Assembly: GCA_016788115.1 (NCBI GenBank)
Contig: JAEURR010000005.1
Coordinates: 434,001 to 498,000 of the forward strand
Source: Chthonomonas sp.
Lineage (GTDB): Bacteria; Armatimonadota; Fimbriimonadia; Fimbriimonadales; Fimbriimonadaceae
DNA length: 64,000 nucleotides
Direction: 5' to 3'
This document shows, piece after piece, positions 1 through 64,000 of this stretch. Both the position numbers and the translations under genes were made by a program. Below the pieces are notes generated by a model. That model was not told the origin of the DNA and made no database searches. It saw nothing but the letters and a program-made list of their open reading frames with translations. Each line of letters opens with the position of its first letter. Position 1 is the stretch's first letter.

Positions 1-151
1 CGGGAACGCGCTGCATGCAGCCAAGGAGAGTCCCGTCCCTGACACGGGGTCACCGGCCTCCACACAAGTCTATGAGGCGGACCTACGGTTGGGAGTGAAG
101 GTCAGAGAGAGGAGAAGGCGCGGGTTGAGAGCTTCAGGTTCTCCCCGCGCT
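1..151. other. Window edge, no supported gene
   Basis: The first 151 bases lie downstream of the minus-strand Rieske gene. One plus-strand frame is open from the edge to about position 218, but its translation is arginine-rich and low in complexity and it runs into the Rieske gene antisense, so I do not call it. A gene tail from outside the window cannot be excluded. Confidence 0.3.
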
Positions 152-1246
152 TCATTTTGTGCGGATCGATTCGGCCAGCAGCCGATGGAAGTGGTGAGTC
201 CCGATCTCTCGCAGCGGTGAGAAGCGTCCCCGATCGTAGTAGCGCGAACGCAATCCACGCTGAACCGCCTCGACGACCACCTCGTCTTCTCGCTCTACGC
301 GGTCTAGGTCTGCACCGGCCCCGCCCTCTGGCTTTCGGTCGCCCCACACGTAGCGAATAAAGCTCACGCGTGTGAGGTCTTGGGCAAGCGGTCGCACGAC
401 GTTCACACTGAGCCCCCACGGGTAGAAGTTCAGCATCAGGTTCGGGAAGACCCACCAATAGTAGGCGGAGATCGCGCGTCCGAAGTCGGGCGAACTGGGA
501 GGCAAGTCGAAGACACCCTGGCCGTCTTTGGACTCCGCGAGCTGCAGATTCGCGTAAGGGTACAGCTCCGTGGCGTACGTGTCGTAGTCGACCGTTTCGT
601 TCAGAGCCGCGTGGATGAACGGGATGTGGAACCCCTCCAAATAGTTATCGACGTACAGCGCCCAGTGGGACTTCACCACATAGTCCCGCGACTCCTCCGG
701 AACGTACCGAAACTCATGCAGTGGAAGCCATCCCAAGCGATCCACAATCGGGCCAAATACCTCGCTGAACGGGGCAACCGGGGTCAAGGAGGTGAAGAGG
801 TACGGCCCGAATGCCTCCAGCGGGACTTGCGGCAGATGATCCGCTTCGGTGGGGAATCCCTCCACGCCTTCGAACTCGGGCATGTGCTGGAACTGACCGT
901 CGAGCCCGAATCTGCGACCGTGGTATCGACAACGTAGGTACCGCTCGTTCCCCGCGCCTTCGCACACGAGCATGCCGCGGTGCGTGCAGACGTTGCTCAG
1001 ACACCGAAGCTGGTCCTTGGAATCGCGCGTGAGCAGGAGCGGCTCATCCAAGACTCCCGGCAAGAGGGTGAAGGGCCACACCTGACCGGGGATCTTGACG
1101 GGATCGGAGTCTCCAATCCACTGCCAGCTCGACCCAAACACCGACTCTTTGGCTGATTCCCATATTTCGGTATCCGAATAAAACTCAGCCGGAAGCGTAC
1201 TCGCCTTGCGGATATCAGGATCGACAAAGAACCGAGAATCACTCAT
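152..1246 (-). CDS. Rieske aromatic-ring-hydroxylating dioxygenase, alpha-subunit type
   Basis: A 364-residue oxygenase of the Rieske non-heme iron family. The Rieske [2Fe-2S] ligands are visible as CTHRG (C87, H89) and CRYHG (C106, H109). The mononuclear iron site follows in the SRPBCC catalytic domain as EGFHIPFIH (H207, H212), with an acidic ligand probably near residue 318. Family members use NAD(P)H-derived electrons to hydroxylate an aromatic or quaternary-amine substrate. No ferredoxin, reductase or beta subunit lies nearby, so the substrate cannot be named and an unlinked reductase is inferred. The length suits a single-component alpha subunit. It is transcribed away from ribBA, from which 28 bases separate it. 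Confidence 0.88.
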   Translation of the reverse strand: MSDSRFFVDPDIRKASTLPAEFYSDTEIWESAKESVFGSSWQWIGDSDPVKIPGQVWPFTLLPGVLDEPLLLTRDSKDQLRCLSNVCTHRGMLVCEGAGNERYLRCRYHGRRFGLDGQFQHMPEFEGVEGFPTEADHLPQVPLEAFGPYLFTSLTPVAPFSEVFGPIVDRLGWLPLHEFRYVPEESRDYVVKSHWALYVDNYLEGFHIPFIHAALNETVDYDTYATELYPYANLQLAESKDGQGVFDLPPSSPDFGRAISAYYWWVFPNLMLNFYPWGLSVNVVRPLAQDLTRVSFIRYVWGDRKPEGGAGADLDRVEREDEVVVEAVQRGLRSRYYDRGRFSPLREIGTHHFHRLLAESIRTK

Positions 1247-1274
1247 ACGGCGGCCTTGAGGATGCTAGCCCGGC

Positions 1275-2477
1275 TCAGTCCGGCAGTTGGTGCCCAAGTT
1301 TGGTGCGCTTGGTCTCAAGGTAGCGCTGGCTGTACTCATTCGGCTCACTAACAATCGGCACTTGCTCTACGATTTCTAGTCCAAAGCCTGTGAGCCCGCT
1401 CACCTTTTTGGGGTTGTTGGTCATCAGACGGATCTTCTGAATCCCGAGGTCGGCGAGCAACTGCGCACCCTGACCGTAGTCGCGTAAGTCCGCCTTGAAG
1501 CCAAGCGCCAGGTTCGCCTCGACCGTGTCGAGACCCTCGTCCTGGAGCTTGTAAGCGCGAAGCTTGTTGAGGATGCCGATGCCGCGGCCTTCCTGCTCAA
1601 TGTAGATGACCACGCCGCGACCCTCCGCTTCGATGCGGTGAAGCGCGAGCTGCAACTGGTCGCCGCAGTCGCAACGCAGGGAGCCCAGGATGTCGCCGGT
1701 GAGGCAGGAGCTGTGCATACGGACGAGCACGGGCTCCTCGGTCGCGACGTCGCCTTTGATGATGGCGAGGTACGGCGTGCCATCCAAGGTGCCTTCGTAG
1801 GCCGAGATGGTGAACTCGCCAAAGTGGGTCGGGAACTGGATCGGACCTGCGACCATCTTGATCAGCTTTTCGGTGCGGCGGCGGTAAGCGATCAGATCGG
1901 CGATCGTGAGGACTTTGAACCCATGCTCCTTGGCGAACGGGATGAGGTCGGGTAGCCGCATCATCGTGCCATCGGCGTTCAGGATTTCGCAGCCGAGGGC
2001 GACCTTCTTCATGCCCGCCAGCTCCATTAGGTCCACGCTCGCTTCGGTGTGGCCCGCGCGCCGCAGTACGCCCCCCTTCTCTGCTCGCAGGGTCAACATG
2101 TGGCCCGGGCGTCCAAGGTCTGTGGCGGTGGCAGAATCGTTGACAAACACCTTGACGGTGGCCGTTCGATCGGCGGCGCTCACTCCCGTGGTTGTGCCTT
2201 CGAGCGCGTCGACCGTCTCGCCCATTGCAGTGCCGAGGCGCGCGGTGTTTTGCTTCGTCATCATGGGGATGCCGAGCTGTTCGAACCGTTCCGACGTGGT
2301 AGCGATGAACGGCACGCCGCGGCCATACGTGATCATGAAGTTCATCGCATCGGGCGTCACCGATTCGGCAGCCATGATGAGATCGCCTTCGTTCTCGCGG
2401 TCGGGGTCGTCGACCACGATGATCATCTTGCCTTCGCGCAAGTCGGCGAGCGCGTTGGTCACGTCTGCGAATTCCAT
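1275..2477 (-). CDS. ribBA: Bifunctional DHBP synthase / GTP cyclohydrolase II
   Basis: A 400-residue cytoplasmic enzyme for the two entry steps of riboflavin synthesis. The N-terminal half (about 1-200) is 3,4-dihydroxy-2-butanone-4-phosphate synthase, with the acidic metal loop DRENEGD and the GHTEASVDL motif. The C-terminal half (about 205-400) is GTP cyclohydrolase II, with the zinc cysteines spread across SSCLTGDILGSLRCDCGD and the downstream GRGIG segment. Both halves look intact and the length is typical of RibBA. The start lies nine bases after the stop of the fic gene on the same strand, so the two may be co-transcribed. No FMN riboswitch is visible in that gap. No other rib gene is in the window. 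Confidence 0.97.
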   Translation of the reverse strand: MEFADVTNALADLREGKMIIVVDDPDRENEGDLIMAAESVTPDAMNFMITYGRGVPFIATTSERFEQLGIPMMTKQNTARLGTAMGETVDALEGTTTGVSAADRTATVKVFVNDSATATDLGRPGHMLTLRAEKGGVLRRAGHTEASVDLMELAGMKKVALGCEILNADGTMMRLPDLIPFAKEHGFKVLTIADLIAYRRRTEKLIKMVAGPIQFPTHFGEFTISAYEGTLDGTPYLAIIKGDVATEEPVLVRMHSSCLTGDILGSLRCDCGDQLQLALHRIEAEGRGVVIYIEQEGRGIGILNKLRAYKLQDEGLDTVEANLALGFKADLRDYGQGAQLLADLGIQKIRLMTNNPKKVSGLTGFGLEIVEQVPIVSEPNEYSQRYLETKRTKLGHQLPD

Positions 2478-2486
2478 AGCACTATT

Positions 2487-3578
2487 CTACGCGCTGAGGA
2501 TGCGGACCAACGCGTCGTTGACGTAGATCACGTCGCGCCCGACCTTGTGTGCGCGGAGAAGCCCGATCGATTCGAGCGCCTGGAGGTACACGCTCGCTGT
2601 TTGCCGCTTGGCGAGATCGCGTTCTTCGAGGTGGCTGATCCGCGTGTACGGCTGTTCGAACACGAGCTCGATGAGCTCCTTCGTGAAGACTTTGGGCACC
2701 TCCGCCCGGGCTCGCTCTGCGGCGACGATCGCCGCATCTTGAATCTGAACGATCTTGTACCGGGTGGCAACACTCGTGGTCTCGATCGCATCCAGGATGA
2801 AGAGCACCCAATCTTCCCAGGCCCCCTCTTCTGTCACGCGCCGGAGGCCCGCATAGTACTCCGCCCGGTTCTCGATGAAGAATCGGCTGAGGTAGAGCAC
2901 CGGCCACTCTAAGAGCTTCTTCTGGACGAGCTGCAAGATGTTGAGCACTCGGCCAGTACGTCCGTTGCCGTCGGGAAATGGATGGATCGCCTCGAACTGG
3001 TAGTGGGCGACCGCAAGCTTGACCAGCGGGTCGGCTTCGTCGTCGCGATCCCCGATGTAGTCGCACAGGTTCGCGAGCAACGACTCGATGAGTTCGCGTC
3101 CCACTGGCGGCGTGTACACCACGGCACCGGTCTTGCTGCTCGCGATCTGCGTACCCGGGCGAGAGCGCAGGTCGATCGGCTCTTGCTTCAACGCCTGGCA
3201 CAGCCGCACGATGAACGGCGTGTTGATGGGCTCGCCAACGGACACATGGTGGTAGCCCATCCAAACCGCATCTTGGTAGCGCAGCACCTCCTTGGTGTGC
3301 GGATCGGTCGCGGGCAGCTTGCTCCCGGCAGCGCGATAGAGCTCGTCGTGGGTGGTGAAGATGTTCTCGATTTCGCTGCTGGTCTTGGCTTCTTGCAGCA
3401 CGATGGAACGCATGAGGATCGCCGGGTTCGGTAGCAAGTGGCAGGCGGCCTTCAGTTCGGCGAGGGCAGCTCGGGCCGAGATCGCTTTCTTCAGGACTGC
3501 ACGCGTTTCGATCTCGACGCTCGGCGGGAGGAGCGGGAGCCCATTGTGCGGCTTTGTTGGATCGTGCATCGTGTTCAA
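2487..3578 (-). CDS. Fic family protein, class II, with C-terminal winged helix
   Basis: A 363-residue Fic-domain protein. The catalytic motif HPFPDGNGRTGR (residues 199-210) matches the intact HxFx(D/E)GNGRxxR signature for transfer of AMP or another nucleotide to target hydroxyls. An N-terminal inhibitory helix matching [S/T]xxxE[G/N] is present (S67 to E71-N72), which places it in autoinhibited class II. The C-terminal 60 or so residues look like a winged-helix DNA-binding segment, as in other Fic proteins with this layout. No antitoxin gene is adjacent, as expected when the inhibitory helix is internal. Four spaced half-sites just upstream suggest autoregulation. The target is unknown. 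Confidence 0.92.
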   Translation of the reverse strand: MNTMHDPTKPHNGLPLLPPSVEIETRAVLKKAISARAALAELKAACHLLPNPAILMRSIVLQEAKTSSEIENIFTTHDELYRAAGSKLPATDPHTKEVLRYQDAVWMGYHHVSVGEPINTPFIVRLCQALKQEPIDLRSRPGTQIASSKTGAVVYTPPVGRELIESLLANLCDYIGDRDDEADPLVKLAVAHYQFEAIHPFPDGNGRTGRVLNILQLVQKKLLEWPVLYLSRFFIENRAEYYAGLRRVTEEGAWEDWVLFILDAIETTSVATRYKIVQIQDAAIVAAERARAEVPKVFTKELIELVFEQPYTRISHLEERDLAKRQTASVYLQALESIGLLRAHKVGRDVIYVNDALVRILSA

Positions 3579-3653
3579 ACCATCGACAGATTAGCTGATC
3601 ATGTCGAAAATTTGCCAGAAAATCGACATATCTTGAAATTGTGTCGATGGCCC
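3579..3653. promoter_or_regulatory. Operator-like half-site array upstream of fic
   Basis: The 75-base gap before the fic start holds four copies of a TGTCGA half-site in alternating orientation: CATCGACA (3581-3588), ATGTCGA (3601-3607), TCGACAT (3623-3629) and TGTCGATG (3642-3649). The TCGA cores start at 3583, 3604, 3623 and 3644, so successive sites are 21, 19 and 21 bases apart, about two helical turns each. The outer pair and the inner pair both form inverted repeats. The arrangement suggests cooperative binding by a dimeric regulator, possibly the Fic protein's own winged helix. Confidence 0.55.
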
Positions 3654-4652
3654 CTAGGCACTTTCACCGTGCTGCTTGGGATCGAATCGGCCCGTGCGGG
3701 CGAAGTGCGCGAGCCGAGCGTCGCACCGCTTGAGGTAGGTCGGGATGTAGTCCAGGAGCTCGCGATTGTTTGTCTGAACGATGTCATTGGCAAGCAGAAC
3801 GGCCCGCGCGGCGACGATCACCTCGAACTGTCGTTCCGAGAGACCATGTGCGTCGGGGCCCGAGCCGAACCCTTTCCACATCGCTGCCTCCAGCAGCTCG
3901 GCGCGCCGGTGGTTGCGCAGGTAGTAGAGGGTTACCGCGGGATCGAGGATGGGGCGCCCGGCTACGCAGTCGTCAAAGTCAAACACGGCAAGTCTCCCGC
4001 CGTGAAACTTGAGGTTGTGGCCGTGAAGATCATAGTGCAGCGGGATGGCGGGCGTAGACCTCAGAACTTGGAACGATTCCTGCGCTTCGGCAACCACCTC
4101 CCGAAACAGCGGCAGGTCCGCCGGATGCCCGCGCAGGTCGAGCGGTAAGCCGAGCAGCGGGTCCGTGATCTCCTTGAGTTCGGCACGAGACGAGAGCTCG
4201 AGCGTCCGGGTGTTCCGGTGGAGCGCACGCATGGCCATGCCTAGCGATTCGTAGCTCGCTACAGTCTCTCTACCGGCGAGATTTGGGCCGGGCAACCATT
4301 CGAACAATAGGCAAGGCAGCGGGCGGTCGAAGCCCGAATCATCGATCAGAACGAGGGGCTCACCGGAGCGTGCTTTCACGAGTCGGGGGGTGTCCAGGCT
4401 GGGCTCCTGCTTAAGATGCTCAAGCCAGTCCACTTCCGCGTACGTCTCGGGCAGGCTATGCACCGAGTTGACGTTGATCCGCAGGGCATATCGTTCGCTG
4501 TGGGTCGTGACGCGAAACGTCGTGTTGAATCCGTGATTGATCAGTCTTAACTCAGCATCGGTCATCCCCCAAGCACCGAGCGCCTGGACCGCGATGCGTC
4601 GCATGCGGTGGGCTTGCCCGCGAAGGGATAGGGAGGGATACGGCTGCGGCAT
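3654..4652 (-). CDS. Aminoglycoside-phosphotransferase-like kinase (APH / SrkA fold)
   Basis: A 332-residue cytoplasmic protein with the APH/choline-kinase fold. The Brenner-type catalytic loop is visible as HYDLHGHNLKF, and the metal-binding segment follows as VFDFDD. The N-lobe carries a FRVTTHSERYALRIN segment consistent with an ATP-binding strand and lysine/arginine. The length and the Y/HxDLHxxN loop most resemble SrkA/RdoA or homoserine-kinase-like proteins, but the substrate cannot be read from sequence. Transcribed divergently from the secreted protein at 4733; its stop lies 75 bases before fic. A resistance role is not supported by context. Confidence 0.75.
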   Translation of the reverse strand: MPQPYPSLSLRGQAHRMRRIAVQALGAWGMTDAELRLINHGFNTTFRVTTHSERYALRINVNSVHSLPETYAEVDWLEHLKQEPSLDTPRLVKARSGEPLVLIDDSGFDRPLPCLLFEWLPGPNLAGRETVASYESLGMAMRALHRNTRTLELSSRAELKEITDPLLGLPLDLRGHPADLPLFREVVAEAQESFQVLRSTPAIPLHYDLHGHNLKFHGGRLAVFDFDDCVAGRPILDPAVTLYYLRNHRRAELLEAAMWKGFGSGPDAHGLSERQFEVIVAARAVLLANDIVQTNNRELLDYIPTYLKRCDARLAHFARTGRFDPKQHGESA

Positions 4653-4690
4653 GATCGGGGTGAATTATGGCCTGATGCGGGGTCAGTGTC

Positions 4691-4703
4691 ACCGGGACCC
4701 GGT
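4691..4703. promoter_or_regulatory. Perfect inverted repeat in divergent promoter region
   Basis: ACCGGG-A-CCCGGT is a perfect 6-1-6 inverted repeat in the 80-base gap between the divergent kinase gene and the secreted-protein gene at 4733. Its position suits an operator acting on one or both promoters. No other copy was noticed in the window, so the function is a guess. Confidence 0.25.
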
Positions 4704-4732
4704 TCGTCCGTCAGTCATACTAGGACTCACAA

Positions 4733-5482
4733 ATGCTGACCGCCGCCATCACCCTGCTGCTGGGCACCGCCCTCCGCGAAGAACCCGCCCTCCCTAAGAC
4801 TTTTGAGGAGGTCCAGCGTTCAATTGGGGTCGATATGCGCAAGCTGAAGGCGTACCGCGACAGCTGGCTCCTGACGACGACCACGCCCACAGACAAAGTG
4901 ACCTTGCGCGTGACGCGGAGCATCGACGGAGACCGCGGGGCGCTCTCGGTATCCGCGGGCGGGCAACCCGTCTTGCTGCTTGGATCGAACGCGAAGATGA
5001 GCTACTTCATCTACACCGGACGTGAGATGGTCGCCAAATTCGATGGGGGGAATGCGTGGCTTGGTCGGACCCCGACCATCGATCCAAAGTTCTTGCAAGA
5101 CGGGGACTTCAACATGAATTTCGACGGGATTTACGATCTCATGGTCTCAAGCCGTCCGGGGTTGACTCTCACCAAGATCGAGAATTCACTGTTCGAGGGA
5201 GTGGCCGCCAGGTTGGTCAGCGCACAGGCCAAACGGCCGGGATCGAACTCCGGAGTCACTGTGCGCATTTGGGTTGGACCCGACACATTCGTTCCGCTTC
5301 GCGCCGAAGCGGATGTGGTCGCGGCCAACGGCACCAAACTCAAGTTCACCGCGGTCCGTGATCGTGTCGATACCGCTGCGAAGTTCCCAGAAAAAGAGTT
5401 CGATTACCCCGAGGATTTGGCCACCGGATACCAAACGGTCGAATGGAAAATGCTCGTTCCAGGGTTTGCACAATCGCGGTGA
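4733..5482 (+). CDS. Secreted protein, possibly LolA/DUF2092-like
   Basis: A 249-residue protein with a short hydrophobic N terminus (MLTAAITLLLGTAL) that looks like a signal peptide. The rest is beta-rich, with short alternating strands and a C-terminal segment (EKEFDYPEDLATGY) resembling the end of LolA or DUF2092-type lipoprotein-sorting proteins; this is a weak likeness, not a firm assignment. The predicted location is the periplasm or cell surface. The stop codon overlaps the GTG start of the glycosyltransferase gene, so the two are translationally coupled and probably form an operon. Confidence 0.6.
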   Translation: MLTAAITLLLGTALREEPALPKTFEEVQRSIGVDMRKLKAYRDSWLLTTTTPTDKVTLRVTRSIDGDRGALSVSAGGQPVLLLGSNAKMSYFIYTGREMVAKFDGGNAWLGRTPTIDPKFLQDGDFNMNFDGIYDLMVSSRPGLTLTKIENSLFEGVAARLVSAQAKRPGSNSGVTVRIWVGPDTFVPLRAEADVVAANGTKLKFTAVRDRVDTAAKFPEKEFDYPEDLATGYQTVEWKMLVPGFAQSR

Positions 5483-6201
5483 GCGCTTCGTTCCAGATCG
5501 TTGTCCCTACCATTCGGCAGCAACTGCCGGGATTTGCCGAAGCGTTGGAATCGATTCGCCAGAGCTTCACGCTGCCGACCGAGCTCGTGATCTTGGACGG
5601 GAGTGCGGGGAAGCCTGCGGCGCTGAACGCCGCGGTGGACACCTTACTCCTGGAGTCTAGGCACGAGTTCTACGTCACACTGGATGACGACGTCGTCCCG
5701 GCGACCGGATGGCAAGAGGTCGCCGTGCGGGCATTCCGCGATGTACCGGATTTGGGGTGCGTGGCCCCCTGGTACGGCGACACTCCCGAGATGCTGGAGC
5801 TCATGGGCGCGAGCCGCATCGGACAGGAGGAGCGCATCGGTTCGACTCGGCTTCGGACCTGTCTGAAGGGGCATCACCTGCTCGGGGGGATGCTCATCTT
5901 CCCGGCTGAGGTTGCCCGACACGTGGGAAAACTGCCCGACCGTCCGGAGAAGTACTTGATCTGGGAAGACGCGTGGCGTGGCAGGCGGGTGCTAGCGCAG
6001 GGGAAACGGCTCGGGTTCCTCATGGATGCGCACGTCCGACTCATTGAATACACCGATCCTCAGGAGTATCTCGCAGAAAAGCGCCTCGAAATCGAGTCTG
6101 CGCGGAGAGATCAGGATCGATTTTTGAGTGCAACCGGCATTCGAGACCCATGGTTGATTCGATTTCGACGGTGGGCGTACAAGATCCGCACCCGGTCCTA
6201 A
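5479..6201 (+). CDS. Family 2-like glycosyltransferase
   Basis: About 240 residues with a GT-A fold. The N terminus reads FQIVVPTIR, typical of the first strand of GT2 enzymes, and the nucleotide-sugar/metal motif appears as TLDDDV. A later WEDAWRG segment is in the right place for the catalytic acidic residue. I choose the GTG at 5479 over an upstream ATG at 5443, because it overlaps the upstream TGA (GTGA) and starts just before the conserved first strand. No membrane segment is seen, so it is cytoplasmic or peripheral. It probably adds sugar to a surface polymer or lipid; donor and acceptor are unknown. Confidence 0.8.
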   Translation: MSASFQIVVPTIRQQLPGFAEALESIRQSFTLPTELVILDGSAGKPAALNAAVDTLLLESRHEFYVTLDDDVVPATGWQEVAVRAFRDVPDLGCVAPWYGDTPEMLELMGASRIGQEERIGSTRLRTCLKGHHLLGGMLIFPAEVARHVGKLPDRPEKYLIWEDAWRGRRVLAQGKRLGFLMDAHVRLIEYTDPQEYLAEKRLEIESARRDQDRFLSATGIRDPWLIRFRRWAYKIRTRS

Positions 6202-6294
6202 CTCACCCCGGCAAAAAGCTGGGCTTTGGGCCATTCGAGGGGAGCAAAACGTAGAGTTTTTCTGTCGTGAAACGCCATAATCGAGCCTAAGAAC

Positions 6295-7461
6295 GTGACG
6301 ACCCACTACGAAGTTTTGGGTGTCGATTCCGAAGCTAAGGTCACGACCCTCAGACAAGCTTATCGACGCCTCGCGCGAAAATTCCATCCGGATGTGAATG
6401 CCGATCCAAAGGCTCACGAGCGGATGGCAAAGATCAATGCTGCCTTCGAGACCCTCATCGATCCCGATCGACGGCGAGAGTACGATGCGACGCTGAACGT
6501 GGGCCCACCGCTGGGCACCGATGTGCCAACCGAGACTGTCCACCGCGAGCCGGACACCGTCCGCGCCTCGATGCTGTACAAGCTGCGCGAGCACAAGACC
6601 CCGATTTACAGCCTGAGCTTTGCTCCGGACACCAACGGCCTCGTTTCCAGTTCTTTTGACAATGAGGTCCTCTGGTGGAATCCCGAGACCTACGAACTGG
6701 AGCGACGCCTGAAGCTTGAAGGAGGCGTGGTGAGCACGGTGAAGGCGCTCACCGAGGATCGCGTGGTCGCCGCTGGCAGTAGCGAAAGCGTGGTTTCGGT
6801 TTGGATGCTTTCGGGAGACCGAGTGGCAAGCTGGCGCAACAGTCCGCTGGAGTGGGTCAGCTGCGTGGGCGTCTCGACCGACGGGCGCAACGTCGCCATG
6901 GGCTCGGTCCACCACACCTTGCAAGTTTGCCGAGCCAAGAGCGGTGATGCCGTCTTCGCTGGCACCGGCCACACTCAGAGTGTGACCGCCGTGGCATGGT
7001 CACCGGACGGGCGATTCGTCGCGACCGGTTCCGCCGACGCGACCGTGAACCTGTGGTCAGGCGTGAGCGGCCGCGAGCTCCACACGTTCAAGGCCGTGCG
7101 GTCCACCGTGACGGCACTCGCTTTCTCCCCAGATTCGGACTTGCTGGCCGTCGCTGCGGTGGACCTGTCGATCCGGATTTTCCGCCTGAGCGACCTGCAA
7201 CCGGTCAAGGCTTTCTTCGGTCACGAGAAACCGATCGAGCAGATCGCCTTCCATCCTGAGGGCGTTCTGTTGGGATCAGTGGCACGGGACGGACAGATGC
7301 GACTGTGGAACGTTTCGCAGGGACGCGGTCATGCCAGCGTGGTGGCAAGCGCGCAGCCACTCAGCTGCATCGCGTTCAGTCCGGACGGCACAAAGCTCGC
7401 GACCGGCGGCCTCGATAAGGTGCTGCGCGTTTGGGATCTTCAGTTCATGAAGAGCCGCTAA
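6295..7461 (+). CDS. J-domain protein fused to a WD40 beta-propeller
   Basis: A 388-residue cytoplasmic protein. Residues 1-65 form a DnaJ J-domain with the intact HPD tripeptide (KFHPDVNAD) that stimulates DnaK. From about residue 95 to the end there are roughly seven WD40 repeats, the clearest ending in VNLWSG, MRLWNV and RVWDL, enough for one closed propeller. No zinc-finger or G/F-rich substrate region is present. The propeller therefore presumably chooses the client or acts as a scaffold, with DnaK recruited by the J-domain. The start is GTG. The 3' end overlaps the convergent DUF1501 gene by four bases. J-domain/WD40 fusions are uncommon in bacteria. Confidence 0.88.
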   Translation: MTTHYEVLGVDSEAKVTTLRQAYRRLARKFHPDVNADPKAHERMAKINAAFETLIDPDRRREYDATLNVGPPLGTDVPTETVHREPDTVRASMLYKLREHKTPIYSLSFAPDTNGLVSSSFDNEVLWWNPETYELERRLKLEGGVVSTVKALTEDRVVAAGSSESVVSVWMLSGDRVASWRNSPLEWVSCVGVSTDGRNVAMGSVHHTLQVCRAKSGDAVFAGTGHTQSVTAVAWSPDGRFVATGSADATVNLWSGVSGRELHTFKAVRSTVTALAFSPDSDLLAVAAVDLSIRIFRLSDLQPVKAFFGHEKPIEQIAFHPEGVLLGSVARDGQMRLWNVSQGRGHASVVASAQPLSCIAFSPDGTKLATGGLDKVLRVWDLQFMKSR

Positions 7462-8684
7462 ACTAGACCGAGCGAATCGAACTTCTTGCCAAGGATGGCG
7501 CTCGAGTCTGCTCCCATCCAATCGTCCAATGCAGTCGCGTACACCTGCCTGAAGTCGATGGAGTAGCGCAGATCGCCGTCGGCTAAGTTCTCCAGGTCGG
7601 GCATTGGGCCGTAGAGTCCACCCTTCACGCGCGATCCGACCAAGAACATCGGCGCGGCGGCGCCGTGATCCGTACCGTGGCTCGCATTCTCGTACGACCG
7701 GCGACCAAACTCGCTGAAAACGAGCACCACTACCTTCTTGTCCTTGCCGATCGCGGCCATCTCGGCTTGGAAGGCAGCGATGGCGTCGCCAAAACCTTGC
7801 AGCAGGTTCGCGTGCTGATCGGGCTGGTTCGCGTGGGTATCAAATCCGCCGGCGCTGAAATAGACCACGCGCGTCTGCGGCGAAGTCGCGACAATCTGTG
7901 CGATCTGACGGAACCCTTCGCCGAAGCGATCTTTGCCGTAAGTTTGAGTCGGTTTGAACTTGGTGAGTTGATCACGCAAGACCACCATCGCATCGAGCGC
8001 GGCCCGATTCGCATCGACAACCACTTGGCCCGCCGAACCCGATGAGCCCACCCCGGATATCTCGCGCAGACGTCGCTCCGCATCGGGATCGCCGACCATC
8101 GCCTGGATATCGGCGAGCGATGCAAAGCACGGAATCGACGCCTTATCGGCCTGAAGCGCGAGGGGCTTCTCAGTCGAAAGTCCAATCGTCAAGACCGGAT
8201 TGCTAGCGGCGGTCTTAGAGAGCGAATCGGTGGTCCGGCCGACCCAACCGTACTTGAGCGTCTGCTCCGGCGAAGCCGACTGCCAGATGTCCATGCTCTT
8301 GAAGTGCGAGCGGTTCGGGTTGGGGTAGCCAACGTTTTGAATGACCGCTACATGTCCGGACTTATACAAACCCGCGAGCCCCGCGAGCGCCGGATGGAAC
8401 CCAATTTGCTCGTTGATTTTCAGGACGTCGCTCTCTTTGACAGCGAGCGTCGGGCGCAGTTGGTAGTAGCGGGAGTTCGCGTAGGGAACCACCGTATTCA
8501 GGCCGTCGTTCCCGCCGCTGAGCTGGCACACCACAAGGACGCAATCGGGGTCGAGCTTGCCGCCCTTGCTCTGCCGCACAACATCTGCCCGGGCAATCGT
8601 GCTCAGCCAGCTGGGCGCGACCAAACCGACGGCGATCATGCCGGAAGATTTCATGAAGTTTCTTCGAGTGATGTTGTCGTTCAT
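7458..8684 (-). CDS. DUF1501 family protein with Tat signal
   Basis: A 408-residue exported protein. The N terminus has a twin-arginine signal (TRRNFMKSSG followed by a hydrophobic stretch ending near ARAD), so it should cross the inner membrane folded. The body matches DUF1501, a sulfatase/alkaline-phosphatase-like family: a metal-site-like VCQLSGGNDGLNTV segment sits near the N terminus, then FSAGGFDTH and FSEFGRRSYEN further on, and NASHGTDHGAAAP near the C terminus. The enzymatic activity of the family is not established. No DUF1800 partner, commonly found beside DUF1501 genes, is adjacent here. Confidence 0.9.
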   Translation of the reverse strand: MNDNITRRNFMKSSGMIAVGLVAPSWLSTIARADVVRQSKGGKLDPDCVLVVCQLSGGNDGLNTVVPYANSRYYQLRPTLAVKESDVLKINEQIGFHPALAGLAGLYKSGHVAVIQNVGYPNPNRSHFKSMDIWQSASPEQTLKYGWVGRTTDSLSKTAASNPVLTIGLSTEKPLALQADKASIPCFASLADIQAMVGDPDAERRLREISGVGSSGSAGQVVVDANRAALDAMVVLRDQLTKFKPTQTYGKDRFGEGFRQIAQIVATSPQTRVVYFSAGGFDTHANQPDQHANLLQGFGDAIAAFQAEMAAIGKDKKVVVLVFSEFGRRSYENASHGTDHGAAAPMFLVGSRVKGGLYGPMPDLENLADGDLRYSIDFRQVYATALDDWMGADSSAILGKKFDSLGLV

Positions 8685-8764
8685 GGTTCAGGCTCCGCTC
8701 CACACTATTGTAGGACAGGACGGTCTGCGGCTCACAAAGTTCACCTTCGGTACACTGCGGGCGT

Positions 8765-9184
8765 ATGCGTGAGCCCATCAGCCCGCTGTCCATCATATCG
8801 GCGCTTGCACTTGCAGGGCTTACCATCGGCGTGTTTGCCATTCAGGCGTCCTCATCGGGTCCAGAGAACGCGGTCAAGCGCTTGCACATGTCGATCCTGG
8901 GACGCAATGGGCGAGATGTGGTGAGTCAGTTCCTTCCCGACCACCGAGGCGATAACTCCATGGCATGGCTCGTCGATCAAGCCGCGTATCACCTCTCTCG
9001 CGGGACTTCGTTCGAAGTTCGGCCCGCGGAGATGCTCGATTCCGGAGTCGCGCAGGTCATCACGGTGTACACCTATTCGAACGGCGGAACCGCAGCCATG
9101 GTCTGGCGTCTGAGACGCATCAACCGGAGCTGGAGGATCGATCCGGTCGTCTCGCAGAATTTGAACCTGTTCAGTGGGGTTTAA
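8765..9184 (+). CDS. Small membrane-anchored hypothetical protein
   Basis: A 139-residue protein with one N-terminal hydrophobic segment (about residues 8-27, SIISALALAGLTIGVFAIQA), followed by a soluble domain ending in strands (AAMVWRLRRINRSWRIDPVV). The soluble part looks like a small NTF2-like or DUF4878-like fold, but I do not recognise the family. The stop overlaps the start of the next gene (TAATG), and the next protein has the same design (N-terminal anchor, about 110-residue alpha/beta domain ending in a KWLI/SWRI strand). The pair may be diverged paralogues. Confidence 0.65.
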   Translation: MREPISPLSIISALALAGLTIGVFAIQASSSGPENAVKRLHMSILGRNGRDVVSQFLPDHRGDNSMAWLVDQAAYHLSRGTSFEVRPAEMLDSGVAQVITVYTYSNGGTAAMVWRLRRINRSWRIDPVVSQNLNLFSGV

Positions 9185-9627
9185 TGGTTTCGATGAGAGT
9201 TCGGGGACGAGCTAGCCTCCTGTTGATTCTGTGCGTTGCCGCGGCCTTGTTGGTCGTGGGTGTCCTGCTCTTCAGCAAGGAGGGGGTCTCGACGTCGGCG
9301 ACGCGCTTTATGTCTGCGTTGGCTCAGGGCGATGTCAAGACGCTTAGCGACAACAGCTTTATGGACGGCGTCTCCAAAGAGGACCTCACCAAGCGGTGGG
9401 AGAAGACGGTCAAGGTCGGGGAACACTACATGTTCCGGTGGCATATCTTGAGCGAAGCGCAGAGTGACGACAACAACGCCTCGGTGCGCGTTGCTGTCAT
9501 GCGAAATGCCAACTCCGAATCCAGCTACGATGAGAACTTCGGGCTCGCGCTGGTCAAGAAGGACGGCAAGTGGCTGATTGACGTCAAGCAGCTTTCCCGC
9601 CAGATGTACCCCGGCCTACCTCGCTAG
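9184..9627 (+). CDS. Small membrane-anchored NTF2-like hypothetical protein
   Basis: A 147-residue protein. The start at 9184 overlaps the upstream stop by one base; the frame is open further upstream only as a shadow of that gene. Residues 10-32 form a membrane anchor or signal (LLLILCVAAALLVVGVLLFS). The remainder, with KFMSALAQGD-like helix (RFMSALAQGDVKTL) and a C-terminal GKWLIDVKQL strand, resembles DUF4878/lumazine-binding-like NTF2 folds that often bind peptides or act as periplasmic chaperone-like domains. The function is unknown. The convergent lpxC gene overlaps its end by four bases. Confidence 0.65.
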   Translation: MVSMRVRGRASLLLILCVAAALLVVGVLLFSKEGVSTSATRFMSALAQGDVKTLSDNSFMDGVSKEDLTKRWEKTVKVGEHYMFRWHILSEAQSDDNNASVRVAVMRNANSESSYDENFGLALVKKDGKWLIDVKQLSRQMYPGLPR

Positions 9628-10439
9628 TCGAGGTGGTCGCGTACGGCCGCGAGGAGCTTCGCCGCTGCGCCGACGTTGGCGGTGTGACCCGAACGCTCGG
9701 CCACCACGGACAGGTGGAGCGGTGGGATTCCAGCCAAGTACAGGTCACCAATCAAATCAAGGAGTTTGTGGCGTGCGGGCTCGTCGGCGAACCGTGGCGT
9801 TCCGAGGTATCTGGCCTTCCCGATCGCAAAGGCGCTTTGCTCGTCGAGCCCCTGACCTAGCCCCATCTGCTTGAGCGCCGGAAGCTCTGACTCAAAGGCG
9901 AAGGTGCGCGCAGGCGCTACCTCCGCGGCGTAAACCCCGGGTGTGAGTACCACTTCGAACTCCTGCAATCCCGGAAACCGATCACCGCTCGTGAATGTGT
10001 AGCGCCACCGGCCTTCACCGCGACCCATGGCGATCTCGTGGGCTTCGCCTTTCTCGTACACCCGGGCGAACAGACCGTCGATGGTCCGAGCGGGGAGCGC
10101 CTGATGCGGCATCTGCATAATTTTCGAGAAGTAAGCTTGAGCACAACCGTCGAGACCCGGAAGCTCTGGCGCGCCGGAAACTTCGACCTCGCAGTCAGTG
10201 ATACCGGCAACGGCGAGCGCACTCATGAGGTGCTCAATAGTGCTGATCTCACCCAGCTTGGTGCAGCGCGTCGTGTCGGTGACTTCCGATGGCACTGCCG
10301 CGTAGCGGTTTGCGCCGTACCGAAACGCGATGCCATTTTCCCCGGGGTGGACGGTGACAGTAACAGCCTGGCCCCCGTGGAGACTCAGCCCGCTAAAAGA
10401 AACAGGTTCAGTAATAGTTTTCCGTTTAATCTCGATCAT
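9624..10439 (-). CDS. lpxC: UDP-3-O-acyl-N-acetylglucosamine deacetylase
   Basis: About 271 residues. LpxC carries out the committed step of lipid A synthesis, removing acetate from UDP-3-O-acyl-GlcNAc with a zinc ion. The zinc ligands are visible: the His of [10 protein letters not shown], and the His and Asp of [11 protein letters not shown]. The catalytic His of SGHTAN is also present. I choose the ATG at 10437-10439 (MIEIKRKT), which matches family N termini; the open frame extends 22 residues further into lpxD. The start overlaps the end of lpxD by 14 bases, so the two are coupled. It is the last gene of the minus-strand envelope run; fabZ and lpxA, often next to lpxC, are not here. Confidence 0.96.
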
Positions 10440-11439
10440 TTTGAAGTAACTTCTCCAGGGCTGCGATCCGTTTTTGGAGCTCGGGAATCGAGCGAATCGA
10501 GGCAAGTCGCCGCAGCTCTTCCTTCACGGGGATGGCCGGGGTACCCCAGTATTCTCCAGCGATTGTGATGTCCTTGGTCACGCCGGTGCGCCCACCGAGG
10601 ACGCTACCGTCTGCCACCGACGCATGGTCGGTGATCGCTGCCTGGCCGGCCACTACGACTCCATTGCCGACCGAGGAACTACCCGCCATCGCAACGCACG
10701 CCGCAATCACGGTGTGGTGGCCAACTTTCGCGTTGTGCGCGATCTGCACCAGGTTGTCAATCTTTGTACCACTACCGATGACAGTGTCGCCGCAGGTTGC
10801 TCGGTCGATGGTCGTATTCGCGCCGATCTCCACATCGTCACCGATGAGTACGCCACCGACTTGGGGGACTTTACGGTGCGCACTACCGTCCCAAGCAAAC
10901 CCGAATCCATCGGCACCCAGGACCGCGCCGGAGTGGATGATGCAACGTTCGCCGACACGAACATCTTGGACTAGCACCACGCGGGGGTAGATGACGGTAT
11001 TCGCCCCGACGCTGCACCCCTCACCGATGAAACTGAGTGCATGAATGACCGCTCCGGAGCCGACGGTGGCTCCGGCTTGGATTACCACTCCAGGGCCGAT
11101 CCTTGCGTCAGAAGCAACCGACGCGCCGGGCTCAATGACGGCGGACGAATGGATGCCGCGACCAAGTGGAAGGGGACGGTCGAACATGGCCAGCACCCGG
11201 CCAAATGCCGCCCGCGGATGGGCTAGCCGGATAGTTGGCACATCGAGTTCGGAAGCGTCCATGGGGACGAGAGCCGCCCCAACACCGCTCCCCCGAATCT
11301 TTGCCAGAAACGCCTCTTTCTCCCCAAACGTGATTCCATGCGGGTCCGGGTTGCCCGCTTCGACCGGTCGAGTGATTTCAAGGTCGGCTGGACCGCGCAG
11401 TTCGCCGCCCAGGAGCGTCGCCAATTCACTGAGCGTCAT
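10426..11439 (-). CDS. lpxD: UDP-3-O-acylglucosamine N-acyltransferase
   Basis: About 337 residues. An N-terminal uridine-binding domain (1-100) is followed by a left-handed beta-helix of hexapeptide repeats (about 100-300, for example [20 protein letters not shown]) and a C-terminal helix. The catalytic-region His is in [14 protein letters not shown], and GADGFGF is a family hallmark. LpxD adds the second acyl chain in lipid A synthesis. I prefer the ATG at 11439 (MTLSELA) because it overlaps the upstream stop as ATGA; an in-frame ATG at 11460 would add seven residues. The gene lies directly upstream of lpxC, the usual partner. Confidence 0.96.
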
Positions 11440-12437
11440 GGGCGTGCCTCGCTGCGCCAATTGAGAAACTCGTCGGTCGCGTCTCGTGCGCCTCGACCCG
11501 TGCTCGTAACGATGCGGTAGCCGCGCAGCTTCGCCCAGATCTGCACCTCTTCCAGCAGTGCCTTGGACGGAGCGGCGGGCAGACGCTGAGATTTTCGCGA
11601 CGGTGCAGGCACCTTGACGCTACCCAGGGGCATCGTGGTGATTTGCGCACCGCCGATGCCAGGAGCAAACTTCGGTACGTCCACTGTGGCGTTAGCGCTG
11701 GGGTCAAAGAGGTCGCGGTTGGCGCGGGCCTTCGCCTCGCTCCAAGCGCGTTGGAGCGCCTGATCTTCGAGCAAGGCGGTGCGGACCCGGTTCGAGACGA
11801 TCCAAGCGTCCACTCCAACGTCGATGTCACGAAGGATCGCGGCGACATCGCGGTCGAATCTTGCATCCATTCGATCGATCTCTTCGCGGATGGGGACCAC
11901 ATGCTGGGATCCACCCATCATCCACGGTCGCCAGAGAATCGGCGTCATTGCTCCACGATCGGGGTGGCCAATCCGGTTCGCTAGTTTGGTCCGCAGACGG
12001 CCCATCTCGTCCGATGTTGCGACGAACCGACGGTCGATCTGGTCATATCCCTCGCTGATCAGGGCATCGACCGAGGGTCGTGACTCCGACGCACGCGCCT
12101 CTTCATCATCCGTGACTTCGCGCAGGTACTGTTTCTCAAGCGACGAGCGAAGGCGCTTGATGGTCCGCTCACGGTTCGCCTCCATCCGGGCAGACCAGTT
12201 GACGCCGGAATCAAGAGGAGATTCGCCCAAGTTCGCGGCGGGCAGCGCAGAGATCGCTGCAGTTTCGGCCGGTCCGAGCGCGGCAGTGGTGAGAGAAACT
12301 TCGGTGGTGGCCACCGTCCGCGCGGGAATGTTGACCCGCGAAAGGTCCACGGTGACGGGGCGTAGTGCCGGGCTTGCGCACCCGGCGAGCACTACGCCCA
12401 GCAGAATCCAATGGAGCTGCGGCTTACCGCGCCGCAT
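11436..12437 (-). CDS. Unknown lipoprotein in the lpx/bam operon
   Basis: A 333-residue predicted lipoprotein. The signal peptide ends in a lipobox LAGC with the lipidated Cys at residue 20, and Ala at +2 suggests outer-membrane sorting. The mature part is rich in charged helices (about 75-230, such as [20 protein letters not shown]), likely coiled coil, ending in a short helical region with several basic residues. I recognise no family. It overlaps ompH by 14 bases upstream and lpxD by four bases downstream, so it is tightly built into the envelope operon. Its position between an OMP chaperone and a lipid A gene suggests a role in outer-membrane assembly, but that is inference. Confidence 0.8.
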
Positions 12438-13059
12438 TCAGGGCCTTCACGCCCGCCTCCGTGAGATCGTTTGCTCCGTACGGCGCGACACTTGCCTCGA
12501 AGACGACGCTGTACCCCTGCTGCTTGGCGAGGTCCTTCAGCACCTGACGGGCCTTGGTGACCGTCGCCGTGCGAACCGACGTTTCGATCTGATCAAGCTC
12601 GTTCTGGAACTCCTCGCTCCACTGGCCCATCACTTCGCCCATCGTCTGAGCACGGTTGTTATAGTCCTGAAGAGCCAGTCGGTCGGCATCGGTCGGGTTC
12701 GGCTTCTGCAGCAGCTTGTTGCGGTTGTCGCTGGCATCCATGACTTCCTTGCGGATGCGGTTGATCTCGGCCTTATCGGCCTCGGTCGCGTTCTCCTTCA
12801 GAGTCAGGGTGCGCAGCTTGTTGGCCTGGTCCGTGGTCAAAACGCCGTACTTGCGGATGAAATCCAGGAGGTCCCGGCGCGACGCCAGCGCGGCGTTCAG
12901 AGTTTGCTCGTTCTTAAGCCCAAGTTCACTCGTGGAAACCATGCGCTGCATGTCCACGACCCCGGTCTTCTCGGACCCGCTCTGGAATCCGGCCGTCCCG
13001 AGTGTGACCGCCAGCGCTGCGGCGACGATCCATCCAAACATTGAAGTGTTGATTTTCAT
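12424..13059 (-). CDS. OmpH/Skp-family periplasmic chaperone
   Basis: A 211-residue secreted protein. A signal peptide (residues 1-25) is followed by the GVVDMQRMVSTSE segment typical of the first Skp strand, then a long charged helical hairpin (about 60-180) and a final strand (YSVVFEASVAPYGANDLT) that resembles the end of OmpH. Skp trimers hold unfolded outer-membrane proteins in the periplasm for delivery to BamA. The gene lies 20 bases downstream of bamA on the same strand, the usual gene order. It is somewhat longer than E. coli Skp, because the helical hairpin is extended. Confidence 0.9.
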   Translation of the reverse strand: MKINTSMFGWIVAAALAVTLGTAGFQSGSEKTGVVDMQRMVSTSELGLKNEQTLNAALASRRDLLDFIRKYGVLTTDQANKLRTLTLKENATEADKAEINRIRKEVMDASDNRNKLLQKPNPTDADRLALQDYNNRAQTMGEVMGQWSEEFQNELDQIETSVRTATVTKARQVLKDLAKQQGYSVVFEASVAPYGANDLTEAGVKALNAAR

Positions 13060-13079
13060 AATGGTTGTTTGTGGGCGGC

Positions 13080-14876
13080 TTAGAAGCTGCCTCCGATCGA
13101 GAAGTGGGTGCGGTTGCCACCCTTTTCGTTGAAGCCGAGATCCACTCGGATCGCACCGAGGGGAGTGCGGAAGGAAACACCGACGCCGTATCCGAGCTGG
13201 GTCTTGAGAGAGGGGCTCTGCTTGAAGTTATTCAACGAGCCGTACCCGCCCCACGCTCCACCGTAATCGACGAAGCCGATCAGGTTAAAGCTCTTCTGGA
13301 CAGGCTTACGGTACTCCAGCGTGGTGACAAACGCCTGCTTGCCCCAGAAACGCTGGTCGCTGTACCCGCGGAGCGAGTCCGCACCCCCGACAAAGATCTG
13401 CTCGAAGAACGGCACCGCGCCGTCGATGCGGCTGTACCGCGCTCGGAATGCGATGACGTTTCGCGGATCGGCGAGCTTCTTCGGGTCCTTGGGCCGCTTG
13501 CTCCAGAACGACTTGTACTCGAACGTCGAGCGGAGGAACTTGTGCTTGCCAAGGATGTCCGTGTTCGCGCCGACGTTTCCACCGATCTTCGTAATGTGCG
13601 TCAAATACGGCTCGAGCAAGAAGCGGAAGTAGTCACCTTCGGCAGGATCCAGCGGGACATCGCGGCGATCGCGGGCAAGTCCCATACGGAAACCCAGTAG
13701 GTCACCGTCTTGCTGGATGAAGTCGATATTGGCGTTGTTGTTGATGTTCGTGCGACGGTCGATGGTCGAAATCCGCTCGAAAGAAGAGCCGAGGGAAACG
13801 GTCCAATCGCGGCTGACCGGACGCGAGAACCCGAGCGATGCTCCCGTTCGGCGCTCGTCGAAGTCTTGGTCGTTCGGCGAGTCGTTGTTGCCGATGCCCG
13901 AACCCGTGAAGTAGCTGCTTACGCGGCTGTAGGCGCTGAACGCCATTTGCGTATCGCGCGAATCCATGTATGGGTTTGCAAACTCGAAGCTCGTACTCAA
14001 ACCTTTGCCCGCAGTGTCCTGCTGCAGCAGCAGTCCAAGTGTCTGGCCGAGCCCGTTCCAGTTCGAATCGTTGAAGCGGAGCGAGCCAGCAAGGCGGCTG
14101 CGCGGGTCGAGAGACGCGCCGAAACCGATCTGCGCGGTACGCATCTCTTTGACGTCGAGCAACAGGTTGAATTTGCCGATATCGGCGGTCGGTTCGCTGC
14201 TTGCCTCAAGCGCTTCGAACCAGCCCGTGCTTTCCAAACGGCGTCGATCGATGGCCCACTTCTGCTCGCTGAACGCCTGACCTGGCTCGGTTTTCATCAG
14301 CCGTCGGACAACGCTGGGTCGGGTGCGCTGCAGGCCGGTGACCTTGATCTCGTTGACCGCGCGCTCGATGATGCGAACATTGAGCGTGCCGGGAGAATCC
14401 TCCAGTGGCTCGAGTTCAGCCTGAGCGTAGTAGCCGCGCTTCTCGTACAGCGCGCTCACCGCATCGCTAGTGGGCGCGATGTTCAGAAAACTAAAGACGG
14501 CGTTCACCGGCTGCCGAACGAGCGCCAACAGATCCTTGGTGGCTACGACGGTGTTGCCTGAAATGCGAATCTCCTTGATGTAGGCGTTTTCCGCGACCTC
14601 GACGATAATGCGCCAGTCCGTTTCAGTGATCGGCTGGGAGAGGACCTTGACGTCCTTGAAAAGGCCGAGGTTCTCGATGGCCCGCTTGTCCGCTAGGATC
14701 TTCGAAGCATCGTAGGGTCGCCCCGTCGTGAGGCTCATAGCCGTCATGATGCTCTCGCTGGCGATGTACTGGTTCCCCCGGACAATCACTTCGCGAACCG
14801 TTCCGCCGCCTGTCTGAGCGGCAGCGTTGGCGGCGACGAGCATAGCGATGGCAAAAACGGTCAATCCTTTGGTCAA
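13080..14876 (-). CDS. bamA: Outer membrane protein assembly factor BamA (Omp85)
   Basis: A 598-residue Omp85 protein. After a signal peptide (about 1-20) come about three POTRA domains (about 25-95, 97-170 and 172-245), fewer than the five in proteobacterial BamA. A 16-strand barrel with the C-terminal phenylalanine (IGGSF) needed for insertion follows. The lid-lock motif of the family appears as GGADSLRGY. BamA folds and inserts beta-barrel proteins into the outer membrane. It sits between tamB and ompH on one strand, as in many diderms. The low POTRA number is common outside Proteobacteria. Confidence 0.95.
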   Translation of the reverse strand: MTKGLTVFAIAMLVAANAAAQTGGGTVREVIVRGNQYIASESIMTAMSLTTGRPYDASKILADKRAIENLGLFKDVKVLSQPITETDWRIIVEVAENAYIKEIRISGNTVVATKDLLALVRQPVNAVFSFLNIAPTSDAVSALYEKRGYYAQAELEPLEDSPGTLNVRIIERAVNEIKVTGLQRTRPSVVRRLMKTEPGQAFSEQKWAIDRRRLESTGWFEALEASSEPTADIGKFNLLLDVKEMRTAQIGFGASLDPRSRLAGSLRFNDSNWNGLGQTLGLLLQQDTAGKGLSTSFEFANPYMDSRDTQMAFSAYSRVSSYFTGSGIGNNDSPNDQDFDERRTGASLGFSRPVSRDWTVSLGSSFERISTIDRRTNINNNANIDFIQQDGDLLGFRMGLARDRRDVPLDPAEGDYFRFLLEPYLTHITKIGGNVGANTDILGKHKFLRSTFEYKSFWSKRPKDPKKLADPRNVIAFRARYSRIDGAVPFFEQIFVGGADSLRGYSDQRFWGKQAFVTTLEYRKPVQKSFNLIGFVDYGGAWGGYGSLNNFKQSPSLKTQLGYGVGVSFRTPLGAIRVDLGFNEKGGNRTHFSIGGSF

Positions 14877-14957
14877 TCGGTCCCTCCAGGAAGCACTTCG
14901 ATCATTTTAGACGCTTCATGCCTAGTACCGTTGCGTGGGGTCCTAGTTCTTCCAAAT

Positions 14958-17900
14958 TTACAGGCGAATGCGCGTGAAATAGTCGATGGTGATCTTCCAT
15001 GGCCGCAGCTCGTCCACGCCGATCCCGAATCGAAGTCGCGATAGGAGCCGGTTTCTACTCGGAATTCGGTAGGTCAGGCGGATGTCGTATTTGCGGATGC
15101 CACCACTGATGGGGTCCGTGAGCTGGCGTCGGCCGGTGAGCGTCAATCCTTTTCCAAGGGTCTTGGATGCGGTTCCGATGTAGCCGTCGAACGGGTTGTA
15201 TTCGACCGAGAGGTAGTCCAGCTTGAACCCGCGTGCCAACGGCTGAGTCAGGTAGCCGCTCAGAAGCGGGGTCGCCAGGGTCAACGCAGCCCCTTGAAGT
15301 GCGTCCTGCTGGTTGCGGCCAGTGCCGCGTGCGATCTGCTCAATGAGCTCCTTCTGACCGAGAATCGCGAGAATCTCCGACTCGCTCAAGTCGGGCGGAT
15401 CGCTGGTCGCGCGGAGGACAAGCCCACCCGGCTCAAGCAGGTTGCCGTTGATCTGCAACAACACCTCGTACCGCTCGGGTGAGTCGGTGAAGCTGCGCGC
15501 CGTCACCTGGGTGCGGCCAACCAGGCGAAGATCGAGCCGGGAGGAGGCTTCCGTCGCCAGCAGCGAGTCGTACCGAAACTCGATCTCGCCGTCTTCTTCC
15601 AGGTCTATGACGGCATTCGGTAGCGTGAACTTGCCGTCCGCCAATCGGAACTTGGCGTAAGCCTGGGGCTGCTGCGCCGATCCGTCCAGCTTGCCGCCTC
15701 CCGTCATCGTGAGCGTGGTCGAGGCCGTGCGAACAATCGCGGGGTTCGTCAAGCGCAAGTTGACCGCCCTGAAAATCGGGTTGATCAGATACTCGACCGG
15801 ATCTCCCGGCTCGCCCGTTTCGGGGACGGTGAAGTCCACGTTCGAGAACAGCAGATCGCCACGGATTTCGGGCGATTTCAGGCTCCCGGAGGCGAACAGT
15901 GTGGTCGGCGCGAGCGTTAAATCGATTTTCTTGCTGGGCGTGTTGGGCTCGTGCACGAACCGGAAGTTGTCCGTCCGGAGGTTCCCGGAGAGAACCGATC
16001 CACTCAGGAACGAGGCGAGGTCGATCTCCTCTTCAAGCGGATTGGGCGTTCGCGCCATCCAGTCCATCGCGAGTGTGCCGCCTGCGCTGCTTGCCGCCGA
16101 ACCCTTGACTTGGAGCTGGGAATTCGACCAGTTCGCGGCTAGATTCATGTTCTGGAGGCTGGTGGCGACGTCCTTCGCGGCGATAGAGCCGTTCGCCAGG
16201 TTCAGGCCACCCACGATCTTGGTATCGCCGAGCGTGCCTGTGATGGCAAGCGAACCGCCAAGCTTGCCGCTTGAGCGCTCTGGATCCAAACCCGGGAACG
16301 CACGGACCATGTCGTGCAGATCCCGCTCATTGGCCTTCAGTACAATCGAGAAGGGATCGGGGTTTGGACGGCGCTCATCGAACGCCTCCAGTGGCACCGT
16401 ACCCTCGACGGTCCCGGAGAACTCTTGCACGGTGAAAGCGCCGCCTATGCGCAAGATTCCATCCCGAAGGCTGACCGTATCGAGGTTAATGTTCGGCAGC
16501 TGCGGATCCTCAGGATCGATGTTGTTGCCGAGGTACGTAGCCGCCAGCGTGCCCGTGAGCGTCGGCTTGGAGATCGCGCCGATTACGTCAATAGTCGTCG
16601 AGACAAGGGCCTGGATTTCGGGCCAGTCGGGACGGACCGTATGGAGCCAAGAGAGGTCGAAATCGCCAATTCGGATGTCGCGAAAGTCCACAGTGCCGTC
16701 GGATCCCCAGAACCCCTTCGCCCGAACGAAGGGGACGAATGCGCGCTCGTCGCCTGCTGCGCGGCCCACATTCCATAGCAACGATTTGACGGTCAGACCG
16801 GTCGACCCGTACTCGCCCTTGGCGGTTAGTTCGCCTGCGTTCCTCCCGGAAATCACGAAGTTCTCAACCGAGAATTCGTCCAGAGACACCACTGGATTGT
16901 CGGTCGTGCCGTTTGCCTTGAGTGCGGCTGTGACGTTGCCCGAGGTTTCAGCCAGGGCATTCACCCACTCCTCGGGAACGCCCCGCTTGCGCAAGGTGGA
17001 CGGCTGAACCCAATCCGCGACCGGCGCATTGAAGAGTGTCAGCTCACCGCCGATTTCTTTCGATTTCGAATCGTAGCTCAGGTTCTCGCCGAGGATGTAG
17101 CGGTTGTCTTGGCCAACGCTGATGGAGCCCGTCGTGCGACCGGCTGCGGTCTTGGCAATGATCGTTCCCGAACCGAGTGCCGCTCCCTCGACGCGCAAGT
17201 CCTTGAGCTTCAACTCGGAGTCACTGGCGTCGAATTCGCCATCCTTGCGCGACAGGTCGATTTTGCCCGAGATGCGCCCTTGGATGTCCGGGACCGCGGG
17301 TCCCCTGACGACCGCATTCAAGTCCAGCGCATCCACAAACGCTTTCAGCGCGAAGTTTCGCCCGTCGTAGTCGCTGTGCCCCTCGACCGTGGCCGACCCC
17401 TCGCCGAGCGTGAACCCAGCCTTCTCGATCTTTAGCCCGTGCTTGTCCGCGGTCACCCGGCCGCGAATGTTCGTGAATGCGTACTCTTTCGCAAGAACCT
17501 TGTCCGCCGCGAGGTCGACGGTAGCAACAGGTTCATCGAAGGTGCCTCCGATCTGGATGGGGCCCGCGGTCAGAACGCCGGAGATCGCGGCATCTTGGGT
17601 CCAATCCGCAAGCTGCAACTGGCTCGCCAGCATTGAGCCCTGCAGGGTCTTGCGCTTTAGATCGAGCGCGAGTTGTCCGCTCAGCTTTCCTTCCTCGGCC
17701 GCGAGCGTCGCGTCGGAGAGCTTGAGGAGGTTGTTCTTCAGCCAGACATCGCTCGTGAAACGAGCGATGGGCCGACCCGCGACTTCGGCATCAGTAACTC
17801 CGATTTTGCCCTCAAGCACCGGGCTATCAAAGCCGCCGTGCACGCGCCCTGCGAACCGAGCAACGCCACCAATCTCGTTGCTCCACGGGCTCAGGTCCAG

Positions 17901-19520
17901 CCCACCAGAGTCAAGTTGAACGTCGAGTGAGCGCTTGGTCAGGTTCACTCGTCCGTGAGCCGCGGCGCTGCCGAGGGGCCCGGACGTGCGCACCCGATGC
18001 AGCGCGAGCATGCCGTCTTGATAGGTCGCGCGCGCGTCGATGCGGGACATTCGAATCGGGTCAAACCCCTCTTGCGTGTATGTTCCGCTGCCTTGCATCG
18101 CGAATTCAACCCGCGGCTTACCCCGGGCGACGTCGAAAAGGGCGGTGACGTTTGCATAGCCGGTCAGCCCTTCGACCCCGAATCGCCCAGCCAAAGGCCC
18201 AAGCGCAACCGGCTTGGTGGTGCGCGCAAAGCCCGAGAGCTGGCCCCCTTTGAAGCGGTAAGTCAGACTGCCGCGCAGGGGCGAGCCAAAGCTCGTCGCT
18301 TTGCGAATGTTTAACTGCATGCCGCTAGAGTTAAACTTTGCGGCGGCGTTCACGGACCGGGCTTGTTCGCCCGCGTAGCTGATTCGGTCGGCCCGAAGCG
18401 TACCGGCGAGCTCGTAGTCGTCTCCTTTCCACGCCACGCTGCCATCGAATGCGGGTCGGTCCACGGCAAGATCGCGCGGCAGCACCGCTAACAGAGGCTT
18501 CCATACTGCGCGGTGGTTCGCCGCGCTCGCCTTGAGATTGCCCAGCAGCACCAGCTCGCGCTGCCAGTCGATCACGCCATCGAGTCTGGCGTTGCGGCCG
18601 ATTTCGTTCACGGTCGCATTGATCGTCAACTGATCGGTGACCAGCGACAATTTGCCTTGGACCGAAGCGTTGCGTGCGTAGTCCGGCACGGTGATACCCC
18701 GGCCGACCAGGTCCGCCTGAACTGTGTACTTCAGCGGCATCTTAGGCTCTAGCGTCAAGGTGAAATCGGTACGTGAGACGAGCGATTCGGCCCGGGAATT
18801 GGCGAGGAGCTTCTGCTCATCACCTGACAGCCACCGTGAGACGTGCGGTAGGGCCCAGCCGAGTTCGGCGCGCGGTGAGTTCGCCTCGACGTAGATACCG
18901 CCGGTGTCGTTCCAGCGCGCCGAGACTGGAACCGCCTCGCCACGTGGGAGCAATAGCTTGCCCCGGGCGACCCCTTTGCCGTCGGCGATGGCGATGTGGG
19001 CCGACTTCACCGTGAGTTCGGTGCGCAGTTCGGGCAAGGCGCTGGCGTCGCGGTAGATGAGCTGGATATCTTCTAGGAGGATCTCTGCCGGAGTCGATGG
19101 GCCTTCGTCTTGCGAGGGCGGGAGTACGTCGGCGATTGAGAAGTCGAGGTCTTTGCGTCGGGTCACCTGGACCAGCCCGCGCTGCGCTTTGACGTGCACC
19201 GCACCCTTCTGAATCGATGCGCGGAGAGTTCCGATCTGGCCCACCAGACGGCCCGACTCATCCATCAACCGGACACCCTGCAGGATCGCCATCTTTTCCA
19301 GCGGGTAGATCGCGTAGCTTTCGGCCCGCAGACGATAGCGGCCCTTCTGCGCATCGTAGGTGACTTGGACCGGGGCGCCGGGAGCAAGCAAAGTCTGCGC
19401 CGCGCCAATCAAGTACAGGATGGAGAGCGCAAGGAGCAGCAGAAACGGGATCCACGATGCGGCCAGGGCCGAGAGCCACTCTCCGCCGTGCAAGATCCGG
19501 TCAAGAATCCGCCGCGCCAT
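14958..19520 (-). CDS. tamB: Translocation and assembly module TamB (DUF490)
   Basis: A 1520-residue AsmA/VPS13-like protein. One N-terminal membrane anchor (about residues 17-44, ASWIPFLLLLALSILYLIGA) is followed by a very long repeat-like beta-rich taco region and a C-terminal DUF490 domain, which here includes LNLRLTNPAIVR-like and LQINGNLLEPGGLVLRATSDPP segments. The last part (GYIGTASKTLGKGLTLTGRR) is the usual strand-rich terminus. TamB proteins are thought to bridge the periplasm and to move phospholipids or help barrel proteins. Directly upstream of bamA, in place of the usual tamA. Confidence 0.93.
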   Translation of the reverse strand: MARRILDRILHGGEWLSALAASWIPFLLLLALSILYLIGAAQTLLAPGAPVQVTYDAQKGRYRLRAESYAIYPLEKMAILQGVRLMDESGRLVGQIGTLRASIQKGAVHVKAQRGLVQVTRRKDLDFSIADVLPPSQDEGPSTPAEILLEDIQLIYRDASALPELRTELTVKSAHIAIADGKGVARGKLLLPRGEAVPVSARWNDTGGIYVEANSPRAELGWALPHVSRWLSGDEQKLLANSRAESLVSRTDFTLTLEPKMPLKYTVQADLVGRGITVPDYARNASVQGKLSLVTDQLTINATVNEIGRNARLDGVIDWQRELVLLGNLKASAANHRAVWKPLLAVLPRDLAVDRPAFDGSVAWKGDDYELAGTLRADRISYAGEQARSVNAAAKFNSSGMQLNIRKATSFGSPLRGSLTYRFKGGQLSGFARTTKPVALGPLAGRFGVEGLTGYANVTALFDVARGKPRVEFAMQGSGTYTQEGFDPIRMSRIDARATYQDGMLALHRVRTSGPLGSAAAHGRVNLTKRSLDVQLDSGGLDLSPWSNEIGGVARFAGRVHGGFDSPVLEGKIGVTDAEVAGRPIARFTSDVWLKNNLLKLSDATLAAEEGKLSGQLALDLKRKTLQGSMLASQLQLADWTQDAAISGVLTAGPIQIGGTFDEPVATVDLAADKVLAKEYAFTNIRGRVTADKHGLKIEKAGFTLGEGSATVEGHSDYDGRNFALKAFVDALDLNAVVRGPAVPDIQGRISGKIDLSRKDGEFDASDSELKLKDLRVEGAALGSGTIIAKTAAGRTTGSISVGQDNRYILGENLSYDSKSKEIGGELTLFNAPVADWVQPSTLRKRGVPEEWVNALAETSGNVTAALKANGTTDNPVVSLDEFSVENFVISGRNAGELTAKGEYGSTGLTVKSLLWNVGRAAGDERAFVPFVRAKGFWGSDGTVDFRDIRIGDFDLSWLHTVRPDWPEIQALVSTTIDVIGAISKPTLTGTLAATYLGNNIDPEDPQLPNINLDTVSLRDGILRIGGAFTVQEFSGTVEGTVPLEAFDERRPNPDPFSIVLKANERDLHDMVRAFPGLDPERSSGKLGGSLAITGTLGDTKIVGGLNLANGSIAAKDVATSLQNMNLAANWSNSQLQVKGSAASSAGGTLAMDWMARTPNPLEEEIDLASFLSGSVLSGNLRTDNFRFVHEPNTPSKKIDLTLAPTTLFASGSLKSPEIRGDLLFSNVDFTVPETGEPGDPVEYLINPIFRAVNLRLTNPAIVRTASTTLTMTGGGKLDGSAQQPQAYAKFRLADGKFTLPNAVIDLEEDGEIEFRYDSLLATEASSRLDLRLVGRTQVTARSFTDSPERYEVLLQINGNLLEPGGLVLRATSDPPDLSESEILAILGQKELIEQIARGTGRNQQDALQGAALTLATPLLSGYLTQPLARGFKLDYLSVEYNPFDGYIGTASKTLGKGLTLTGRRQLTDPISGGIRKYDIRLTYRIPSRNRLLSRLRFGIGVDELRPWKITIDYFTRIRL

Positions 19521-19560
19521 GCTTAATCTAAGTAGACGACCGCACCTCGCGGCAGATTCA

Positions 19561-20472
19561 TCAAGCGCCTAAACCGGCGGCTTCGATATGTGCTCCCACC
19601 CGTTCCAGTCGCTCCTTCATGACCTTCTCGCTAAAGGCGATCGCGTTGTAGCTGCTGCGGATGAATGGGCCGCTCGCGACAAACGCAAAGCCCATCTCTT
19701 CGCCGATCGTCTCGTACTCCTTGAAGACGTCGGGGTGGATGTACTCGACGACGGGCAAGTGCTTCATGGTCGGGCGTAAGTACTGGCCGATGGTGACGGC
19801 GTCCACCCCGATTGCGCGTAGGTCGGACAGGGTCTTGATGACCTCCTCGCGCGTCTCTCCAAGTCCGAGCATGATGCCGCTCTTCGTGTAGATCGTTGAA
19901 TCGATGGTGCGCACCATCTCCAGAAGCTGCATGGTGCGGGCGTACTTGGCTTGGGGCCGCACGATCGTATGCAGTCGCTCAACCGTTTCGATGTTGTGGT
20001 TGTAGATCTCCGGATGCGCGGCGCACACGGTTCGCAGACAGTCTTCTCGGCCTTTGAAGTCCGGCGTCAAGATCTCGACGATGATCTCCGGCACTTCTCG
20101 ATGGAGCGCCTCAATCGTCTTCGCGAACTGACCCGCGCCTTGGTCTGCCAAGTCGTCTCGGGCGACGCTCGTGACGACGACGTGCTTCATGCCCATCGTG
20201 CGGGCGGTGAGGGCGACGTTCTTGGGCTCAAAAATGTCGAGCTCTTCGCCCCGGCCAACTTTGATCGCGCAGAAACCGCAACTGCGGGTGCACGTATTGC
20301 CGAGGATCATGAAGGTGGCCGTCTTCTTGCTCCAACACTCGGGCAAGTTCGGGCAGCGCGCGCTCTCGCACACCGTGTGAAGGTTCTTGGTCCGCATCAT
20401 TTGCTCGACCTGTTTGATGGTGTCCGGTCGAGGGATGCGAATCTTAAGCCACTCGGGAAGTTGCTGGCTCAT
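19561..20472 (-). CDS. lipA: Lipoyl synthase
   Basis: A 303-residue radical-SAM enzyme that inserts two sulfurs into octanoyl groups on 2-oxoacid dehydrogenases and GcvH. Both iron-sulfur clusters are visible: the auxiliary cluster Cys residues in CESARCPNLPEC, and the radical-SAM motif CTRSCGFC. The C-terminal RSSYNA segment supplies the unusual Ser ligand of the auxiliary cluster. The length is typical. It lies 40 bases upstream of tamB and 15 bases after the metallophosphatase gene, all minus. lipB is not in the window. Confidence 0.97.
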   Translation of the reverse strand: MSQQLPEWLKIRIPRPDTIKQVEQMMRTKNLHTVCESARCPNLPECWSKKTATFMILGNTCTRSCGFCAIKVGRGEELDIFEPKNVALTARTMGMKHVVVTSVARDDLADQGAGQFAKTIEALHREVPEIIVEILTPDFKGREDCLRTVCAAHPEIYNHNIETVERLHTIVRPQAKYARTMQLLEMVRTIDSTIYTKSGIMLGLGETREEVIKTLSDLRAIGVDAVTIGQYLRPTMKHLPVVEYIHPDVFKEYETIGEEMGFAFVASGPFIRSSYNAIAFSEKVMKERLERVGAHIEAAGLGA

Positions 20473-20487
20473 AGGGTCTAGTATAGC

Positions 20488-21213
20488 CTACGCCGAACCC
20501 GCCCCGAACTGAACCAATCCTCCGGTGAGGGCTGCCGGAGTCCACTCGTAGCGCCCAAAGTACCGCCCGTGGGCCCCGCCTTGGGCGATCCAGGTCTCCC
20601 CCACCCGCTCGGGAGTCTCGAGGACCGTGTGCGAGTGGCCACCGAGAATGACATCGATCCCAGAGACCGCCTCGGCAAGCTTGCGATCCTGGCTGATGCC
20701 GATGTGGGTCAACGCGATGAGTAGGTCCACGTTCGGTCGGAGTTCCGCCACGACGCGCGCGGCGGTCTCGATGGGCGGGTCCCACAATAACTGGCTTGCC
20801 CGAGCAGTGACCATCCGCTCCGTCACCATCGGCACCATCACGCCAAAAACTCCGACGAGGACTCCGTGCCGCTCGAAGATTTGCGAGCCCGGCAGGAACA
20901 GCGCACCGCTCCGCATACGTAGGTTTGCCACGAGGATCGGGTGAGTTGCCCCCTCAAGCTTGCGGCGGAACGCGCTTTCGAGCACGTGGGTCTCACGGTT
21001 GCCGAGGACGCTCGCATCGCAACGGCTTTCGGCCAGTCGAGTCCACGCTTCCTCGGGGGCAAGCGGGATCCCCAGGTTGCCCGTCTTGATGGCGTCCCCG
21101 CAGTCAAAGTAAAGGTCAACGGACTCGCGGGCTGCGGCCAGCTCGGCGACGCGCGCACCCGTGAGATGGCCGTGAAAATCGTTGGTGTGAAGGATCGAGA
21201 TGGCGTGCGCCAT
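20488..21213 (-). CDS. 5'-nucleotidase-like metallophosphatase with altered GNH motif
   Basis: A 241-residue cytoplasmic protein of the calcineurin-like superfamily, matching the N-terminal catalytic domain of 5'-nucleotidase/UshA proteins. The metal motifs are HTNDFHGHL (DxH), FDCGDAIKTG (GD) and GGHSHTVLE (GHxH). The usual GNH(D/E) motif reads GNRE, with Arg (CGT) in place of the histidine that normally acts as general acid. The C-terminal nucleotide-recognition domain of full-length 5'-nucleotidases is absent and no signal peptide is seen. The substrate is unknown and activity may be altered. It lies between secG and lipA, with small gaps. Confidence 0.85.
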   Translation of the reverse strand: MAHAISILHTNDFHGHLTGARVAELAAARESVDLYFDCGDAIKTGNLGIPLAPEEAWTRLAESRCDASVLGNRETHVLESAFRRKLEGATHPILVANLRMRSGALFLPGSQIFERHGVLVGVFGVMVPMVTERMVTARASQLLWDPPIETAARVVAELRPNVDLLIALTHIGISQDRKLAEAVSGIDVILGGHSHTVLETPERVGETWIAQGGAHGRYFGRYEWTPAALTGGLVQFGAGSA

Positions 21214-21225
21214 GCGAAGGGCCGC

Positions 21226-21465
21226 TTACTTCATGCGGCTGTTGACGACATCGAGGATGAGCATGAGGCCCATAAATCCGATGCCGAGCATCATCGTCAT
21301 GCGACCGATCTGGTCTTCGATGCTCTGCTTGCCCTTATAGGTGGTGCGGATCGAACCGCCGCCCGACATGGCATCGCCCTTGCCCGTGATGATCACGAGG
21401 ATGATGAACAGTACCGCGACGAGGACTGCGACACTTAGCAACACGTTGTACAGGGCAGGGCTCAT
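21226..21465 (-). CDS. secG: Preprotein translocase subunit SecG
   Basis: A 79-residue protein with two membrane helices (about 8-28 and 53-75) around a short loop containing the GGGS-type glycine cluster and polar linker, as in SecG. SecG helps SecYEG and SecA move proteins across the inner membrane. The C terminus is short and charged. The gene lies between the CBS-DUF1385 gene (10-base gap) and the metallophosphatase gene (12-base gap) on the same strand. Confidence 0.88.
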   Translation of the reverse strand: MSPALYNVLLSVAVLVAVLFIILVIITGKGDAMSGGGSIRTTYKGKQSIEDQIGRMTMMLGIGFMGLMLILDVVNSRMK

Positions 21466-21475
21466 GATTTTGAGT

Positions 21476-22600
21476 TTATAAGTATACCTTCAGGAAGCTG
21501 AAGGCAGGAACCCATTCTGCCAACGCAACGAACAGGAGCGTACTGCCGACCGCCCCCGCCAGAACGAACGGCAACCCCGATGTCCACAAGCGACTCATGA
21601 GCGGCGCCCACGTGCGTGGGTCGCTTTCGTGCTTCTTGACGAGCGCTTGACCAGCCCGGATTCCCATTTGGATCTGAGCATCGGAAGGGGGTCGGGTCGT
21701 GAAGTACTTCTGGAGAGCGCTCCCCAGCGGACGCCATGTGCCCAGCGCGATGACGGCCGCGACCAGCGACTGGATCTCGGTATCGGGCAGCCACTGGGCG
21801 CTGCTGACGCCCAAGAACACGAGCGCAGCGGCAGCGAAGTTTGTCCCGCACCGAGGGTGGACGCGGGGCATGCGGCGCACGACCTCAAGCTCCAGCGGCT
21901 CTCCTCGTTCCAGGGCGTGCACGGTCATGTGCTCGGCTGCGTGAATCCCGGCCAACGGCAGCAGCCGCAACCCAAGAAGAAAGAGAAGCGACCACAGAGT
22001 CGCGAGCAAAAACGACTGCACCCCAAAGGACAGTGCGCCCACATTCAGGAAGTCGAGAAGTTGGGTCGTGATGACACCGGCGATCAGATGGAGTGTCATC
22101 ATCAGCGCGCCCGAAGCGGCGAGATGCCAACCCACTGCTCCGGCACCATGGACACCGTCGGTGAGGTACACGCCGAACGGCGTCGCCATACCCCCAACCC
22201 GGGGGAGTCGGGTGGGTTCGGGCGCGGAGGCCAGATGCGCGGGGAGCAAGACGCCGAGAAGGCGCTTGTTCGCGTCCATGACAATGAGCGCATCGACCTG
22301 CTCCTCTTCAAACTTGCGAAGGGCAACGGCTCCTGTCGCTGATGCGCGGATCGCTGGCGGCGTCGGTGAACGCAGCGGGGCGACCGGATCGTTTCGATCC
22401 ATCCCCTGGGCGAGGGCGGTCACGATGGCCTGCTGGCGGACGACCCCAATGATGTTGCCGTCTTCAAGCAGGGGTAGGAATGGTAGTCCCTCTTCGAGCA
22501 TCCGACGGCCCGCGACCCCGATCGAGGCAGAGGTTTCCAAGGCTTCGCACCGCACCGCCAGGGCAGTTATGGGACGGATCAGGGTGTCTTGGATGCTCAT
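21476..22600 (-). CDS. CBS-domain/DUF1385 (YqhQ-like) membrane protein
   Basis: A 374-residue fusion. Residues 1-125 hold two CBS repeats (LPLLEDGNIIGVV and ALIVMDANKRLLGVL are the second halves), which usually bind adenine nucleotides. From about residue 135 the protein matches DUF1385/YqhQ: GGMATPFGVYLTDGVHGAG, the metal-site-like HAAEHMTVHALERGE and HPRCGTNF motifs, with membrane helices between them (about 155-180, 185-215, 250-275, 335-360). DUF1385 proteins are widespread, mostly stand-alone, membrane proteins of uncertain role. The CBS part suggests control by cellular energy state. It is the first gene of the minus-strand run that continues to lpxC. Confidence 0.85.
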   Translation of the reverse strand: MSIQDTLIRPITALAVRCEALETSASIGVAGRRMLEEGLPFLPLLEDGNIIGVVRQQAIVTALAQGMDRNDPVAPLRSPTPPAIRASATGAVALRKFEEEQVDALIVMDANKRLLGVLLPAHLASAPEPTRLPRVGGMATPFGVYLTDGVHGAGAVGWHLAASGALMMTLHLIAGVITTQLLDFLNVGALSFGVQSFLLATLWSLLFLLGLRLLPLAGIHAAEHMTVHALERGEPLELEVVRRMPRVHPRCGTNFAAAALVFLGVSSAQWLPDTEIQSLVAAVIALGTWRPLGSALQKYFTTRPPSDAQIQMGIRAGQALVKKHESDPRTWAPLMSRLWTSGLPFVLAGAVGSTLLFVALAEWVPAFSFLKVYL

Positions 22601-22614
22601 CAGACGAAGAAAAG

Positions 22615-22643
22615 GCCGCGACCCGTCGCGCAGGTCGCGGCCC
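22615..22643 (-). terminator. Rho-independent terminator of pilC
   Basis: A perfect 10-base-pair stem, GGCCGCGACC (22615-22624) with GGTCGCGGCC (22634-22643), and a nine-base loop. On the minus strand the stem is followed by a TTTT run (22614-22611), so it ends pilC transcription before the CBS-DUF1385 gene. Confidence 0.85.
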
Positions 22644-22657
22644 GAGACAGTGATATT

Positions 22658-23893
22658 TTAGCTCTCTGAGGCGCTGCCCGAGGACAGGCTTTCGATAACC
22701 TTCACGAGCGGAAGCATCATCGCAATGACGATGAAGCCAACCACAAATCCGAGGAAGACGATGAGGAGCGGCTCAAGTGCGGCCGTAAGCGACGACAGCG
22801 TCGCCTCGACTTCGGCCTCGTAGAAGTCCGCAATCTTCTGGAGCATGTAGTCCAACGAACCCGACTCTTCGCCGACGCCGATCATGTGCACGACCATCGG
22901 CGGGAAGAGGCGGCTGGCCTCAAGAGGATCGCCGATGCGGTCTCCTTCTCGGATGCGGGCTCGAGCGTTGAGGACGGCGTCGCTCATGATTGAGTTGCCG
23001 ACCGTACCCGAGACCGTCTCCATGGCTTGGAGGATGGGGACACCCGAGGTGAGCAGCGTGCCCATCGTCCGGCTGAACCGGGCCATGCAGACCTTATGGT
23101 GAAGCTTCCCGAAGACTGGGATCTTGAGCTTGATGCGGTCCGCGACGCGCAACCCAAAGTGGGTCGATTTGAACATCTTCCACGCAACAACCACGACGAC
23201 GATGGTGACCAGATAGATCCACCAGCGCTCGGCGAATGTAGCCGAGAGGTCGACGAGGAACTTAGTCATCGCCGGGAACTCTTCGGGCTTCATGCCGATG
23301 TCGGCGAACAGCTTGGCGAAGTTCGGGACGACCCATGCGACGAGGAAGATGACGATACCGAGCGCGGCGACCATAACGAGCACCGGATAGGTAAGTGCGG
23401 CCTTGACCTTGCGGCGGAGCTCGACGTCCTTTTCCAAGAACTGAGACAGACGCTGCAAGGACTCTTCCAAGACACCACCGACTTCACCGGCCTTGATCAA
23501 ACCGATGAAGAGGTTGTTAAATGTGCGCGGGTGGCGCATCATCGAACGGCTGAGCGATTCACCGCCTTCAACCCGTTCGCCGATGTCCAGAAGGATCTTC
23601 TTGAGCTTGGGATCCTGAGTCTGGCGACCGAGAACGTCCAGGCACCGGACCAGGGATACGCCTGCGTCCACCATGGTGGAGAACTGCCGACAGAAAACCG
23701 AGAGGTTGCCGAGCTTGACCTTGCCATAGCTCTTCTGCTTCTTGACCTTTGCGCCCTTGATGACAGTGACTTCGGTGACCGTGAAGCCCTGCTCAGAGAA
23801 CCGTGCACGCAGTAGTTCTTCGCTTTCTGCTTCTGCGGTGCCCTTTTGCATGCCGCCTGATGCGTCATTGAATGTATAGCTGTAAACGGGCAT
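22658..23893 (-). CDS. pilC: Type IV pilus inner-membrane platform protein PilC (GspF family)
   Basis: A 411-residue protein with two tandem T2SSF domains (about 70-195 and 275-395), each ending in a membrane helix region: VMVAALGIVIFLVAWVV, WWIYLVTIVVVVVAW and IVFLGFVVGFIVIAMMLPL. The N terminus (MPVYSYTFND) is the family's usual start. PilC sits in the inner membrane and couples the ATPases PilB and PilT to pilin assembly and disassembly. It lies 12 bases downstream of pilT on the same strand and ends at a strong terminator. Confidence 0.95.
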   Translation of the reverse strand: MPVYSYTFNDASGGMQKGTAEAESEELLRARFSEQGFTVTEVTVIKGAKVKKQKSYGKVKLGNLSVFCRQFSTMVDAGVSLVRCLDVLGRQTQDPKLKKILLDIGERVEGGESLSRSMMRHPRTFNNLFIGLIKAGEVGGVLEESLQRLSQFLEKDVELRRKVKAALTYPVLVMVAALGIVIFLVAWVVPNFAKLFADIGMKPEEFPAMTKFLVDLSATFAERWWIYLVTIVVVVVAWKMFKSTHFGLRVADRIKLKIPVFGKLHHKVCMARFSRTMGTLLTSGVPILQAMETVSGTVGNSIMSDAVLNARARIREGDRIGDPLEASRLFPPMVVHMIGVGEESGSLDYMLQKIADFYEAEVEATLSSLTAALEPLLIVFLGFVVGFIVIAMMLPLVKVIESLSSGSASES

Positions 23894-23905
23894 GTTCTCT
23901 ACTCC

Positions 23906-25165
23906 TTATCGGCCAGGCCGTGCGCCGGGTTGACCCACAGCAGCCGTGGTGTTCAGCATTTTCTTTAATTCTTCGACGTTGATGGCTCGCGTCATGATTT
24001 CGTCCATCGTTACGAGGCCCTTGTTGTAGAGGTCTCGCAGACACTGGTCCATGGTGATCATGCCGATGCCACCGCTCGTCTGGATCATCGAGTTGATCTG
24101 GTGAGTCTTGTTCTCGCGGATGAGGTTGCGGATGGCCGGGCTCGCGATCATGATCTCATTCGCGGGGACGCGGCCTGGTGCGCCAAGTCTCGGAAGCAAT
24201 TGCTGCGAGATAATGGCGACAACGTTGTTCGCCAGCTGAATGCGGATCTGCTCCTGCTGCCCAGGGGGGAAGACGTCGATCATACGGTCGATCGATTCGG
24301 CTGCGCTGTTCGTGTGCAGGGTCGCAAAGACCAAGTGGCCGGTTTCAGCGGCGGTGATCGCGAGGGCGATCGTCTCGGTATCTCGCATTTCACCTACGAG
24401 CAAGACGTCCGGGTCCTCGCGAAGGCTCGCGCGCAGGGCGGCGTTGAAGGTGAGCGTGTCCGCACCCAGCTCGCGCTGGTTGATGATCGAGAGCTTGTGC
24501 GTGTGGAGATATTCGATGGGGTCTTCGATCGTGATGATGTGGTGCGACTTGTTCGTGTTGATGAAGTTGATCATCGCGGCGAGCGATGTCGACTTGCCCG
24601 AACCGGTCGGGCCGGTCACCAGGATGAGACCGCGCGGACGCTCGGTCAATTGCTCCAAGATCGGCGGCAGGTTCAAATCCCGGCACGTAGGGATGCTGCT
24701 CGAAATGAGTCGAAACGCGGCAGCGACCGAACCACGCTCACGGTACAGGTTCACACGGAACCGGGCGCGGACTGATGGACCCCCGGGCACGCGCTGCTCT
24801 GGCGGTACCGGGAGACTGTAGGAGAAGTCGAGCTCTTTCGAGGTCTCAAACTTGTGGATGTTGTCGTCCGAGATGATCTCGTACAGCATCCGCTGAGTCA
24901 CCGGGGGAGTGAAGCGCTCGTACTGAGTCAGTCGCTTGAGCGCACCGTCTTCGCGGATGACGGGCTCGGCGTCGGTGCAGATGTGAAGGTCTGACGCCTT
25001 CTTGTCGACGATGATGCCAAGTAGTTCGTCGATGTGAAGATCTTCGAGGGTGCGGCGCTGGCCCAGCGGCGCTTGGGCAGGGGCAGCAGGGGGGGCCTGC
25101 ATGGGTGGCGCCTGCATGGGGCGTGCCATCGGAGGCACTTGGCCAGAATTGTTGTATTGGTCCAT
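23906..25165 (-). CDS. pilT: Twitching motility retraction ATPase PilT
   Basis: A 419-residue hexameric ATPase of the GspE superfamily that powers pilus retraction. An N-terminal Pro/Met/Gln-rich extension (about 1-35, with repeats of PMQAPP) is unusual. The core follows: Walker A GPTGSGKS, the Asp box, Walker B (VLLVGEMRD) and the PilT-specific AIRNLIRE motif near the C terminus, all intact. pilC follows after 12 bases. Upstream is a 299-base gap and then the opposing 776-residue membrane protein gene, not pilB as is common. Confidence 0.96.
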   Translation of the reverse strand: MDQYNNSGQVPPMARPMQAPPMQAPPAAPAQAPLGQRRTLEDLHIDELLGIIVDKKASDLHICTDAEPVIREDGALKRLTQYERFTPPVTQRMLYEIISDDNIHKFETSKELDFSYSLPVPPEQRVPGGPSVRARFRVNLYRERGSVAAAFRLISSSIPTCRDLNLPPILEQLTERPRGLILVTGPTGSGKSTSLAAMINFINTNKSHHIITIEDPIEYLHTHKLSIINQRELGADTLTFNAALRASLREDPDVLLVGEMRDTETIALAITAAETGHLVFATLHTNSAAESIDRMIDVFPPGQQEQIRIQLANNVVAIISQQLLPRLGAPGRVPANEIMIASPAIRNLIRENKTHQINSMIQTSGGIGMITMDQCLRDLYNKGLVTMDEIMTRAINVEELKKMLNTTAAVGQPGARPGR

Positions 25166-25464
25166 TCTTCGCTCAGGGAGGTCTGTGTTGCAACCGTGGC
25201 CAGCGAGACAGGCTCGGACACACAGCCAGATTCGGCAAGTCTACTCCAGTTCCTGGTGGATGGACGCAACTTGCGCGGATAAGGTTCGAGATCTGAGGGC
25301 CTCGATTGGAGAGGCCGCAGGATTCGTTGCGCTGAAAGCCTGGCAAAATTGTCGTAAAGTATTAGTGCTCTAGCTGAATCGTATATGATAGGATCGCATG
25401 CGTGACGCAACCTCATTTGCTGACAAGCCTGGCTTGGTATTGACTGCATTGGTAGGAGTGACGG
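25166..25464. other. Intergenic region between divergent pilT and unknown membrane protein
   Basis: The longest gene-free stretch in the window (299 bases). It must hold the pilT promoter (minus) and the promoter of the 776-residue gene (plus). A TATGAT at 25384-25389 could be a plus-strand -10 box but its -35 partner is weak. GGAG at 25455-25458 is a good ribosome site for the TTG at 25465. A T-loop-like GGTTCGAGATC near 25290 is not part of a tRNA: no matching stem exists. Confidence 0.5.
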
Positions 25465-27795
25465 TTGGCTAACCCATTACCCATGTGGCTCGATAATCTT
25501 CACTCGCTGGCTGATCGCAACTGGTTCCTCGCACTGCTCGTTATCGCCGTTGTTTACCTGGGCCTGTGCCTGTTGACCAATCTCTGTTGGGCGATCTATA
25601 TTCCTTGGCCCTCGAAGAAGCCACGGGCCGCAGTGTCGGCTGGCCCGGTGAAACGCCATTTCTACTTGTCTGAGCCGAGCCATGCGCCTTCAAAGTGGTT
25701 GATTCTGAGTCCTGTTGCGTGCGCCACGCTCACTCAGATCATAGCGAACAAGGCTTTTCTGGGGCACCCTTTTCACCTGACTGCCTGCTCGTTCACAGCC
25801 GCGGTCATCGTGCATCACTTCGGGGTATGCACGAGACCGTTTCTTACTTGTCATGATGCGCTGACTCGCTCTGTGTCGAATTATCAGGTTCCGAGCGGAT
25901 CACAACCCCCATACCGGATCTGTTTCGTTCCTCCCGACTGCCCGAATATGAGTCCATGGGAGTGGTTGGTTTGGTTTATCACATCCCAGTCGTTTCGATT
26001 TGGGCTGTGGGCTCTGACAGTCGTCGCCGCGCAGAGCGAGCTCCTTTTCAATGGTCCCCACGCGCCGGCCGATGAAGCTACCCTGGGGTCACTTGTGAAG
26101 AACCGTCTCGTCGAGCTGTGGGGTAACTATTGGCCGCTGGCCATTGCGTTTCTTGCGATATTCTATGCGGTTGTGCGGACATTCGCACGGCGCAAGATCC
26201 GATTTAAGCTGCACGCAGACGGCTCCTGGGATGTTCAGCGCTCTTCCGGCATTCGCAGCATTGTTTCGAGTGGGCAGTTTGCGCATATCAAGAAGTTGGT
26301 CCTGAGCAGCACGACGATGCAGTTCGCGTGGTTCATATGCAACGCGAGTACCGGCAACCGGCCCAAGTTGCTGCGCCGACATTACCACGCTAGTGTCATC
26401 AATGTCGTGCTGAGCGGCGAGCCAACCACGACGCTGCCCGTCGCGGTGTTCCCGACAATGAACATTCGCGACTCATTCGCTGGCTGGTACAAATCGTGGC
26501 TCGCTCCCGGTGCGTTACCGATCCTGCTTGCAACGAAGCAGCCGCTAACGGTAGCCGCTAACCAAGCCTGGAAGGCATGTGACAATATTGTTCGGAGGGT
26601 AGCTATGGCGCATCGATGGGCCCCCGCTCAGTATTGGTCTGTAATAGAACGGATGGTCGAAGATAAGCGCCACTTCGACCACGCTTACCTCGGAGTCCCG
26701 GCCTCGACACATGGGCGGAGGGTCACGCTCCCTTGGAAGGCGTTCGTGAACGAGCGAATCCACCCGCTCTCGACCTACCTCTCAAAGCCCAGCCGTTCGG
26801 CGACCGGAGGACTCAATTCGGGGCTCGGCAGCACGGTGCTCGCGCTCATCAGGAACTCATTGAACCTAGTGACGATTGTGGCCGCCTTCGGTATGGTCGT
26901 GGCATACGTACTGGCTCTCCAAAAGTACGGGATCGCAATGCTCTCAGAGTTCAAACTTGTTCCTGAGGCTGCTGGAGAAGGTCACGGAAAGTTCCTTGAG
27001 TCAGCCCTCCAGGCTATTGAGCTCATGATCCTTGCCCCCCTTCCGTATCTGCTTATGCTCGGGCTGAGCCGATACGTCGACGCTGTAACGAGCGGCAAAG
27101 ACACCAAGAAGGCCAAGGCGGAACTGTTGAACTTCAAGGGGTTTGAGGTGGCGCTACTCATTGGCGCAACGGGTGCACTGCTGGTCTCCGCGTTCGTTCG
27201 ATTTCTCGGGACAAGCTCGGGCGGCGATCCGAAGCCGGGGACTCTGTGGCTCATCGGCGTCGCCCTTGGCGCAATCGGCATATTGGCGCTGTACTACTTC
27301 AAGCTAGAGGAGGCGGCTGATGAAGAGGAGAAGCACGTGAGGGCAAACCCAAGCGATGTCCTGCCGTTCGAGCTACACGCACAGCGACTCCGAAGAGAAA
27401 GCCGATTCTTGGAAGCGGGCGAAGTCTATGAACAGGCTGGCCACTTTGTTCTAGCCCACTCTGACAACCTTGAGGACTCTCGCGGGTTTGCGCTCATGGC
27501 CCATGGAGAGCTGTGTAGGATTCGCGCGCACGTCGAGGAGAAGTCCGGTGAAGCCTACGTGCAGGCCAAGGCGGATTTCCTGGAGCACTTGCTCGCCATG
27601 AAGGGGGTCGATTCAGACAAGACCGACCGCCATGTGATCCCCGTGATCATGCTCGGCAAGGAGTTAAAACTCTCGGCTGAAGACATGGGTCTCAGCGACT
27701 GGCCGTACGAGGATGACACCGTTGCAAACATGGTCAAGCGGTGGTCAAAAGATGACCCGTCGCAGACTCCGGCCACGCCAGAGCCGTCTCCCTAG
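25465..27795 (+). CDS. Unrecognised large membrane protein, inserted in the pil locus
   Basis: A 776-residue protein of no family I recognise. Membrane helices occur near residues 19-46, 74-100, 165-190, 215-238, 468-490, 515-540, 570-592 and 598-618. A soluble domain of about 230 residues lies between the two helix groups. A charged C-terminal tail (about 620-776) has helix pairs such as RFLEAGEVYEQAGHFVLAHS that resemble TPR or SNAP-like repeats. The start is TTG, with GGAG six bases before it. It is transcribed opposite to its neighbours pilB and pilT, and its coding DNA appears somewhat less GC-rich than theirs, which hints at later insertion. Its end lies six bases from the pilB stop. 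Confidence 0.85.
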   Translation: MANPLPMWLDNLHSLADRNWFLALLVIAVVYLGLCLLTNLCWAIYIPWPSKKPRAAVSAGPVKRHFYLSEPSHAPSKWLILSPVACATLTQIIANKAFLGHPFHLTACSFTAAVIVHHFGVCTRPFLTCHDALTRSVSNYQVPSGSQPPYRICFVPPDCPNMSPWEWLVWFITSQSFRFGLWALTVVAAQSELLFNGPHAPADEATLGSLVKNRLVELWGNYWPLAIAFLAIFYAVVRTFARRKIRFKLHADGSWDVQRSSGIRSIVSSGQFAHIKKLVLSSTTMQFAWFICNASTGNRPKLLRRHYHASVINVVLSGEPTTTLPVAVFPTMNIRDSFAGWYKSWLAPGALPILLATKQPLTVAANQAWKACDNIVRRVAMAHRWAPAQYWSVIERMVEDKRHFDHAYLGVPASTHGRRVTLPWKAFVNERIHPLSTYLSKPSRSATGGLNSGLGSTVLALIRNSLNLVTIVAAFGMVVAYVLALQKYGIAMLSEFKLVPEAAGEGHGKFLESALQAIELMILAPLPYLLMLGLSRYVDAVTSGKDTKKAKAELLNFKGFEVALLIGATGALLVSAFVRFLGTSSGGDPKPGTLWLIGVALGAIGILALYYFKLEEAADEEEKHVRANPSDVLPFELHAQRLRRESRFLEAGEVYEQAGHFVLAHSDNLEDSRGFALMAHGELCRIRAHVEEKSGEAYVQAKADFLEHLLAMKGVDSDKTDRHVIPVIMLGKELKLSAEDMGLSDWPYEDDTVANMVKRWSKDDPSQTPATPEPSP

Positions 27796-27801
27796 CCCGA
27801 A

Positions 27802-29571
27802 CTAGAAACCGGCGGTGAAGACGACGCGCATGACTTCGTCGGGCGTCGTTACGCCCGCAAGCACCTTGCCCAATCCGTCTTCGCGCAGCTCTTGCATGCC
27901 GTTCGCCTTGGCGGCGGCTTTGATATCGTTTAGCGGCGCGCGGCGCACGATCAGCTCAGCGATCTCCGTGTTCATGCACATGAGCTCGTGGAAGCCGGTT
28001 CGGCCGCGGAAGCCCGACATCTTGTTCGTCTCTGCGGGGATGCCACGCCATAGTTGCACTTTCGCTTCGGGGTCTTCGACCTTGAATCCAAATCGTCGCA
28101 AATCCATCTGAGTCACTTCGTACGACTCGCGGTGGTCAGGGTCAATCCGTCGTCCCAGTCGCTGGGCGAGACAGCCGATGAGGGTCGCCGCGATGAGGTA
28201 GGGCTCGACACCCATGTCGACCATACGTAGGGTGGCCGAAGGCGCATCGTTCGTGTGCAGGGTGGACAATACCAAGTGGCCCGTGAGCGACGACTCAATG
28301 GCGATTTCGGCCGTTTCCAAGTCGCGCATTTCACCGACCATGATGATGTCCGGGTCCTGACGGAGGAAGGCGCGGAGCGCGTTGGCGAAGTTCAGTCCCG
28401 CCTTCTTGTTCACCTGCACCTGGGCGATACCGCCGATCTGGTACTCGACCGGATCTTCGACGGTCACGATGTTCACCCCGACCGAGTTCAGCTTGTTAAG
28501 CACCGAATACTGGGTCGTGGTTTTGCCCGAACCGGTGGGTCCCGTACAGAGGAACAATCCGTTCGGCTGAGCAGTGAGCTCTTCGATTTTGAGCTGATTC
28601 TCTTCGGTAAATCCGAGTTTGCCCAAGCCGATCATGACGCTCGACTTGTCCAGAATACGCATAACGATCTTTTCGCCGAATGGCGTGGGGATCGAGCTTA
28701 CGCGAAGATCAAACTCTTTGCCCTGGTGGCGAACTTCGATACGACCGTCTTGCGGGACGCGGCGCTCGGCGATGTTCATGTCCGCCATGATCTTCAAACG
28801 GCTGATGAGCGGGGCCTGAAGGTTCTTGGGGACAGTCATGGCTTCGGCAAGAACACCGTCCACACGGTACCGGACGCGGACGCCACGGACCTGGGGCTCG
28901 ACGTGGATGTCCGATGCACGGTCAAAAATGGCTTGCTGGATTACCGCGTTTGCGAGCCGAATGATCGGCGCCTGCTCGGCCATCTTCTCAGCTTCGGCAT
29001 CCGGGGTCTCGTCGTCTTCGCTTCCACGACCCACGGCGGCTTCGGCCATGATTCGGCGCATGTCACCCGCGGGTTGGGCGGCGGGCGATGCTTCTTCGCG
29101 CTTGGCTGGTGCGGTCTCGCCACCCACGGCAGTGGCCACGGGGGAACTGTAATACTTGCGGATCGCGTCCTCGATGGCCCCGGGGACGGCCATGACGGGC
29201 TTGACGCGTAGCCCAGACACCATGCGGATATCGTCCTGAGCGGCGATGTCGTTAATGTCCTTCATCGCTAGCCAGAGGCCCACGTCGTCTTTGCGGACAG
29301 GGATGACGTTATGGTTCTTGACCAAGCGATCGGGGACGACGTTTAGCGCCGAACTCTCGATCGTGATGTCATCGAGGTTGACGAAGGGAACGCCAGCTTC
29401 TTGAGCGCGGCCTTGCACGACTTCACGCTCACCAACCATTTTCAGGTCAATGACGACTCTGCCGATATCCTTCTGCCCGGACTGCTGCTGGACTCTCTTC
29501 GCTTCATTTAACTGTTCTCCGGTAATGAAGCCCTTTTGCAAGAGCCACTGGTCCAATGGCATGCGATCCAT
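27802..29571 (-). CDS. pilB: Type IV pilus assembly ATPase PilB (GspE family)
   Basis: A 589-residue ATPase that drives pilus extension. The N-terminal T2SSE domain (about 1-150, MPLDQWLLQKGFI) is followed by the ATPase core, with Walker A GPTGSGKTTTQ, an Asp box, Walker B (IIMVGEMRD) and a His box (TLHTNDA). The four-cysteine zinc motif of most PilB/GspE proteins is missing: the segment after LIGCLAQRL reads RRIDPDHRESY, and the second pair reads GIPAETNKMSGFRGRTG. Function as the assembly motor is still likely. It stands apart from pilT because of the opposing gene at 25465. Confidence 0.93.
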   Translation of the reverse strand: MDRMPLDQWLLQKGFITGEQLNEAKRVQQQSGQKDIGRVVIDLKMVGEREVVQGRAQEAGVPFVNLDDITIESSALNVVPDRLVKNHNVIPVRKDDVGLWLAMKDINDIAAQDDIRMVSGLRVKPVMAVPGAIEDAIRKYYSSPVATAVGGETAPAKREEASPAAQPAGDMRRIMAEAAVGRGSEDDETPDAEAEKMAEQAPIIRLANAVIQQAIFDRASDIHVEPQVRGVRVRYRVDGVLAEAMTVPKNLQAPLISRLKIMADMNIAERRVPQDGRIEVRHQGKEFDLRVSSIPTPFGEKIVMRILDKSSVMIGLGKLGFTEENQLKIEELTAQPNGLFLCTGPTGSGKTTTQYSVLNKLNSVGVNIVTVEDPVEYQIGGIAQVQVNKKAGLNFANALRAFLRQDPDIIMVGEMRDLETAEIAIESSLTGHLVLSTLHTNDAPSATLRMVDMGVEPYLIAATLIGCLAQRLGRRIDPDHRESYEVTQMDLRRFGFKVEDPEAKVQLWRGIPAETNKMSGFRGRTGFHELMCMNTEIAELIVRRAPLNDIKAAAKANGMQELREDGLGKVLAGVTTPDEVMRVVFTAGF

Positions 29572-29728
29572 AAGTTTTCAGTCCACCTCGTTTGCGTCCT
29601 CACGCGTGCGGAACGCACGGTGACGCAATTCCCTCAGTTCGAGCATTTTAGACCGAATCGGGGGGGATTTTGCGCACCCTCCCGTCTTTCTCGCTCTACC
29701 CCGAGCGATTGAAAGGACGGCCTGCATG

Positions 29729-30415
29729 TCATTTTGGTTCAAGCCGAGCTCCCAAAGCGGCACGAATACCGGCAAGCAGCGCACGTACCATCTGCGACTT
29801 GCCAGCCTCAGTGCGGACCCATTTCTCATCTTTCGGGTTGTTGAGCACGCACATTTCCACCAAGACGGAAGGAACTTCACTGAAAATGCTGCCGATCAGC
29901 GCGCCGTACTTTTTGCCGACCGCGGTCTGTCGATCCGTCCGCAATCCTCGATCACCGAGCTTCCCCTTCAGTTCCTTGGTGGCCGCGATGTGAAACGCCT
30001 TGGCCATGGGCCGCACCTGGTCCAGCACCGCGTCCGATGGACCGGTTTCGTTGCCTTGCTTGCCTTTCGTGTCCGCGAAAAACGTAGCGAATCCGGATTC
30101 GCCGGGGGCATAGTCGCAATGCAGCCTTAGCATCAGCGCAGCTTTGGACCGATTGGCGATCTGAGCCCGCTCTCGATTCGTAACGTGCTGCTTTTCGGAG
30201 CTCTTGGTCATGACAACCTTGAACCCTTCCTTCTGCAACTGCCTCTCAAGCTGCTTGGCGATGGTCCAAGCGAACCCCATCTCGGTGAGCACCTTGCCCC
30301 GGGTGCCCGGGCCGACCTCCGAAGGATGCCCTGGGTCCAGGCAGATGACGGTTGGGGTTGACCACGCAAAGCTAGCGAAACAAAGCCACAGGCAGAGTGC
30401 AAGCCAGGAACGCAT
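29729..30415 (-). CDS. N-acetylmuramoyl-L-alanine amidase (Amidase_3)
   Basis: A 228-residue secreted zinc amidase that cuts the bond between MurNAc and the stem peptide. After a signal peptide (about 1-19), the zinc site is visible as CLDPGHP (first His) with glutamate EMGF and second His LRLHCDY; the catalytic Glu appears in VLVEMCVLNN. There is no cell-wall-binding domain or AMIN domain, so this is a minimal form. It probably helps daughter-cell separation or wall turnover. Divergent from the holin-like gene, with 51 bases between. Confidence 0.92.
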   Translation of the reverse strand: MRSWLALCLWLCFASFAWSTPTVICLDPGHPSEVGPGTRGKVLTEMGFAWTIAKQLERQLQKEGFKVVMTKSSEKQHVTNRERAQIANRSKAALMLRLHCDYAPGESGFATFFADTKGKQGNETGPSDAVLDQVRPMAKAFHIAATKELKGKLGDRGLRTDRQTAVGKKYGALIGSIFSEVPSVLVEMCVLNNPKDEKWVRTEAGKSQMVRALLAGIRAALGARLEPK

Positions 30416-30466
30416 GACTGATGAGACTACCAGTGCAAAGCGCTACAATAAGGACTCGGAGTCGGT

Positions 30467-30850
30467 ATGAAGCGATTTTTCTTGAAGTGGGCGTTGACGG
30501 TGCTGGCACTCATCGTGACGGGCTTGGTCACGAGCCTGTTCATGAAAGGCTTCAGTGTCCAAGTTGGCTCAAGCTCCGACGTGATGAATCTGTTCATTGG
30601 GGTCGCCGTGCTCACGCTTGTGAACACCACGCTGGGTCGGCTCCTGAAGTTCCTGGCCATCCCCCTCAACTGCCTGACATTTGGTCTGGCGGCCGTCGCG
30701 ATCAACGGACTGATGTTCTTCCTGGTCTCCACTCTCAATTTCGGATTTCACGCTGACAACTACCTTGCGGCGCTTGTCGCCAGCGTCGTCTTTTCGCTGA
30801 CCTGCTCCATCCTCCATCAGTTCCTACCCGATTCGGAGAAGGATGATTAA
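30467..30850 (+). CDS. Phage holin family protein (YvlD-like, four membrane helices)
   Basis: A 127-residue membrane protein with four helices (about 6-28, 40-58, 64-88 and 97-118). The TLGRLLKFLAIPLNCLTFGL segment is typical of the phage-holin-4 superfamily that includes YvlD. In bacteria such genes are chromosomal and not evidence of prophage; the role is unknown, perhaps in envelope stress. GGAG sits five bases before the ATG. Its 3' end overlaps yvcK by eight bases, so the two are probably one operon together with gmk and coaBC. Confidence 0.85.
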   Translation: MKRFFLKWALTVLALIVTGLVTSLFMKGFSVQVGSSSDVMNLFIGVAVLTLVNTTLGRLLKFLAIPLNCLTFGLAAVAINGLMFFLVSTLNFGFHADNYLAALVASVVFSLTCSILHQFLPDSEKDD

Positions 30851-32156
30851 TCGTCATCGGATGCGGCGCCTCTTGGCGCCGACCGCCGGACTGCGAAAAC
30901 CTATCGTCCGCGCGGGGATCGGTCTGCTGGTCCTCCTGTTTGGCTTGAGCCTGAGTTTCATTCAGACTGCACTGCCGATCATCCTCAACCTTGGCAAGCT
31001 GTGGAATGGGTTCATCGAGCGGTGGGTGGGGATAGACCGCGCGGCACAGTTTAACCACGTGCTCGGCGGTGTCTGCCTCGTGCTGGGGTTCTATCTCGCT
31101 TTCACCGGGCTCAGGAGCCTCCAGCGCCGCTTCTACCAAGTGATGGCCCCCGCCAGCCGCTCGGACAAGATCGTGAATACGTTCGTTCGACGGCAGCAGC
31201 TTTCCGCCGGTCCCCGCATCGTGGCGATGGGCGGCGGTACCGGGCTGTCGACACTCCTGCGCGGCCTGAAGCACCACACCAGCAACATCACGGCAATCGT
31301 GACGGTGACCGACGACGGCGGGAGTTCGGGGCGGCTATCACGCGAGATGGGAATCGTGCCCCCGGGCGACATGCGCAACTGTTTGGTCGCGCTCGCCGAC
31401 GCGGAAAAGCTCATGACCGACCTTTTCCAGCATCGATTTGCCAAGGCGAAGGGCTCGCTCGCAGGGCACAGCATCGGCAACTTGCTCATCGCTGGCCTCG
31501 TGGAGCAGGCAGACGGTGACCTTGACCGGGCCCTGGCCATGGCGAGCGAAGTTCTGAACATCCGCGGGCGGGTGCTGCCTAGCACGACCCAGACAGTGCG
31601 ACTCCGTGCGCTCATGGATGACGGCAGCGAGGTCTGCGGCGAAACGACCATCGTCGCCGCGGGCAAGAGGATCCGCCGGATCTACCTCGATCCGATGGAT
31701 GTCGCTCCGTTCCCGGACGCCAGCACCGCCATCGAAGAGGCCGATATGATCATCATTGGCCCGGGAAGCGTATTCACATCGGTCATTCCGAACCTCCTCA
31801 TCCCGGGCATGGCCGACGCAGTGCACAATGCCAAGGCCGTGAAGGCGTACGTCTGCAACGTCATGACCCAACCCGGGGAGAGCGACTCCTTCACCGCTGC
31901 CGAACACGTAACCGCGATCCAAGCGAATGTTGACCGGCGCATCTTTGATCATGTGCTGGTAAACACCGGCCGTCCCACTCAAGGCACGGTCGACAAGTAC
32001 CGAAATTCAGATCAGTACGTTGTCGAAGCCGATGTCGAGCGGATTCGAGCACTTGGCTTTCGGGTGGTCTCCGGCAATTTCATGAACGAAATGGATTACG
32101 TCCGCCATGACCCCCTCAAGGTTGCGGCGCGGCTGATGGATGTGTTAAACGCATGA
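30843..32156 (+). CDS. YvcK/gluconeogenesis-factor family protein with membrane anchor
   Basis: A 437-residue protein. From about residue 115 it matches the YvcK/CofD-like family: VAMGGGTGLSTLLRGLK, VTVTDDGGSSGRL, the GDMRNCLVALA segment and GPGSVFTSVIPNLL. YvcK proteins bind UDP-sugars and control carbon flow and cell-wall synthesis in Gram-positive bacteria. Here the N-terminal 110 residues add two membrane helices (about 22-50 and 72-92), so the protein should be tethered to the inner membrane with the sugar-binding domain in the cytoplasm. It overlaps gmk by four bases (ATGA). Confidence 0.93.
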   Translation: MINRHRMRRLLAPTAGLRKPIVRAGIGLLVLLFGLSLSFIQTALPIILNLGKLWNGFIERWVGIDRAAQFNHVLGGVCLVLGFYLAFTGLRSLQRRFYQVMAPASRSDKIVNTFVRRQQLSAGPRIVAMGGGTGLSTLLRGLKHHTSNITAIVTVTDDGGSSGRLSREMGIVPPGDMRNCLVALADAEKLMTDLFQHRFAKAKGSLAGHSIGNLLIAGLVEQADGDLDRALAMASEVLNIRGRVLPSTTQTVRLRALMDDGSEVCGETTIVAAGKRIRRIYLDPMDVAPFPDASTAIEEADMIIIGPGSVFTSVIPNLLIPGMADAVHNAKAVKAYVCNVMTQPGESDSFTAAEHVTAIQANVDRRIFDHVLVNTGRPTQGTVDKYRNSDQYVVEADVERIRALGFRVVSGNFMNEMDYVRHDPLKVAARLMDVLNA

Positions 32157-32713
32157 GCGGAAGATTGATCATATTCAGCGGACCGAGCGGAGTCGGCAAG
32201 GACACGATCCTGGTCGAGTGGGGACGTGTCAACGAGCGCATCCAGCGGGTGATCAGCTACACCACGCGGAGCAAGCGCGAAGGTGAGATCGAGGGACTGG
32301 ACTACCACTTCGTCACCCGCGAACGGTTTCAAGAGATGGCAGCGGAAGGGGCCTTCCTGGAGTACAAAGAAGTATATGGAAACTTGTACGCGACGCCGCT
32401 CCACGATATGAATGCGATGATAGAGGCGGGCGCTTGCGCTGTGCTAAAAATCGACGTGGCGGGCGCGCTAGACGCGATGGAGCTGCGCCCCGACGCACTG
32501 ACGATCTTCGTCATGCCGCCGTCGATCGAAGAATTGGATCGCCGGATTCGAGGGCGCGGTTCGGATAGCCCCGAGCAGATTGAGCGTCGGCTGGCTGCAG
32601 CCCATGCCGAGATTGAGCACGCCCCGCGCTACCAACATCGCGTGGTAAACGACGATCTGGACAGGGTCATCCAAGAGCTTGAGTCGATCGTGAGTCGGGA
32701 GTGCGTTGGATAA
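32153..32713 (+). CDS. gmk: Guanylate kinase
   Basis: A 186-residue enzyme converting GMP to GDP with ATP. The P-loop is FSGPSGVGKDT, and the GMP-binding region includes the SYTTRSKREGE segment and the DYHFVTRERF lid. The length is close to the usual 200. It overlaps yvcK by four bases upstream and coaBC by eight bases downstream. The gene rpoZ, often found between gmk and coaBC, is absent here. Confidence 0.95.
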   Translation: MSGRLIIFSGPSGVGKDTILVEWGRVNERIQRVISYTTRSKREGEIEGLDYHFVTRERFQEMAAEGAFLEYKEVYGNLYATPLHDMNAMIEAGACAVLKIDVAGALDAMELRPDALTIFVMPPSIEELDRRIRGRGSDSPEQIERRLAAAHAEIEHAPRYQHRVVNDDLDRVIQELESIVSRECVG

Positions 32714-33896
32714 GCGACGGGTTGTCTTAGGAGTTTCAGGGAGTGTCGCCGCATACCGAGCGGCCGACCTCGCCCGCGAACTCATGCGCGCTGGCTGCCA
32801 AGTTCGAGTCTGCTTGACCGATGCCGCGGCAGAATTCGTCCGCCCGGCCCTCTTCGAAGCACTTACGGGTGAGCCCTGTCTCAGCTCCGCATTCGAAGAG
32901 CCCGAAGTGGGCAAGATGGCGCACATCGACTGGGCGCGCTGGGCCGAAGTAGTGGTAGTGGCCCCCGCGACCGCCAACACCCTGAACAAACTTGCGGCGG
33001 GGATCGGCGACGACATGCTCACGACGCTAGCTCTGGCGACGACCGCCCCCGTGGTGCTGGCCCCGGCGATGAACCCGACGATGTGGAAAACCGACAGCGT
33101 TCTAGCTTCGATGGCCACGCTGCGGTCACGCGCCGCAACCGTGGTTGAGCCCGACTCCGGTGATGTCGCGTGTGGCGAAAATGGTCAGGGAAAGCTTGCC
33201 AGCATCGACCGGATCCTGGCCGCGGTCCTCACGATCTTGAGCACCACGCGCTTGCTCGCGGGCAAGCGGGTCCTCATCACCTCGGGGCCGACGCAAGAGC
33301 CCATCGATGCCGCGCGTTACGTCACCAATCGATCAAGTGGCAAGATGGGGGCCGCGCTCGCACGCGCTGCGCTGCTGATGGGGGCTGAGGTCACCGTCGT
33401 CACCGGCCCTGCGGCCGCGCCTTTGCCTGGGCAAGCGGCCGTGCACCGGGTGCGCACCGCCCAAGAGATGCTGGCGGCAGCCCAGCCGTTTGCTCCCCAG
33501 GCGGACTTGATCCTCGGTGCGGCTGCGGTCGCCGACTATCGGCCCGCGGCCCCATCTGCTGGCAAGATCCGTCGGAGTGACGCTGAACTACAGCTCTCGC
33601 TCGTGCCCAATCCGGACATCATCGCTGCGCTGGCAAAGGCGGCGCAGCCCAAGGCGCGCGTCATTGCCTTTGCCGCAGAGCCTACTGGCGATCTCCAGAT
33701 CGCTCGCGAGAAGCTCGCGAAGAAAGGCGTCTATGCCATCGTGGCAAACGATATCTCCGGCGCGAACACTGGTTTTGAATCGGACACGAACCAGCTAACA
33801 CTGATCACCGCAAGTCAAGAAGAACAAAGCGCAGTCCAGTCGAAGCTGGAATGCGCATTGTGGTTGTTGGAACGCGTCGGCCGCGATCTGGGCTAG
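32706..33896 (+). CDS. coaBC: Bifunctional phosphopantothenoylcysteine decarboxylase / phosphopantothenate-cysteine ligase
   Basis: A 396-residue coenzyme A biosynthesis enzyme. The N-terminal flavin-dependent CoaC domain (about 1-180) shows GVSGSVAAYRA, the active-site His in MAHIDWARWA, the PAMNPTMW motif and the catalytic Cys in DVACGENGQGKL. The C-terminal CoaB domain (about 190-396) shows SGPTQEPIDAARYVTNRSSG and FAAEPTGD. The start is TTG at 32706, with GGGAG at 32697-32701, inside the end of gmk. Its 3' end overlaps the convergent nuclease-like gene by four bases. Confidence 0.95.
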   Translation: MDKRRVVLGVSGSVAAYRAADLARELMRAGCQVRVCLTDAAAEFVRPALFEALTGEPCLSSAFEEPEVGKMAHIDWARWAEVVVVAPATANTLNKLAAGIGDDMLTTLALATTAPVVLAPAMNPTMWKTDSVLASMATLRSRAATVVEPDSGDVACGENGQGKLASIDRILAAVLTILSTTRLLAGKRVLITSGPTQEPIDAARYVTNRSSGKMGAALARAALLMGAEVTVVTGPAAAPLPGQAAVHRVRTAQEMLAAAQPFAPQADLILGAAAVADYRPAAPSAGKIRRSDAELQLSLVPNPDIIAALAKAAQPKARVIAFAAEPTGDLQIAREKLAKKGVYAIVANDISGANTGFESDTNQLTLITASQEEQSAVQSKLECALWLLERVGRDLG

Positions 33897-34921
33897 TGCG
33901 CCGTTTTCTTCAGCGGAAGCACAAAGTCCGCGTATACCGGCAAGTGGTCTGAGGCCAGAGCACGATCTGCGCCCGTGCCTGGCTTGCCGCGCAACGCATC
34001 TTCGCCTGAGTAGATCACCGCACCAGGATCCTTGACACTGTGGCGCAGCGGCGCAGAGACCACGATATTGTCGAAGAGAGTCTGGGTGACCTTCACATCG
34101 TCCGGAAACTTGTAGTCCTTGCCCTTCAGTCGCTCGTTGTCCGCAAATGCACCTGCGACGACCGGAGCGATTGGTTTGCCCTTGTAAAGGTCGTGGAGGC
34201 CTATGGAGACCCCGTCCGCTTCGTACAAAGGTTGCGTGAGGTTCACCATCGGTGCGGCATTGTAGGTTGCGCTGGCCGCTAGCTTGGTCAGCGTTGTGTC
34301 AAGCGGCGAATCGTTGAAGTCGCCGAGCACGATGACGTTGGGCAAGTTGAGGTTTCGGATCGCCTCGCCCAACTTCTCGGCGGCGGCATGACGCTGCGGG
34401 TCGGTCGTCAAACGGCCGCCTCGACGACTCTTGAAGTGAACGACGAAAACGTCCAGCTGGTCCCTGCTGGGCGTCTCGATCACGGCGTGGAGCACGTCGC
34501 GCTTGCCGGGGAACGCAAAGTCGTCTGCAGGCGAAGGAAACATCATCTTGTACTCTCGCAGCACGTACGGCTTGCGCACAGCAATTCCAAGATTTTGCTT
34601 CTCCTCTTTGCTGTTTAGCAGTCCGATGGACCAATTCTTGTCGAAAATCTTGCTCAGAGCAAAAGTATTCTCGACCTCTTGTACGCCCACGATGTCGGGG
34701 TTGACGGACCGAATCACCGATCTCAGGTTTTCGTTGCGCGCTTTGGGCTGGAAGGCGTTGAACCACTCGATGTTGTAGGTCATCACCCGCATTCGGGTGA
34801 GATCCGGGGATGGTCCGATGCCACGCGGTGCCTGCGCGAAGAGTCCGTAAGCGGCCAGGGCCGCGCCCGCCGCTGCGGTGATCCAAATTGTCTTTGCCAA
34901 GTTCTTACTCCAGTGTCCCAT
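33893..34921 (-). CDS. Endonuclease/exonuclease/phosphatase (EEP) family protein, exported or anchored
   Basis: A 342-residue protein with an N-terminal hydrophobic segment (about 9-28, TIWITAAAGAALAAYGLFAQ) that anchors or exports it. The EEP fold motifs follow: MTYNIEWF, the metal Glu in VGVQEVEN, VVHFKSRRGG, the NVIVLGDFND catalytic Asp/Asn pair and the ASDHLPVYADF end. Family members cut DNA, RNA, or phosphoester lipids. Export suggests extracellular nucleic acid degradation or phosphate scavenging, but the substrate is not visible. It lies three bases from the typA stop, on the same strand. Confidence 0.88.
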   Translation of the reverse strand: MGHWSKNLAKTIWITAAAGAALAAYGLFAQAPRGIGPSPDLTRMRVMTYNIEWFNAFQPKARNENLRSVIRSVNPDIVGVQEVENTFALSKIFDKNWSIGLLNSKEEKQNLGIAVRKPYVLREYKMMFPSPADDFAFPGKRDVLHAVIETPSRDQLDVFVVHFKSRRGGRLTTDPQRHAAAEKLGEAIRNLNLPNVIVLGDFNDSPLDTTLTKLAASATYNAAPMVNLTQPLYEADGVSIGLHDLYKGKPIAPVVAGAFADNERLKGKDYKFPDDVKVTQTLFDNIVVSAPLRHSVKDPGAVIYSGEDALRGKPGTGADRALASDHLPVYADFVLPLKKTAH

Positions 34922-34924
34922 TGT

Positions 34925-36757
34925 TCAGACTGTTGCCTCGCTTCGTCGTTCTGCCACTCGGCGCTCGCTATGGTCCAGAAGCTTCTTGCGAAACCTCAGC
35001 ATCCGGGGGGTGACTTCGAGAAGCTCGTCGTCCCGAAGCCAAGCGAGAGCCTGCTCAAGTGAGAATTCTTTGTGCGAATCCAGCACGGTCGTCGCGTCGG
35101 CGCTGGCCGAGCGCATGTTCGTCGCCGCCTTTTGGAGCGTAATGTTTACGACCATGTCCTCATCGCGAGCATTCGCCCCGATCACCATTCCGCCGTAAAC
35201 TTCGGTGCCGACCGGGAAGAACAGCATGCCTCGCTCTTGAACGTTCTCGTAGGCGTACCGGGTGATCTTGCCCGGGTCCTTGGCGATGAGCGAACCCTGG
35301 GTGCGGCTCACGACTTCGCCCTTGTACGGCTGATAGCCATCGAAGAGCGAGGAGATCGTCCCGAGGCCACGCGTGAGTGTGAGATAAATCGTTCGGAAAC
35401 CAATCAAACCGCGCGTCGGGATGTTGTACTCCAGCCGAACTGAGTCGTTCTCCTGCAGCATGTCTCGCAGCTCACCCTTACGTCGGGCCAACTCCTCCAT
35501 CACGCTCCCCATCGACTCGCTCGGGAGTTCCAGCGTCACCACCTCGTACGGTTCGGTCCGCTCGCCTTGCTCGTCGCGCCGAATGATGACTTGAGGGCGG
35601 GAGATGGCCATTTCGTATCCCTCGCGGCGCATAGTCTCGATGAGGATCGCGAGCTGAAGTTCTCCGCGTGCATTTACCTTCACGGTGTCCGTCGCGGCGT
35701 CGGGATCAATCTTGATGGAGACCGAGATGTGCTCTTCCTTCTCCAGTCGCTCGCGAATCTTGTGGATGGTAAGGAACTTACCGCCGTCCTTGCCTGCCAG
35801 CGGGGACTGGTTCGCATAGAAATTCATGCTGAGCGTGCTCGGCTCGATCTGCACGGCGGGAATCGCGGCGATCGTATCGGGCGCGGCGATCGTATCGAAC
35901 AAGCCGACGTTGTCGATACCAGCCAGCATGACGATCTCTCCCGCGCGGGCCTCGGTAACCTCCTGCAGTTCGATTCCCTCGTAAACCCAGAGCTTGGTCA
36001 CGTTGAATGCCTGCTTCTTGTCCTGGTCAGGTTTCAAGTGCTGGAGACGGTCGCCAACCTTGACGCTGCCGCGCAGGATCTTTCCACCGAACATCCGACC
36101 AAGGTATTCACTGTAGTCCAGATTATTGATCTGGAGCATAAACGGCCCATCTAATTCTACAGCAGGAGGTGGCACTGAATTGATTACCGTCTCGAACAAC
36201 TCGCGCATGTCCGTTTCGGTGCCATCGGGCTCGCTGCGTGCAAATCCAGCGGCCCCGCTCGTGTAAATGTGGGGGAAGAAAAGGTCTTCCTCGTCCGCTC
36301 CGAGGTCGATGAAGAGATCGATCGTCTTGTCGTACGCCTCGTGCGGACGCGCGCCGGGCCTGTCGATTTTATTGACACAAACGATCGGCTTGAGCTTGTT
36401 CGCGAACGCCTTCTTCAGCACGAATCGTGTCTGCGGCATCGGCCCCTCGAAAGCGTCAACGACGAGCAGAACGCCGTCGACCATGCTCAGCACACGTTCG
36501 ACTTCGCCACCAAAATCCGCGTGACCAGGCGTGTCTACAATATTAACTTTGTAATCCTTGTACCGGACGCTGGCCACCTTAGAAAGGATGGTGATCCCCT
36601 TTTCGCGCTCTAGGTCGCTGTTGTCCATGACCCGATCTTCGATGTTCTGGTTGGAGCGGAAGATGCCAGCCTGGCGGAAAATAGCATCAACGAGCGTCGT
36701 CTTTCCGTGGTCGACGTGCGCGATGATGCCAATGTTGCGGATCATGGGGTCTGGCAT
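34925..36757 (-). CDS. typA: Ribosome-associated translational GTPase TypA/BipA
   Basis: A 610-residue GTPase of the elongation-factor family. The G-domain has [12 protein letters not shown] (G1), the [14 protein letters not shown] switch region (G3) and VNKIDRPGA (G4). EF-G-like domains III and V and the TypA-specific C-terminal domain follow (for example [17 protein letters not shown]). TypA binds ribosomes and helps assembly and stress adaptation. The length matches the family. The gene product of 33893 follows after three bases. Confidence 0.97.
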
Positions 36758-36795
36758 AAGAGCTCTAAGGATACCAGCCGCCGGTAAGCCGACCC

Positions 36796-38103
36796 CTAAA
36801 GTCGTGCGGTTTCCTTAACGAGCAGGTACGTGGAGACCAGTGCTTGGGTCAGATCTTTGGGCTCGCTGTCCACGCTTTTGACCCCCGATCCGGCCAAGAC
36901 GCTCTCCGCCCGCCGCCGCTCGGAGCTGTACCATAGTGCGGCACTTCGCAGGAACAGGTCCTTCGGTGACGCCAGCGGCAACTGCTGTAGTTCCTTGATG
37001 CGCGGGTCCGAGACACGCACCAGCAGCACCAAATGGTGTCGGCACACGGGGGACAGGGCGCGGGTGAGGGTGCGGGCATGGGCCTCGTCTTCACTGTCGG
37101 TAAAGACTGCGATGAGCGAGCGGCGCTTCCACCGTGACCGCAGGTAGTTGAACGCCTCGTCGTAGTTCGCCTCGACGGGCACGGCATCCAGGTCGTGCAC
37201 TGCGTCCATGATCGCGCCGTTTTGCTGGCGACCCTTGCCCGGTGGGATGAACTGGTGCACGCGGTCGCTAAACACCATGAGCCCAGTCTGATCTCCTTCG
37301 CTCCGGGCAGCATGCAAGAGCATCAGGCACGCATCTAGACACAGATCCAGCTTGCCGACGCCATCAACCTCGGCGAGCATCGCGCGGCCGATATCGAGGC
37401 AGACGATGACGTTTTGGTTCCGCTCGACCTCGTAGTCCCGAACGACAAGCTTGTTTCGGCGGGCAGAAGACTTCCAGTCGATGCGGCGATAATCGTCGTG
37501 GTGGTACTCGCGAAGCGACTCAAACTCGGTGCCCTGGCCCCGGATTCGCGTCTGGCGAATCCCCATCATGCTGAGCTTGCCGCGCTGCTTCAGCAGATCG
37601 TATTCGCGCAACGCTAGCACGTTTGGGTACACGTGGATGACCCCAGTCCCCGGCAGAGTTCGCTCCACCTCCACTAGACCCAGCGGGGCTAAGAGTCGAA
37701 GGGTCACGTCACGGAACCGCTCTTCACCCCGAGTATCTGGCGTGAGGTGATACTCCAACGCGTGGCTGCGCCGCGCCGGAATCGCAAGCTTGAACTCGAC
37801 TTGCGACACCTGCATGAACTCCGGCGAACCCTCGCGAACCCGGCCCCGGATCGGCACACCTGCATCGTTAAAGACGGTGAGCGAGATCTTGTTGGGTTGG
37901 CGGACGGACAGCGCCATATCGTGCGACCGTTCGATCCGCAGGTACTTGGCTCGGGGCACGGCAAGGCCGGTGAGGAACAGCAACACAAATAGGATGAGGT
38001 TGTACGGCATCACCACCCGCTCCATGCCCGGAACAACCGCGCCGAGCAACGCGAGGCCTATCCCTACCGCAATCAGCGCCCAGAATCGACGCGTGGGAAT
38101 CAT
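36796..38103 (-). CDS. DUF58 domain protein
   Basis: A 435-residue membrane protein. Two N-terminal hydrophobic helices (about 7-26 and 31-50) are followed by a long beta-rich domain and the DUF58 core with [23 protein letters not shown], whose DYR-IDWK segment is the hallmark. A von Willebrand A-like fold follows ([19 protein letters not shown]). DUF58 proteins usually sit next to a MoxR ATPase and act in metal-cofactor or envelope protein assembly, but no MoxR gene is adjacent. Transcribed divergently from the RDD protein gene. Confidence 0.9.
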
Positions 38104-38135
38104 CCGCCGCGAACTCCAGAGGTAGCATCGTTTTC

Positions 38136-38870
38136 GTGATTCACGAGGTCGCCGTACTCACTCCCGAGAAGGTGTCGCTATCTTACCGGGTGGCCCGCGC
38201 GGGAAGCCGTATTCAGGCGCATTTGCTGGACCTCCTGATCTTTGGTGCACTTGTTTGGGTCTGTACGTTCGCCTTAGGCGCTCTGGGCATGGAGTTCGTG
38301 GTTTCGCTCCTGCAAAGGTTCGGATTGTTCTTGCCATTCATTTTCTTTATCCTGACCGAGGGGCTCTGGAACGGCAACACGCTCGGGAAGAAGGCGATGA
38401 AGATCCGCGTCGTGATGACCGATGGAACGCCGCTCACATTCCGCGCGGCGGTCTACCGAAACTTCCTCCGGCCAGCCGACTTCCTGCCCGCGTTCTATAC
38501 TTTCGGGCTCATCTCGATGTTTATCAATCCGAGAGGCCAGAGACTTGGCGATATTGCCGCGGATACCATGGTCATCCACACCGGGAACGAAAAGCCGATC
38601 TTCGAAGTCTCGCCGCACAAGATGGGTATCCACCCGCTGGAACAGCACGTGGGCGAGCTCCGCTCGATGAGCTTGGAAGAGTACGTGGCGCTGAAACGAC
38701 TTGCCGATCGGTTCCCGCAACTCAGCCCGCAATACCAAGCCAAGCTGCTGGAAACGGTCTGGGAGCCGTTCCGCGTACGCTCGCAGATCTCGCATCTGGA
38801 CGGAGTGCACGACGTCTATCTGATTGAGGCTGTGGTCATGAAATTCGGACGTTTACACAAGCTCGTGTGA
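38136..38870 (+). CDS. RDD family membrane protein
   Basis: A 244-residue inner-membrane protein. The RDD hallmark appears as RVARAGSRIQAHLLDLLIF at the N terminus, with three to four helices (about 28-55, 65-82, 115-135), and NPRGQRLGDIAADTMVI after them. A cytoplasmic helical tail of about 90 residues follows. The family is of uncertain role; some members export Na+ or Li+ ions. The start is GTG. The putative origin region lies directly downstream. Confidence 0.85.
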   Translation: MIHEVAVLTPEKVSLSYRVARAGSRIQAHLLDLLIFGALVWVCTFALGALGMEFVVSLLQRFGLFLPFIFFILTEGLWNGNTLGKKAMKIRVVMTDGTPLTFRAAVYRNFLRPADFLPAFYTFGLISMFINPRGQRLGDIAADTMVIHTGNEKPIFEVSPHKMGIHPLEQHVGELRSMSLEEYVALKRLADRFPQLSPQYQAKLLETVWEPFRVRSQISHLDGVHDVYLIEAVVMKFGRLHKLV

Positions 38871-39055
38871 CAATCGGTGGAAAACTGATGGATCGAGTTT
38901 GGGGGGGTCTCGACATGGGAAAACCCACGGATTGAAACCTATACATAGAGCGATTTACCCACACGGTTTTCCACGGTGCGCCGATAGGCGTTCTATTACA
39001 GGCTTAGGTTCCTTCAGGTCAGTTTCGAGCGGCAGACCTACAATTACACCGAGAG

Positions 39056-39064
39056 TTATCCACA
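39056..39064 (+). promoter_or_regulatory. Perfect DnaA box
   Basis: TTATCCACA matches the DnaA consensus exactly. It lies 13 bases before a TAA/TAG trinucleotide run and 62 bases before the recF start. Confidence 0.8.
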
Positions 39065-39077
39065 TTCTCGAATCCCA

Positions 39078-39092
39078 TAATAGTAATCATAA
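39078..39092 (+). other. DnaA-trio-like element
   Basis: TAA-TAG-TAA-TCA-TAA in register, 13 bases after the perfect DnaA box and at the start of an AT-rich stretch. Established knowledge: origins of many bacteria carry such trinucleotides next to DnaA boxes, where DnaA loads on a single strand to open the duplex. One of the five units (TCA) deviates. Confidence 0.55.
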
Positions 39093-39126
39093 TCTCTTTC
39101 TCTAAACACCTCTTCTTAGAATATTC

Positions 39127-40212
39127 ATGCTGAAGACCCTGGCGATCCGCGACTTCCGGAACTACGAAGAGGCCCACATTGAGCTGAGTGCGGGGCTCAA
39201 CCTCGTCTACGGTCAGAACGCCCAAGGGAAAACCAACCTCCTGGAGGCCATCGCGCTCATCTCGACGGCGCAGCTGCTACGAGGCCACCGGGACGCCGAA
39301 GCCATTCGCCATGGGTGCGAAGAGGCGAGGATCCGAGGCGAGCTGGTGGAGCACTCGACCACCGTAGAGGTTCAACTCAGGCGAGGCGTTCGCAAGCGAG
39401 CTCTTTTGAACGACATGGGTTTGAGCCGCGCGGCGGACTTGCTCGGACGGCTACCGACCGTGACATTCACGACTCGAGACCTGGAGGTCCTCCGCGGAGA
39501 ACCGTCAGAAAGGCGTCTGTTCGTCGATTTGGCGCTCTCCCAGCTCTCGGCGGGGTATCTCAGGCATTTGGCTCACTATCGCCGGGCAGTGGACCAGAGA
39601 AACGCTTTGCTGAAGATGGCACAAGAGCAGACGGTGGAGTCCGAGTCGTTTGAGGTCTGGGAGGCAGAACTGTGCGAGCACGGTGCCGCATTGCGAGAGC
39701 TGCGCCACGACTACGTACGTCGGCTCGCAGGCGAAGCAACCGGCTTCCATCGCCAATTGGCGAATGGCGAAATCCTCGGGGTGGTCTACATGCCGAAAGA
39801 CCCTGGGGCGACGCCCGATGAGCTCAGTGCTGCTTACCGGCACCATCGGAGCGTGGAGATCCACCGAGGGGCGACTCAGATCGGACCCCATCGGGATGAT
39901 ATCTACTTTACGATCAATGAGTTAGAGATCAAGTTGTACGGATCACAGGGTCAGCAGCGGAGCGCAATGATCGCTTTGAAGATGGCGGGGCTGGCGGTTG
40001 CAAGACAGATCTTGCGCGCGTCACCGATCCTTTTGCTCGATGACATATTCTCGGATTTGGATAAACACCGCCGGTCGAACTTGATTCAATTGGGACTCGA
40101 ACATGGCGGCCAAGTCTGCATTACTTGTACGGAACCAGAGCAGGCGGGCGAAGATTTGATGAAGCAAGCCCGGCATTTTGAGGTACGACAAGGTGTGGTG
40201 TCACAGCGATGA
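39127..40212 (+). CDS. recF: DNA replication and repair protein RecF
   Basis: A 361-residue SMC-like ATPase that loads RecA at gaps with RecO and RecR. Walker A is GQNAQGKTNLLEA, the signature motif region includes GSQGQQRSAMIAL, and Walker B is PILLLDDIFSDLD, all intact. The N terminus MLKTLAIRDFRNYEE is typical. The next gene (DciA-like) overlaps its stop by four bases. recF commonly lies near dnaA and dnaN; here it sits directly beside the DnaA-box region. Confidence 0.96.
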   Translation: MLKTLAIRDFRNYEEAHIELSAGLNLVYGQNAQGKTNLLEAIALISTAQLLRGHRDAEAIRHGCEEARIRGELVEHSTTVEVQLRRGVRKRALLNDMGLSRAADLLGRLPTVTFTTRDLEVLRGEPSERRLFVDLALSQLSAGYLRHLAHYRRAVDQRNALLKMAQEQTVESESFEVWEAELCEHGAALRELRHDYVRRLAGEATGFHRQLANGEILGVVYMPKDPGATPDELSAAYRHHRSVEIHRGATQIGPHRDDIYFTINELEIKLYGSQGQQRSAMIALKMAGLAVARQILRASPILLLDDIFSDLDKHRRSNLIQLGLEHGGQVCITCTEPEQAGEDLMKQARHFEVRQGVVSQR

Positions 40213-40535
40213 GACGGCTTTCCGATCTGCTCGCACTTTCGGTCGATCGGCCCGAGGTGCTAAGGGCGAGCCGCGCGCAACCCATTGTGCGGCGATGGAA
40301 GGAGTTTGCCGGACCCGTCTTGGGCGAGCGTTGCGTCCCAGATCGGTACGACCATGGGACACTTTGGATTGCGGCCAAAGGAAACGCTTGGGAGCAGGAG
40401 TTGCGATTTCAGAAGGACCGCATCCTGGCGATGATGAACGAGGCAGCGGGCGAGGAACTGTTCACGCAGATGCGGATTGGCACCCGCCCCCCGCGCCGAG
40501 ACTGGGAAGCGGCGCCGGACCCCCTGAAGGATTAG
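40209..40535 (+). CDS. DUF721 / DciA-like protein
   Basis: A 108-residue protein with the DUF721 core: a tryptophan after an arginine pair (RRWKEFAGPVLGERC), then LWIAAKGNAWEQELRFQKDRIL, matching the KH-like fold of DciA. DciA is the predicted ancestral loader of the replicative helicase DnaB, so the gene fits the neighbouring recF and candidate oriC. The start overlaps the recF stop by four bases. The DciA name is inferred from family and context. Confidence 0.85.
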   Translation: MRRLSDLLALSVDRPEVLRASRAQPIVRRWKEFAGPVLGERCVPDRYDHGTLWIAAKGNAWEQELRFQKDRILAMMNEAAGEELFTQMRIGTRPPRRDWEAAPDPLKD

Positions 40536-40541
40536 CAACCG

Positions 40542-41912
40542 ATGGCCGATCCCTGGAAATCCCGACCGCTCCTCATGGTTGCCGTCGGGTTGGGAGCGGG
40601 AATGTCCGCGCCGTTTTTTGCCTACGCCCCCCTCTTGCTACTGTTACCTTTATTGATGAGCAGACGCTGGGCTACAGTCGCAATGCTCGTTCCTTCGTAT
40701 CTTGTAGGCGCATTCCTTGCTCCGGGGCCGGCCGTGAAACCTGTCCATGAGGAGCGATACGCGCGCAAGACGGTCGACATCGTCTCGCTTCCGCAAACAA
40801 CAACGGACGGCTACTCGTTCATTGGTAGCAGCGGTGCGGAGCGGTTCCTCGTCACAACACGGCAACGATGGGACGTCTCGTGGGGTGACCGAGTCGAACT
40901 GAGCGGGTGGATCGCGCCACTTGGGGAGGCCGCGGAGCGGCGGATGACTCAACAGGGCATCAGTGCGCAGCTCAAAACGAGCATGGAGCCCGAGGTCGCG
41001 GAACGGGGAGCGTACATCTGGCGGCTTGGGCTGGCCGTCCGGTCGAACTTCTTGGCCTACTCCGATCGGCTGTTGAACTCGGAGCGGTCGGCACTGCTCG
41101 ACGCAATGTGCTTCAACCACCGAGGAGACCTCGACCTCGACACCAGCCAAGCGTTCCAGCGATCAGGCTTGGCGCACCTGATGGCTGCATCGGGATCGAA
41201 CATCCTTTTGATTTCCGCGGCACTTTTCTGGGCTGGAAAGTGGCTTCCGTTGCCAAGATGGACGGTCCTTTGTCTCATCTCTGCGCTTTTATTGCTCTAC
41301 GTGGCCGCAGCAGGAATGACTGCATCGGTCATACGAGCATATGGAATGGCGGTGCTCTACTTCCTGGCGTACGGTTTCCGTCGCGAATACGATAGCCTCA
41401 GCGCGCTGTCGCTGGTGTTCATTGTCAACGTCTTGCTTGCACCGATGACGCTCTTCGACGTAGGGTTTCAGATCTCGTACGCCTGCCTCTTCGGGCTGTC
41501 GCTATACCCGTTCGACTGGCAATCGGCGAGCCGTTGGACCTTTGGGCAGCGGGTCCAAGCCGGTGTTTTCCTCGCCCTCAGTGGATGGATCTTCTCGTCG
41601 CCGCTAGCCGCCTACCATTTCCATGCCGTGCCCTTGGCTGGAGGAGTGGCAACGCTGCTCGCCGAGATTCCGTATTCGCTGCTCGTGTGGGTCGGCATGG
41701 GGGGCTGGGTGGTCTCCAGCGTGGCGTTCGGGTTCCTCAATCCGGTGATCGCGCCGATCGTTGGGATCGCGCTCGACTTCGTGGCCGGATTGGCTCGTGT
41801 GGCGGCAAGCCCGTCTGTGTGGACTTCGGTGGCTCCTTTCTCAGTCTGGTGGTTGGTGGTGATCTATGGCATGGCGCTTATCCTTTGGCGGCCCCATTGG
41901 CGACCGGCTTAG
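40542..41912 (+). CDS. ComEC/Rec2 channel part (N-terminal and competence domain)
   Basis: A 456-residue membrane protein. An N-terminal pair of hydrophobic helices (about 10-55) and an OB-like domain (about 70-150) are followed by the ComEC competence domain: FNHRGDLDLDTSQAFQRSGLAHLMAASGSN is its hallmark, then about eight helices. It would form the inner-membrane channel that takes up one DNA strand. The metallo-beta-lactamase domain normally fused at the C terminus is in the next, overlapping frame. The frame ends at a TAG just where the last helix would follow. Confidence 0.9.
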   Translation: MADPWKSRPLLMVAVGLGAGMSAPFFAYAPLLLLLPLLMSRRWATVAMLVPSYLVGAFLAPGPAVKPVHEERYARKTVDIVSLPQTTTDGYSFIGSSGAERFLVTTRQRWDVSWGDRVELSGWIAPLGEAAERRMTQQGISAQLKTSMEPEVAERGAYIWRLGLAVRSNFLAYSDRLLNSERSALLDAMCFNHRGDLDLDTSQAFQRSGLAHLMAASGSNILLISAALFWAGKWLPLPRWTVLCLISALLLLYVAAAGMTASVIRAYGMAVLYFLAYGFRREYDSLSALSLVFIVNVLLAPMTLFDVGFQISYACLFGLSLYPFDWQSASRWTFGQRVQAGVFLALSGWIFSSPLAAYHFHAVPLAGGVATLLAEIPYSLLVWVGMGGWVVSSVAFGFLNPVIAPIVGIALDFVAGLARVAASPSVWTSVAPFSVWWLVVIYGMALILWRPHWRPA

Positions 41913-42744
41913 CATCCTAAGCGCGCTGGTTTTGGCGGGCCTTTTGGGCCAGAGTGTGCTGCGCGCAAGTCCCGCTGACTCTCCAGATCGCATCGTCTTC
42001 TTGCAGGTGGGCCAGGGCGATTGCACGGTCATTCAGAGTGGGGGGACGACGGTGCTGGTCGACTCGGCCGCGCGGAACGACGTCCTAGATGCGGGCGAAT
42101 CGCTTGCGGTGCCGCAACTCTACGATCTGGGAGTACGCCACATCGACGCGATTATTCTCACCCATCCCGACTCGGACCACGTGGGGGGCCTCATCTCGGT
42201 GAGTCGGCACTTCGCAGTAGGGAAGGTCTTCGTGAACGAGGCTTTTCGCCAGCACCCGGACATGCTCCGCACGTTGGCGCTCTCTCGCATTACTTCCGAT
42301 CGGGTTCTGTGGGTGTCCTCCCAGCGTACGCTCACCTTCAATCGCGCTTCGCTGAGGATCGTCGCGCCCCCGGGCGAGCAGCCAGACAACGACAATGACG
42401 GCTCGTTGCTCACATGGGTGACGATGGGAAAATCCTCGGCCCTGCTGATGGGCGACGCTTCGGCGAACGTGGAGTACGACCTCGTAGCGCGTGGGTTAGT
42501 TGGCCCGGTGGATCTCTTGAAGCTTGGCCACCACGGCAGCGGCGGATCCACATCTGCAGAGTTCTTGATGCGTACGCAGCCCAAATGGGGTCTGGTGAGC
42601 TGCGGACGCAACAATACCTACGGCCACCCCAATGCGGGCGTCCTGGAGCGTCTCAGGGCCGTACATTGCCGTGTTTGGCGGACGGACCGGCAGGGCGAAG
42701 TGGAGTTTCGCCCTACCGCCGCCGGATTTGCACTAGCGCCCTAG
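41866..42744 (+). CDS. ComEC nuclease-like part (metallo-beta-lactamase domain)
   Basis: A 292-residue protein in the +1 frame relative to the channel part, overlapping it by 47 bases. It begins with one hydrophobic helix (about 16-33, LSILSALVLAGLLGQSVL) that corresponds to the last helix of full-length ComEC, then the metallo-beta-lactamase fold: VGQGDCTVI, HPDSDHVGG and KLGHHGSGGSTS. This domain is thought to degrade the non-transported strand. Whether the break is natural, a frameshift mutation or an assembly error cannot be told here. Confidence 0.88.
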   Translation: MAWRLSFGGPIGDRLSILSALVLAGLLGQSVLRASPADSPDRIVFLQVGQGDCTVIQSGGTTVLVDSAARNDVLDAGESLAVPQLYDLGVRHIDAIILTHPDSDHVGGLISVSRHFAVGKVFVNEAFRQHPDMLRTLALSRITSDRVLWVSSQRTLTFNRASLRIVAPPGEQPDNDNDGSLLTWVTMGKSSALLMGDASANVEYDLVARGLVGPVDLLKLGHHGSGGSTSAEFLMRTQPKWGLVSCGRNNTYGHPNAGVLERLRAVHCRVWRTDRQGEVEFRPTAAGFALAP

Positions 42745-45350
42745 CCGCCGAACAGCTTCTTACGCTCTTCGAGCTTGCCGATAAGTGCGTCGAGCTCGGC
42801 AAGATTCGCTCTCTCTCTCTCGACTATCTCTGGCTTGGCGCGCTCGGTGAACTGCGGGTTCGCCAGGCGAGCAGCTAGCTTGTCGCGCTCGACGACCGAC
42901 TTCTCGGTCTCGCGGACGATACGCGCAATCTCCTTCTCAGCGTCGATAATCCCTTCGACCGGCAGGTGGAAGTCGACTCCTGAGACCGTCGTGCTTAGGA
43001 ACCGTCCTTGCGGCTTGCCTGGAGTGAGCGTTGCGAGCTTGGCCTGGGATCGGATGACCTCCTCTCCGCCGAGTAGGTCACCCTCGTAGAAGCAGGGAAG
43101 TGCCTCTTTGAGTGCACCCATGCCGATCTCCGCACGCAACCCTCGCACTCCACGGGTGAACTCAAACCACTGACTGACGGTCTGTTCGGCGTCCGGCTGC
43201 GAGTAGTCCGCCACCCACGCAGGCCAGCACTCCTCCGCCACGAACGGGGTTTTCCCTTCGACCGGCAGATGAGCATAGATCTCTTCGGTGATATGCGGCA
43301 TGATCGGGTGGAGCATGATCAGGAACGCGCGTAGCGCCTGGCTCAGCACCCACTGGGGTACGGCGCGCTGGGCTTCGTCCTGCATGCGATGCTTGCTCAC
43401 CTCGATGTACCAGTCGCAGAAATCGGACCAGAAGAAGCTGTACAGCGCTCCGGCAACCGCCTGCACGTCGTAACCCTCGTACCCTTCGCGAGCGATCTTC
43501 TCGATCGCGGCGAGGCGACTGAGCAACCACTCGTCAACTATCTCGAGCTTCTCCGGCTTGGCCCCGCTGTAGCCGTCCAGGTTCATTAGAACGAATCGCG
43601 AGGCGTTCCAGATCTTGTTGCAGAAGTTGCGAGCGTCCTCAGTTCGACGATCGCTGTACCGAATCTCTTGGTTCATGCCCGACTGCGACAGCAGCGTATA
43701 CCGGAGTGCGTCCGCGCCGATGCTCTCAATCACCCCGCGCGGGTCGATGCCTGTCCCCAAGCTCTTGCTCATGCGGCGGCCGTCCTCGGTGAGCACCGTC
43801 GCGTGGATGTACACCTCGCTGAACGGGATATCGCCTACGAAGTCCATGCCCATCATCACCATGCGCGCGACCCATAGATTGATGATGTTACGGTCGGTGA
43901 CGAGAAGGGAAGTCGGGTAGAAAGCGGCAAGATCGTCCGTCCTTTCGGGCCATCCGAGCGTTGCGAAGGGCCACAAACCGCTGCTGAACCAAGTATCGAG
44001 CACATCGTCATCTTGGCGGACGATCTTGTCTGCGCCTGCCTTAGCCTGAGCGTCTTCCAAAGACATGGCCGCGATGCTCGCGCCAGACTCGGTGTAGTAA
44101 ACCGGGATGCGGTGCCCCCACCACAACTGCCGGCTGATGCACCAATCCCGGATATTCTCCAGCCAGTCTAGGAAAACTTTGTTGTAGCGGTCCGGAATGA
44201 ATCGAATGCGACCCTGGCGCACGGCCTCCATGGCGGGTCCTGCGAGTTCGGTCTGTTTCACGAACCACTGCTCACTGAGCAGCGGCTCGACGACTTCGCC
44301 GGAGCGCTCGCTCACGATCAATGCGATCTCATGGTCCTCGACCTTGACCAGGTGACCGGAGGCTTCTAAGTCGGCCACAATCCGCTTTCGCGCTTCATAG
44401 CGGTCCAGACTCTCGTAGGGTCCGCAGTCTCCAGTGACCTTGCCCGTTTCATCGAGCACCACCGGCATCGAGAGTCCGGCCCGGACCCCTACTTCGAAGT
44501 CGTTGGGGTCGTGCGCAGGAGTGATTTTGACTGCACCTGTTCCGAAAGTCGGATCGGGATACGGGTCCGCAATGAGCGGAATCAGTCGATTCATGAGCGG
44601 AAGAACGAGGTTCTTGCCGACAAGCGCCTTATATCGGTCATCGGACGGATGGACCGCCACGGCCACGTCGGCAAGCATGGTTTCGGGTCGCGTCGTCGCA
44701 ATCACGACTTCGCCCGAGCCATCTTCGAATGGATAGCGAACATGGTAGAGCTTGCCACGGACGACTTTGCGCTCCGTTTCGATGTCGCTCACGCTCGTTC
44801 GCAGTACCGGATCCCAGTTCACCACGCGCTTACCGCGGTAAATCAGCCCCCGATCAAACCAATCAATGAAAACTTTGAGCACCGCATCGGCATAGCCTTG
44901 GTCAAGGGTGAACCGACTTCGGCCCCAATCGAACGCACAACCCAGCTGCCGGAACTGGCTGATGATCGTACTTCCACTCTCTTCGCGCCACTCCCACACG
45001 CGCTCGATGAACTTCTCGCGACCTATCTTTGCTGCAGAGACGCCCTCTTTGCGCAGCTGCTTGTCCACCACGCTCTGGGTTGCGATGCCTGCATGGTCCT
45101 GCCCCGGCAGGATGAGCACACGATCGCCGCGAAGCCGACGAAATCGTCCAGCCAGATCCTGCAACGGGTAGCAGAGGGAGTGTCCCATGTGCAGCGATCC
45201 CGTGATGTTGGGCGGCGGAATCGTGATAGTGAACGTGGGGCGAGATGTGTCGGGGCTTGGCTTGAACAAGCCAGCCGCCTCCCAGGCGGCATACCACTTC
45301 GACTCTACGAGCGACGCGTCGTAGCGCGGTGCGAGATCTACTTCTATCAT
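42741..45350 (-). CDS. valS: Valyl-tRNA synthetase
   Basis: An 869-residue class I synthetase. The HIGH motif reads HMGH (GSLHMGHSLCYP) and KMSKS reads RRMSKSLGTG. The editing domain (about 190-340), anticodon-binding domain and a C-terminal coiled-coil arm (EKEIARIVRETEKSVVERD) are all present. I choose the ATG at 45348-45350 (MIEVDLAP) with AGGAAAG eight bases upstream. The open frame extends to 45380, but a likely -10 box (45383-45388) leaves no room for a message starting there. The stop overlaps the convergent comEC gene by four bases. Confidence 0.97.
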   Translation of the reverse strand: MIEVDLAPRYDASLVESKWYAAWEAAGLFKPSPDTSRPTFTITIPPPNITGSLHMGHSLCYPLQDLAGRFRRLRGDRVLILPGQDHAGIATQSVVDKQLRKEGVSAAKIGREKFIERVWEWREESGSTIISQFRQLGCAFDWGRSRFTLDQGYADAVLKVFIDWFDRGLIYRGKRVVNWDPVLRTSVSDIETERKVVRGKLYHVRYPFEDGSGEVVIATTRPETMLADVAVAVHPSDDRYKALVGKNLVLPLMNRLIPLIADPYPDPTFGTGAVKITPAHDPNDFEVGVRAGLSMPVVLDETGKVTGDCGPYESLDRYEARKRIVADLEASGHLVKVEDHEIALIVSERSGEVVEPLLSEQWFVKQTELAGPAMEAVRQGRIRFIPDRYNKVFLDWLENIRDWCISRQLWWGHRIPVYYTESGASIAAMSLEDAQAKAGADKIVRQDDDVLDTWFSSGLWPFATLGWPERTDDLAAFYPTSLLVTDRNIINLWVARMVMMGMDFVGDIPFSEVYIHATVLTEDGRRMSKSLGTGIDPRGVIESIGADALRYTLLSQSGMNQEIRYSDRRTEDARNFCNKIWNASRFVLMNLDGYSGAKPEKLEIVDEWLLSRLAAIEKIAREGYEGYDVQAVAGALYSFFWSDFCDWYIEVSKHRMQDEAQRAVPQWVLSQALRAFLIMLHPIMPHITEEIYAHLPVEGKTPFVAEECWPAWVADYSQPDAEQTVSQWFEFTRGVRGLRAEIGMGALKEALPCFYEGDLLGGEEVIRSQAKLATLTPGKPQGRFLSTTVSGVDFHLPVEGIIDAEKEIARIVRETEKSVVERDKLAARLANPQFTERAKPEIVERERANLAELDALIGKLEERKKLFGG

Positions 45351-45382
45351 TGTTGAGCTTTCCTGTCTTGAAAGACTCACAC

Positions 45383-45388
45383 ATTGTA
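45383..45388 (-). promoter_or_regulatory. Likely valS -10 box
   Basis: TACAAT on the minus strand, 33 bases before the chosen valS start. The expected -35 position (45406-45411) falls inside the parS palindrome and is a poor match. Confidence 0.4.
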
Positions 45389-45401
45389 CCGTGCACCCTA
45401 T

Positions 45402-45417
45402 CGTTTCACGTGAAACG
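45402..45417. other. parS: parS chromosome-partition site
   Basis: CGTTTCACGTGAAACG is a perfect 16-base palindrome. It matches the bacterial parS consensus TGTTtCACGTGAAACa at 14 of 16 positions; only the outermost bases differ. It lies in the gap between the ABC ATPase gene and valS, about 6.3 kb from the candidate oriC. parS sites, bound by ParB, cluster around origins. parA and parB are not in the window. Confidence 0.82.
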
Positions 45418-45421
45418 TGCC

Positions 45422-46390
45422 TTAGCCGGTGCTCTCCATTAGCTTGGTGACGATCTCCTCAATCGGCGGGTCTTCGATCGCGATGTCGGCAACATCGTAG
45501 TTGCTGAGGATGCTCGCAGCAAGTGCGGGAGTCTCATTCCGCGGGGCGGTGATGACGACCCCGCCATCAAAGGTCTCGATCACACTCTCAAATCGATCAA
45601 CGGGTGCTTCGCCCTTAAAGGTGATACGGAGCCGCTTTTGCGGGTCCATTTGAGCGGTTAGCGCTTCCAGTGTTCCCTCAAACGCCATAGATCCGTTGTT
45701 GATCATGATCACGCGCTCGCATAGCGCTTCGACGTCCTGCATGTAGTGGCTGGTGAGCAGAATCGTGCTCCCATCCTCCTGGTTCAGTACCTTTAGAAAG
45801 TCGCGTATCCGTTTCTGTGAGACAACATCGAGCCCGATGGTGGGTTCATCGAGGAAGACGACGCGTGGCCGATGGAGCAGCGCAGCTACGAGCTCGCACT
45901 TCATTCGCTCTCCCAGGCTGAGTTTTCGAACTTGAGTGTCAAGTTTCGCGCCGATTTGTAGGTGATCGGCCAGAAAGTCCAATCGCTTCTTGTAGTCCGC
46001 GTCCGGAACGTCGTACAGCTCTTTCATCACGAGAAAGCTCTCGCGAGCGGGCAAGTCCCACCAGAGCTGCATCTTGTTGCCCATGACCAGGCTCATCTGG
46101 CGCAGCATGCGCGGGTCGCGTTGGAATGGCGTGAAGCCAAGTACAGTTGCAGACCCGCCACTGGGGTACAAGATTCCCGAGAGCATCTTGATCGTCGTGG
46201 TCTTGCCAGCACCGTTCGGCCCGAGAAACCCAACGATCTCGCCCTCCGCGAGGCTAAACGAGACTTCGCGCACCGCGTGGATGTGTTCGACCTTGCGCGT
46301 CAGCAGCGCTTTGAACGCCCCGGCGATCCCCGATTCCTTCTTGGTTGCGGTATAGGCTTTGCTTAGCCGCTCGACTTCGATCACTGCCAC
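45422..46390 (-). CDS. ABC transporter ATP-binding protein (ABC-2 type exporter)
   Basis: A 322-residue ATPase. Walker A GPNGAGKTTT, signature LSLGERMKCE, Walker B VVFLDEPTIGLD and the H-loop TSHYMQD are intact. An N-terminal loop (KKESGIAGAFKALLTRK) and C-terminal 90-residue extension are as in the ABC-2 exporter subgroup similar to daunorubicin/viologen exporters. The permease is not adjacent (cdsA and valS flank it), so the substrate is unknown. The start lies nine bases after cdsA on the same strand; parS lies just beyond its stop. Confidence 0.9.
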   Translation of the reverse strand: MAVIEVERLSKAYTATKKESGIAGAFKALLTRKVEHIHAVREVSFSLAEGEIVGFLGPNGAGKTTTIKMLSGILYPSGGSATVLGFTPFQRDPRMLRQMSLVMGNKMQLWWDLPARESFLVMKELYDVPDADYKKRLDFLADHLQIGAKLDTQVRKLSLGERMKCELVAALLHRPRVVFLDEPTIGLDVVSQKRIRDFLKVLNQEDGSTILLTSHYMQDVEALCERVIMINNGSMAFEGTLEALTAQMDPQKRLRITFKGEAPVDRFESVIETFDGGVVITAPRNETPALAASILSNYDVADIAIEDPPIEEIVTKLMESTG

Positions 46391-46399
46391 TCGCGTAGC

Positions 46400-47143
46400 C
46401 TACCTTGCAGGCCAGCAGTAGATCAGGAGCGCGACGGGGACGGCGGTCAGCAGCATGGCGTCGATGCGGTCGAGTACGCCGCCGTGCCCCGGCAAAAGGG
46501 TGCCGCTGTCTTTCACCCCTGCCCGCCTCTTCATGTAGCTCTCGAAGAGGTCCCCGGCCTGACCGAAGACGGTACAGATCGCGCCAGCGGCGATTCCCAA
46601 GCCCAGGTTGTGAGTCGAGAGTAGTGCGCCAGCGGCCATCGCGCTGACGGCGTGGGCGGCCGACCCTTCCCAGGTCTTGTTGGGTGAGATTGTGGGCATG
46701 AGCTTGGTCTTGCCCCAGGCCCGACCGGCGAAGATAGCTGCGGTGTCACCCGCCCATACGGGGACGAGGGCGAGCAAAAGCATGAGCGGCCCAAGCTGCT
46801 GCAGCCAGACGCAAGCGGCCAGCGGCGCAGCCAAATAGAGTCCGGAAAGTGAGTGAAGTGGCTTCTTTAAGCAGCCTATAAAACCCAGCATCAGAGTTGC
46901 CGCCAGCAACGCCAGATAAGGCCCCTTCCCGATCGACCAGTCGCTGCCCAGTGCAAAGCCAGCATAGGCAAGCGCCGCAAGCACTGTAACGATCGCGCCG
47001 CTCCGTAGCAGCTTGGACAGTTCATGGCCGCCGATGCCAACCAAGACGAAACCGAGTCCGAGTAGCGGCCATTTCCAAGGTGCGAAAATCGCTCCAAGCG
47101 CAATCCCGATGAGCAAGATCGCGGTCAGAACCCGTGTCTTCAT
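46400..47143 (-). CDS. cdsA: Phosphatidate cytidylyltransferase
   Basis: A 247-residue inner-membrane enzyme that makes CDP-diacylglycerol from phosphatidate and CTP. About eight membrane helices are seen, with the C-terminal CDS signature DSGTLLPGHGGVLDRIDAML and upstream acidic DLFESYMKR segment. The NKTWEGSAAH segment is also conserved. The gene lies 25 bases after the sigma-factor gene and nine bases before the ABC ATPase on the same strand. Confidence 0.95.
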   Translation of the reverse strand: MKTRVLTAILLIGIALGAIFAPWKWPLLGLGFVLVGIGGHELSKLLRSGAIVTVLAALAYAGFALGSDWSIGKGPYLALLAATLMLGFIGCLKKPLHSLSGLYLAAPLAACVWLQQLGPLMLLLALVPVWAGDTAAIFAGRAWGKTKLMPTISPNKTWEGSAAHAVSAMAAGALLSTHNLGLGIAAGAICTVFGQAGDLFESYMKRRAGVKDSGTLLPGHGGVLDRIDAMLLTAVPVALLIYCWPAR

Positions 47144-47168
47144 GATCTGCGAACCACGATACCCCGCG

Positions 47169-47792
47169 CTAGTTGCGGAGCGTCGGGCCGATCTTCTTGC
47201 GCACGCGCTGGAGGGCGTTGTCCACCGTCTTGGGCGGGCAATGCAGCGCCTCCCCCATTTCGATGTAGCTCTGGCCCGCCAAGTATCTCTTGAGGACGCA
47301 GATCTCCATTGGGCTGAGCTTGCGCTCCATCAACTGGCGGATCTCTTTGGGGAATTCTTTCTGGAGCAGGAGTCGCTCGGGATTGACGCTCCGTTCGTCA
47401 GCCACCAGCTCGGCCAATTGTTGCTCGCCGTACTCGGCATCCAGCGAGACCGTTCGGGCGTCTCCTGCTCGCTTACTGCGCGTCGCGCCCTTCACAGCAG
47501 AGATGATCTGTCGAGTGACGCAGAGCTCGGCGAAGGGTCGGAAGCGTGGGAGCCTGTCGGGACGATAATCGCGGATGGCGCGACACAAGCCGATCATCCC
47601 TTCTTGGATCACATCTTCGGTGTCACCACCAGACACGTAGAAGCCAAGTGCCTTCAGGCGAACAAAATTGCGATATCGGGCGACGATGCACTCAGTGGCA
47701 TCGGTCAGCCCCGTGCGGGCCAGACTCACCACCTCTTCGTCGGCGAGGTGCGAGTATCGATATGCATAAGAATCGGGATTATACGTGGCCAT
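47169..47792 (-). CDS. SigH-like RNA polymerase sigma factor
   Basis: A 207-residue sigma-70 family protein with regions 2 and 4 only. Region 2 (about 20-100) reads RYRNFVRLKALGFYVSGGDTEDVIQEGMIGLCRAIRDY and FAELCVTRQIISAVK in two stretches, closely resembling Bacillus SigH (Spo0H). Region 4 (about 150-200) ends in SYIEMGEALHCPPKTVDNALQRVRKKI, the -35-binding helix-turn-helix. SigH controls the entry into stationary phase, competence and sporulation in Firmicutes. Sporulation is not indicated here, and the comEC pair nearby makes competence a plausible target. Its promoter has a perfect -35 box overlapped by an inverted repeat. Confidence 0.88.
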   Translation of the reverse strand: MATYNPDSYAYRYSHLADEEVVSLARTGLTDATECIVARYRNFVRLKALGFYVSGGDTEDVIQEGMIGLCRAIRDYRPDRLPRFRPFAELCVTRQIISAVKGATRSKRAGDARTVSLDAEYGEQQLAELVADERSVNPERLLLQKEFPKEIRQLMERKLSPMEICVLKRYLAGQSYIEMGEALHCPPKTVDNALQRVRKKIGPTLRN

Positions 47793-47832
47793 TGCTTGCC
47801 CCTGGAACCCTGAGATTCAACTAACTATTTTC

Positions 47833-47861
47833 AGTTTATGCCGAATTGACCATTCTGTCAA
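47833..47861 (-). promoter_or_regulatory. sigH-like gene promoter with overlapping operator
   Basis: On the minus strand TTGACA (47861-47856) and TAAACT (47838-47833) are separated by 17 bases, a near-consensus housekeeping promoter about 45 bases before the start. The plus strand shows the inverted repeat TTGAC-N6-GTCAA (47846-47861), which covers the -35 box and suits a repressor site. Confidence 0.65.
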
Positions 47862-47881
47862 TGCACGTTTCAGATTGGCAC

Positions 47882-47919
47882 AAAAAAGCCCGCCGCGGGT
47901 GGTCCCGGGGCAGGCTTTT
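47882..47919 (-). terminator. Terminator after the PKD-protein gene
   Basis: A GC-rich hairpin with the arms AAAAGCCYGCC / GGCRGGCTTTT-like (one mismatch), followed on the minus strand by a run of six T. It ends the recA-to-PKD run just before the sigma-factor promoter. Confidence 0.75.
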
Positions 47920-47927
47920 CGAAATGG

Positions 47928-48905
47928 TCAGTTGACCTTGACGTTCAGTGTGGTGGAGTACGGTTTCTTCAGCCCGAAGAGGTCAGAGATCGTCACCGTC
48001 ACCACGTAGCTGCCCGACTTTCTGAATCGGCGCTTGACGGTTTGACCTTCGGCGTCCACCTGGATGCCATCTGCAGAGTCGAAATCCCACGTGTAGCGCA
48101 GGGTAGACGATCCGCCGTATCCGATTGCCGAGAACTGGAGCTCTTCGCCGAGGCCAATATTGCGCTCACGGAAAGTCGGCTCGCCGCTGATCGGGGTCGC
48201 ATCGTTGATGCTGCGAACTTCACCGATGTAAAACGTCCCGACCGAGTTGCCGCTGAAAGCGACTTCTACGACCTTCTTGTTCGTGCGGGCAAAACCACTA
48301 ATCGCTTGCAGGGGAGCGGAAACCATGCGCCAACCGTTCTCGCCAGCCGCTCCGAACTTCAAGAAGACTTCGCTCTTGAGCCCGTCCGAAGTCGTCACGA
48401 TCATACGGATTTGGTCAAAGGCCGTCGGAGTTGCCGGAGTCGTGGTGCCGCTGCCGCTGCCAGGACCTCCCCGGACACCGCCCGAAGGATCGCCGCCGCC
48501 GCGCTCAGCACCTTCATCGCCGGCCATACCGCCGCCTCCCGAGGTGGATGACGCCCCGGGTCCGCCTGACCGCGCGCCCGGTCCGCCGCCCATCGTCTGG
48601 GTACTGTCCGCCAGCTTAACGGCGACGCGAAGCAAATTGTTTGGATCCGCGGCTGCTTCAGAGAAATCGACGGCGTTGGCAAAGACGATGCGCCCGCCCT
48701 GGAAGAAGTTGCGTGTGCTGATGCGAATGCTGTTTGTGCCTTCGTAAGCGGCCTCATCGGTCTCAGCGATGCTACCGCTCCCCCAACCGGTCAGGCTCAC
48801 CCCCTGGTCCTTCACCGTGCGCGTGGGGCTGTAGAGCACGACCGACGGCGCGGCGGCGGCCCAGGCGCAAAGCGCGATACTACCAATTACTGTCCAGGTC
48901 TTCAT
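47928..48905 (-). CDS. Secreted PKD-like protein with glycine-rich linker
   Basis: A 325-residue protein with a signal peptide (about 1-19, ending AAA). The N-terminal domain (about 20-100) resembles a carbohydrate-binding or jelly-roll fold (YEGTNSIRISTRNFFQGG). It is followed by a low-complexity Gly/Ser/Pro linker of about 50 residues (105-155), a second beta domain, and a C-terminal PKD domain (about 245-325) with TWDFDSADG and FRKSGSYVVTVTI. PKD domains are found in secreted and surface proteins. The family is not otherwise recognised. It lies six bases after ymdB on the same strand, so it may be co-transcribed with the recA run. Confidence 0.78.
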   Translation of the reverse strand: MKTWTVIGSIALCAWAAAAPSVVLYSPTRTVKDQGVSLTGWGSGSIAETDEAAYEGTNSIRISTRNFFQGGRIVFANAVDFSEAAADPNNLLRVAVKLADSTQTMGGGPGARSGGPGASSTSGGGGMAGDEGAERGGGDPSGGVRGGPGSGSGTTTPATPTAFDQIRMIVTTSDGLKSEVFLKFGAAGENGWRMVSAPLQAISGFARTNKKVVEVAFSGNSVGTFYIGEVRSINDATPISGEPTFRERNIGLGEELQFSAIGYGGSSTLRYTWDFDSADGIQVDAEGQTVKRRFRKSGSYVVTVTISDLFGLKKPYSTTLNVKVN

Positions 48906-48911
48906 GTGTTG

Positions 48912-49694
48912 TTATCCTGCCGATTCGCGACGCACTCGCTCGATGGCTACGGCGCGTCCAGTATCTCTTTCGACGTCAATGACCACCCCAGCGATACATC
49001 CAGGTTCGTCAGAGACTTCAAATCTTTCGGGCATCGAGGTCCGGAACTTGCGGAGAATAATCTCCCGCTCCATCCCCAATACGCTGTTTCTGGGCCCACA
49101 CATTCCCACGTCGGTGATGTAAGCGGTCCCCATCTCGAGGATCGTTTCATCCGCCGTCGTCACGTGCGTATGGGTTCCCAGCACCGCCGTCACCCTACCT
49201 TCGCAATGATAGCCCATCGCGATCTTCTCGCTTGTCGCCTCGGCATGAAAGTCGAGGAGCCGATGCGGGCTGGCGCACTGCGCGAGCAATCCGTCGATGC
49301 ACGCGAAGGGATCGTCGTAACCATCAAGGAAGACGCGACCGCACACGTTCATGATGTGCAACAAGATTCCGTCCCGCTCAACTGACGTCAGACCGCGTCC
49401 GGGTGCACTGGGCGGCATGTTCGCTGGTCGAACGACGGGTGCATCGGTGGCGAACGTCTCGATAATCTCCTTCTTGTTGAAGGCGTGATTGCCCAGCGTG
49501 ATCGCATCCACGTTAAGCTTGAAGAGCTCGCGGCAGATGTCCGGGGTGATCCCCACTCCGCCAGCAGAGTTTTCGCCGTTGACAATGGTGAAGAGCGGCC
49601 TATAGTCTTCTTGCAGGCCGGGCAAAAATTCCGCGACGGCGCGCCGACCACGCTTGCCCACGATGTCACCAAGGAACAGAATGCGGTAGGTCAC
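48912..49694 (-). CDS. ymdB: YmdB family metallophosphoesterase
   Basis: A 260-residue protein of the TIGR00282 family. The metal sites are visible: FLGDIVGKRGR, IVNGENSAGG, TLGNHAFNKKE and VLGTHTHVTTADE. Bacillus YmdB hydrolyses 2',3'- and 3',5'-cyclic nucleotides and influences biofilm and motility choices. The gene overlaps rny by four bases, the same partnership as in Firmicutes (rny-ymdB). The length is typical and all ligand residues appear intact. Confidence 0.95.
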   Translation of the reverse strand: MTYRILFLGDIVGKRGRRAVAEFLPGLQEDYRPLFTIVNGENSAGGVGITPDICRELFKLNVDAITLGNHAFNKKEIIETFATDAPVVRPANMPPSAPGRGLTSVERDGILLHIMNVCGRVFLDGYDDPFACIDGLLAQCASPHRLLDFHAEATSEKIAMGYHCEGRVTAVLGTHTHVTTADETILEMGTAYITDVGMCGPRNSVLGMEREIILRKFRTSMPERFEVSDEPGCIAGVVIDVERDTGRAVAIERVRRESAG

Positions 49695-51160
49695 TTGGCA
49701 ACCTCCGAGATTCGCACCTCGCGGATGACGGTGATCTTCACCTGGCCGGGGTACTCGGTTTCCGTCTCAATCCGCTTGGCTACGGCTTTGGCCAGCTTAG
49801 CCGCGCCCGCATCGTCCAAGTCGTTTGGACGTACGATCAGTCGCAGCTCTCGGCCTGCTTGTACGGCGAAACTCCGTTCAACCCCTTCGAAGCTGTTCGC
49901 GATGGCTTCGAGTGCCCCCAGCCGCTTGACGTAGTTGTCGAGGTTCTCGCGCCGAGCACCCGGGCGGCTCGCACTCATGGAGTCGGCGATGATGACCAAT
50001 TGCGCCTCTTCGGTCTCGGGTTCGATTTCTCGATGGTGCGCGCCCACCGCATGGCGAACCGGCCGGTTCAGCCCTTGTTGCTCCAGGTACTGCATCCCGG
50101 CGATGGCGTGCCGCGAGTCGTACTCGCTGCCGAGCGCTTTGCCGATGTCGTGCAGGAACCCGGCGGTACGTGCGACTTCCTCGTTGCAGCCGAGTTCGGC
50201 GGCCAGGTGCGCCGCAAGCTGGGCGACTTCGACGCTGTGGTCCAGAACGTTTTGTGCGTAGCTGGAGCGGAATCGTAGTGCCCCCATTTGCTCGATGACT
50301 GCGGACGGCAACCCTGCCACCTGGGCTCGGTCACACGCGCGCTCACCCGACTCGCGAATGGTCCGCTGAACCTCTTGCTGCGCCTTCTCGTACAGTTCCT
50401 CGATCCGCCCCGGGTGGATGCGCCCATCGACCATCAGGTTCATCAGAGCGAGCCGGGCGGTTTCGCGGCGGATCGGATCGAAGCACGAGATCACGACCGT
50501 TTCCGGCGTATCGTCCACGATCAGATCGACACCGGCGACCTGCTCAAAGGCGCGGATGTTTCGCCCCTCCCGGCCGATGATGCGCCCCTTCATCTCCTCG
50601 CTGGGAAGCGTCACGACCGCGACGGTGGACTCAGTGATAATGTCCACGTGCGCGCGCTCCATCGTCCCGATGACGAGCTTACGGGCGGTGCGTTGCGCGT
50701 CCGCGGCGGCTTCGCTTTCAATGGTCTTGGCGATTTGCCGCGCCGTTTCCGCTGCCTCCGCCTCGGCTTTCGCGAGCACGAGTGCGCGGGCCTCGTCGGC
50801 GTTCAGGCCCGCAAGAGACTCCATCTTCTGGGTGAGATCGGCCTCGCGCGAGTTCAGGTTTGTGGATCGGCTGTGAAGTTCGGCTTCTTGCGATTCCATA
50901 AGCGCGGTGCGCTCTTCTAGCTTCTCTTCGCGAGCTTCGAGCCGCTCGCGCGCTCGCTTCTCTTCCTCCATCGCTTCCAGGAGGGCGAGCTTTTTGGCCT
51001 CTTCGACTTCGGACCGAAGGTTTGCAATGGCCGACTCTTGGGCGACTTCGCGCTCACGCATCGCCTGGATGCGCCGGTTCATCAGCACGTACGTGATGAG
51101 CGCGCTGAAACCGATCGCCAGGATGAGATCGACGACGAAGGCGGTGACCGAGACGTTCAC
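49691..51160 (-). CDS. rny: Ribonuclease Y
   Basis: A 489-residue membrane-anchored endoribonuclease that starts mRNA decay. A single N-terminal helix (about 6-24, FVVDLILAIGFSALITYVLM) is followed by a long coiled coil (about 30-180), a KH RNA-binding domain (about 190-260, GRIIGREGRNIRAFEQ) and an HD domain (about 310-430, FLHDIGKALGSEYDSRHA). The catalytic His-Asp pair is present. It overlaps recX upstream and ymdB downstream by four bases each. Confidence 0.97.
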   Translation of the reverse strand: MNVSVTAFVVDLILAIGFSALITYVLMNRRIQAMREREVAQESAIANLRSEVEEAKKLALLEAMEEEKRARERLEAREEKLEERTALMESQEAELHSRSTNLNSREADLTQKMESLAGLNADEARALVLAKAEAEAAETARQIAKTIESEAAADAQRTARKLVIGTMERAHVDIITESTVAVVTLPSEEMKGRIIGREGRNIRAFEQVAGVDLIVDDTPETVVISCFDPIRRETARLALMNLMVDGRIHPGRIEELYEKAQQEVQRTIRESGERACDRAQVAGLPSAVIEQMGALRFRSSYAQNVLDHSVEVAQLAAHLAAELGCNEEVARTAGFLHDIGKALGSEYDSRHAIAGMQYLEQQGLNRPVRHAVGAHHREIEPETEEAQLVIIADSMSASRPGARRENLDNYVKRLGALEAIANSFEGVERSFAVQAGRELRLIVRPNDLDDAGAAKLAKAVAKRIETETEYPGQVKITVIREVRISEVAK

Positions 51161-51612
51161 TCAGCACCCTCCAGCGAGGCCTCGAAGTACGCTTCGACCA
51201 CGGATCGGACGATGTCTTCGTCGAACCCGCGTCCGGCCAGATATCGGGCACCCTTGATCGGCGCATCCGAAGGAAGATACTTCTTGCGAAGGAGATGGCC
51301 CGCCCGGTCTGCTTCTGCAGCAGGGTCGAACCAAGCCTCGATCTCGGCCAAGATCTCGGGATCCGCACCCTTTGCATCGAGCTCGGCGAGGATCCGTTCC
51401 TTGCCGTACCCCTTCTCTTGGCGTCGCTCGGTGAGCACACTCGCCGTCCGATGGTCATCCAAGAAACGCCACTCGTGCAGCTTGTGGCGAACTCGGTCCC
51501 ATTCGTGACCGAGTTGCTCTCGCTCCAAGGCAGCCTTCAGCTCCGCCTCAAGATGGTCTCGACGGCGCAAGCAACGCAAGGCGATCAGCAGCGCGCGATC
51601 GCTCATTGGCAC
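51157..51612 (-). CDS. recX: Regulatory protein RecX
   Basis: A 151-residue helical protein of the RecX family, with three-helix repeats such as LEAELKAALEREQ, WRFLDDHRTASVLTERRQEKGYGKERI and the C-terminal KGARYLAGRGFDEDIVRSVVE segment. RecX binds RecA filaments and limits their activity. It follows recA by 11 bases on the same strand, the usual partnership, and overlaps rny by four bases. Confidence 0.9.
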   Translation of the reverse strand: MPMSDRALLIALRCLRRRDHLEAELKAALEREQLGHEWDRVRHKLHEWRFLDDHRTASVLTERRQEKGYGKERILAELDAKGADPEILAEIEAWFDPAAEADRAGHLLRKKYLPSDAPIKGARYLAGRGFDEDIVRSVVEAYFEASLEGAE

Positions 51613-51623
51613 ACTTAGTCCGG

Positions 51624-52679
51624 CTATTGGGCCTCGACCGCCTCTGGCTCGGGGACATCAACGACCGCCGAGGTGCGCTCAGATTTGAACGTCTCACGCA
51701 AGCGGTTTTCGATCTCTTCAAAGACGCTCGGGTTGTCCTTCAGGAACTGTCGAGCGTTCTCGCGACCCTGACCGAGTCGGACATCGCCGTAGTTGAAGTA
51801 GGTGCCCGCCTTGCCGATGATATTGCGTGCGACGGCGTTGTCGAGCACGTCGCCGGTGCGGCTAATCCCTTCGCCGTAGATCATGTCAAACTCGGCCGTC
51901 TTGAACGGCGGAGCAACCTTGTTCTTGACGACCTTCACCTTGGTGCGTGTGCCGATCTGGTCGGTTCCGACCTTGATGGCATCGGCACGTCGGACTTCGA
52001 GTCGAACCGACGCCCAGAACTTCAGAGCGCGGCCGCCGGGAGTGGTCTCGGGGTTGCCGTACATGACGCCGATCTTCTCGCGAAGCTGGTTGATGAAGAT
52101 GCAGACCGCTTTGGACTTGTTGATGCTACCGCCAAGCTTACGGAGCGCCTGGCTCATCATGCGCGCCTGGATACCGACGTGGCTATCGCCCATTTCGCCT
52201 TCGATTTCGGCCTTCGGTACGAGAGCCGCAACGGAGTCCAGAACGACGATGTCAACCGCGCCGGATCGGATGATCGCGTCCATGATTTCGAGCGCTTCTT
52301 CACCGGTCGTAGGCTGGCTGATGTAGAGTCGATCGATGTCCACCCCAAGCGCGCGGGCATACTCGGTGTCCAGCGCGTGCTCGGCGTCCACGTAGAGTGC
52401 GAGGCCACCACGGCGCTGGCACTCGGCGACGGTGTGCAAGGCGATGGTCGTCTTACCGCTCGACTCAGCGCCGTAGATTTCGGTGATCCGTCCGCGAGGC
52501 AGGCCGCCAACACCGAGGGCGATGTCCAGGCTCAGCGATCCGGTCGGAACCGACTCGATGATCTCTCGCTCGCCCGTGCCGAGACGCATGATCGCGCCCT
52601 TACCGAACGACTTTTCGACTTGGTTCAGGGCGAGCTCTAAGGCACGCTCACGATCATTGGGTGCGGTCTTTTCTGCCAA
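51624..52679 (-). CDS. recA: Recombinase RecA
   Basis: A 351-residue recombinase for homologous recombination and the SOS response. Walker A is GAESSGKTT, Walker B is [10 protein letters not shown], and the [17 protein letters not shown] and [11 protein letters not shown] loop regions are typical. No intein is present. The C-terminal acidic tail (PEPEAVEAQ) is short. A promoter with -10 TATAAT lies upstream, next to an inverted repeat. Transcribed divergently from the DUF1801-like gene at 52768. Confidence 0.98.
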
Positions 52680-52729
52680 TGGCTTCTCCTTACGAATCGA
52701 ACCTGTAGTGGCCCGAAATGCTAGACAAG

Positions 52730-52761
52730 ATTATAGCAGTCTTGCACATGTTGGGTACAAC
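52730..52761 (-). promoter_or_regulatory. recA promoter with overlapping inverted repeat
   Basis: On the minus strand TATAAT (52735-52730) is a consensus -10 box, with TTGTAC (52760-52755) as -35 at a long 19-base spacing. GTTG-GGTA-CAAC (52750-52761) is a 4-4-4 inverted repeat over the -35 box and could be an SOS-type operator. It also lies only six bases from the start of the divergent gene. Confidence 0.5.
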
Positions 52762-52767
52762 TGCGCC

Positions 52768-53232
52768 ATGACCAGCGACGCAAAAACCGTTGAGGAATAC
52801 CTCATATCGTTGCCTGAAGATCGTCGTGTTTCGATGGAAGCGATCCGTGACGTGGTCAGGAAGAACATCAATCCTGGATTCGAAGAAGGGATGCAGTACG
52901 GCGCGATTGGCTACTTTGTCCCGTTCTCCCTCTATCCTGCGGGCTATCACTGCGACAAGACCCAACCGCTCCCGTTCCTGGGCATCGCCTCGCAGAAGAA
53001 CCACATTGGCATCTACGCGTTCTGCCTCTACATCAATACTGAGCACCAGGCCCAGTTCATCGAGGAGTGGAAAGCGACCGGAAAGAAGCTGGACATGGGA
53101 AAAGCGTGTATCCGCGTGAAGGACTCGGATGGGGTGGCGATGGACGCGCTCGCATCCATGCTGAAGAAGATCACGGTGCAAGGATTTGTCGACGTTTACA
53201 CTCAGCTGATCCCCGCGAAGAAGCGGAAGTAG
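52768..53232 (+). CDS. DUF1801/YdhG-like protein
   Basis: A 154-residue cytoplasmic protein. The pattern YLISLPEDRRVSMEAIRDVVRKN followed by EGMQYGAIGYFVPF and later IGIYAFCLYI matches DUF1801/YdhG-like proteins, which bind small ligands such as iron complexes in some members; the function is not established. The ATG at 52768 is chosen because the open frame above it is only the antisense shadow of recA. The start lies six bases from a candidate operator. A large transporter gene follows after 24 bases. Confidence 0.75.
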   Translation: MTSDAKTVEEYLISLPEDRRVSMEAIRDVVRKNINPGFEEGMQYGAIGYFVPFSLYPAGYHCDKTQPLPFLGIASQKNHIGIYAFCLYINTEHQAQFIEEWKATGKKLDMGKACIRVKDSDGVAMDALASMLKKITVQGFVDVYTQLIPAKKRK

Positions 53233-53256
53233 CGGCTTAGGGTAAACCCAAGCCTC

Positions 53257-55665
53257 ATGCAACTGCGGTGGTTGTGGGTCGGTCTCTTGCTGCTCAGCGC
53301 GACGCTCGGTCGGGCTGAGGTGACCGTGCGCATGCTGCCGGGTCCGGGGTACGGCATCCCACCCAAAGAAGCCATCGACCCTCGAAGCTTGGCGCGCCGC
53401 GCTGTTTTTGACGCGTTCCACAAAGCCAACTCAGATGTACGGGTCGTCAACGCGGGGGGCCTTGAGCTCGTCGGTGCCCAAGCCGACTCGCTGATGCTCA
53501 TGGCGATGGCGGGAGCGAATGCTCCGGACGTTCTGTACGTTAACTTCCGGCAGTACTACAACTTTATCGATCAGGGCTTCATTCGCCCGCTCGACGATCT
53601 GATTGCCCAGAACCCGGACGTGATGGACCGGACGAGCCCGATTATCCGTAAGGTTTTGACCAGCTACAACGGGCAAATCTATTCGGTACCGTTCTTTCAC
53701 GTCGCGCTCGGCCTGAACTACCGTCGCGACTTCTTCCTCGAGGCGGGCCTCGACCCCAGTAAGCCGCCAAAGAACTGGGATGAGTTCATTGCATACGGTC
53801 GAAAGTTGGTCGAATCCGACCCGAACCGGGCCGCATTCATCTTCAGCACGCCGCAGGGATACCACTGGAGCAATTTCGTGTACCAGGCGGGCGGCGAGAT
53901 CGTCGTCCCGGGTGATGGCAAGTCCTGGAAGTCCGCGATCAACACTCCTGCAGGGGAGAAGGCGGTCGAGATGTTCCGCCGGTTGGTGCTGGAGACCTGG
54001 ATCGGCAAGGATGGCAAGCGTTACGGCCCAATGGCGCGCCTCTCCACCGACTTTTCGGGGGACATACGTCAGGGCAAAACCGCGATGTGGTTTGCGTACA
54101 CGAACGACGTCCAACTTGCGGGCGCGGTGGACATCCCGATGCAGCTCATCGGCATTTCGGCCATGCCTGCTGGCCCAGCTGGCCCCAGCAACGAGATCAA
54201 CGCGGGCATGTGGGCGATCAATGCCAACGTCAAGGATCCTGAGAAGCTCGCTGCTTGCTGGAAGTTCATCCGCTACTTCGCGGGCGACGATGCCGCCCGG
54301 GTGAGTACCGATAAGTTCGTCGAGCTCGGTATGGCGAACCAGGTCAACCCCGTGTATCTGGAGAAGTTTGGCTATCCAGACCTCGCCAAACAGGTCGATC
54401 CCGCCTATGTCCAGGCGAGCAAAGACATCTTCAAAAATGGGCACCCCGAGCCATACGGTCGCAACTGCCAGCAGGTCTATAGCGTCCTCGATAACGTTCT
54501 GGACCGCGCGCGGACGCAGCCGAACACCTCGGCGAAGGAGATTCTGGCGACGGCCGAGCGGGAGATGAACGAGAAGCTGCTGGGCTACAAACCGGCCGAC
54601 GTCATGGCGCGTCAGCGCGGCTGGGCGACCGGCATCCTCATCGCGTTGCTACTCGTGCTCGTGCCCTTGGTCGTGCGTTCGGTTCGCAGGGCACGCGCAA
54701 CGCGGGTGGTTGAGCAGGAGAGCCTTGCGGCAGGCACGGTCCGGCGCAGGGTGTACACCTTCATGGCGTTATGTCTGGGTCCCGCAGCCCTGAGCCTGCT
54801 CGTATGGAGTTACTATCCTCTCGCGAGCGGTCTGAAGATTGCATTCCAGGATTACCGCATCACCAAAGGGGCAAGCTGGGTCGGGCTGGACAACTTCATC
54901 GCCGTCTTTACGTCGCCCTTGTTCTATAAGGCGCTGACGAACAGCTTCCTGTACGTGATCCTGAGCCTCGCCATAGGGTTCCTCTTGCCTATCATGCTGG
55001 CGCTTGCACTCAATGAGATCCCCCGGTTCAAGACGCTCTTCCGAACGCTCTTCTACCTCCCGGCGATGACGAGTCCCATCGTGATTTCGCTGCTGTGGCG
55101 GCAGATGTACGACAAGACGGACCAAGGGCTGCTGAACACGCTCTTGCTACCCATCATCGACACGATCAATCCGATCGTTACGTGGGTTGGCCTTGAGCCA
55201 ATCGCCAAGGCGCACGACTGGCTCGGAGATCCGTCTCTCGCGATGTTTGCCGTCGTGTTGCCTGGTATCTGGGCGGGCGCGGGTCCCGGTTCGATCCTGT
55301 ACCTGGCCGCACTCAAGAACATCCCCTCGGAGCGGTACGAAGCTGCCGATCTTGACGGCGCTTCGTGGTGGAGCAAGATCCTCTTCATCACCATGCCGGG
55401 GCTGAAGCCGCTCATCCTCATCAACTTGCTCGGGGTGTTCATCGCCGGATTCAAGGCGATGGAGAATATCTTCGTCTTGACCTTTGGTGGACCGCTCTAC
55501 GCGACTCAGACGATCGGCCTGGAAATCTGGCAGAACGCGTTTATGTATCTGAAGTTCGGATACGCCACCGCCGCCGCGTGGGTGATGGGCGCGATCCTCA
55601 TCGGGTTCACGGTGATGCAGATCCGCAGCCTGCTCAAGATGCGATTCACGACGGCGAAGTTTTAG
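53257..55665 (+). CDS. Sugar ABC transporter: substrate-binding protein fused to permease
   Basis: An 802-residue fusion. Residues 1-22 are a signal peptide. Residues 25 to about 435 form a family 1 extracellular solute-binding protein (for example GANAPDVLYVNFRQYYNF). A helix at about 453-473 (GWATGILIALLLVLVPLVV) leads to a MalF/UgpA-like permease (about 495-802) with six helices. The EAA motif for ATPase contact reads YEAADLDGASWWSKI. The two functions are normally separate proteins. A second permease and the ATPase are not adjacent: the next gene is the convergent glyS, overlapping by four bases. Confidence 0.9.
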   Translation: MQLRWLWVGLLLLSATLGRAEVTVRMLPGPGYGIPPKEAIDPRSLARRAVFDAFHKANSDVRVVNAGGLELVGAQADSLMLMAMAGANAPDVLYVNFRQYYNFIDQGFIRPLDDLIAQNPDVMDRTSPIIRKVLTSYNGQIYSVPFFHVALGLNYRRDFFLEAGLDPSKPPKNWDEFIAYGRKLVESDPNRAAFIFSTPQGYHWSNFVYQAGGEIVVPGDGKSWKSAINTPAGEKAVEMFRRLVLETWIGKDGKRYGPMARLSTDFSGDIRQGKTAMWFAYTNDVQLAGAVDIPMQLIGISAMPAGPAGPSNEINAGMWAINANVKDPEKLAACWKFIRYFAGDDAARVSTDKFVELGMANQVNPVYLEKFGYPDLAKQVDPAYVQASKDIFKNGHPEPYGRNCQQVYSVLDNVLDRARTQPNTSAKEILATAEREMNEKLLGYKPADVMARQRGWATGILIALLLVLVPLVVRSVRRARATRVVEQESLAAGTVRRRVYTFMALCLGPAALSLLVWSYYPLASGLKIAFQDYRITKGASWVGLDNFIAVFTSPLFYKALTNSFLYVILSLAIGFLLPIMLALALNEIPRFKTLFRTLFYLPAMTSPIVISLLWRQMYDKTDQGLLNTLLLPIIDTINPIVTWVGLEPIAKAHDWLGDPSLAMFAVVLPGIWAGAGPGSILYLAALKNIPSERYEAADLDGASWWSKILFITMPGLKPLILINLLGVFIAGFKAMENIFVLTFGGPLYATQTIGLEIWQNAFMYLKFGYATAAAWVMGAILIGFTVMQIRSLLKMRFTTAKF

Positions 55666-57803
55666 CCTTCGATGACGAGTGCGGTGAAGTCGCCGTAGCT
55701 CAGCAGCAGGTCGCTGACCTCTGCGAGCAGGGACAGACGAGCATCTCGGACCTTGGTGTCGTCCACCATGACCATCGTCGCCTCGAAGAACGCATTGATG
55801 GGCCCTTGGAGTGCGCGCACGGAGTCGAGTGCCGCATCGATATCTTCACCGAGCGGGATCGCCTGCATGGCCGCATCGCGCAACGCCACGCCCTCGGCAG
55901 AATCCAGACTCGCGACATCGACCGCTGCAAGACCGTTGCGCTGGATCGCAATCCCCTTCTTCTCCGCGGCGCGCACGATATTGATGGGTCGCGTGGCCGC
56001 CTGTACAAACTCAACCACCGGTGCGAGCTGGCTCAGGGCCTCGACGCGGCCCGCGATAAGTGTCGGATTTGCCAGGGTCGTTAGGTCGTCGGCGAGGGCG
56101 GCCTGCACGATGTCGTGCCGGACTTCTTCGAACGCGACTTCGTATCGGCCCTTGAAGATGGGGACAAGCGCAGCGCGCATGGATTCGGCATTGTGTGGAA
56201 GCGAGTGCGCCAGATACTGCTCGCTCGCGTAGTCAAACCAACGATCTGCCGAACCCGGCAGGCCGGCCTCGATGACGAGGTTCACAGCGCGGCGCAGGCC
56301 GAATGGATCGCTTGATCCGGTGGGAGTCAAACCAACCCCGAGGTAGCCCGCGAGCTTGTCAATCTGGTCTGCCACGCAGACGCAGACCGCGAGCTGCTCA
56401 CCGAGGGTGTCGGCGGGAAGGTTGCTGGAAAGCCGATACTGGCCAGCGATAGCATCGGCCACCGGACCGGGCAACCCGGCTTGGCGGGCGTATTCTCCGC
56501 CTATGACCCCTTGGAGGGACGAGAGCTCGCTGACCAAGCCCGTGCTGAGGTCCGCCTTTGCGTACAGACCCGCCATGCTTGCTTGATCGCCTGCGGTCTC
56601 TCCGATCCAGTCCGTGGCAATGCGCCGGGCGAGTGCGGCCAGCCGGTCGCAGCGCAATCGGACCGAGCCCAGCTCCTCTTGGAACATCATCGCTTCGGTG
56701 CGTTGCAGGAACTCGTCGAAGGTCCGCTTGCGGTCCTCGTCGTAGAAAAACTTGGCATCATTGAACCGGGCGTTGAGGACCCACTCATACCCCTCGCTCA
56801 CGGCGTCTGGGTGTCCCGAGTTACGAACGGCGATGAAGTGCTGGGTGAGCTTGCCGTCGCCGCTGCGCACGGGGAACGTCCGCTCATGCTTGGCCATCGC
56901 GGTGATCAGGACAGGTTCGGGCAATATCATGAACTCTTCCCGGAAGGTCCCCAAGACGGGCATCGGCCACTCCGTGAGGAAGACGTTCTCGTCCACCAGC
57001 ATATCGTCGAATTCGACCATCCCGGGGGCGATTTTGCGCGATTCGTCTCGGATCATCCGCTCGCGGAGGATCGGATCGGGCTCGACGAACCGCTCGCGCA
57101 AGCCAGAAAGCAGCTCTGCCAGCGTCTTCGCTTGAAAAGTGGTGGGGGACATGAACCGGTGACCCACGGAACTCGAACCCGACTCGACAGTTTCGATCGA
57201 AAAGGATACAGGAGCATGGTCGTAAACTGCGAGGATCCATCGGATCGGCCGGGCGAACCGCATCTTGGCGGTGCCCCAGCGCATCGACTTGGGAAATGTG
57301 AGGGCGCAGATCGCGTCCGGCAAGATTTTTGTCAACAACTCCGCGGTCGGTTGGCCCTCGTTCTTCTTGCGAATCCACACGTACTCGCCGTCGTTGGTTA
57401 CCGAATTTGGGTCTACGCCTTGCGATTTGCAGAAGCCGAGCAATGCGCCCGTCGGAGCATTAGCAGCGTCAAATGCGACTTTCACAGACGGTCCACGCAC
57501 TTCCTTCTCGCTGTCTGGCTGTCGCTCGACAACCGATGAGATACCGACGATCAATCGCCGGGGGGTCGCGTACGTCTGGACCTCTCCATGGCTGATGTTT
57601 GCCTCGGCCAAGCGCGAAGTAATGTTCTTGGCGAGGTCGTCCATGGCTTGGCGGACCGCCATGGCTGGTAGCTCTTCGCAACCCAATTCAAGAACGAGCT
57701 CACGTAGGACGGCGACGCCCACCGAAGGGGGCTCCTGTTGGGGCTGGCCTACCGGCATGTACTCGGTTTCTGTGCGATCAAGGTCGGCAACGCGTTCAGA
57801 CAT
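55662..57803 (-). CDS. glyS: Glycyl-tRNA synthetase beta subunit
   Basis: About 713 residues. The start at 57803 (MSERVADL) and another ATG at 57758 are both possible; the conserved core begins LVLELGCEELPA just after. The open frame goes further up to 57896, but without a ribosome site. The HD-like and anticodon-binding regions are present, with KRTFDEFLQRTEAMMFQEELG and ALRRAVN-like DPFGLRRAVNLVIE segments. GlyS pairs with the alpha subunit GlyQ to charge tRNA-Gly; glyQ is not in the window. The gene is divergent from the small secreted protein at 57921. Confidence 0.93.
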   Translation of the reverse strand: MSERVADLDRTETEYMPVGQPQQEPPSVGVAVLRELVLELGCEELPAMAVRQAMDDLAKNITSRLAEANISHGEVQTYATPRRLIVGISSVVERQPDSEKEVRGPSVKVAFDAANAPTGALLGFCKSQGVDPNSVTNDGEYVWIRKKNEGQPTAELLTKILPDAICALTFPKSMRWGTAKMRFARPIRWILAVYDHAPVSFSIETVESGSSSVGHRFMSPTTFQAKTLAELLSGLRERFVEPDPILRERMIRDESRKIAPGMVEFDDMLVDENVFLTEWPMPVLGTFREEFMILPEPVLITAMAKHERTFPVRSGDGKLTQHFIAVRNSGHPDAVSEGYEWVLNARFNDAKFFYDEDRKRTFDEFLQRTEAMMFQEELGSVRLRCDRLAALARRIATDWIGETAGDQASMAGLYAKADLSTGLVSELSSLQGVIGGEYARQAGLPGPVADAIAGQYRLSSNLPADTLGEQLAVCVCVADQIDKLAGYLGVGLTPTGSSDPFGLRRAVNLVIEAGLPGSADRWFDYASEQYLAHSLPHNAESMRAALVPIFKGRYEVAFEEVRHDIVQAALADDLTTLANPTLIAGRVEALSQLAPVVEFVQAATRPINIVRAAEKKGIAIQRNGLAAVDVASLDSAEGVALRDAAMQAIPLGEDIDAALDSVRALQGPINAFFEATMVMVDDTKVRDARLSLLAEVSDLLLSYGDFTALVIEG

Positions 57804-57920
57804 GGGAGCGGCGAGTTTACCTGCCCCTACTTTGAGCCGATCTGAGCACGCCGACGCCTCGGACTGTGTAAACTGCGGCGAGCCGAAAGGCAACATCAGG
57901 ATTTTCAGGAGATGAACTGC

Positions 57921-58436
57921 ATGAAGCGAACGCTCGTACTTCTCGCCACGGCCGCGATGGCCAGCTTGTCATTAGCACAACCGACCGTCGGAGGCATCGA
58001 TGCCACCGGCCTTCGACTTCGACTTGGTGCGGTCTATCCGCTCGAAGGCGCAACCCGAAAGATCACGGGCAACATGCTTGCCATCGGTCTCGACTTCCCG
58101 GTTCGTTCGCTCGCGAAGACCGGCGAAGCCTATCTCAGCGCCGACTGGTACGGCAAGAGCGGCAGCGGTGCCAAGGGCAACATCTTCCCGGTGCTGTACA
58201 ACCAGCGCATCAACGTCGACAAGGATCCGGAGGCGACTCAGCGCACCTACATCATGGTGGGTGCTGGAATCGCCCACATCGACGTCAAGAAGGCTAAAAC
58301 CGCTTATGCCATGCGATTCGCACTGGGCAAGGAACTCAGCGACACCGTGTTCGCCGAGGGCGGACTGCTGTGGACGACTGATGGCGGCGGCGTGAAGGGG
58401 AACGCATTTGGGTTCTTCCTCGGCTATCGCTTCTAG
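57921..58436 (+). CDS. Small secreted beta-barrel-like protein
   Basis: A 171-residue protein with a signal peptide (MKRTLVLLATAAMASLSLAQ) and a beta-rich body. The last residues GFFLGYRF end in phenylalanine, as outer-membrane barrels do, and alternating strands such as AYLSADWYGKSG and TYIMVGAGIAHI support an eight-stranded barrel. I choose the second ATG, at 57921, because AGGAG (57907-57911) stands nine bases before it; the ATG at 57912 directly touches that site. The family is not recognised. A strong hairpin follows the stop. Confidence 0.7.
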   Translation: MKRTLVLLATAAMASLSLAQPTVGGIDATGLRLRLGAVYPLEGATRKITGNMLAIGLDFPVRSLAKTGEAYLSADWYGKSGSGAKGNIFPVLYNQRINVDKDPEATQRTYIMVGAGIAHIDVKKAKTAYAMRFALGKELSDTVFAEGGLLWTTDGGGVKGNAFGFFLGYRF

Positions 58437-58450
58437 GATCGACTGACACT

Positions 58451-58481
58451 CGCTGCCCCGAGCCTTATGGCCGGGGCAGCG
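58451..58481 (+). terminator. Strong hairpin after the barrel-like gene
   Basis: CGCTGCCCCG (58451-58460) pairs fully with CGGGGCAGCG (58472-58481), and an inner GCC/GGC pair closes a TTAT loop. The T-run after it is weak (TGTGTTTG), so it may end transcription inefficiently. Confidence 0.65.
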
Positions 58482-58542
58482 CTGTGTTTGACCCCTGTGA
58501 AACCTGGCACCGGTCCGTGCGTTATGTAAGGTGAGGGACCTT

Positions 58543-59469
58543 ATGAAATTCTGGCTCGCATTGTGCGTTCTCCTGTGCGCTGCGTTCGGTGTCGCGCAGT
58601 TCGACATGCAGGGCAAACCGGTGGTCCGCTGGAGCACCTACTCCTCGGGCACGCAGTGCAATGCCACGAAGTACTCGGCGGTCGCTCTGGCGACAGAAGG
58701 TGACTTCCAACGTTACTGGCAGCAGAACCTGCAAGGGTGCGCACCGACCGACGTCGACTGGAACACCGAACAGATCTTCGCGATCCACCTGGGCAGACGC
58801 ACATCCGGCGGCTACCGGGTGTTTGTCCAATCCATCGAGCTGGAGCAGAACACGCTTTGGGTGCGCTACGTCGAAGAGACCCCCGCGCGGGGGAGCGCGA
58901 CCGCAAGTGTGATGACCTCGCCCTACGTGCTCATCCGCATCAAGCGCACTTCGGGCGTTCCCCGGTTCGTGGGCACCCTGCGCGAGAGTCGGACCATCTA
59001 TGCGCCGGTCCCCGACTGTCGATGCTCGCGCGGTTGCCTCGCGAACTGCGCCTGCGCCTGTCACCGGCAAGTCGACTACCCTCAGATCGTTCCATACCGC
59101 ACGCTCTGGAACGGCCAATACTCGGGTGCACTCTCGCAGATGCATGTGATCATGCGCAGTCAGCGGGAGTACGCCCACTATGGCAACCAGTACTTCTCGG
59201 GCCAAGAACTGCCGGATGTGGACGTCGATTGGGACCGCGAGAACCTGATCGCCATCCACCTTGGGCGTCGATACACCGCAGGCTACGGCGTGCGAGTCAT
59301 CGACGTGCAGCAGATCAACCGGGGCCAGATCACGGTCAACTACTATGAGGAGACCGCGCCGATGTTCGCGAAGCAAGACAGCACAAGCCCGTTTGTCTGG
59401 ATTCGGATTCCACGTGGAATCGGCACCATCCAAGTCATCAAGGCACCCGGCAAGCCGCTGGGGCAGTGA
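58543..59469 (+). CDS. Secreted PrcB-like protein with two tandem domains and a cysteine-rich linker
   Basis: A 308-residue protein. I choose ATG 58543, with AGGTGAGGG at 58529-58537, over an in-frame GTG at 58531. A signal peptide (about 1-20) is followed by two copies of a domain resembling the PrcB C-terminal domain: each has IFAIHLGRR or LIAIHLGRR, a GGYRV/GYGV strand and a YVEETP or YYEETA end. Between them (about residues 156-176) a short linker holds six cysteines in 15 residues (CRCSRGCLANCACAC), which could bind metal or form disulfides. The function is unknown; PrcB is an accessory factor of a surface protease in other bacteria. Confidence 0.75.
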   Translation: MKFWLALCVLLCAAFGVAQFDMQGKPVVRWSTYSSGTQCNATKYSAVALATEGDFQRYWQQNLQGCAPTDVDWNTEQIFAIHLGRRTSGGYRVFVQSIELEQNTLWVRYVEETPARGSATASVMTSPYVLIRIKRTSGVPRFVGTLRESRTIYAPVPDCRCSRGCLANCACACHRQVDYPQIVPYRTLWNGQYSGALSQMHVIMRSQREYAHYGNQYFSGQELPDVDVDWDRENLIAIHLGRRYTAGYGVRVIDVQQINRGQITVNYYEETAPMFAKQDSTSPFVWIRIPRGIGTIQVIKAPGKPLGQ

Positions 59470-59502
59470 TCCTGAGTCCAGTCTGCTAAAATAACTGCCT
59501 AC

Positions 59503-60795
59503 ATGGGAAGCGGGGGTTCCTGGCAGTGGTTCGTAAGCATCTTGCTTGTACTCAGCAACGCCATGTTTGTGGCCGCCGAGTACGGACTGGTGGGGGCGCG
59601 GCGTAGCCGTATCGAATCACTCGCAAAGGCGGGAAGCCGGTCGGCCCGGATCCTCTTGGCCGAGATGGCAAACACTCCCCGGTACATCGCTTCCATCCAG
59701 ATCGCAATCACGATGGTCGGCATCGGAATGGGCGCGATCACCGAGCCGGTCTTCACCGAGGCGATCTCCGGATGGTTGGGTAGCAGCGTCAATCGTGGCG
59801 TGAGCGTCGCCTGCTCGCTGGTTCTCGTGACCTTCGTCATGGTGGTCGTGGGCGAGCTCGTACCGAAGTACGTCAGCTTGCAGCACGCCGAGCGAGTCGC
59901 CGTCGTCACGATTGTGCCGCTGAAGGTGTTTACGACGGCCCTGTCGCCGTTGGTGTGGCTCGTGCAAGTCTCTGGCCGCGGGATTCTGAAGCTGATTCGA
60001 GTCGAGGCGAACCCGGACAACGCAAAACTCTCGAAGGAAGAGTTGATGCTCCTTGTGCGATCGGGTACGAGCGAGGGCGCACTCGAAGAGGAGCACGCAA
60101 GCGTCGTGAGCAAAGCGCTGCGGTTCGACGAGCTCGACGCGGACGACGTGATGATCCACCGCCTGGACATGAAGTGGCTTTCGCTCGAGACGCCCAAAGA
60201 GTCGCTGCTCGTGGAGATGGCTAAGTGCGGGCACAGCCGCGTGCCGGTGTGCCGCGAGGACCTGGACGACATCGTCGGGATCCTCTATGCAAACGATCTT
60301 CTCCGTCACTGGGGCGATGCCGATTTTGAGCTTGAGAAGCACCTGCGTCCCGTCGAAGTGGTCCCCGAAAACCTCAGCCTAAACCGCATCGTCTCCCGCA
60401 TGCGCGAATCGCGCACTCACCTGGTCATCGTCGTGGACGAGTACGGCGGAACGAGCGGACTCATCACGCTGGAGGATGTCGTCGAAGAGGTCTTCGGTGA
60501 GATGGACGACCAAGTCGAAGCCGAGCGACCTGCTATCGAGAAGGTCGCGGAACGACGCATCAGCATGCGCGCTGACGTGCGATACGATGAGTTGCTTGAG
60601 TTCCTCGGTCGCGAAGACGACTCCAGTGATATCTCGACCGATACGCTGGCCCAGGTCATGATCGATCAGCTTGGCCGAATGGCCAAGTTGGGCGACTCGG
60701 TCGCGACGGAGTTGGGCACCCTGCGGGTCGAGAACATGGCCCGGCGACGCATCACCCGGATCGGGCTTCAGCTCGTGCGGGACGAAGACTCGTAG
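59503..60795 (+). CDS. CNNM/CorC-type transporter-associated protein (DUF21-CBS-CorC_HlyC)
   Basis: A 430-residue membrane protein. DUF21 (about 1-190) has three helices (about 8-30, 65-85, 100-122). Two CBS repeats follow (about 210-325, for example DDIVGILYANDLL and GTSGLITLEDVVEEVFG), then a CorC_HlyC domain (about 345-430) with YDELLEFLG and LGDSVATELGTLRVE. Such proteins are linked to magnesium or cobalt export; the older name hemolysin is misleading. The 3' end overlaps the convergent phoU gene by 28 bases. Confidence 0.92.
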   Translation: MGSGGSWQWFVSILLVLSNAMFVAAEYGLVGARRSRIESLAKAGSRSARILLAEMANTPRYIASIQIAITMVGIGMGAITEPVFTEAISGWLGSSVNRGVSVACSLVLVTFVMVVVGELVPKYVSLQHAERVAVVTIVPLKVFTTALSPLVWLVQVSGRGILKLIRVEANPDNAKLSKEELMLLVRSGTSEGALEEEHASVVSKALRFDELDADDVMIHRLDMKWLSLETPKESLLVEMAKCGHSRVPVCREDLDDIVGILYANDLLRHWGDADFELEKHLRPVEVVPENLSLNRIVSRMRESRTHLVIVVDEYGGTSGLITLEDVVEEVFGEMDDQVEAERPAIEKVAERRISMRADVRYDELLEFLGREDDSSDISTDTLAQVMIDQLGRMAKLGDSVATELGTLRVENMARRRITRIGLQLVRDEDS

Positions 60796-61421
60796 TGCAC
60801 GCGCATGCGCTTGGCGATGGCGACGCTTCGGTCCGAAATGTGCTCTAGCGCGTGGAAGATCTCCATCGTCGCAAGGTAGTCGTCGGTCTCCGCGGGCTTG
60901 GCTTGGATGAGCTCCACGAGCCGGTGGCATGCCACGGCGTACATGGTATCAATCTCTTCGTCGCCGTCGATCACTTCAGCGGCTAGTTCCGGCTCGTACT
61001 GGGTGTACAGACGAATGGCTGAGGCGAGCGCGCGGCGGGCGGCTACACCCATGTCGATGAGAGCGGCGCGCATCTCGCCGGGGAACTTGCCTTCGACCGT
61101 CTTGGCCCGCCGCGCGAGCTTCACCGCGTCGTCTGCGACCTTCTCGATCTCACCAATCACGCCGAGTGTCGAAGTAAGGATGCGAAGATCGCCCGCGACG
61201 GGCATCTCCTGCATCACCAGTAGAACTGTGTTGCGAATGACCTCCTCTTCGAGGAAGTCGACCTGATCGTCGCGCGCGATGACTTCCTCCGCGCGTGATG
61301 CGTTGCCGCTGCTCGCTGCTTCAACCGCGAGCTCAATCATTTCGCTGGAGACGTTTGCCATCCGCACGACTTCTGAACGGATTTGCTCAATCCGATTGTC
61401 GTAATAGCCACGGAGTGTCAT
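60768..61421 (-). CDS. phoU: Phosphate transport regulator PhoU
   Basis: A 217-residue protein of two three-helix bundles, each with the metal-binding acidic motif: EVIARDDQVDFLEEEV with DLRILTS and GEIEKVADDAVKLARR in the first, VIDGDEEIDTMY with ALEHISDRSVAIAK in the second. PhoU links PstSCAB transport to the PhoR/PhoB two-component system; neither is in the window. The length is typical. Its start is 20 bases from the divergent gene at 61441. Confidence 0.93.
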   Translation of the reverse strand: MTLRGYYDNRIEQIRSEVVRMANVSSEMIELAVEAASSGNASRAEEVIARDDQVDFLEEEVIRNTVLLVMQEMPVAGDLRILTSTLGVIGEIEKVADDAVKLARRAKTVEGKFPGEMRAALIDMGVAARRALASAIRLYTQYEPELAAEVIDGDEEIDTMYAVACHRLVELIQAKPAETDDYLATMEIFHALEHISDRSVAIAKRMRVHYESSSRTS

Positions 61422-61440
61422 ATTGCTTTCTTAACCTATT

Positions 61441-61845
61441 GTGGCGCGTTCGGAACCCCAATTGCCCGATCTCGAGGCGGTAACCTTGGGGTTCAGGATG
61501 ATCTGGCTTCAATCCGGGGTGAGCTTTGTGCTGTGGATTTGTTATGGAATCCGCATGCGCGGCCGTGAATCCCAGCTTAGAACGGCCATTGAGAGGATCC
61601 CGCGGGCATCACGGGTTGGGCGCAGCGCACTGTGGCTGATCGGCGGTGCCGTGCTGCTCCTGGCGGGCCTCATCGGCCTCGGGGCGGCAGGCGCGATCCA
61701 GCGCGGAGCGCTCACCGGCTGGGGCTGGGCAGCGGTGACACTTTTGGGGCTCCTGTTCGTCCATTGTCAAGTCGTGGGAGCCGGGCTCATGGTCTCGCTC
61801 GCCCGGCCGGGAACGTCCGAAGGTTCGGAGCAATCAAGGTTATGA
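61441..61845 (+). CDS. Small hypothetical membrane protein
   Basis: A 134-residue protein with three predicted membrane helices (about 20-38, 64-88, 95-122). It is rich in Leu, Gly and Ala. The start at GTG 61441 has no clear ribosome site; an in-frame ATG at 61498 (MIWLQSG) is an alternative. I recognise no family. Its stop overlaps the start of the next gene (ATGA), so the two are coupled. Confidence 0.55.
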   Translation: MARSEPQLPDLEAVTLGFRMIWLQSGVSFVLWICYGIRMRGRESQLRTAIERIPRASRVGRSALWLIGGAVLLLAGLIGLGAAGAIQRGALTGWGWAAVTLLGLLFVHCQVVGAGLMVSLARPGTSEGSEQSRL

Positions 61846-62462
61846 ACTCACTCAAAGTAGCGCGTCGTCTGGTTTTGCCGATCGTGGCCCTGTCGCTTTG
61901 TCTCGCCATGCCGACCATGGCGCGAGCCGATGAAAAAACCGACGTCGGGACGGCCGACCGTGTCCTGCGCAAGGTCCGCGAGCTCGACCTCCTGAACCAA
62001 ATCTTGCCGGTGTTGATGACTAAGAAGCAGCTCAGCGCCGTCCTCACCGAAGTCGAAAAGGCACGCGCCAATGTGAAAAAGACCGAAGCGGCCGAGCGCG
62101 ACACGCTGAAGGAACTGGAGAAAAAGCTCGATCCCGCGATCGAAAGCGCCTATAAAGAAGGGAAGGTCCCGGAGGTAAGCGTGCTCTCCGAGTATCTTGT
62201 CGCCTTCGCGAAGATGAATCGCGCCCGCGGAATCATCATCGAGATGAACACGACAAACGTGCTTGAGGTTCTGAAGAAGACCCTGAACACGGGTCAACTG
62301 GCCGCGGCACGCAATGCGCTGAATCCCAAAGCGTTCGATCCCAGCGTTGACGTCACTAAGATGACTGACGACGAGAAACTGCGCTATTGGGTCAAAATGG
62401 TCTTGCTCGATGTTGCGGCGTACGATGTGTTGGTGCGTCTAAGCAAGAGCAGCAAAAATTGA
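61842..62462 (+). CDS. Secreted helical protein of unknown function
   Basis: A 206-residue protein. The ATG at 61842 overlaps the upstream stop; the frame above it is a shadow. A signal peptide (about 1-29, ending ARA) is followed by a mostly helical body with charged helices (about 75-110, EVEKARANVKKTEAAERDTL and LKELEKKLDPAIE) that suggest coiled coil. It reaches no family I know. The C terminus is charged (SKSSKN). Location is predicted to be the periplasm or surface. Confidence 0.65.
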   Translation: MNSLKVARRLVLPIVALSLCLAMPTMARADEKTDVGTADRVLRKVRELDLLNQILPVLMTKKQLSAVLTEVEKARANVKKTEAAERDTLKELEKKLDPAIESAYKEGKVPEVSVLSEYLVAFAKMNRARGIIIEMNTTNVLEVLKKTLNTGQLAAARNALNPKAFDPSVDVTKMTDDEKLRYWVKMVLLDVAAYDVLVRLSKSSKN

Positions 62463-62539
62463 ACCGCTCTCGCAATGCGGCGTGACAAAGTTGCGGCAAA
62501 CAAGGCAATAATACTGGCATCCTTTTACCAGGTGTTTGA

Positions 62540-62588
62540 TATAATGGCCTTGTATCTCATATAACACTGAGCGGGATTGCCCTCAGTG
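62540..62588 (+). promoter_or_regulatory. Promoter and leader hairpin of the first PEP-CTERM gene
   Basis: TATAAT at 62540-62545, within TTGATATAAT, with no clear -35 at the right distance. Downstream CACTGAG (62565-62571) and CTCAGTG (62582-62588) form a perfect 7-base-pair hairpin with a ten-base loop inside the 5' leader, 33 bases before the start codon. Confidence 0.6.
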
Positions 62589-62621
62589 GAGTTGTTTACA
62601 CAGAAGGAAAGGAGGCGGATA

Positions 62622-63236
62622 ATGACTCGACTTAATCGTCGCATCGCGACTTTTGGTCTACTCGTAGCAGTTTCGGGCGTTGCTCAGGCTGTGACTTTTT
62701 CGAATATCATCATTCAGAGCCCACCGTTGAATCTCGGTTCGAGCCACTCGATCTCGGGTAACGCGATTAGCTTCTTCACGCCGAACGCTTCGGTTGGAGA
62801 TGCCAAGGCTCCGCTGCGATCGGCCACGCTGAACATTCAGTACGACGCACAGAGTGGCCCGATGATGATCGCCAACCAGGTTGGCATCGCGCTGGGAACG
62901 GCTCTGCTCGGCACCGGTACGGTCAGCTTCGTTGAGCTCGTCATGGAGCTCGATGGTCCTGGTCCGAACGCGAACGAGCTCGGCCTGATCGGTTTCGATA
63001 CCCACGTCTTCTCGGGTACGAACACCGTCTATTCGAACACGATCACCTTCAGCAAGCCGGTGAAGTGGTTCCGAGCCAAGAAGGCGTTCACTTTGGACGC
63101 ACCGAACAGCCCGGCAACGGACTTGGCAGCTCTGGCAATTGTCAACCAGAACATCAAGGTTGTGCCTGAGCCCGCCAGCATCGCCGCGATGGCACTTGGT
63201 GTCGTTGCGTTGGCATCGCGCCGACGACGAAAGTAA
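62622..63236 (+). CDS. PEP-CTERM sorted surface protein
   Basis: A 204-residue secreted protein. The ATG at 62622 follows GGAGG (62611-62615) by six bases. The signal peptide is about 1-23 (ending AQA). The body is beta-rich (for example SGNAISFFTP, LNIQYDAQSG, GIALGTALLG). The C terminus shows a PEP-CTERM tripartite tail: VVPEPAS, a hydrophobic stretch (IAAMALGVVALA) and RRRR-type basic end. Exosortase (EpsH) normally cuts this tail and anchors the protein to the surface or exopolysaccharide. No exosortase gene is in the window. A close paralogue follows downstream. Confidence 0.88.
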   Translation: MTRLNRRIATFGLLVAVSGVAQAVTFSNIIIQSPPLNLGSSHSISGNAISFFTPNASVGDAKAPLRSATLNIQYDAQSGPMMIANQVGIALGTALLGTGTVSFVELVMELDGPGPNANELGLIGFDTHVFSGTNTVYSNTITFSKPVKWFRAKKAFTLDAPNSPATDLAALAIVNQNIKVVPEPASIAAMALGVVALASRRRRK

Positions 63237-63276
63237 AGGTTCGGGTTATCAGGCCCGCCTTCTAATATGTGAGTCA

Positions 63277-63306
63277 TGAGGCCCCATCTGAAAAGTAGGG
63301 GCCTCA
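63277..63306 (+). terminator. Strong hairpin between the two PEP-CTERM-like genes
   Basis: TGAGGCCCC (63277-63285) pairs fully with GGGGCCTCA (63298-63306) around a 12-base loop. No T-run follows (CAGACTTC), so it may be a weak terminator or an mRNA 3'-end stabiliser. Confidence 0.5.
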
Positions 63307-63401
63307 CAGACTTCAGGTTGGAACCAGGCAAAGAGCCTCAATCGCCAAGAGCGAATAGTCGAACCGGTACTAATGCCGGGTAACTATGGCAAGATTTTTG
63401 A

Positions 63402-63435
63402 TACAATAGCATTGTTATTTGAGGGGTCTCCCCTC
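63402..63435 (+). promoter_or_regulatory. Promoter and leader hairpin of the second PEP-CTERM-like gene
   Basis: TACAAT at 63402-63407, within TTGATACAAT, close to the first gene's TTGATATAAT. GAGGGG (63421-63426) and CCCCTC (63430-63435) form a six-base-pair hairpin with a three-base loop in the leader, as in the first gene but with unrelated stem sequence. Paired stem with different bases suggests the structure, not the sequence, is kept. Confidence 0.6.
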
Positions 63436-63456
63436 TTAATCTAGTTGAAAGGAAGT

Positions 63457-64000
63457 ATGAATATGGCGAATGGTACTAAGCGCATGGCTACGCTCGCAAC
63501 GCTTGTAGCGGTTGCAGGTGTTGCAAATGCAGTCACTTTTTCAAACGTCTCGATCAGTGCGGCTCCGTTGTCGAACTTTTCGAGCTACTGGTCTTCGGGG
63601 AACGCAATCAGCTTCTTCACGCCCATGGCGGTTGTGAGCGATGCAACGGCCCCGATGCGCACTGGCAACCTGACCATCCAGTACGATGCTGATAGCAGCT
63701 CGATGATGGTAGCAAACGTTGTCGGAGTTGCCCTGGGCACAGCCCTGCAGGGTAGCGGCACGGTCGCGTTCACTGAGTCAATCTACAACCTCGACTGCAA
63801 CACGAATACGGTGACGGGCCTGATCGGCTTCGACTCGTACACGTTCGTTGCGGGTGGTCCGACGGTCTACTCGAACACGATTTCGTTGACGCAGTCCACG
63901 CAGTGCATTCGCGTCGTCAAGACGTTCGCCCTGAGCGCTCTGGACACCCCGGTCAACGATCTTGCGGCCCTCGCCGTCGTCAACCAGAACATCCAGACGT
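63457..64000 (+). CDS. Secreted paralogue of the PEP-CTERM protein, cut by window end
   Basis: An open frame from ATG 63457 (AAAGGAAG at 63448-63455) to the window edge, about 181 residues seen. It shares its signal peptide type (MATLATLVAVAGVANA), GNAISFFTP, LTIQYDAD, VGVALGTALQG, LIGFD, VYSNTI and DLAALAVVNQNI with the gene at 62622, so the two arose by tandem duplication. The C-terminal tail lies outside the window, so a PEP-CTERM end is expected but not seen. It has a few cysteines that the first copy lacks. Confidence 0.85.
   Translation, partial: MNMANGTKRMATLATLVAVAGVANAVTFSNVSISAAPLSNFSSYWSSGNAISFFTPMAVVSDATAPMRTGNLTIQYDADSSSMMVANVVGVALGTALQGSGTVAFTESIYNLDCNTNTVTGLIGFDSYTFVAGGPTVYSNTISLTQSTQCIRVVKTFALSALDTPVNDLAALAVVNQNIQT

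Follow-up and report, generated by a model that had tools for sequence, protein, structure and literature searches.

Gene context and DnaA boxes

The window, that is, the whole 64,000-nt stretch of DNA that was analysed, corresponds to G000:C5:434001-498000 and belongs to an assembly of 2.395 Mb in 9 contigs. It contains a 256-bp intergenic gap between a gene for an RDD-family membrane protein and recF. The features of the locus, in window positions, are as follows:

38136-38870, plus strand: RDD-family membrane protein gene (PF06271), left flank of the gap
38871-39126: intergenic gap, 256 bp, between the RDD-family gene and recF
38876-38884, minus strand: DnaA box with one mismatch, TTTTCCACC; many relatives have distal minus-strand boxes at a similar place
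38955-38963, plus strand: DnaA box 1 of a conserved triplet, TTACCCACA, at most one mismatch; 12 bp ahead of box 2 throughout the family
38967-38975, plus strand: DnaA box 2 of the triplet, TTTTCCACG, at most one mismatch; ~88 bp ahead of box 3
39056-39064, plus strand: DnaA box 3, perfect, TTATCCACA; adjoins the unwinding tract
39065-39076: spacer of 12 nt separating box 3 from the trios (published peak 10-13 nt, PMC8287927)
39066-39126: AT-rich tract, ~70 % A+T in a genome of 60 % G+C
39077-39094, minus strand: six DnaA-trios; top strand ATA ATA GTA ATC ATA ATC, lower strand six consecutive 3′-NAN-5′
39127-40212, plus strand: recF (TIGR00611, E 8e-96, 321 bits)
40209-40535, plus strand: dciA, helicase-loading protein family (PF05258, E 1e-17, 64 bits), next gene after recF
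45402-45417: parS, CGTTTCACGTGAAACG, with the exact 14-bp core, 6.3 kb from recF

An earlier, sequence-only reading of this DNA had described one perfect and three degenerate DnaA boxes in the gap, followed by recF and a DciA-like gene. The boxes were recovered as described, the degenerate ones carrying one mismatch each, and the two genes were confirmed by TIGR00611 and PF05258. ComEC (40542-42744) is present as two overlapping genes, one for a Competence-domain protein and a separate one for a metallo-beta-lactamase-domain protein; a similar split is found at locus L220 (see below).

Boxes were counted at up to one mismatch to TTWTCCACA. Four such sites were observed in the gap versus 0.04 expected, and these are 4 of the 11 in the 64 kb window. 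Single boxes across the whole window are at chance level (5 found versus 5.5 expected), so only their clustering in the gap is significant. The perfect box is one of four exact copies of TTATCCACA genome-wide.

DnaA-trios and AT-rich tract

The strand on which the trios lie was placed partly from general knowledge of E. coli oriC. Trios were taken to lie downstream of TTATCCACA, on its complementary strand, as deduced from the 5′-tailed scaffolds in PMC8287927; a top-strand reading (TAA TAG TAA) was dropped, since published trios sit on the complementary strand. In the published origin-unwinding module, at least three trios follow a DnaA box after a spacer that can reach 16 nt and peaks at 10-13 nt (PMC8287927), a perfect trio being CTA on the complementary strand (PMC8235120).

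The basal unwinding system was searched for as a box with at most two mismatches, a spacer of 0-16 nt and at least three consecutive 3′-NAN-5′ trios; the gap contains a perfect box, a spacer of 12 nt and six trios. With a box at up to one mismatch and at least four trios, the gap was the sole such site in the 400 kb of contig tested. By using a score built on the published criteria, only two of 2050 tiles reached the value of the gap, both of them overlapping and covering the gap. The AT-rich tract is presumed to be the site of duplex opening.

Conservation among relatives

Loci carrying recF were gathered from relatives, and the box triplet was tested on 34 recF loci of the family against 340 dinucleotide shuffles. 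Three plus-strand boxes, spaced by 12 and ~88 bp, recur upstream of recF in the family at a near-constant distance from the gene, and the triplet outscores all 340 shuffles at 21 of the 34 loci. A search of 61 whole genomes with the box 2-box 3 pattern gave 13 matches; 12 lie directly upstream of recF, one of these in a different family of the same order (G037), and the reversed control pattern gave none in the same 61 genomes. It is recF, and not dnaA, that is preceded by the conserved box layout in many genera. The end of the RDD-family gene is conserved upstream of the candidate origin as well, as judged by alignment. Degenerate boxes were found upstream of recF in G005 and G034.

At most family loci, a tract resembling YTA ATA RTA ACA ATA (five repeats) begins 8-16 nt, usually 11-13 nt, after the third box; the fit to this consensus is partly circular, since the same consensus anchored the rows. 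Strict runs of at least three NAN trios are present in only a few relatives because later trios deviate. The fourth trio often reads 3′-TGT-5′, and conservation is stricter at the third position (T) than at the centre. By the generic score, the real loci have a mean of 5.2 versus 1.4 for shuffles.

Box clusters were also identified upstream of recF in G045, G037, G038 and G039 and, more weakly, in G040; in several members of a sister family (genus g37 and others), recF is preceded by no boxes. The G045 locus (L211, from another family than the window) carries a dense tandem DnaA-box array upstream of recF with several exact copies of TTATCCACA 2-4 bp apart, which is an origin layout quite different from that of the family of the window.

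Two further records deserve mention. The recF gene of G009 (L194) has one in-frame TAG, either a sequencing error or a broken gene, and its upstream boxes are still recognisable. Locus L220 (JADZEW010000015.1) is titled 'Methanoregulaceae archaeon isolate SJ84'; its RecF is identical to that of a bacterial relative (G013) and it shares the arrangement of RDD gene, gap and recF, which suggests a mistitled record or a contaminated bin. A recF scan of the named genome collection yielded no relatives, and an alignment-based scan returned mostly Firmicutes and few named relatives. One named record, Fimbriimonadales bacterium SKW30, encodes a RecF with 91 % identity to that of G059, a member of the same order, which makes Fimbriimonadales (Armatimonadota) the most likely source of the window; its family, f1, is putatively Fimbriimonadaceae.

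Position and upstream regions of dnaA

Neither dnaA nor dnaN, one or both of which flank a canonical origin, adjoins the gap. Their absence from the window had been stated in the sequence-only reading and is accounted for by their positions: dnaA lies at C5:354 kb, in the same contig as the gap but 119 kb away from it, and contig C8 carries dnaN. The genes of the classical cluster thus occupy three separate places. The DnaA protein is full-length (TIGR00362, 456 bits), includes the box-binding domain PF08299 and can be aligned over its entire length with the B. subtilis DnaA in structure 8btg.

A better box cluster beside dnaA had been named beforehand as evidence that would speak against an origin at recF. 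This was checked, and dnaA was found to have a single box. In relatives, the regions upstream of dnaA show no cluster comparable to that at recF: most have just one box, which recurs among them, and others have a few that are scattered.

In about half of the relatives the recurring box (TTATACACA or GTATACACA), on the strand opposite dnaA, precedes the dnaA ATPase motif by a near-constant distance. Examples are L001:2396-2404, at the upstream end of dnaA, and similar sites in L057, L059, L066-L068, L079 and others. It may be a site of dnaA autoregulation, in which case dnaA probably starts further downstream than the GTG that opens its longest frame.

parS and recF

The parS match that had been reported 6.3 kb away was found again as CGTTTCACGTGAAACG. 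The match is weak when taken alone (0.22 expected at its mismatch level); its exact 14-bp core occurs as one copy only in this genome, and a gene for ParB is present. With TGTTCCACGTGAAACA as the parS query, no match was obtained at up to two mismatches. Sites of this kind normally lie close to the origin (PMC7022226).

Exact parS cores are present in 32 of 61 genomes. In 22 of these, parS and recF are on one contig, and all 29 exact cores there lie 0.2-19.1 kb from recF; the 22 genomes are related and hence do not represent 22 independent events. In the other parS genomes, recF is on another, mostly fragmentary, contig or was not found. The linkage of parS to recF persists while the distance to dnaA shifts from ~100 to 860 kb. 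One exact core lies within the recF coding region (G029:C10:8444-8457).

GC skew

GC skew is weak in this group. In the window and its contig, too, it is weak, with no clear minimum at 39 kb, where recF lies. Cumulative skew was also viewed in relatives: 20-kb stretches were sampled from four single-contig genomes (G012, G020, G009 and G034). In G012 the sampled minimum falls at 455 kb (recF at 459 kb) and in G020 at 925 kb (recF at 931 kb). It lies ~0.3 Mb from recF, and nearer to dnaA, in G009 (2515 kb; recF 2216 kb, dnaA 2661 kb) and in G034 (955 kb; recF 1300 kb, dnaA 1012 kb). When the dense samples near recF were thinned, the minima of G012 and G020 stayed within ~25 kb (raw skew). Combined rotation ranks of the four genomes gave p ~5e-4 for raw skew and 0.015 after correction for gene direction.

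A skew minimum at 39 kb had been named in the sequence-only reading as support for an origin. In two of the four complete relatives the minimum does fall at recF; in the other two it is displaced, and in the contig of the window itself the skew is too weak to decide. GC skew is supportive, not decisive, as evidence for the origin.

Assignment of the gap

The 256-bp gap upstream of recF is very probably the chromosomal replication origin (oriC), and a DnaA-dependent one. The origin function proposed for it earlier gains strong, sequence-based support from the conserved box layout, the trios, parS beside recF and the skew minima of two relatives. If so, the gap would be an origin of a familiar type placed among unusual neighbouring genes.

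Placing the origin beside dnaA, or between dnaA and dnaN, would make the boxes upstream of recF a secondary DnaA-binding site. This is the usual bacterial place, the dnaA-dnaN interval was favoured by the authors of the F. ginsengisoli genome (PMC4072686), and the sampled skew minima of G034 and G009 point the same way. Such a location is nevertheless unlikely: no box cluster was found upstream of dnaA, parS lies at recF and not at dnaA (for example in G001 and G008), and in G020, where dnaA is at 68 kb, the skew contrast has the wrong sign at dnaA and is optimal at recF.

DnaA boxes can regulate promoters. The position of the cluster directly upstream of recF would suit a DnaA-responsive promoter or operator of recF-dciA; another non-origin possibility is a DnaA titration or reactivation locus of the datA/DARS type. 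A role of either sort is slightly less probable still, as a trio tract at the published spacing is not needed for regulation, parS and the skew minima converge on the same place, and promoter-like matches in the gap lie on the minus strand only, with no forward sigma-70-like promoter among them. It is highly improbable that this conserved non-coding stretch ahead of a gene is an RNA element or recF leader that resembles DnaA boxes by chance, since what is conserved in it is DnaA-box 9-mers plus a tract with 3-base periodicity, and a search of the gap against Rfam gave no match up to E 1.

Beyond the sequence evidence, the binding of DnaA, the opening of the strands, the loading of the helicase and the activity as an origin are inferred. 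DnaA, made from the gene 119 kb away, would bind box 3 (39056) as well as the box 1-box 2 pair (38955 and 38967). Extending from box 3 across the 12-nt spacer onto the lower-strand trios (39077-39094), it would stretch the trio strand and open the AT-rich tract as far as the start codon of recF. Loading of the DnaB helicase would come next, perhaps with DciA, and the new origins would be segregated by ParB bound to parS, 6 kb away.

Comparison with known systems

The arrangement resembles the basal unwinding system of B. subtilis oriC (incC), formed by DnaA-boxes 6/7 and trios (PMC6669920, PMC8287927), in that the box is oriented towards the unwinding tract, the spacer falls within the published peak, the lower-strand trios have a central A and distal boxes lie upstream. 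It differs in that the gap is not beside dnaA, the proximal box lacks a nearby tandem partner and the trio tract of relatives shows the fourth-trio and third-position features given above.

As in the dnaA-dnaN-recF-gyrB origin cluster of many bacteria (PMC4285127), recF still adjoins the candidate origin; unlike in that cluster, dnaA and dnaN lie elsewhere and recF is followed by dciA and then ComEC-like genes. A canonical parS core close to the putative origin and a ParB gene in the genome match chromosomal ParB-parS systems (PMC7022226), with the difference that this genome has only one exact core site.

In Fimbriimonas ginsengisoli Gsoil 348, which probably belongs to the same class, dnaA, dnaN and recF are scattered too; no box cluster was found there, and a jagged GC skew led to a guessed origin near 5.13 Mb (PMC4072686). 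The present result instead predicts an origin by recF, which is reported at 1,929 kb. A search confined to the literature found nothing beyond PMC4072686 on the origin in the Fimbriimonadales group.

Implications

A broader interpretation has about even chances of being right. It holds that this family of Armatimonadota and parts of its sister families have lost dnaA and dnaN from the origin site yet kept the origin at recF-dciA, with a family-specific trio code (third T, fourth 3′-TGT-5′), and that published origin assignments for the class based on dnaA or on skew are wrong.

If true, the reading of the gap locates the origin that the F. ginsengisoli genome paper could not find. A conserved candidate of ~250 bp with precise bounds makes the origin question testable, and natural variants are added to the DnaA-trio code. 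The position of dnaA is a poor guide to the origin in the Fimbriimonadales group, and an origin at recF would permit replication rates in this group to be estimated from metagenomic read depth.
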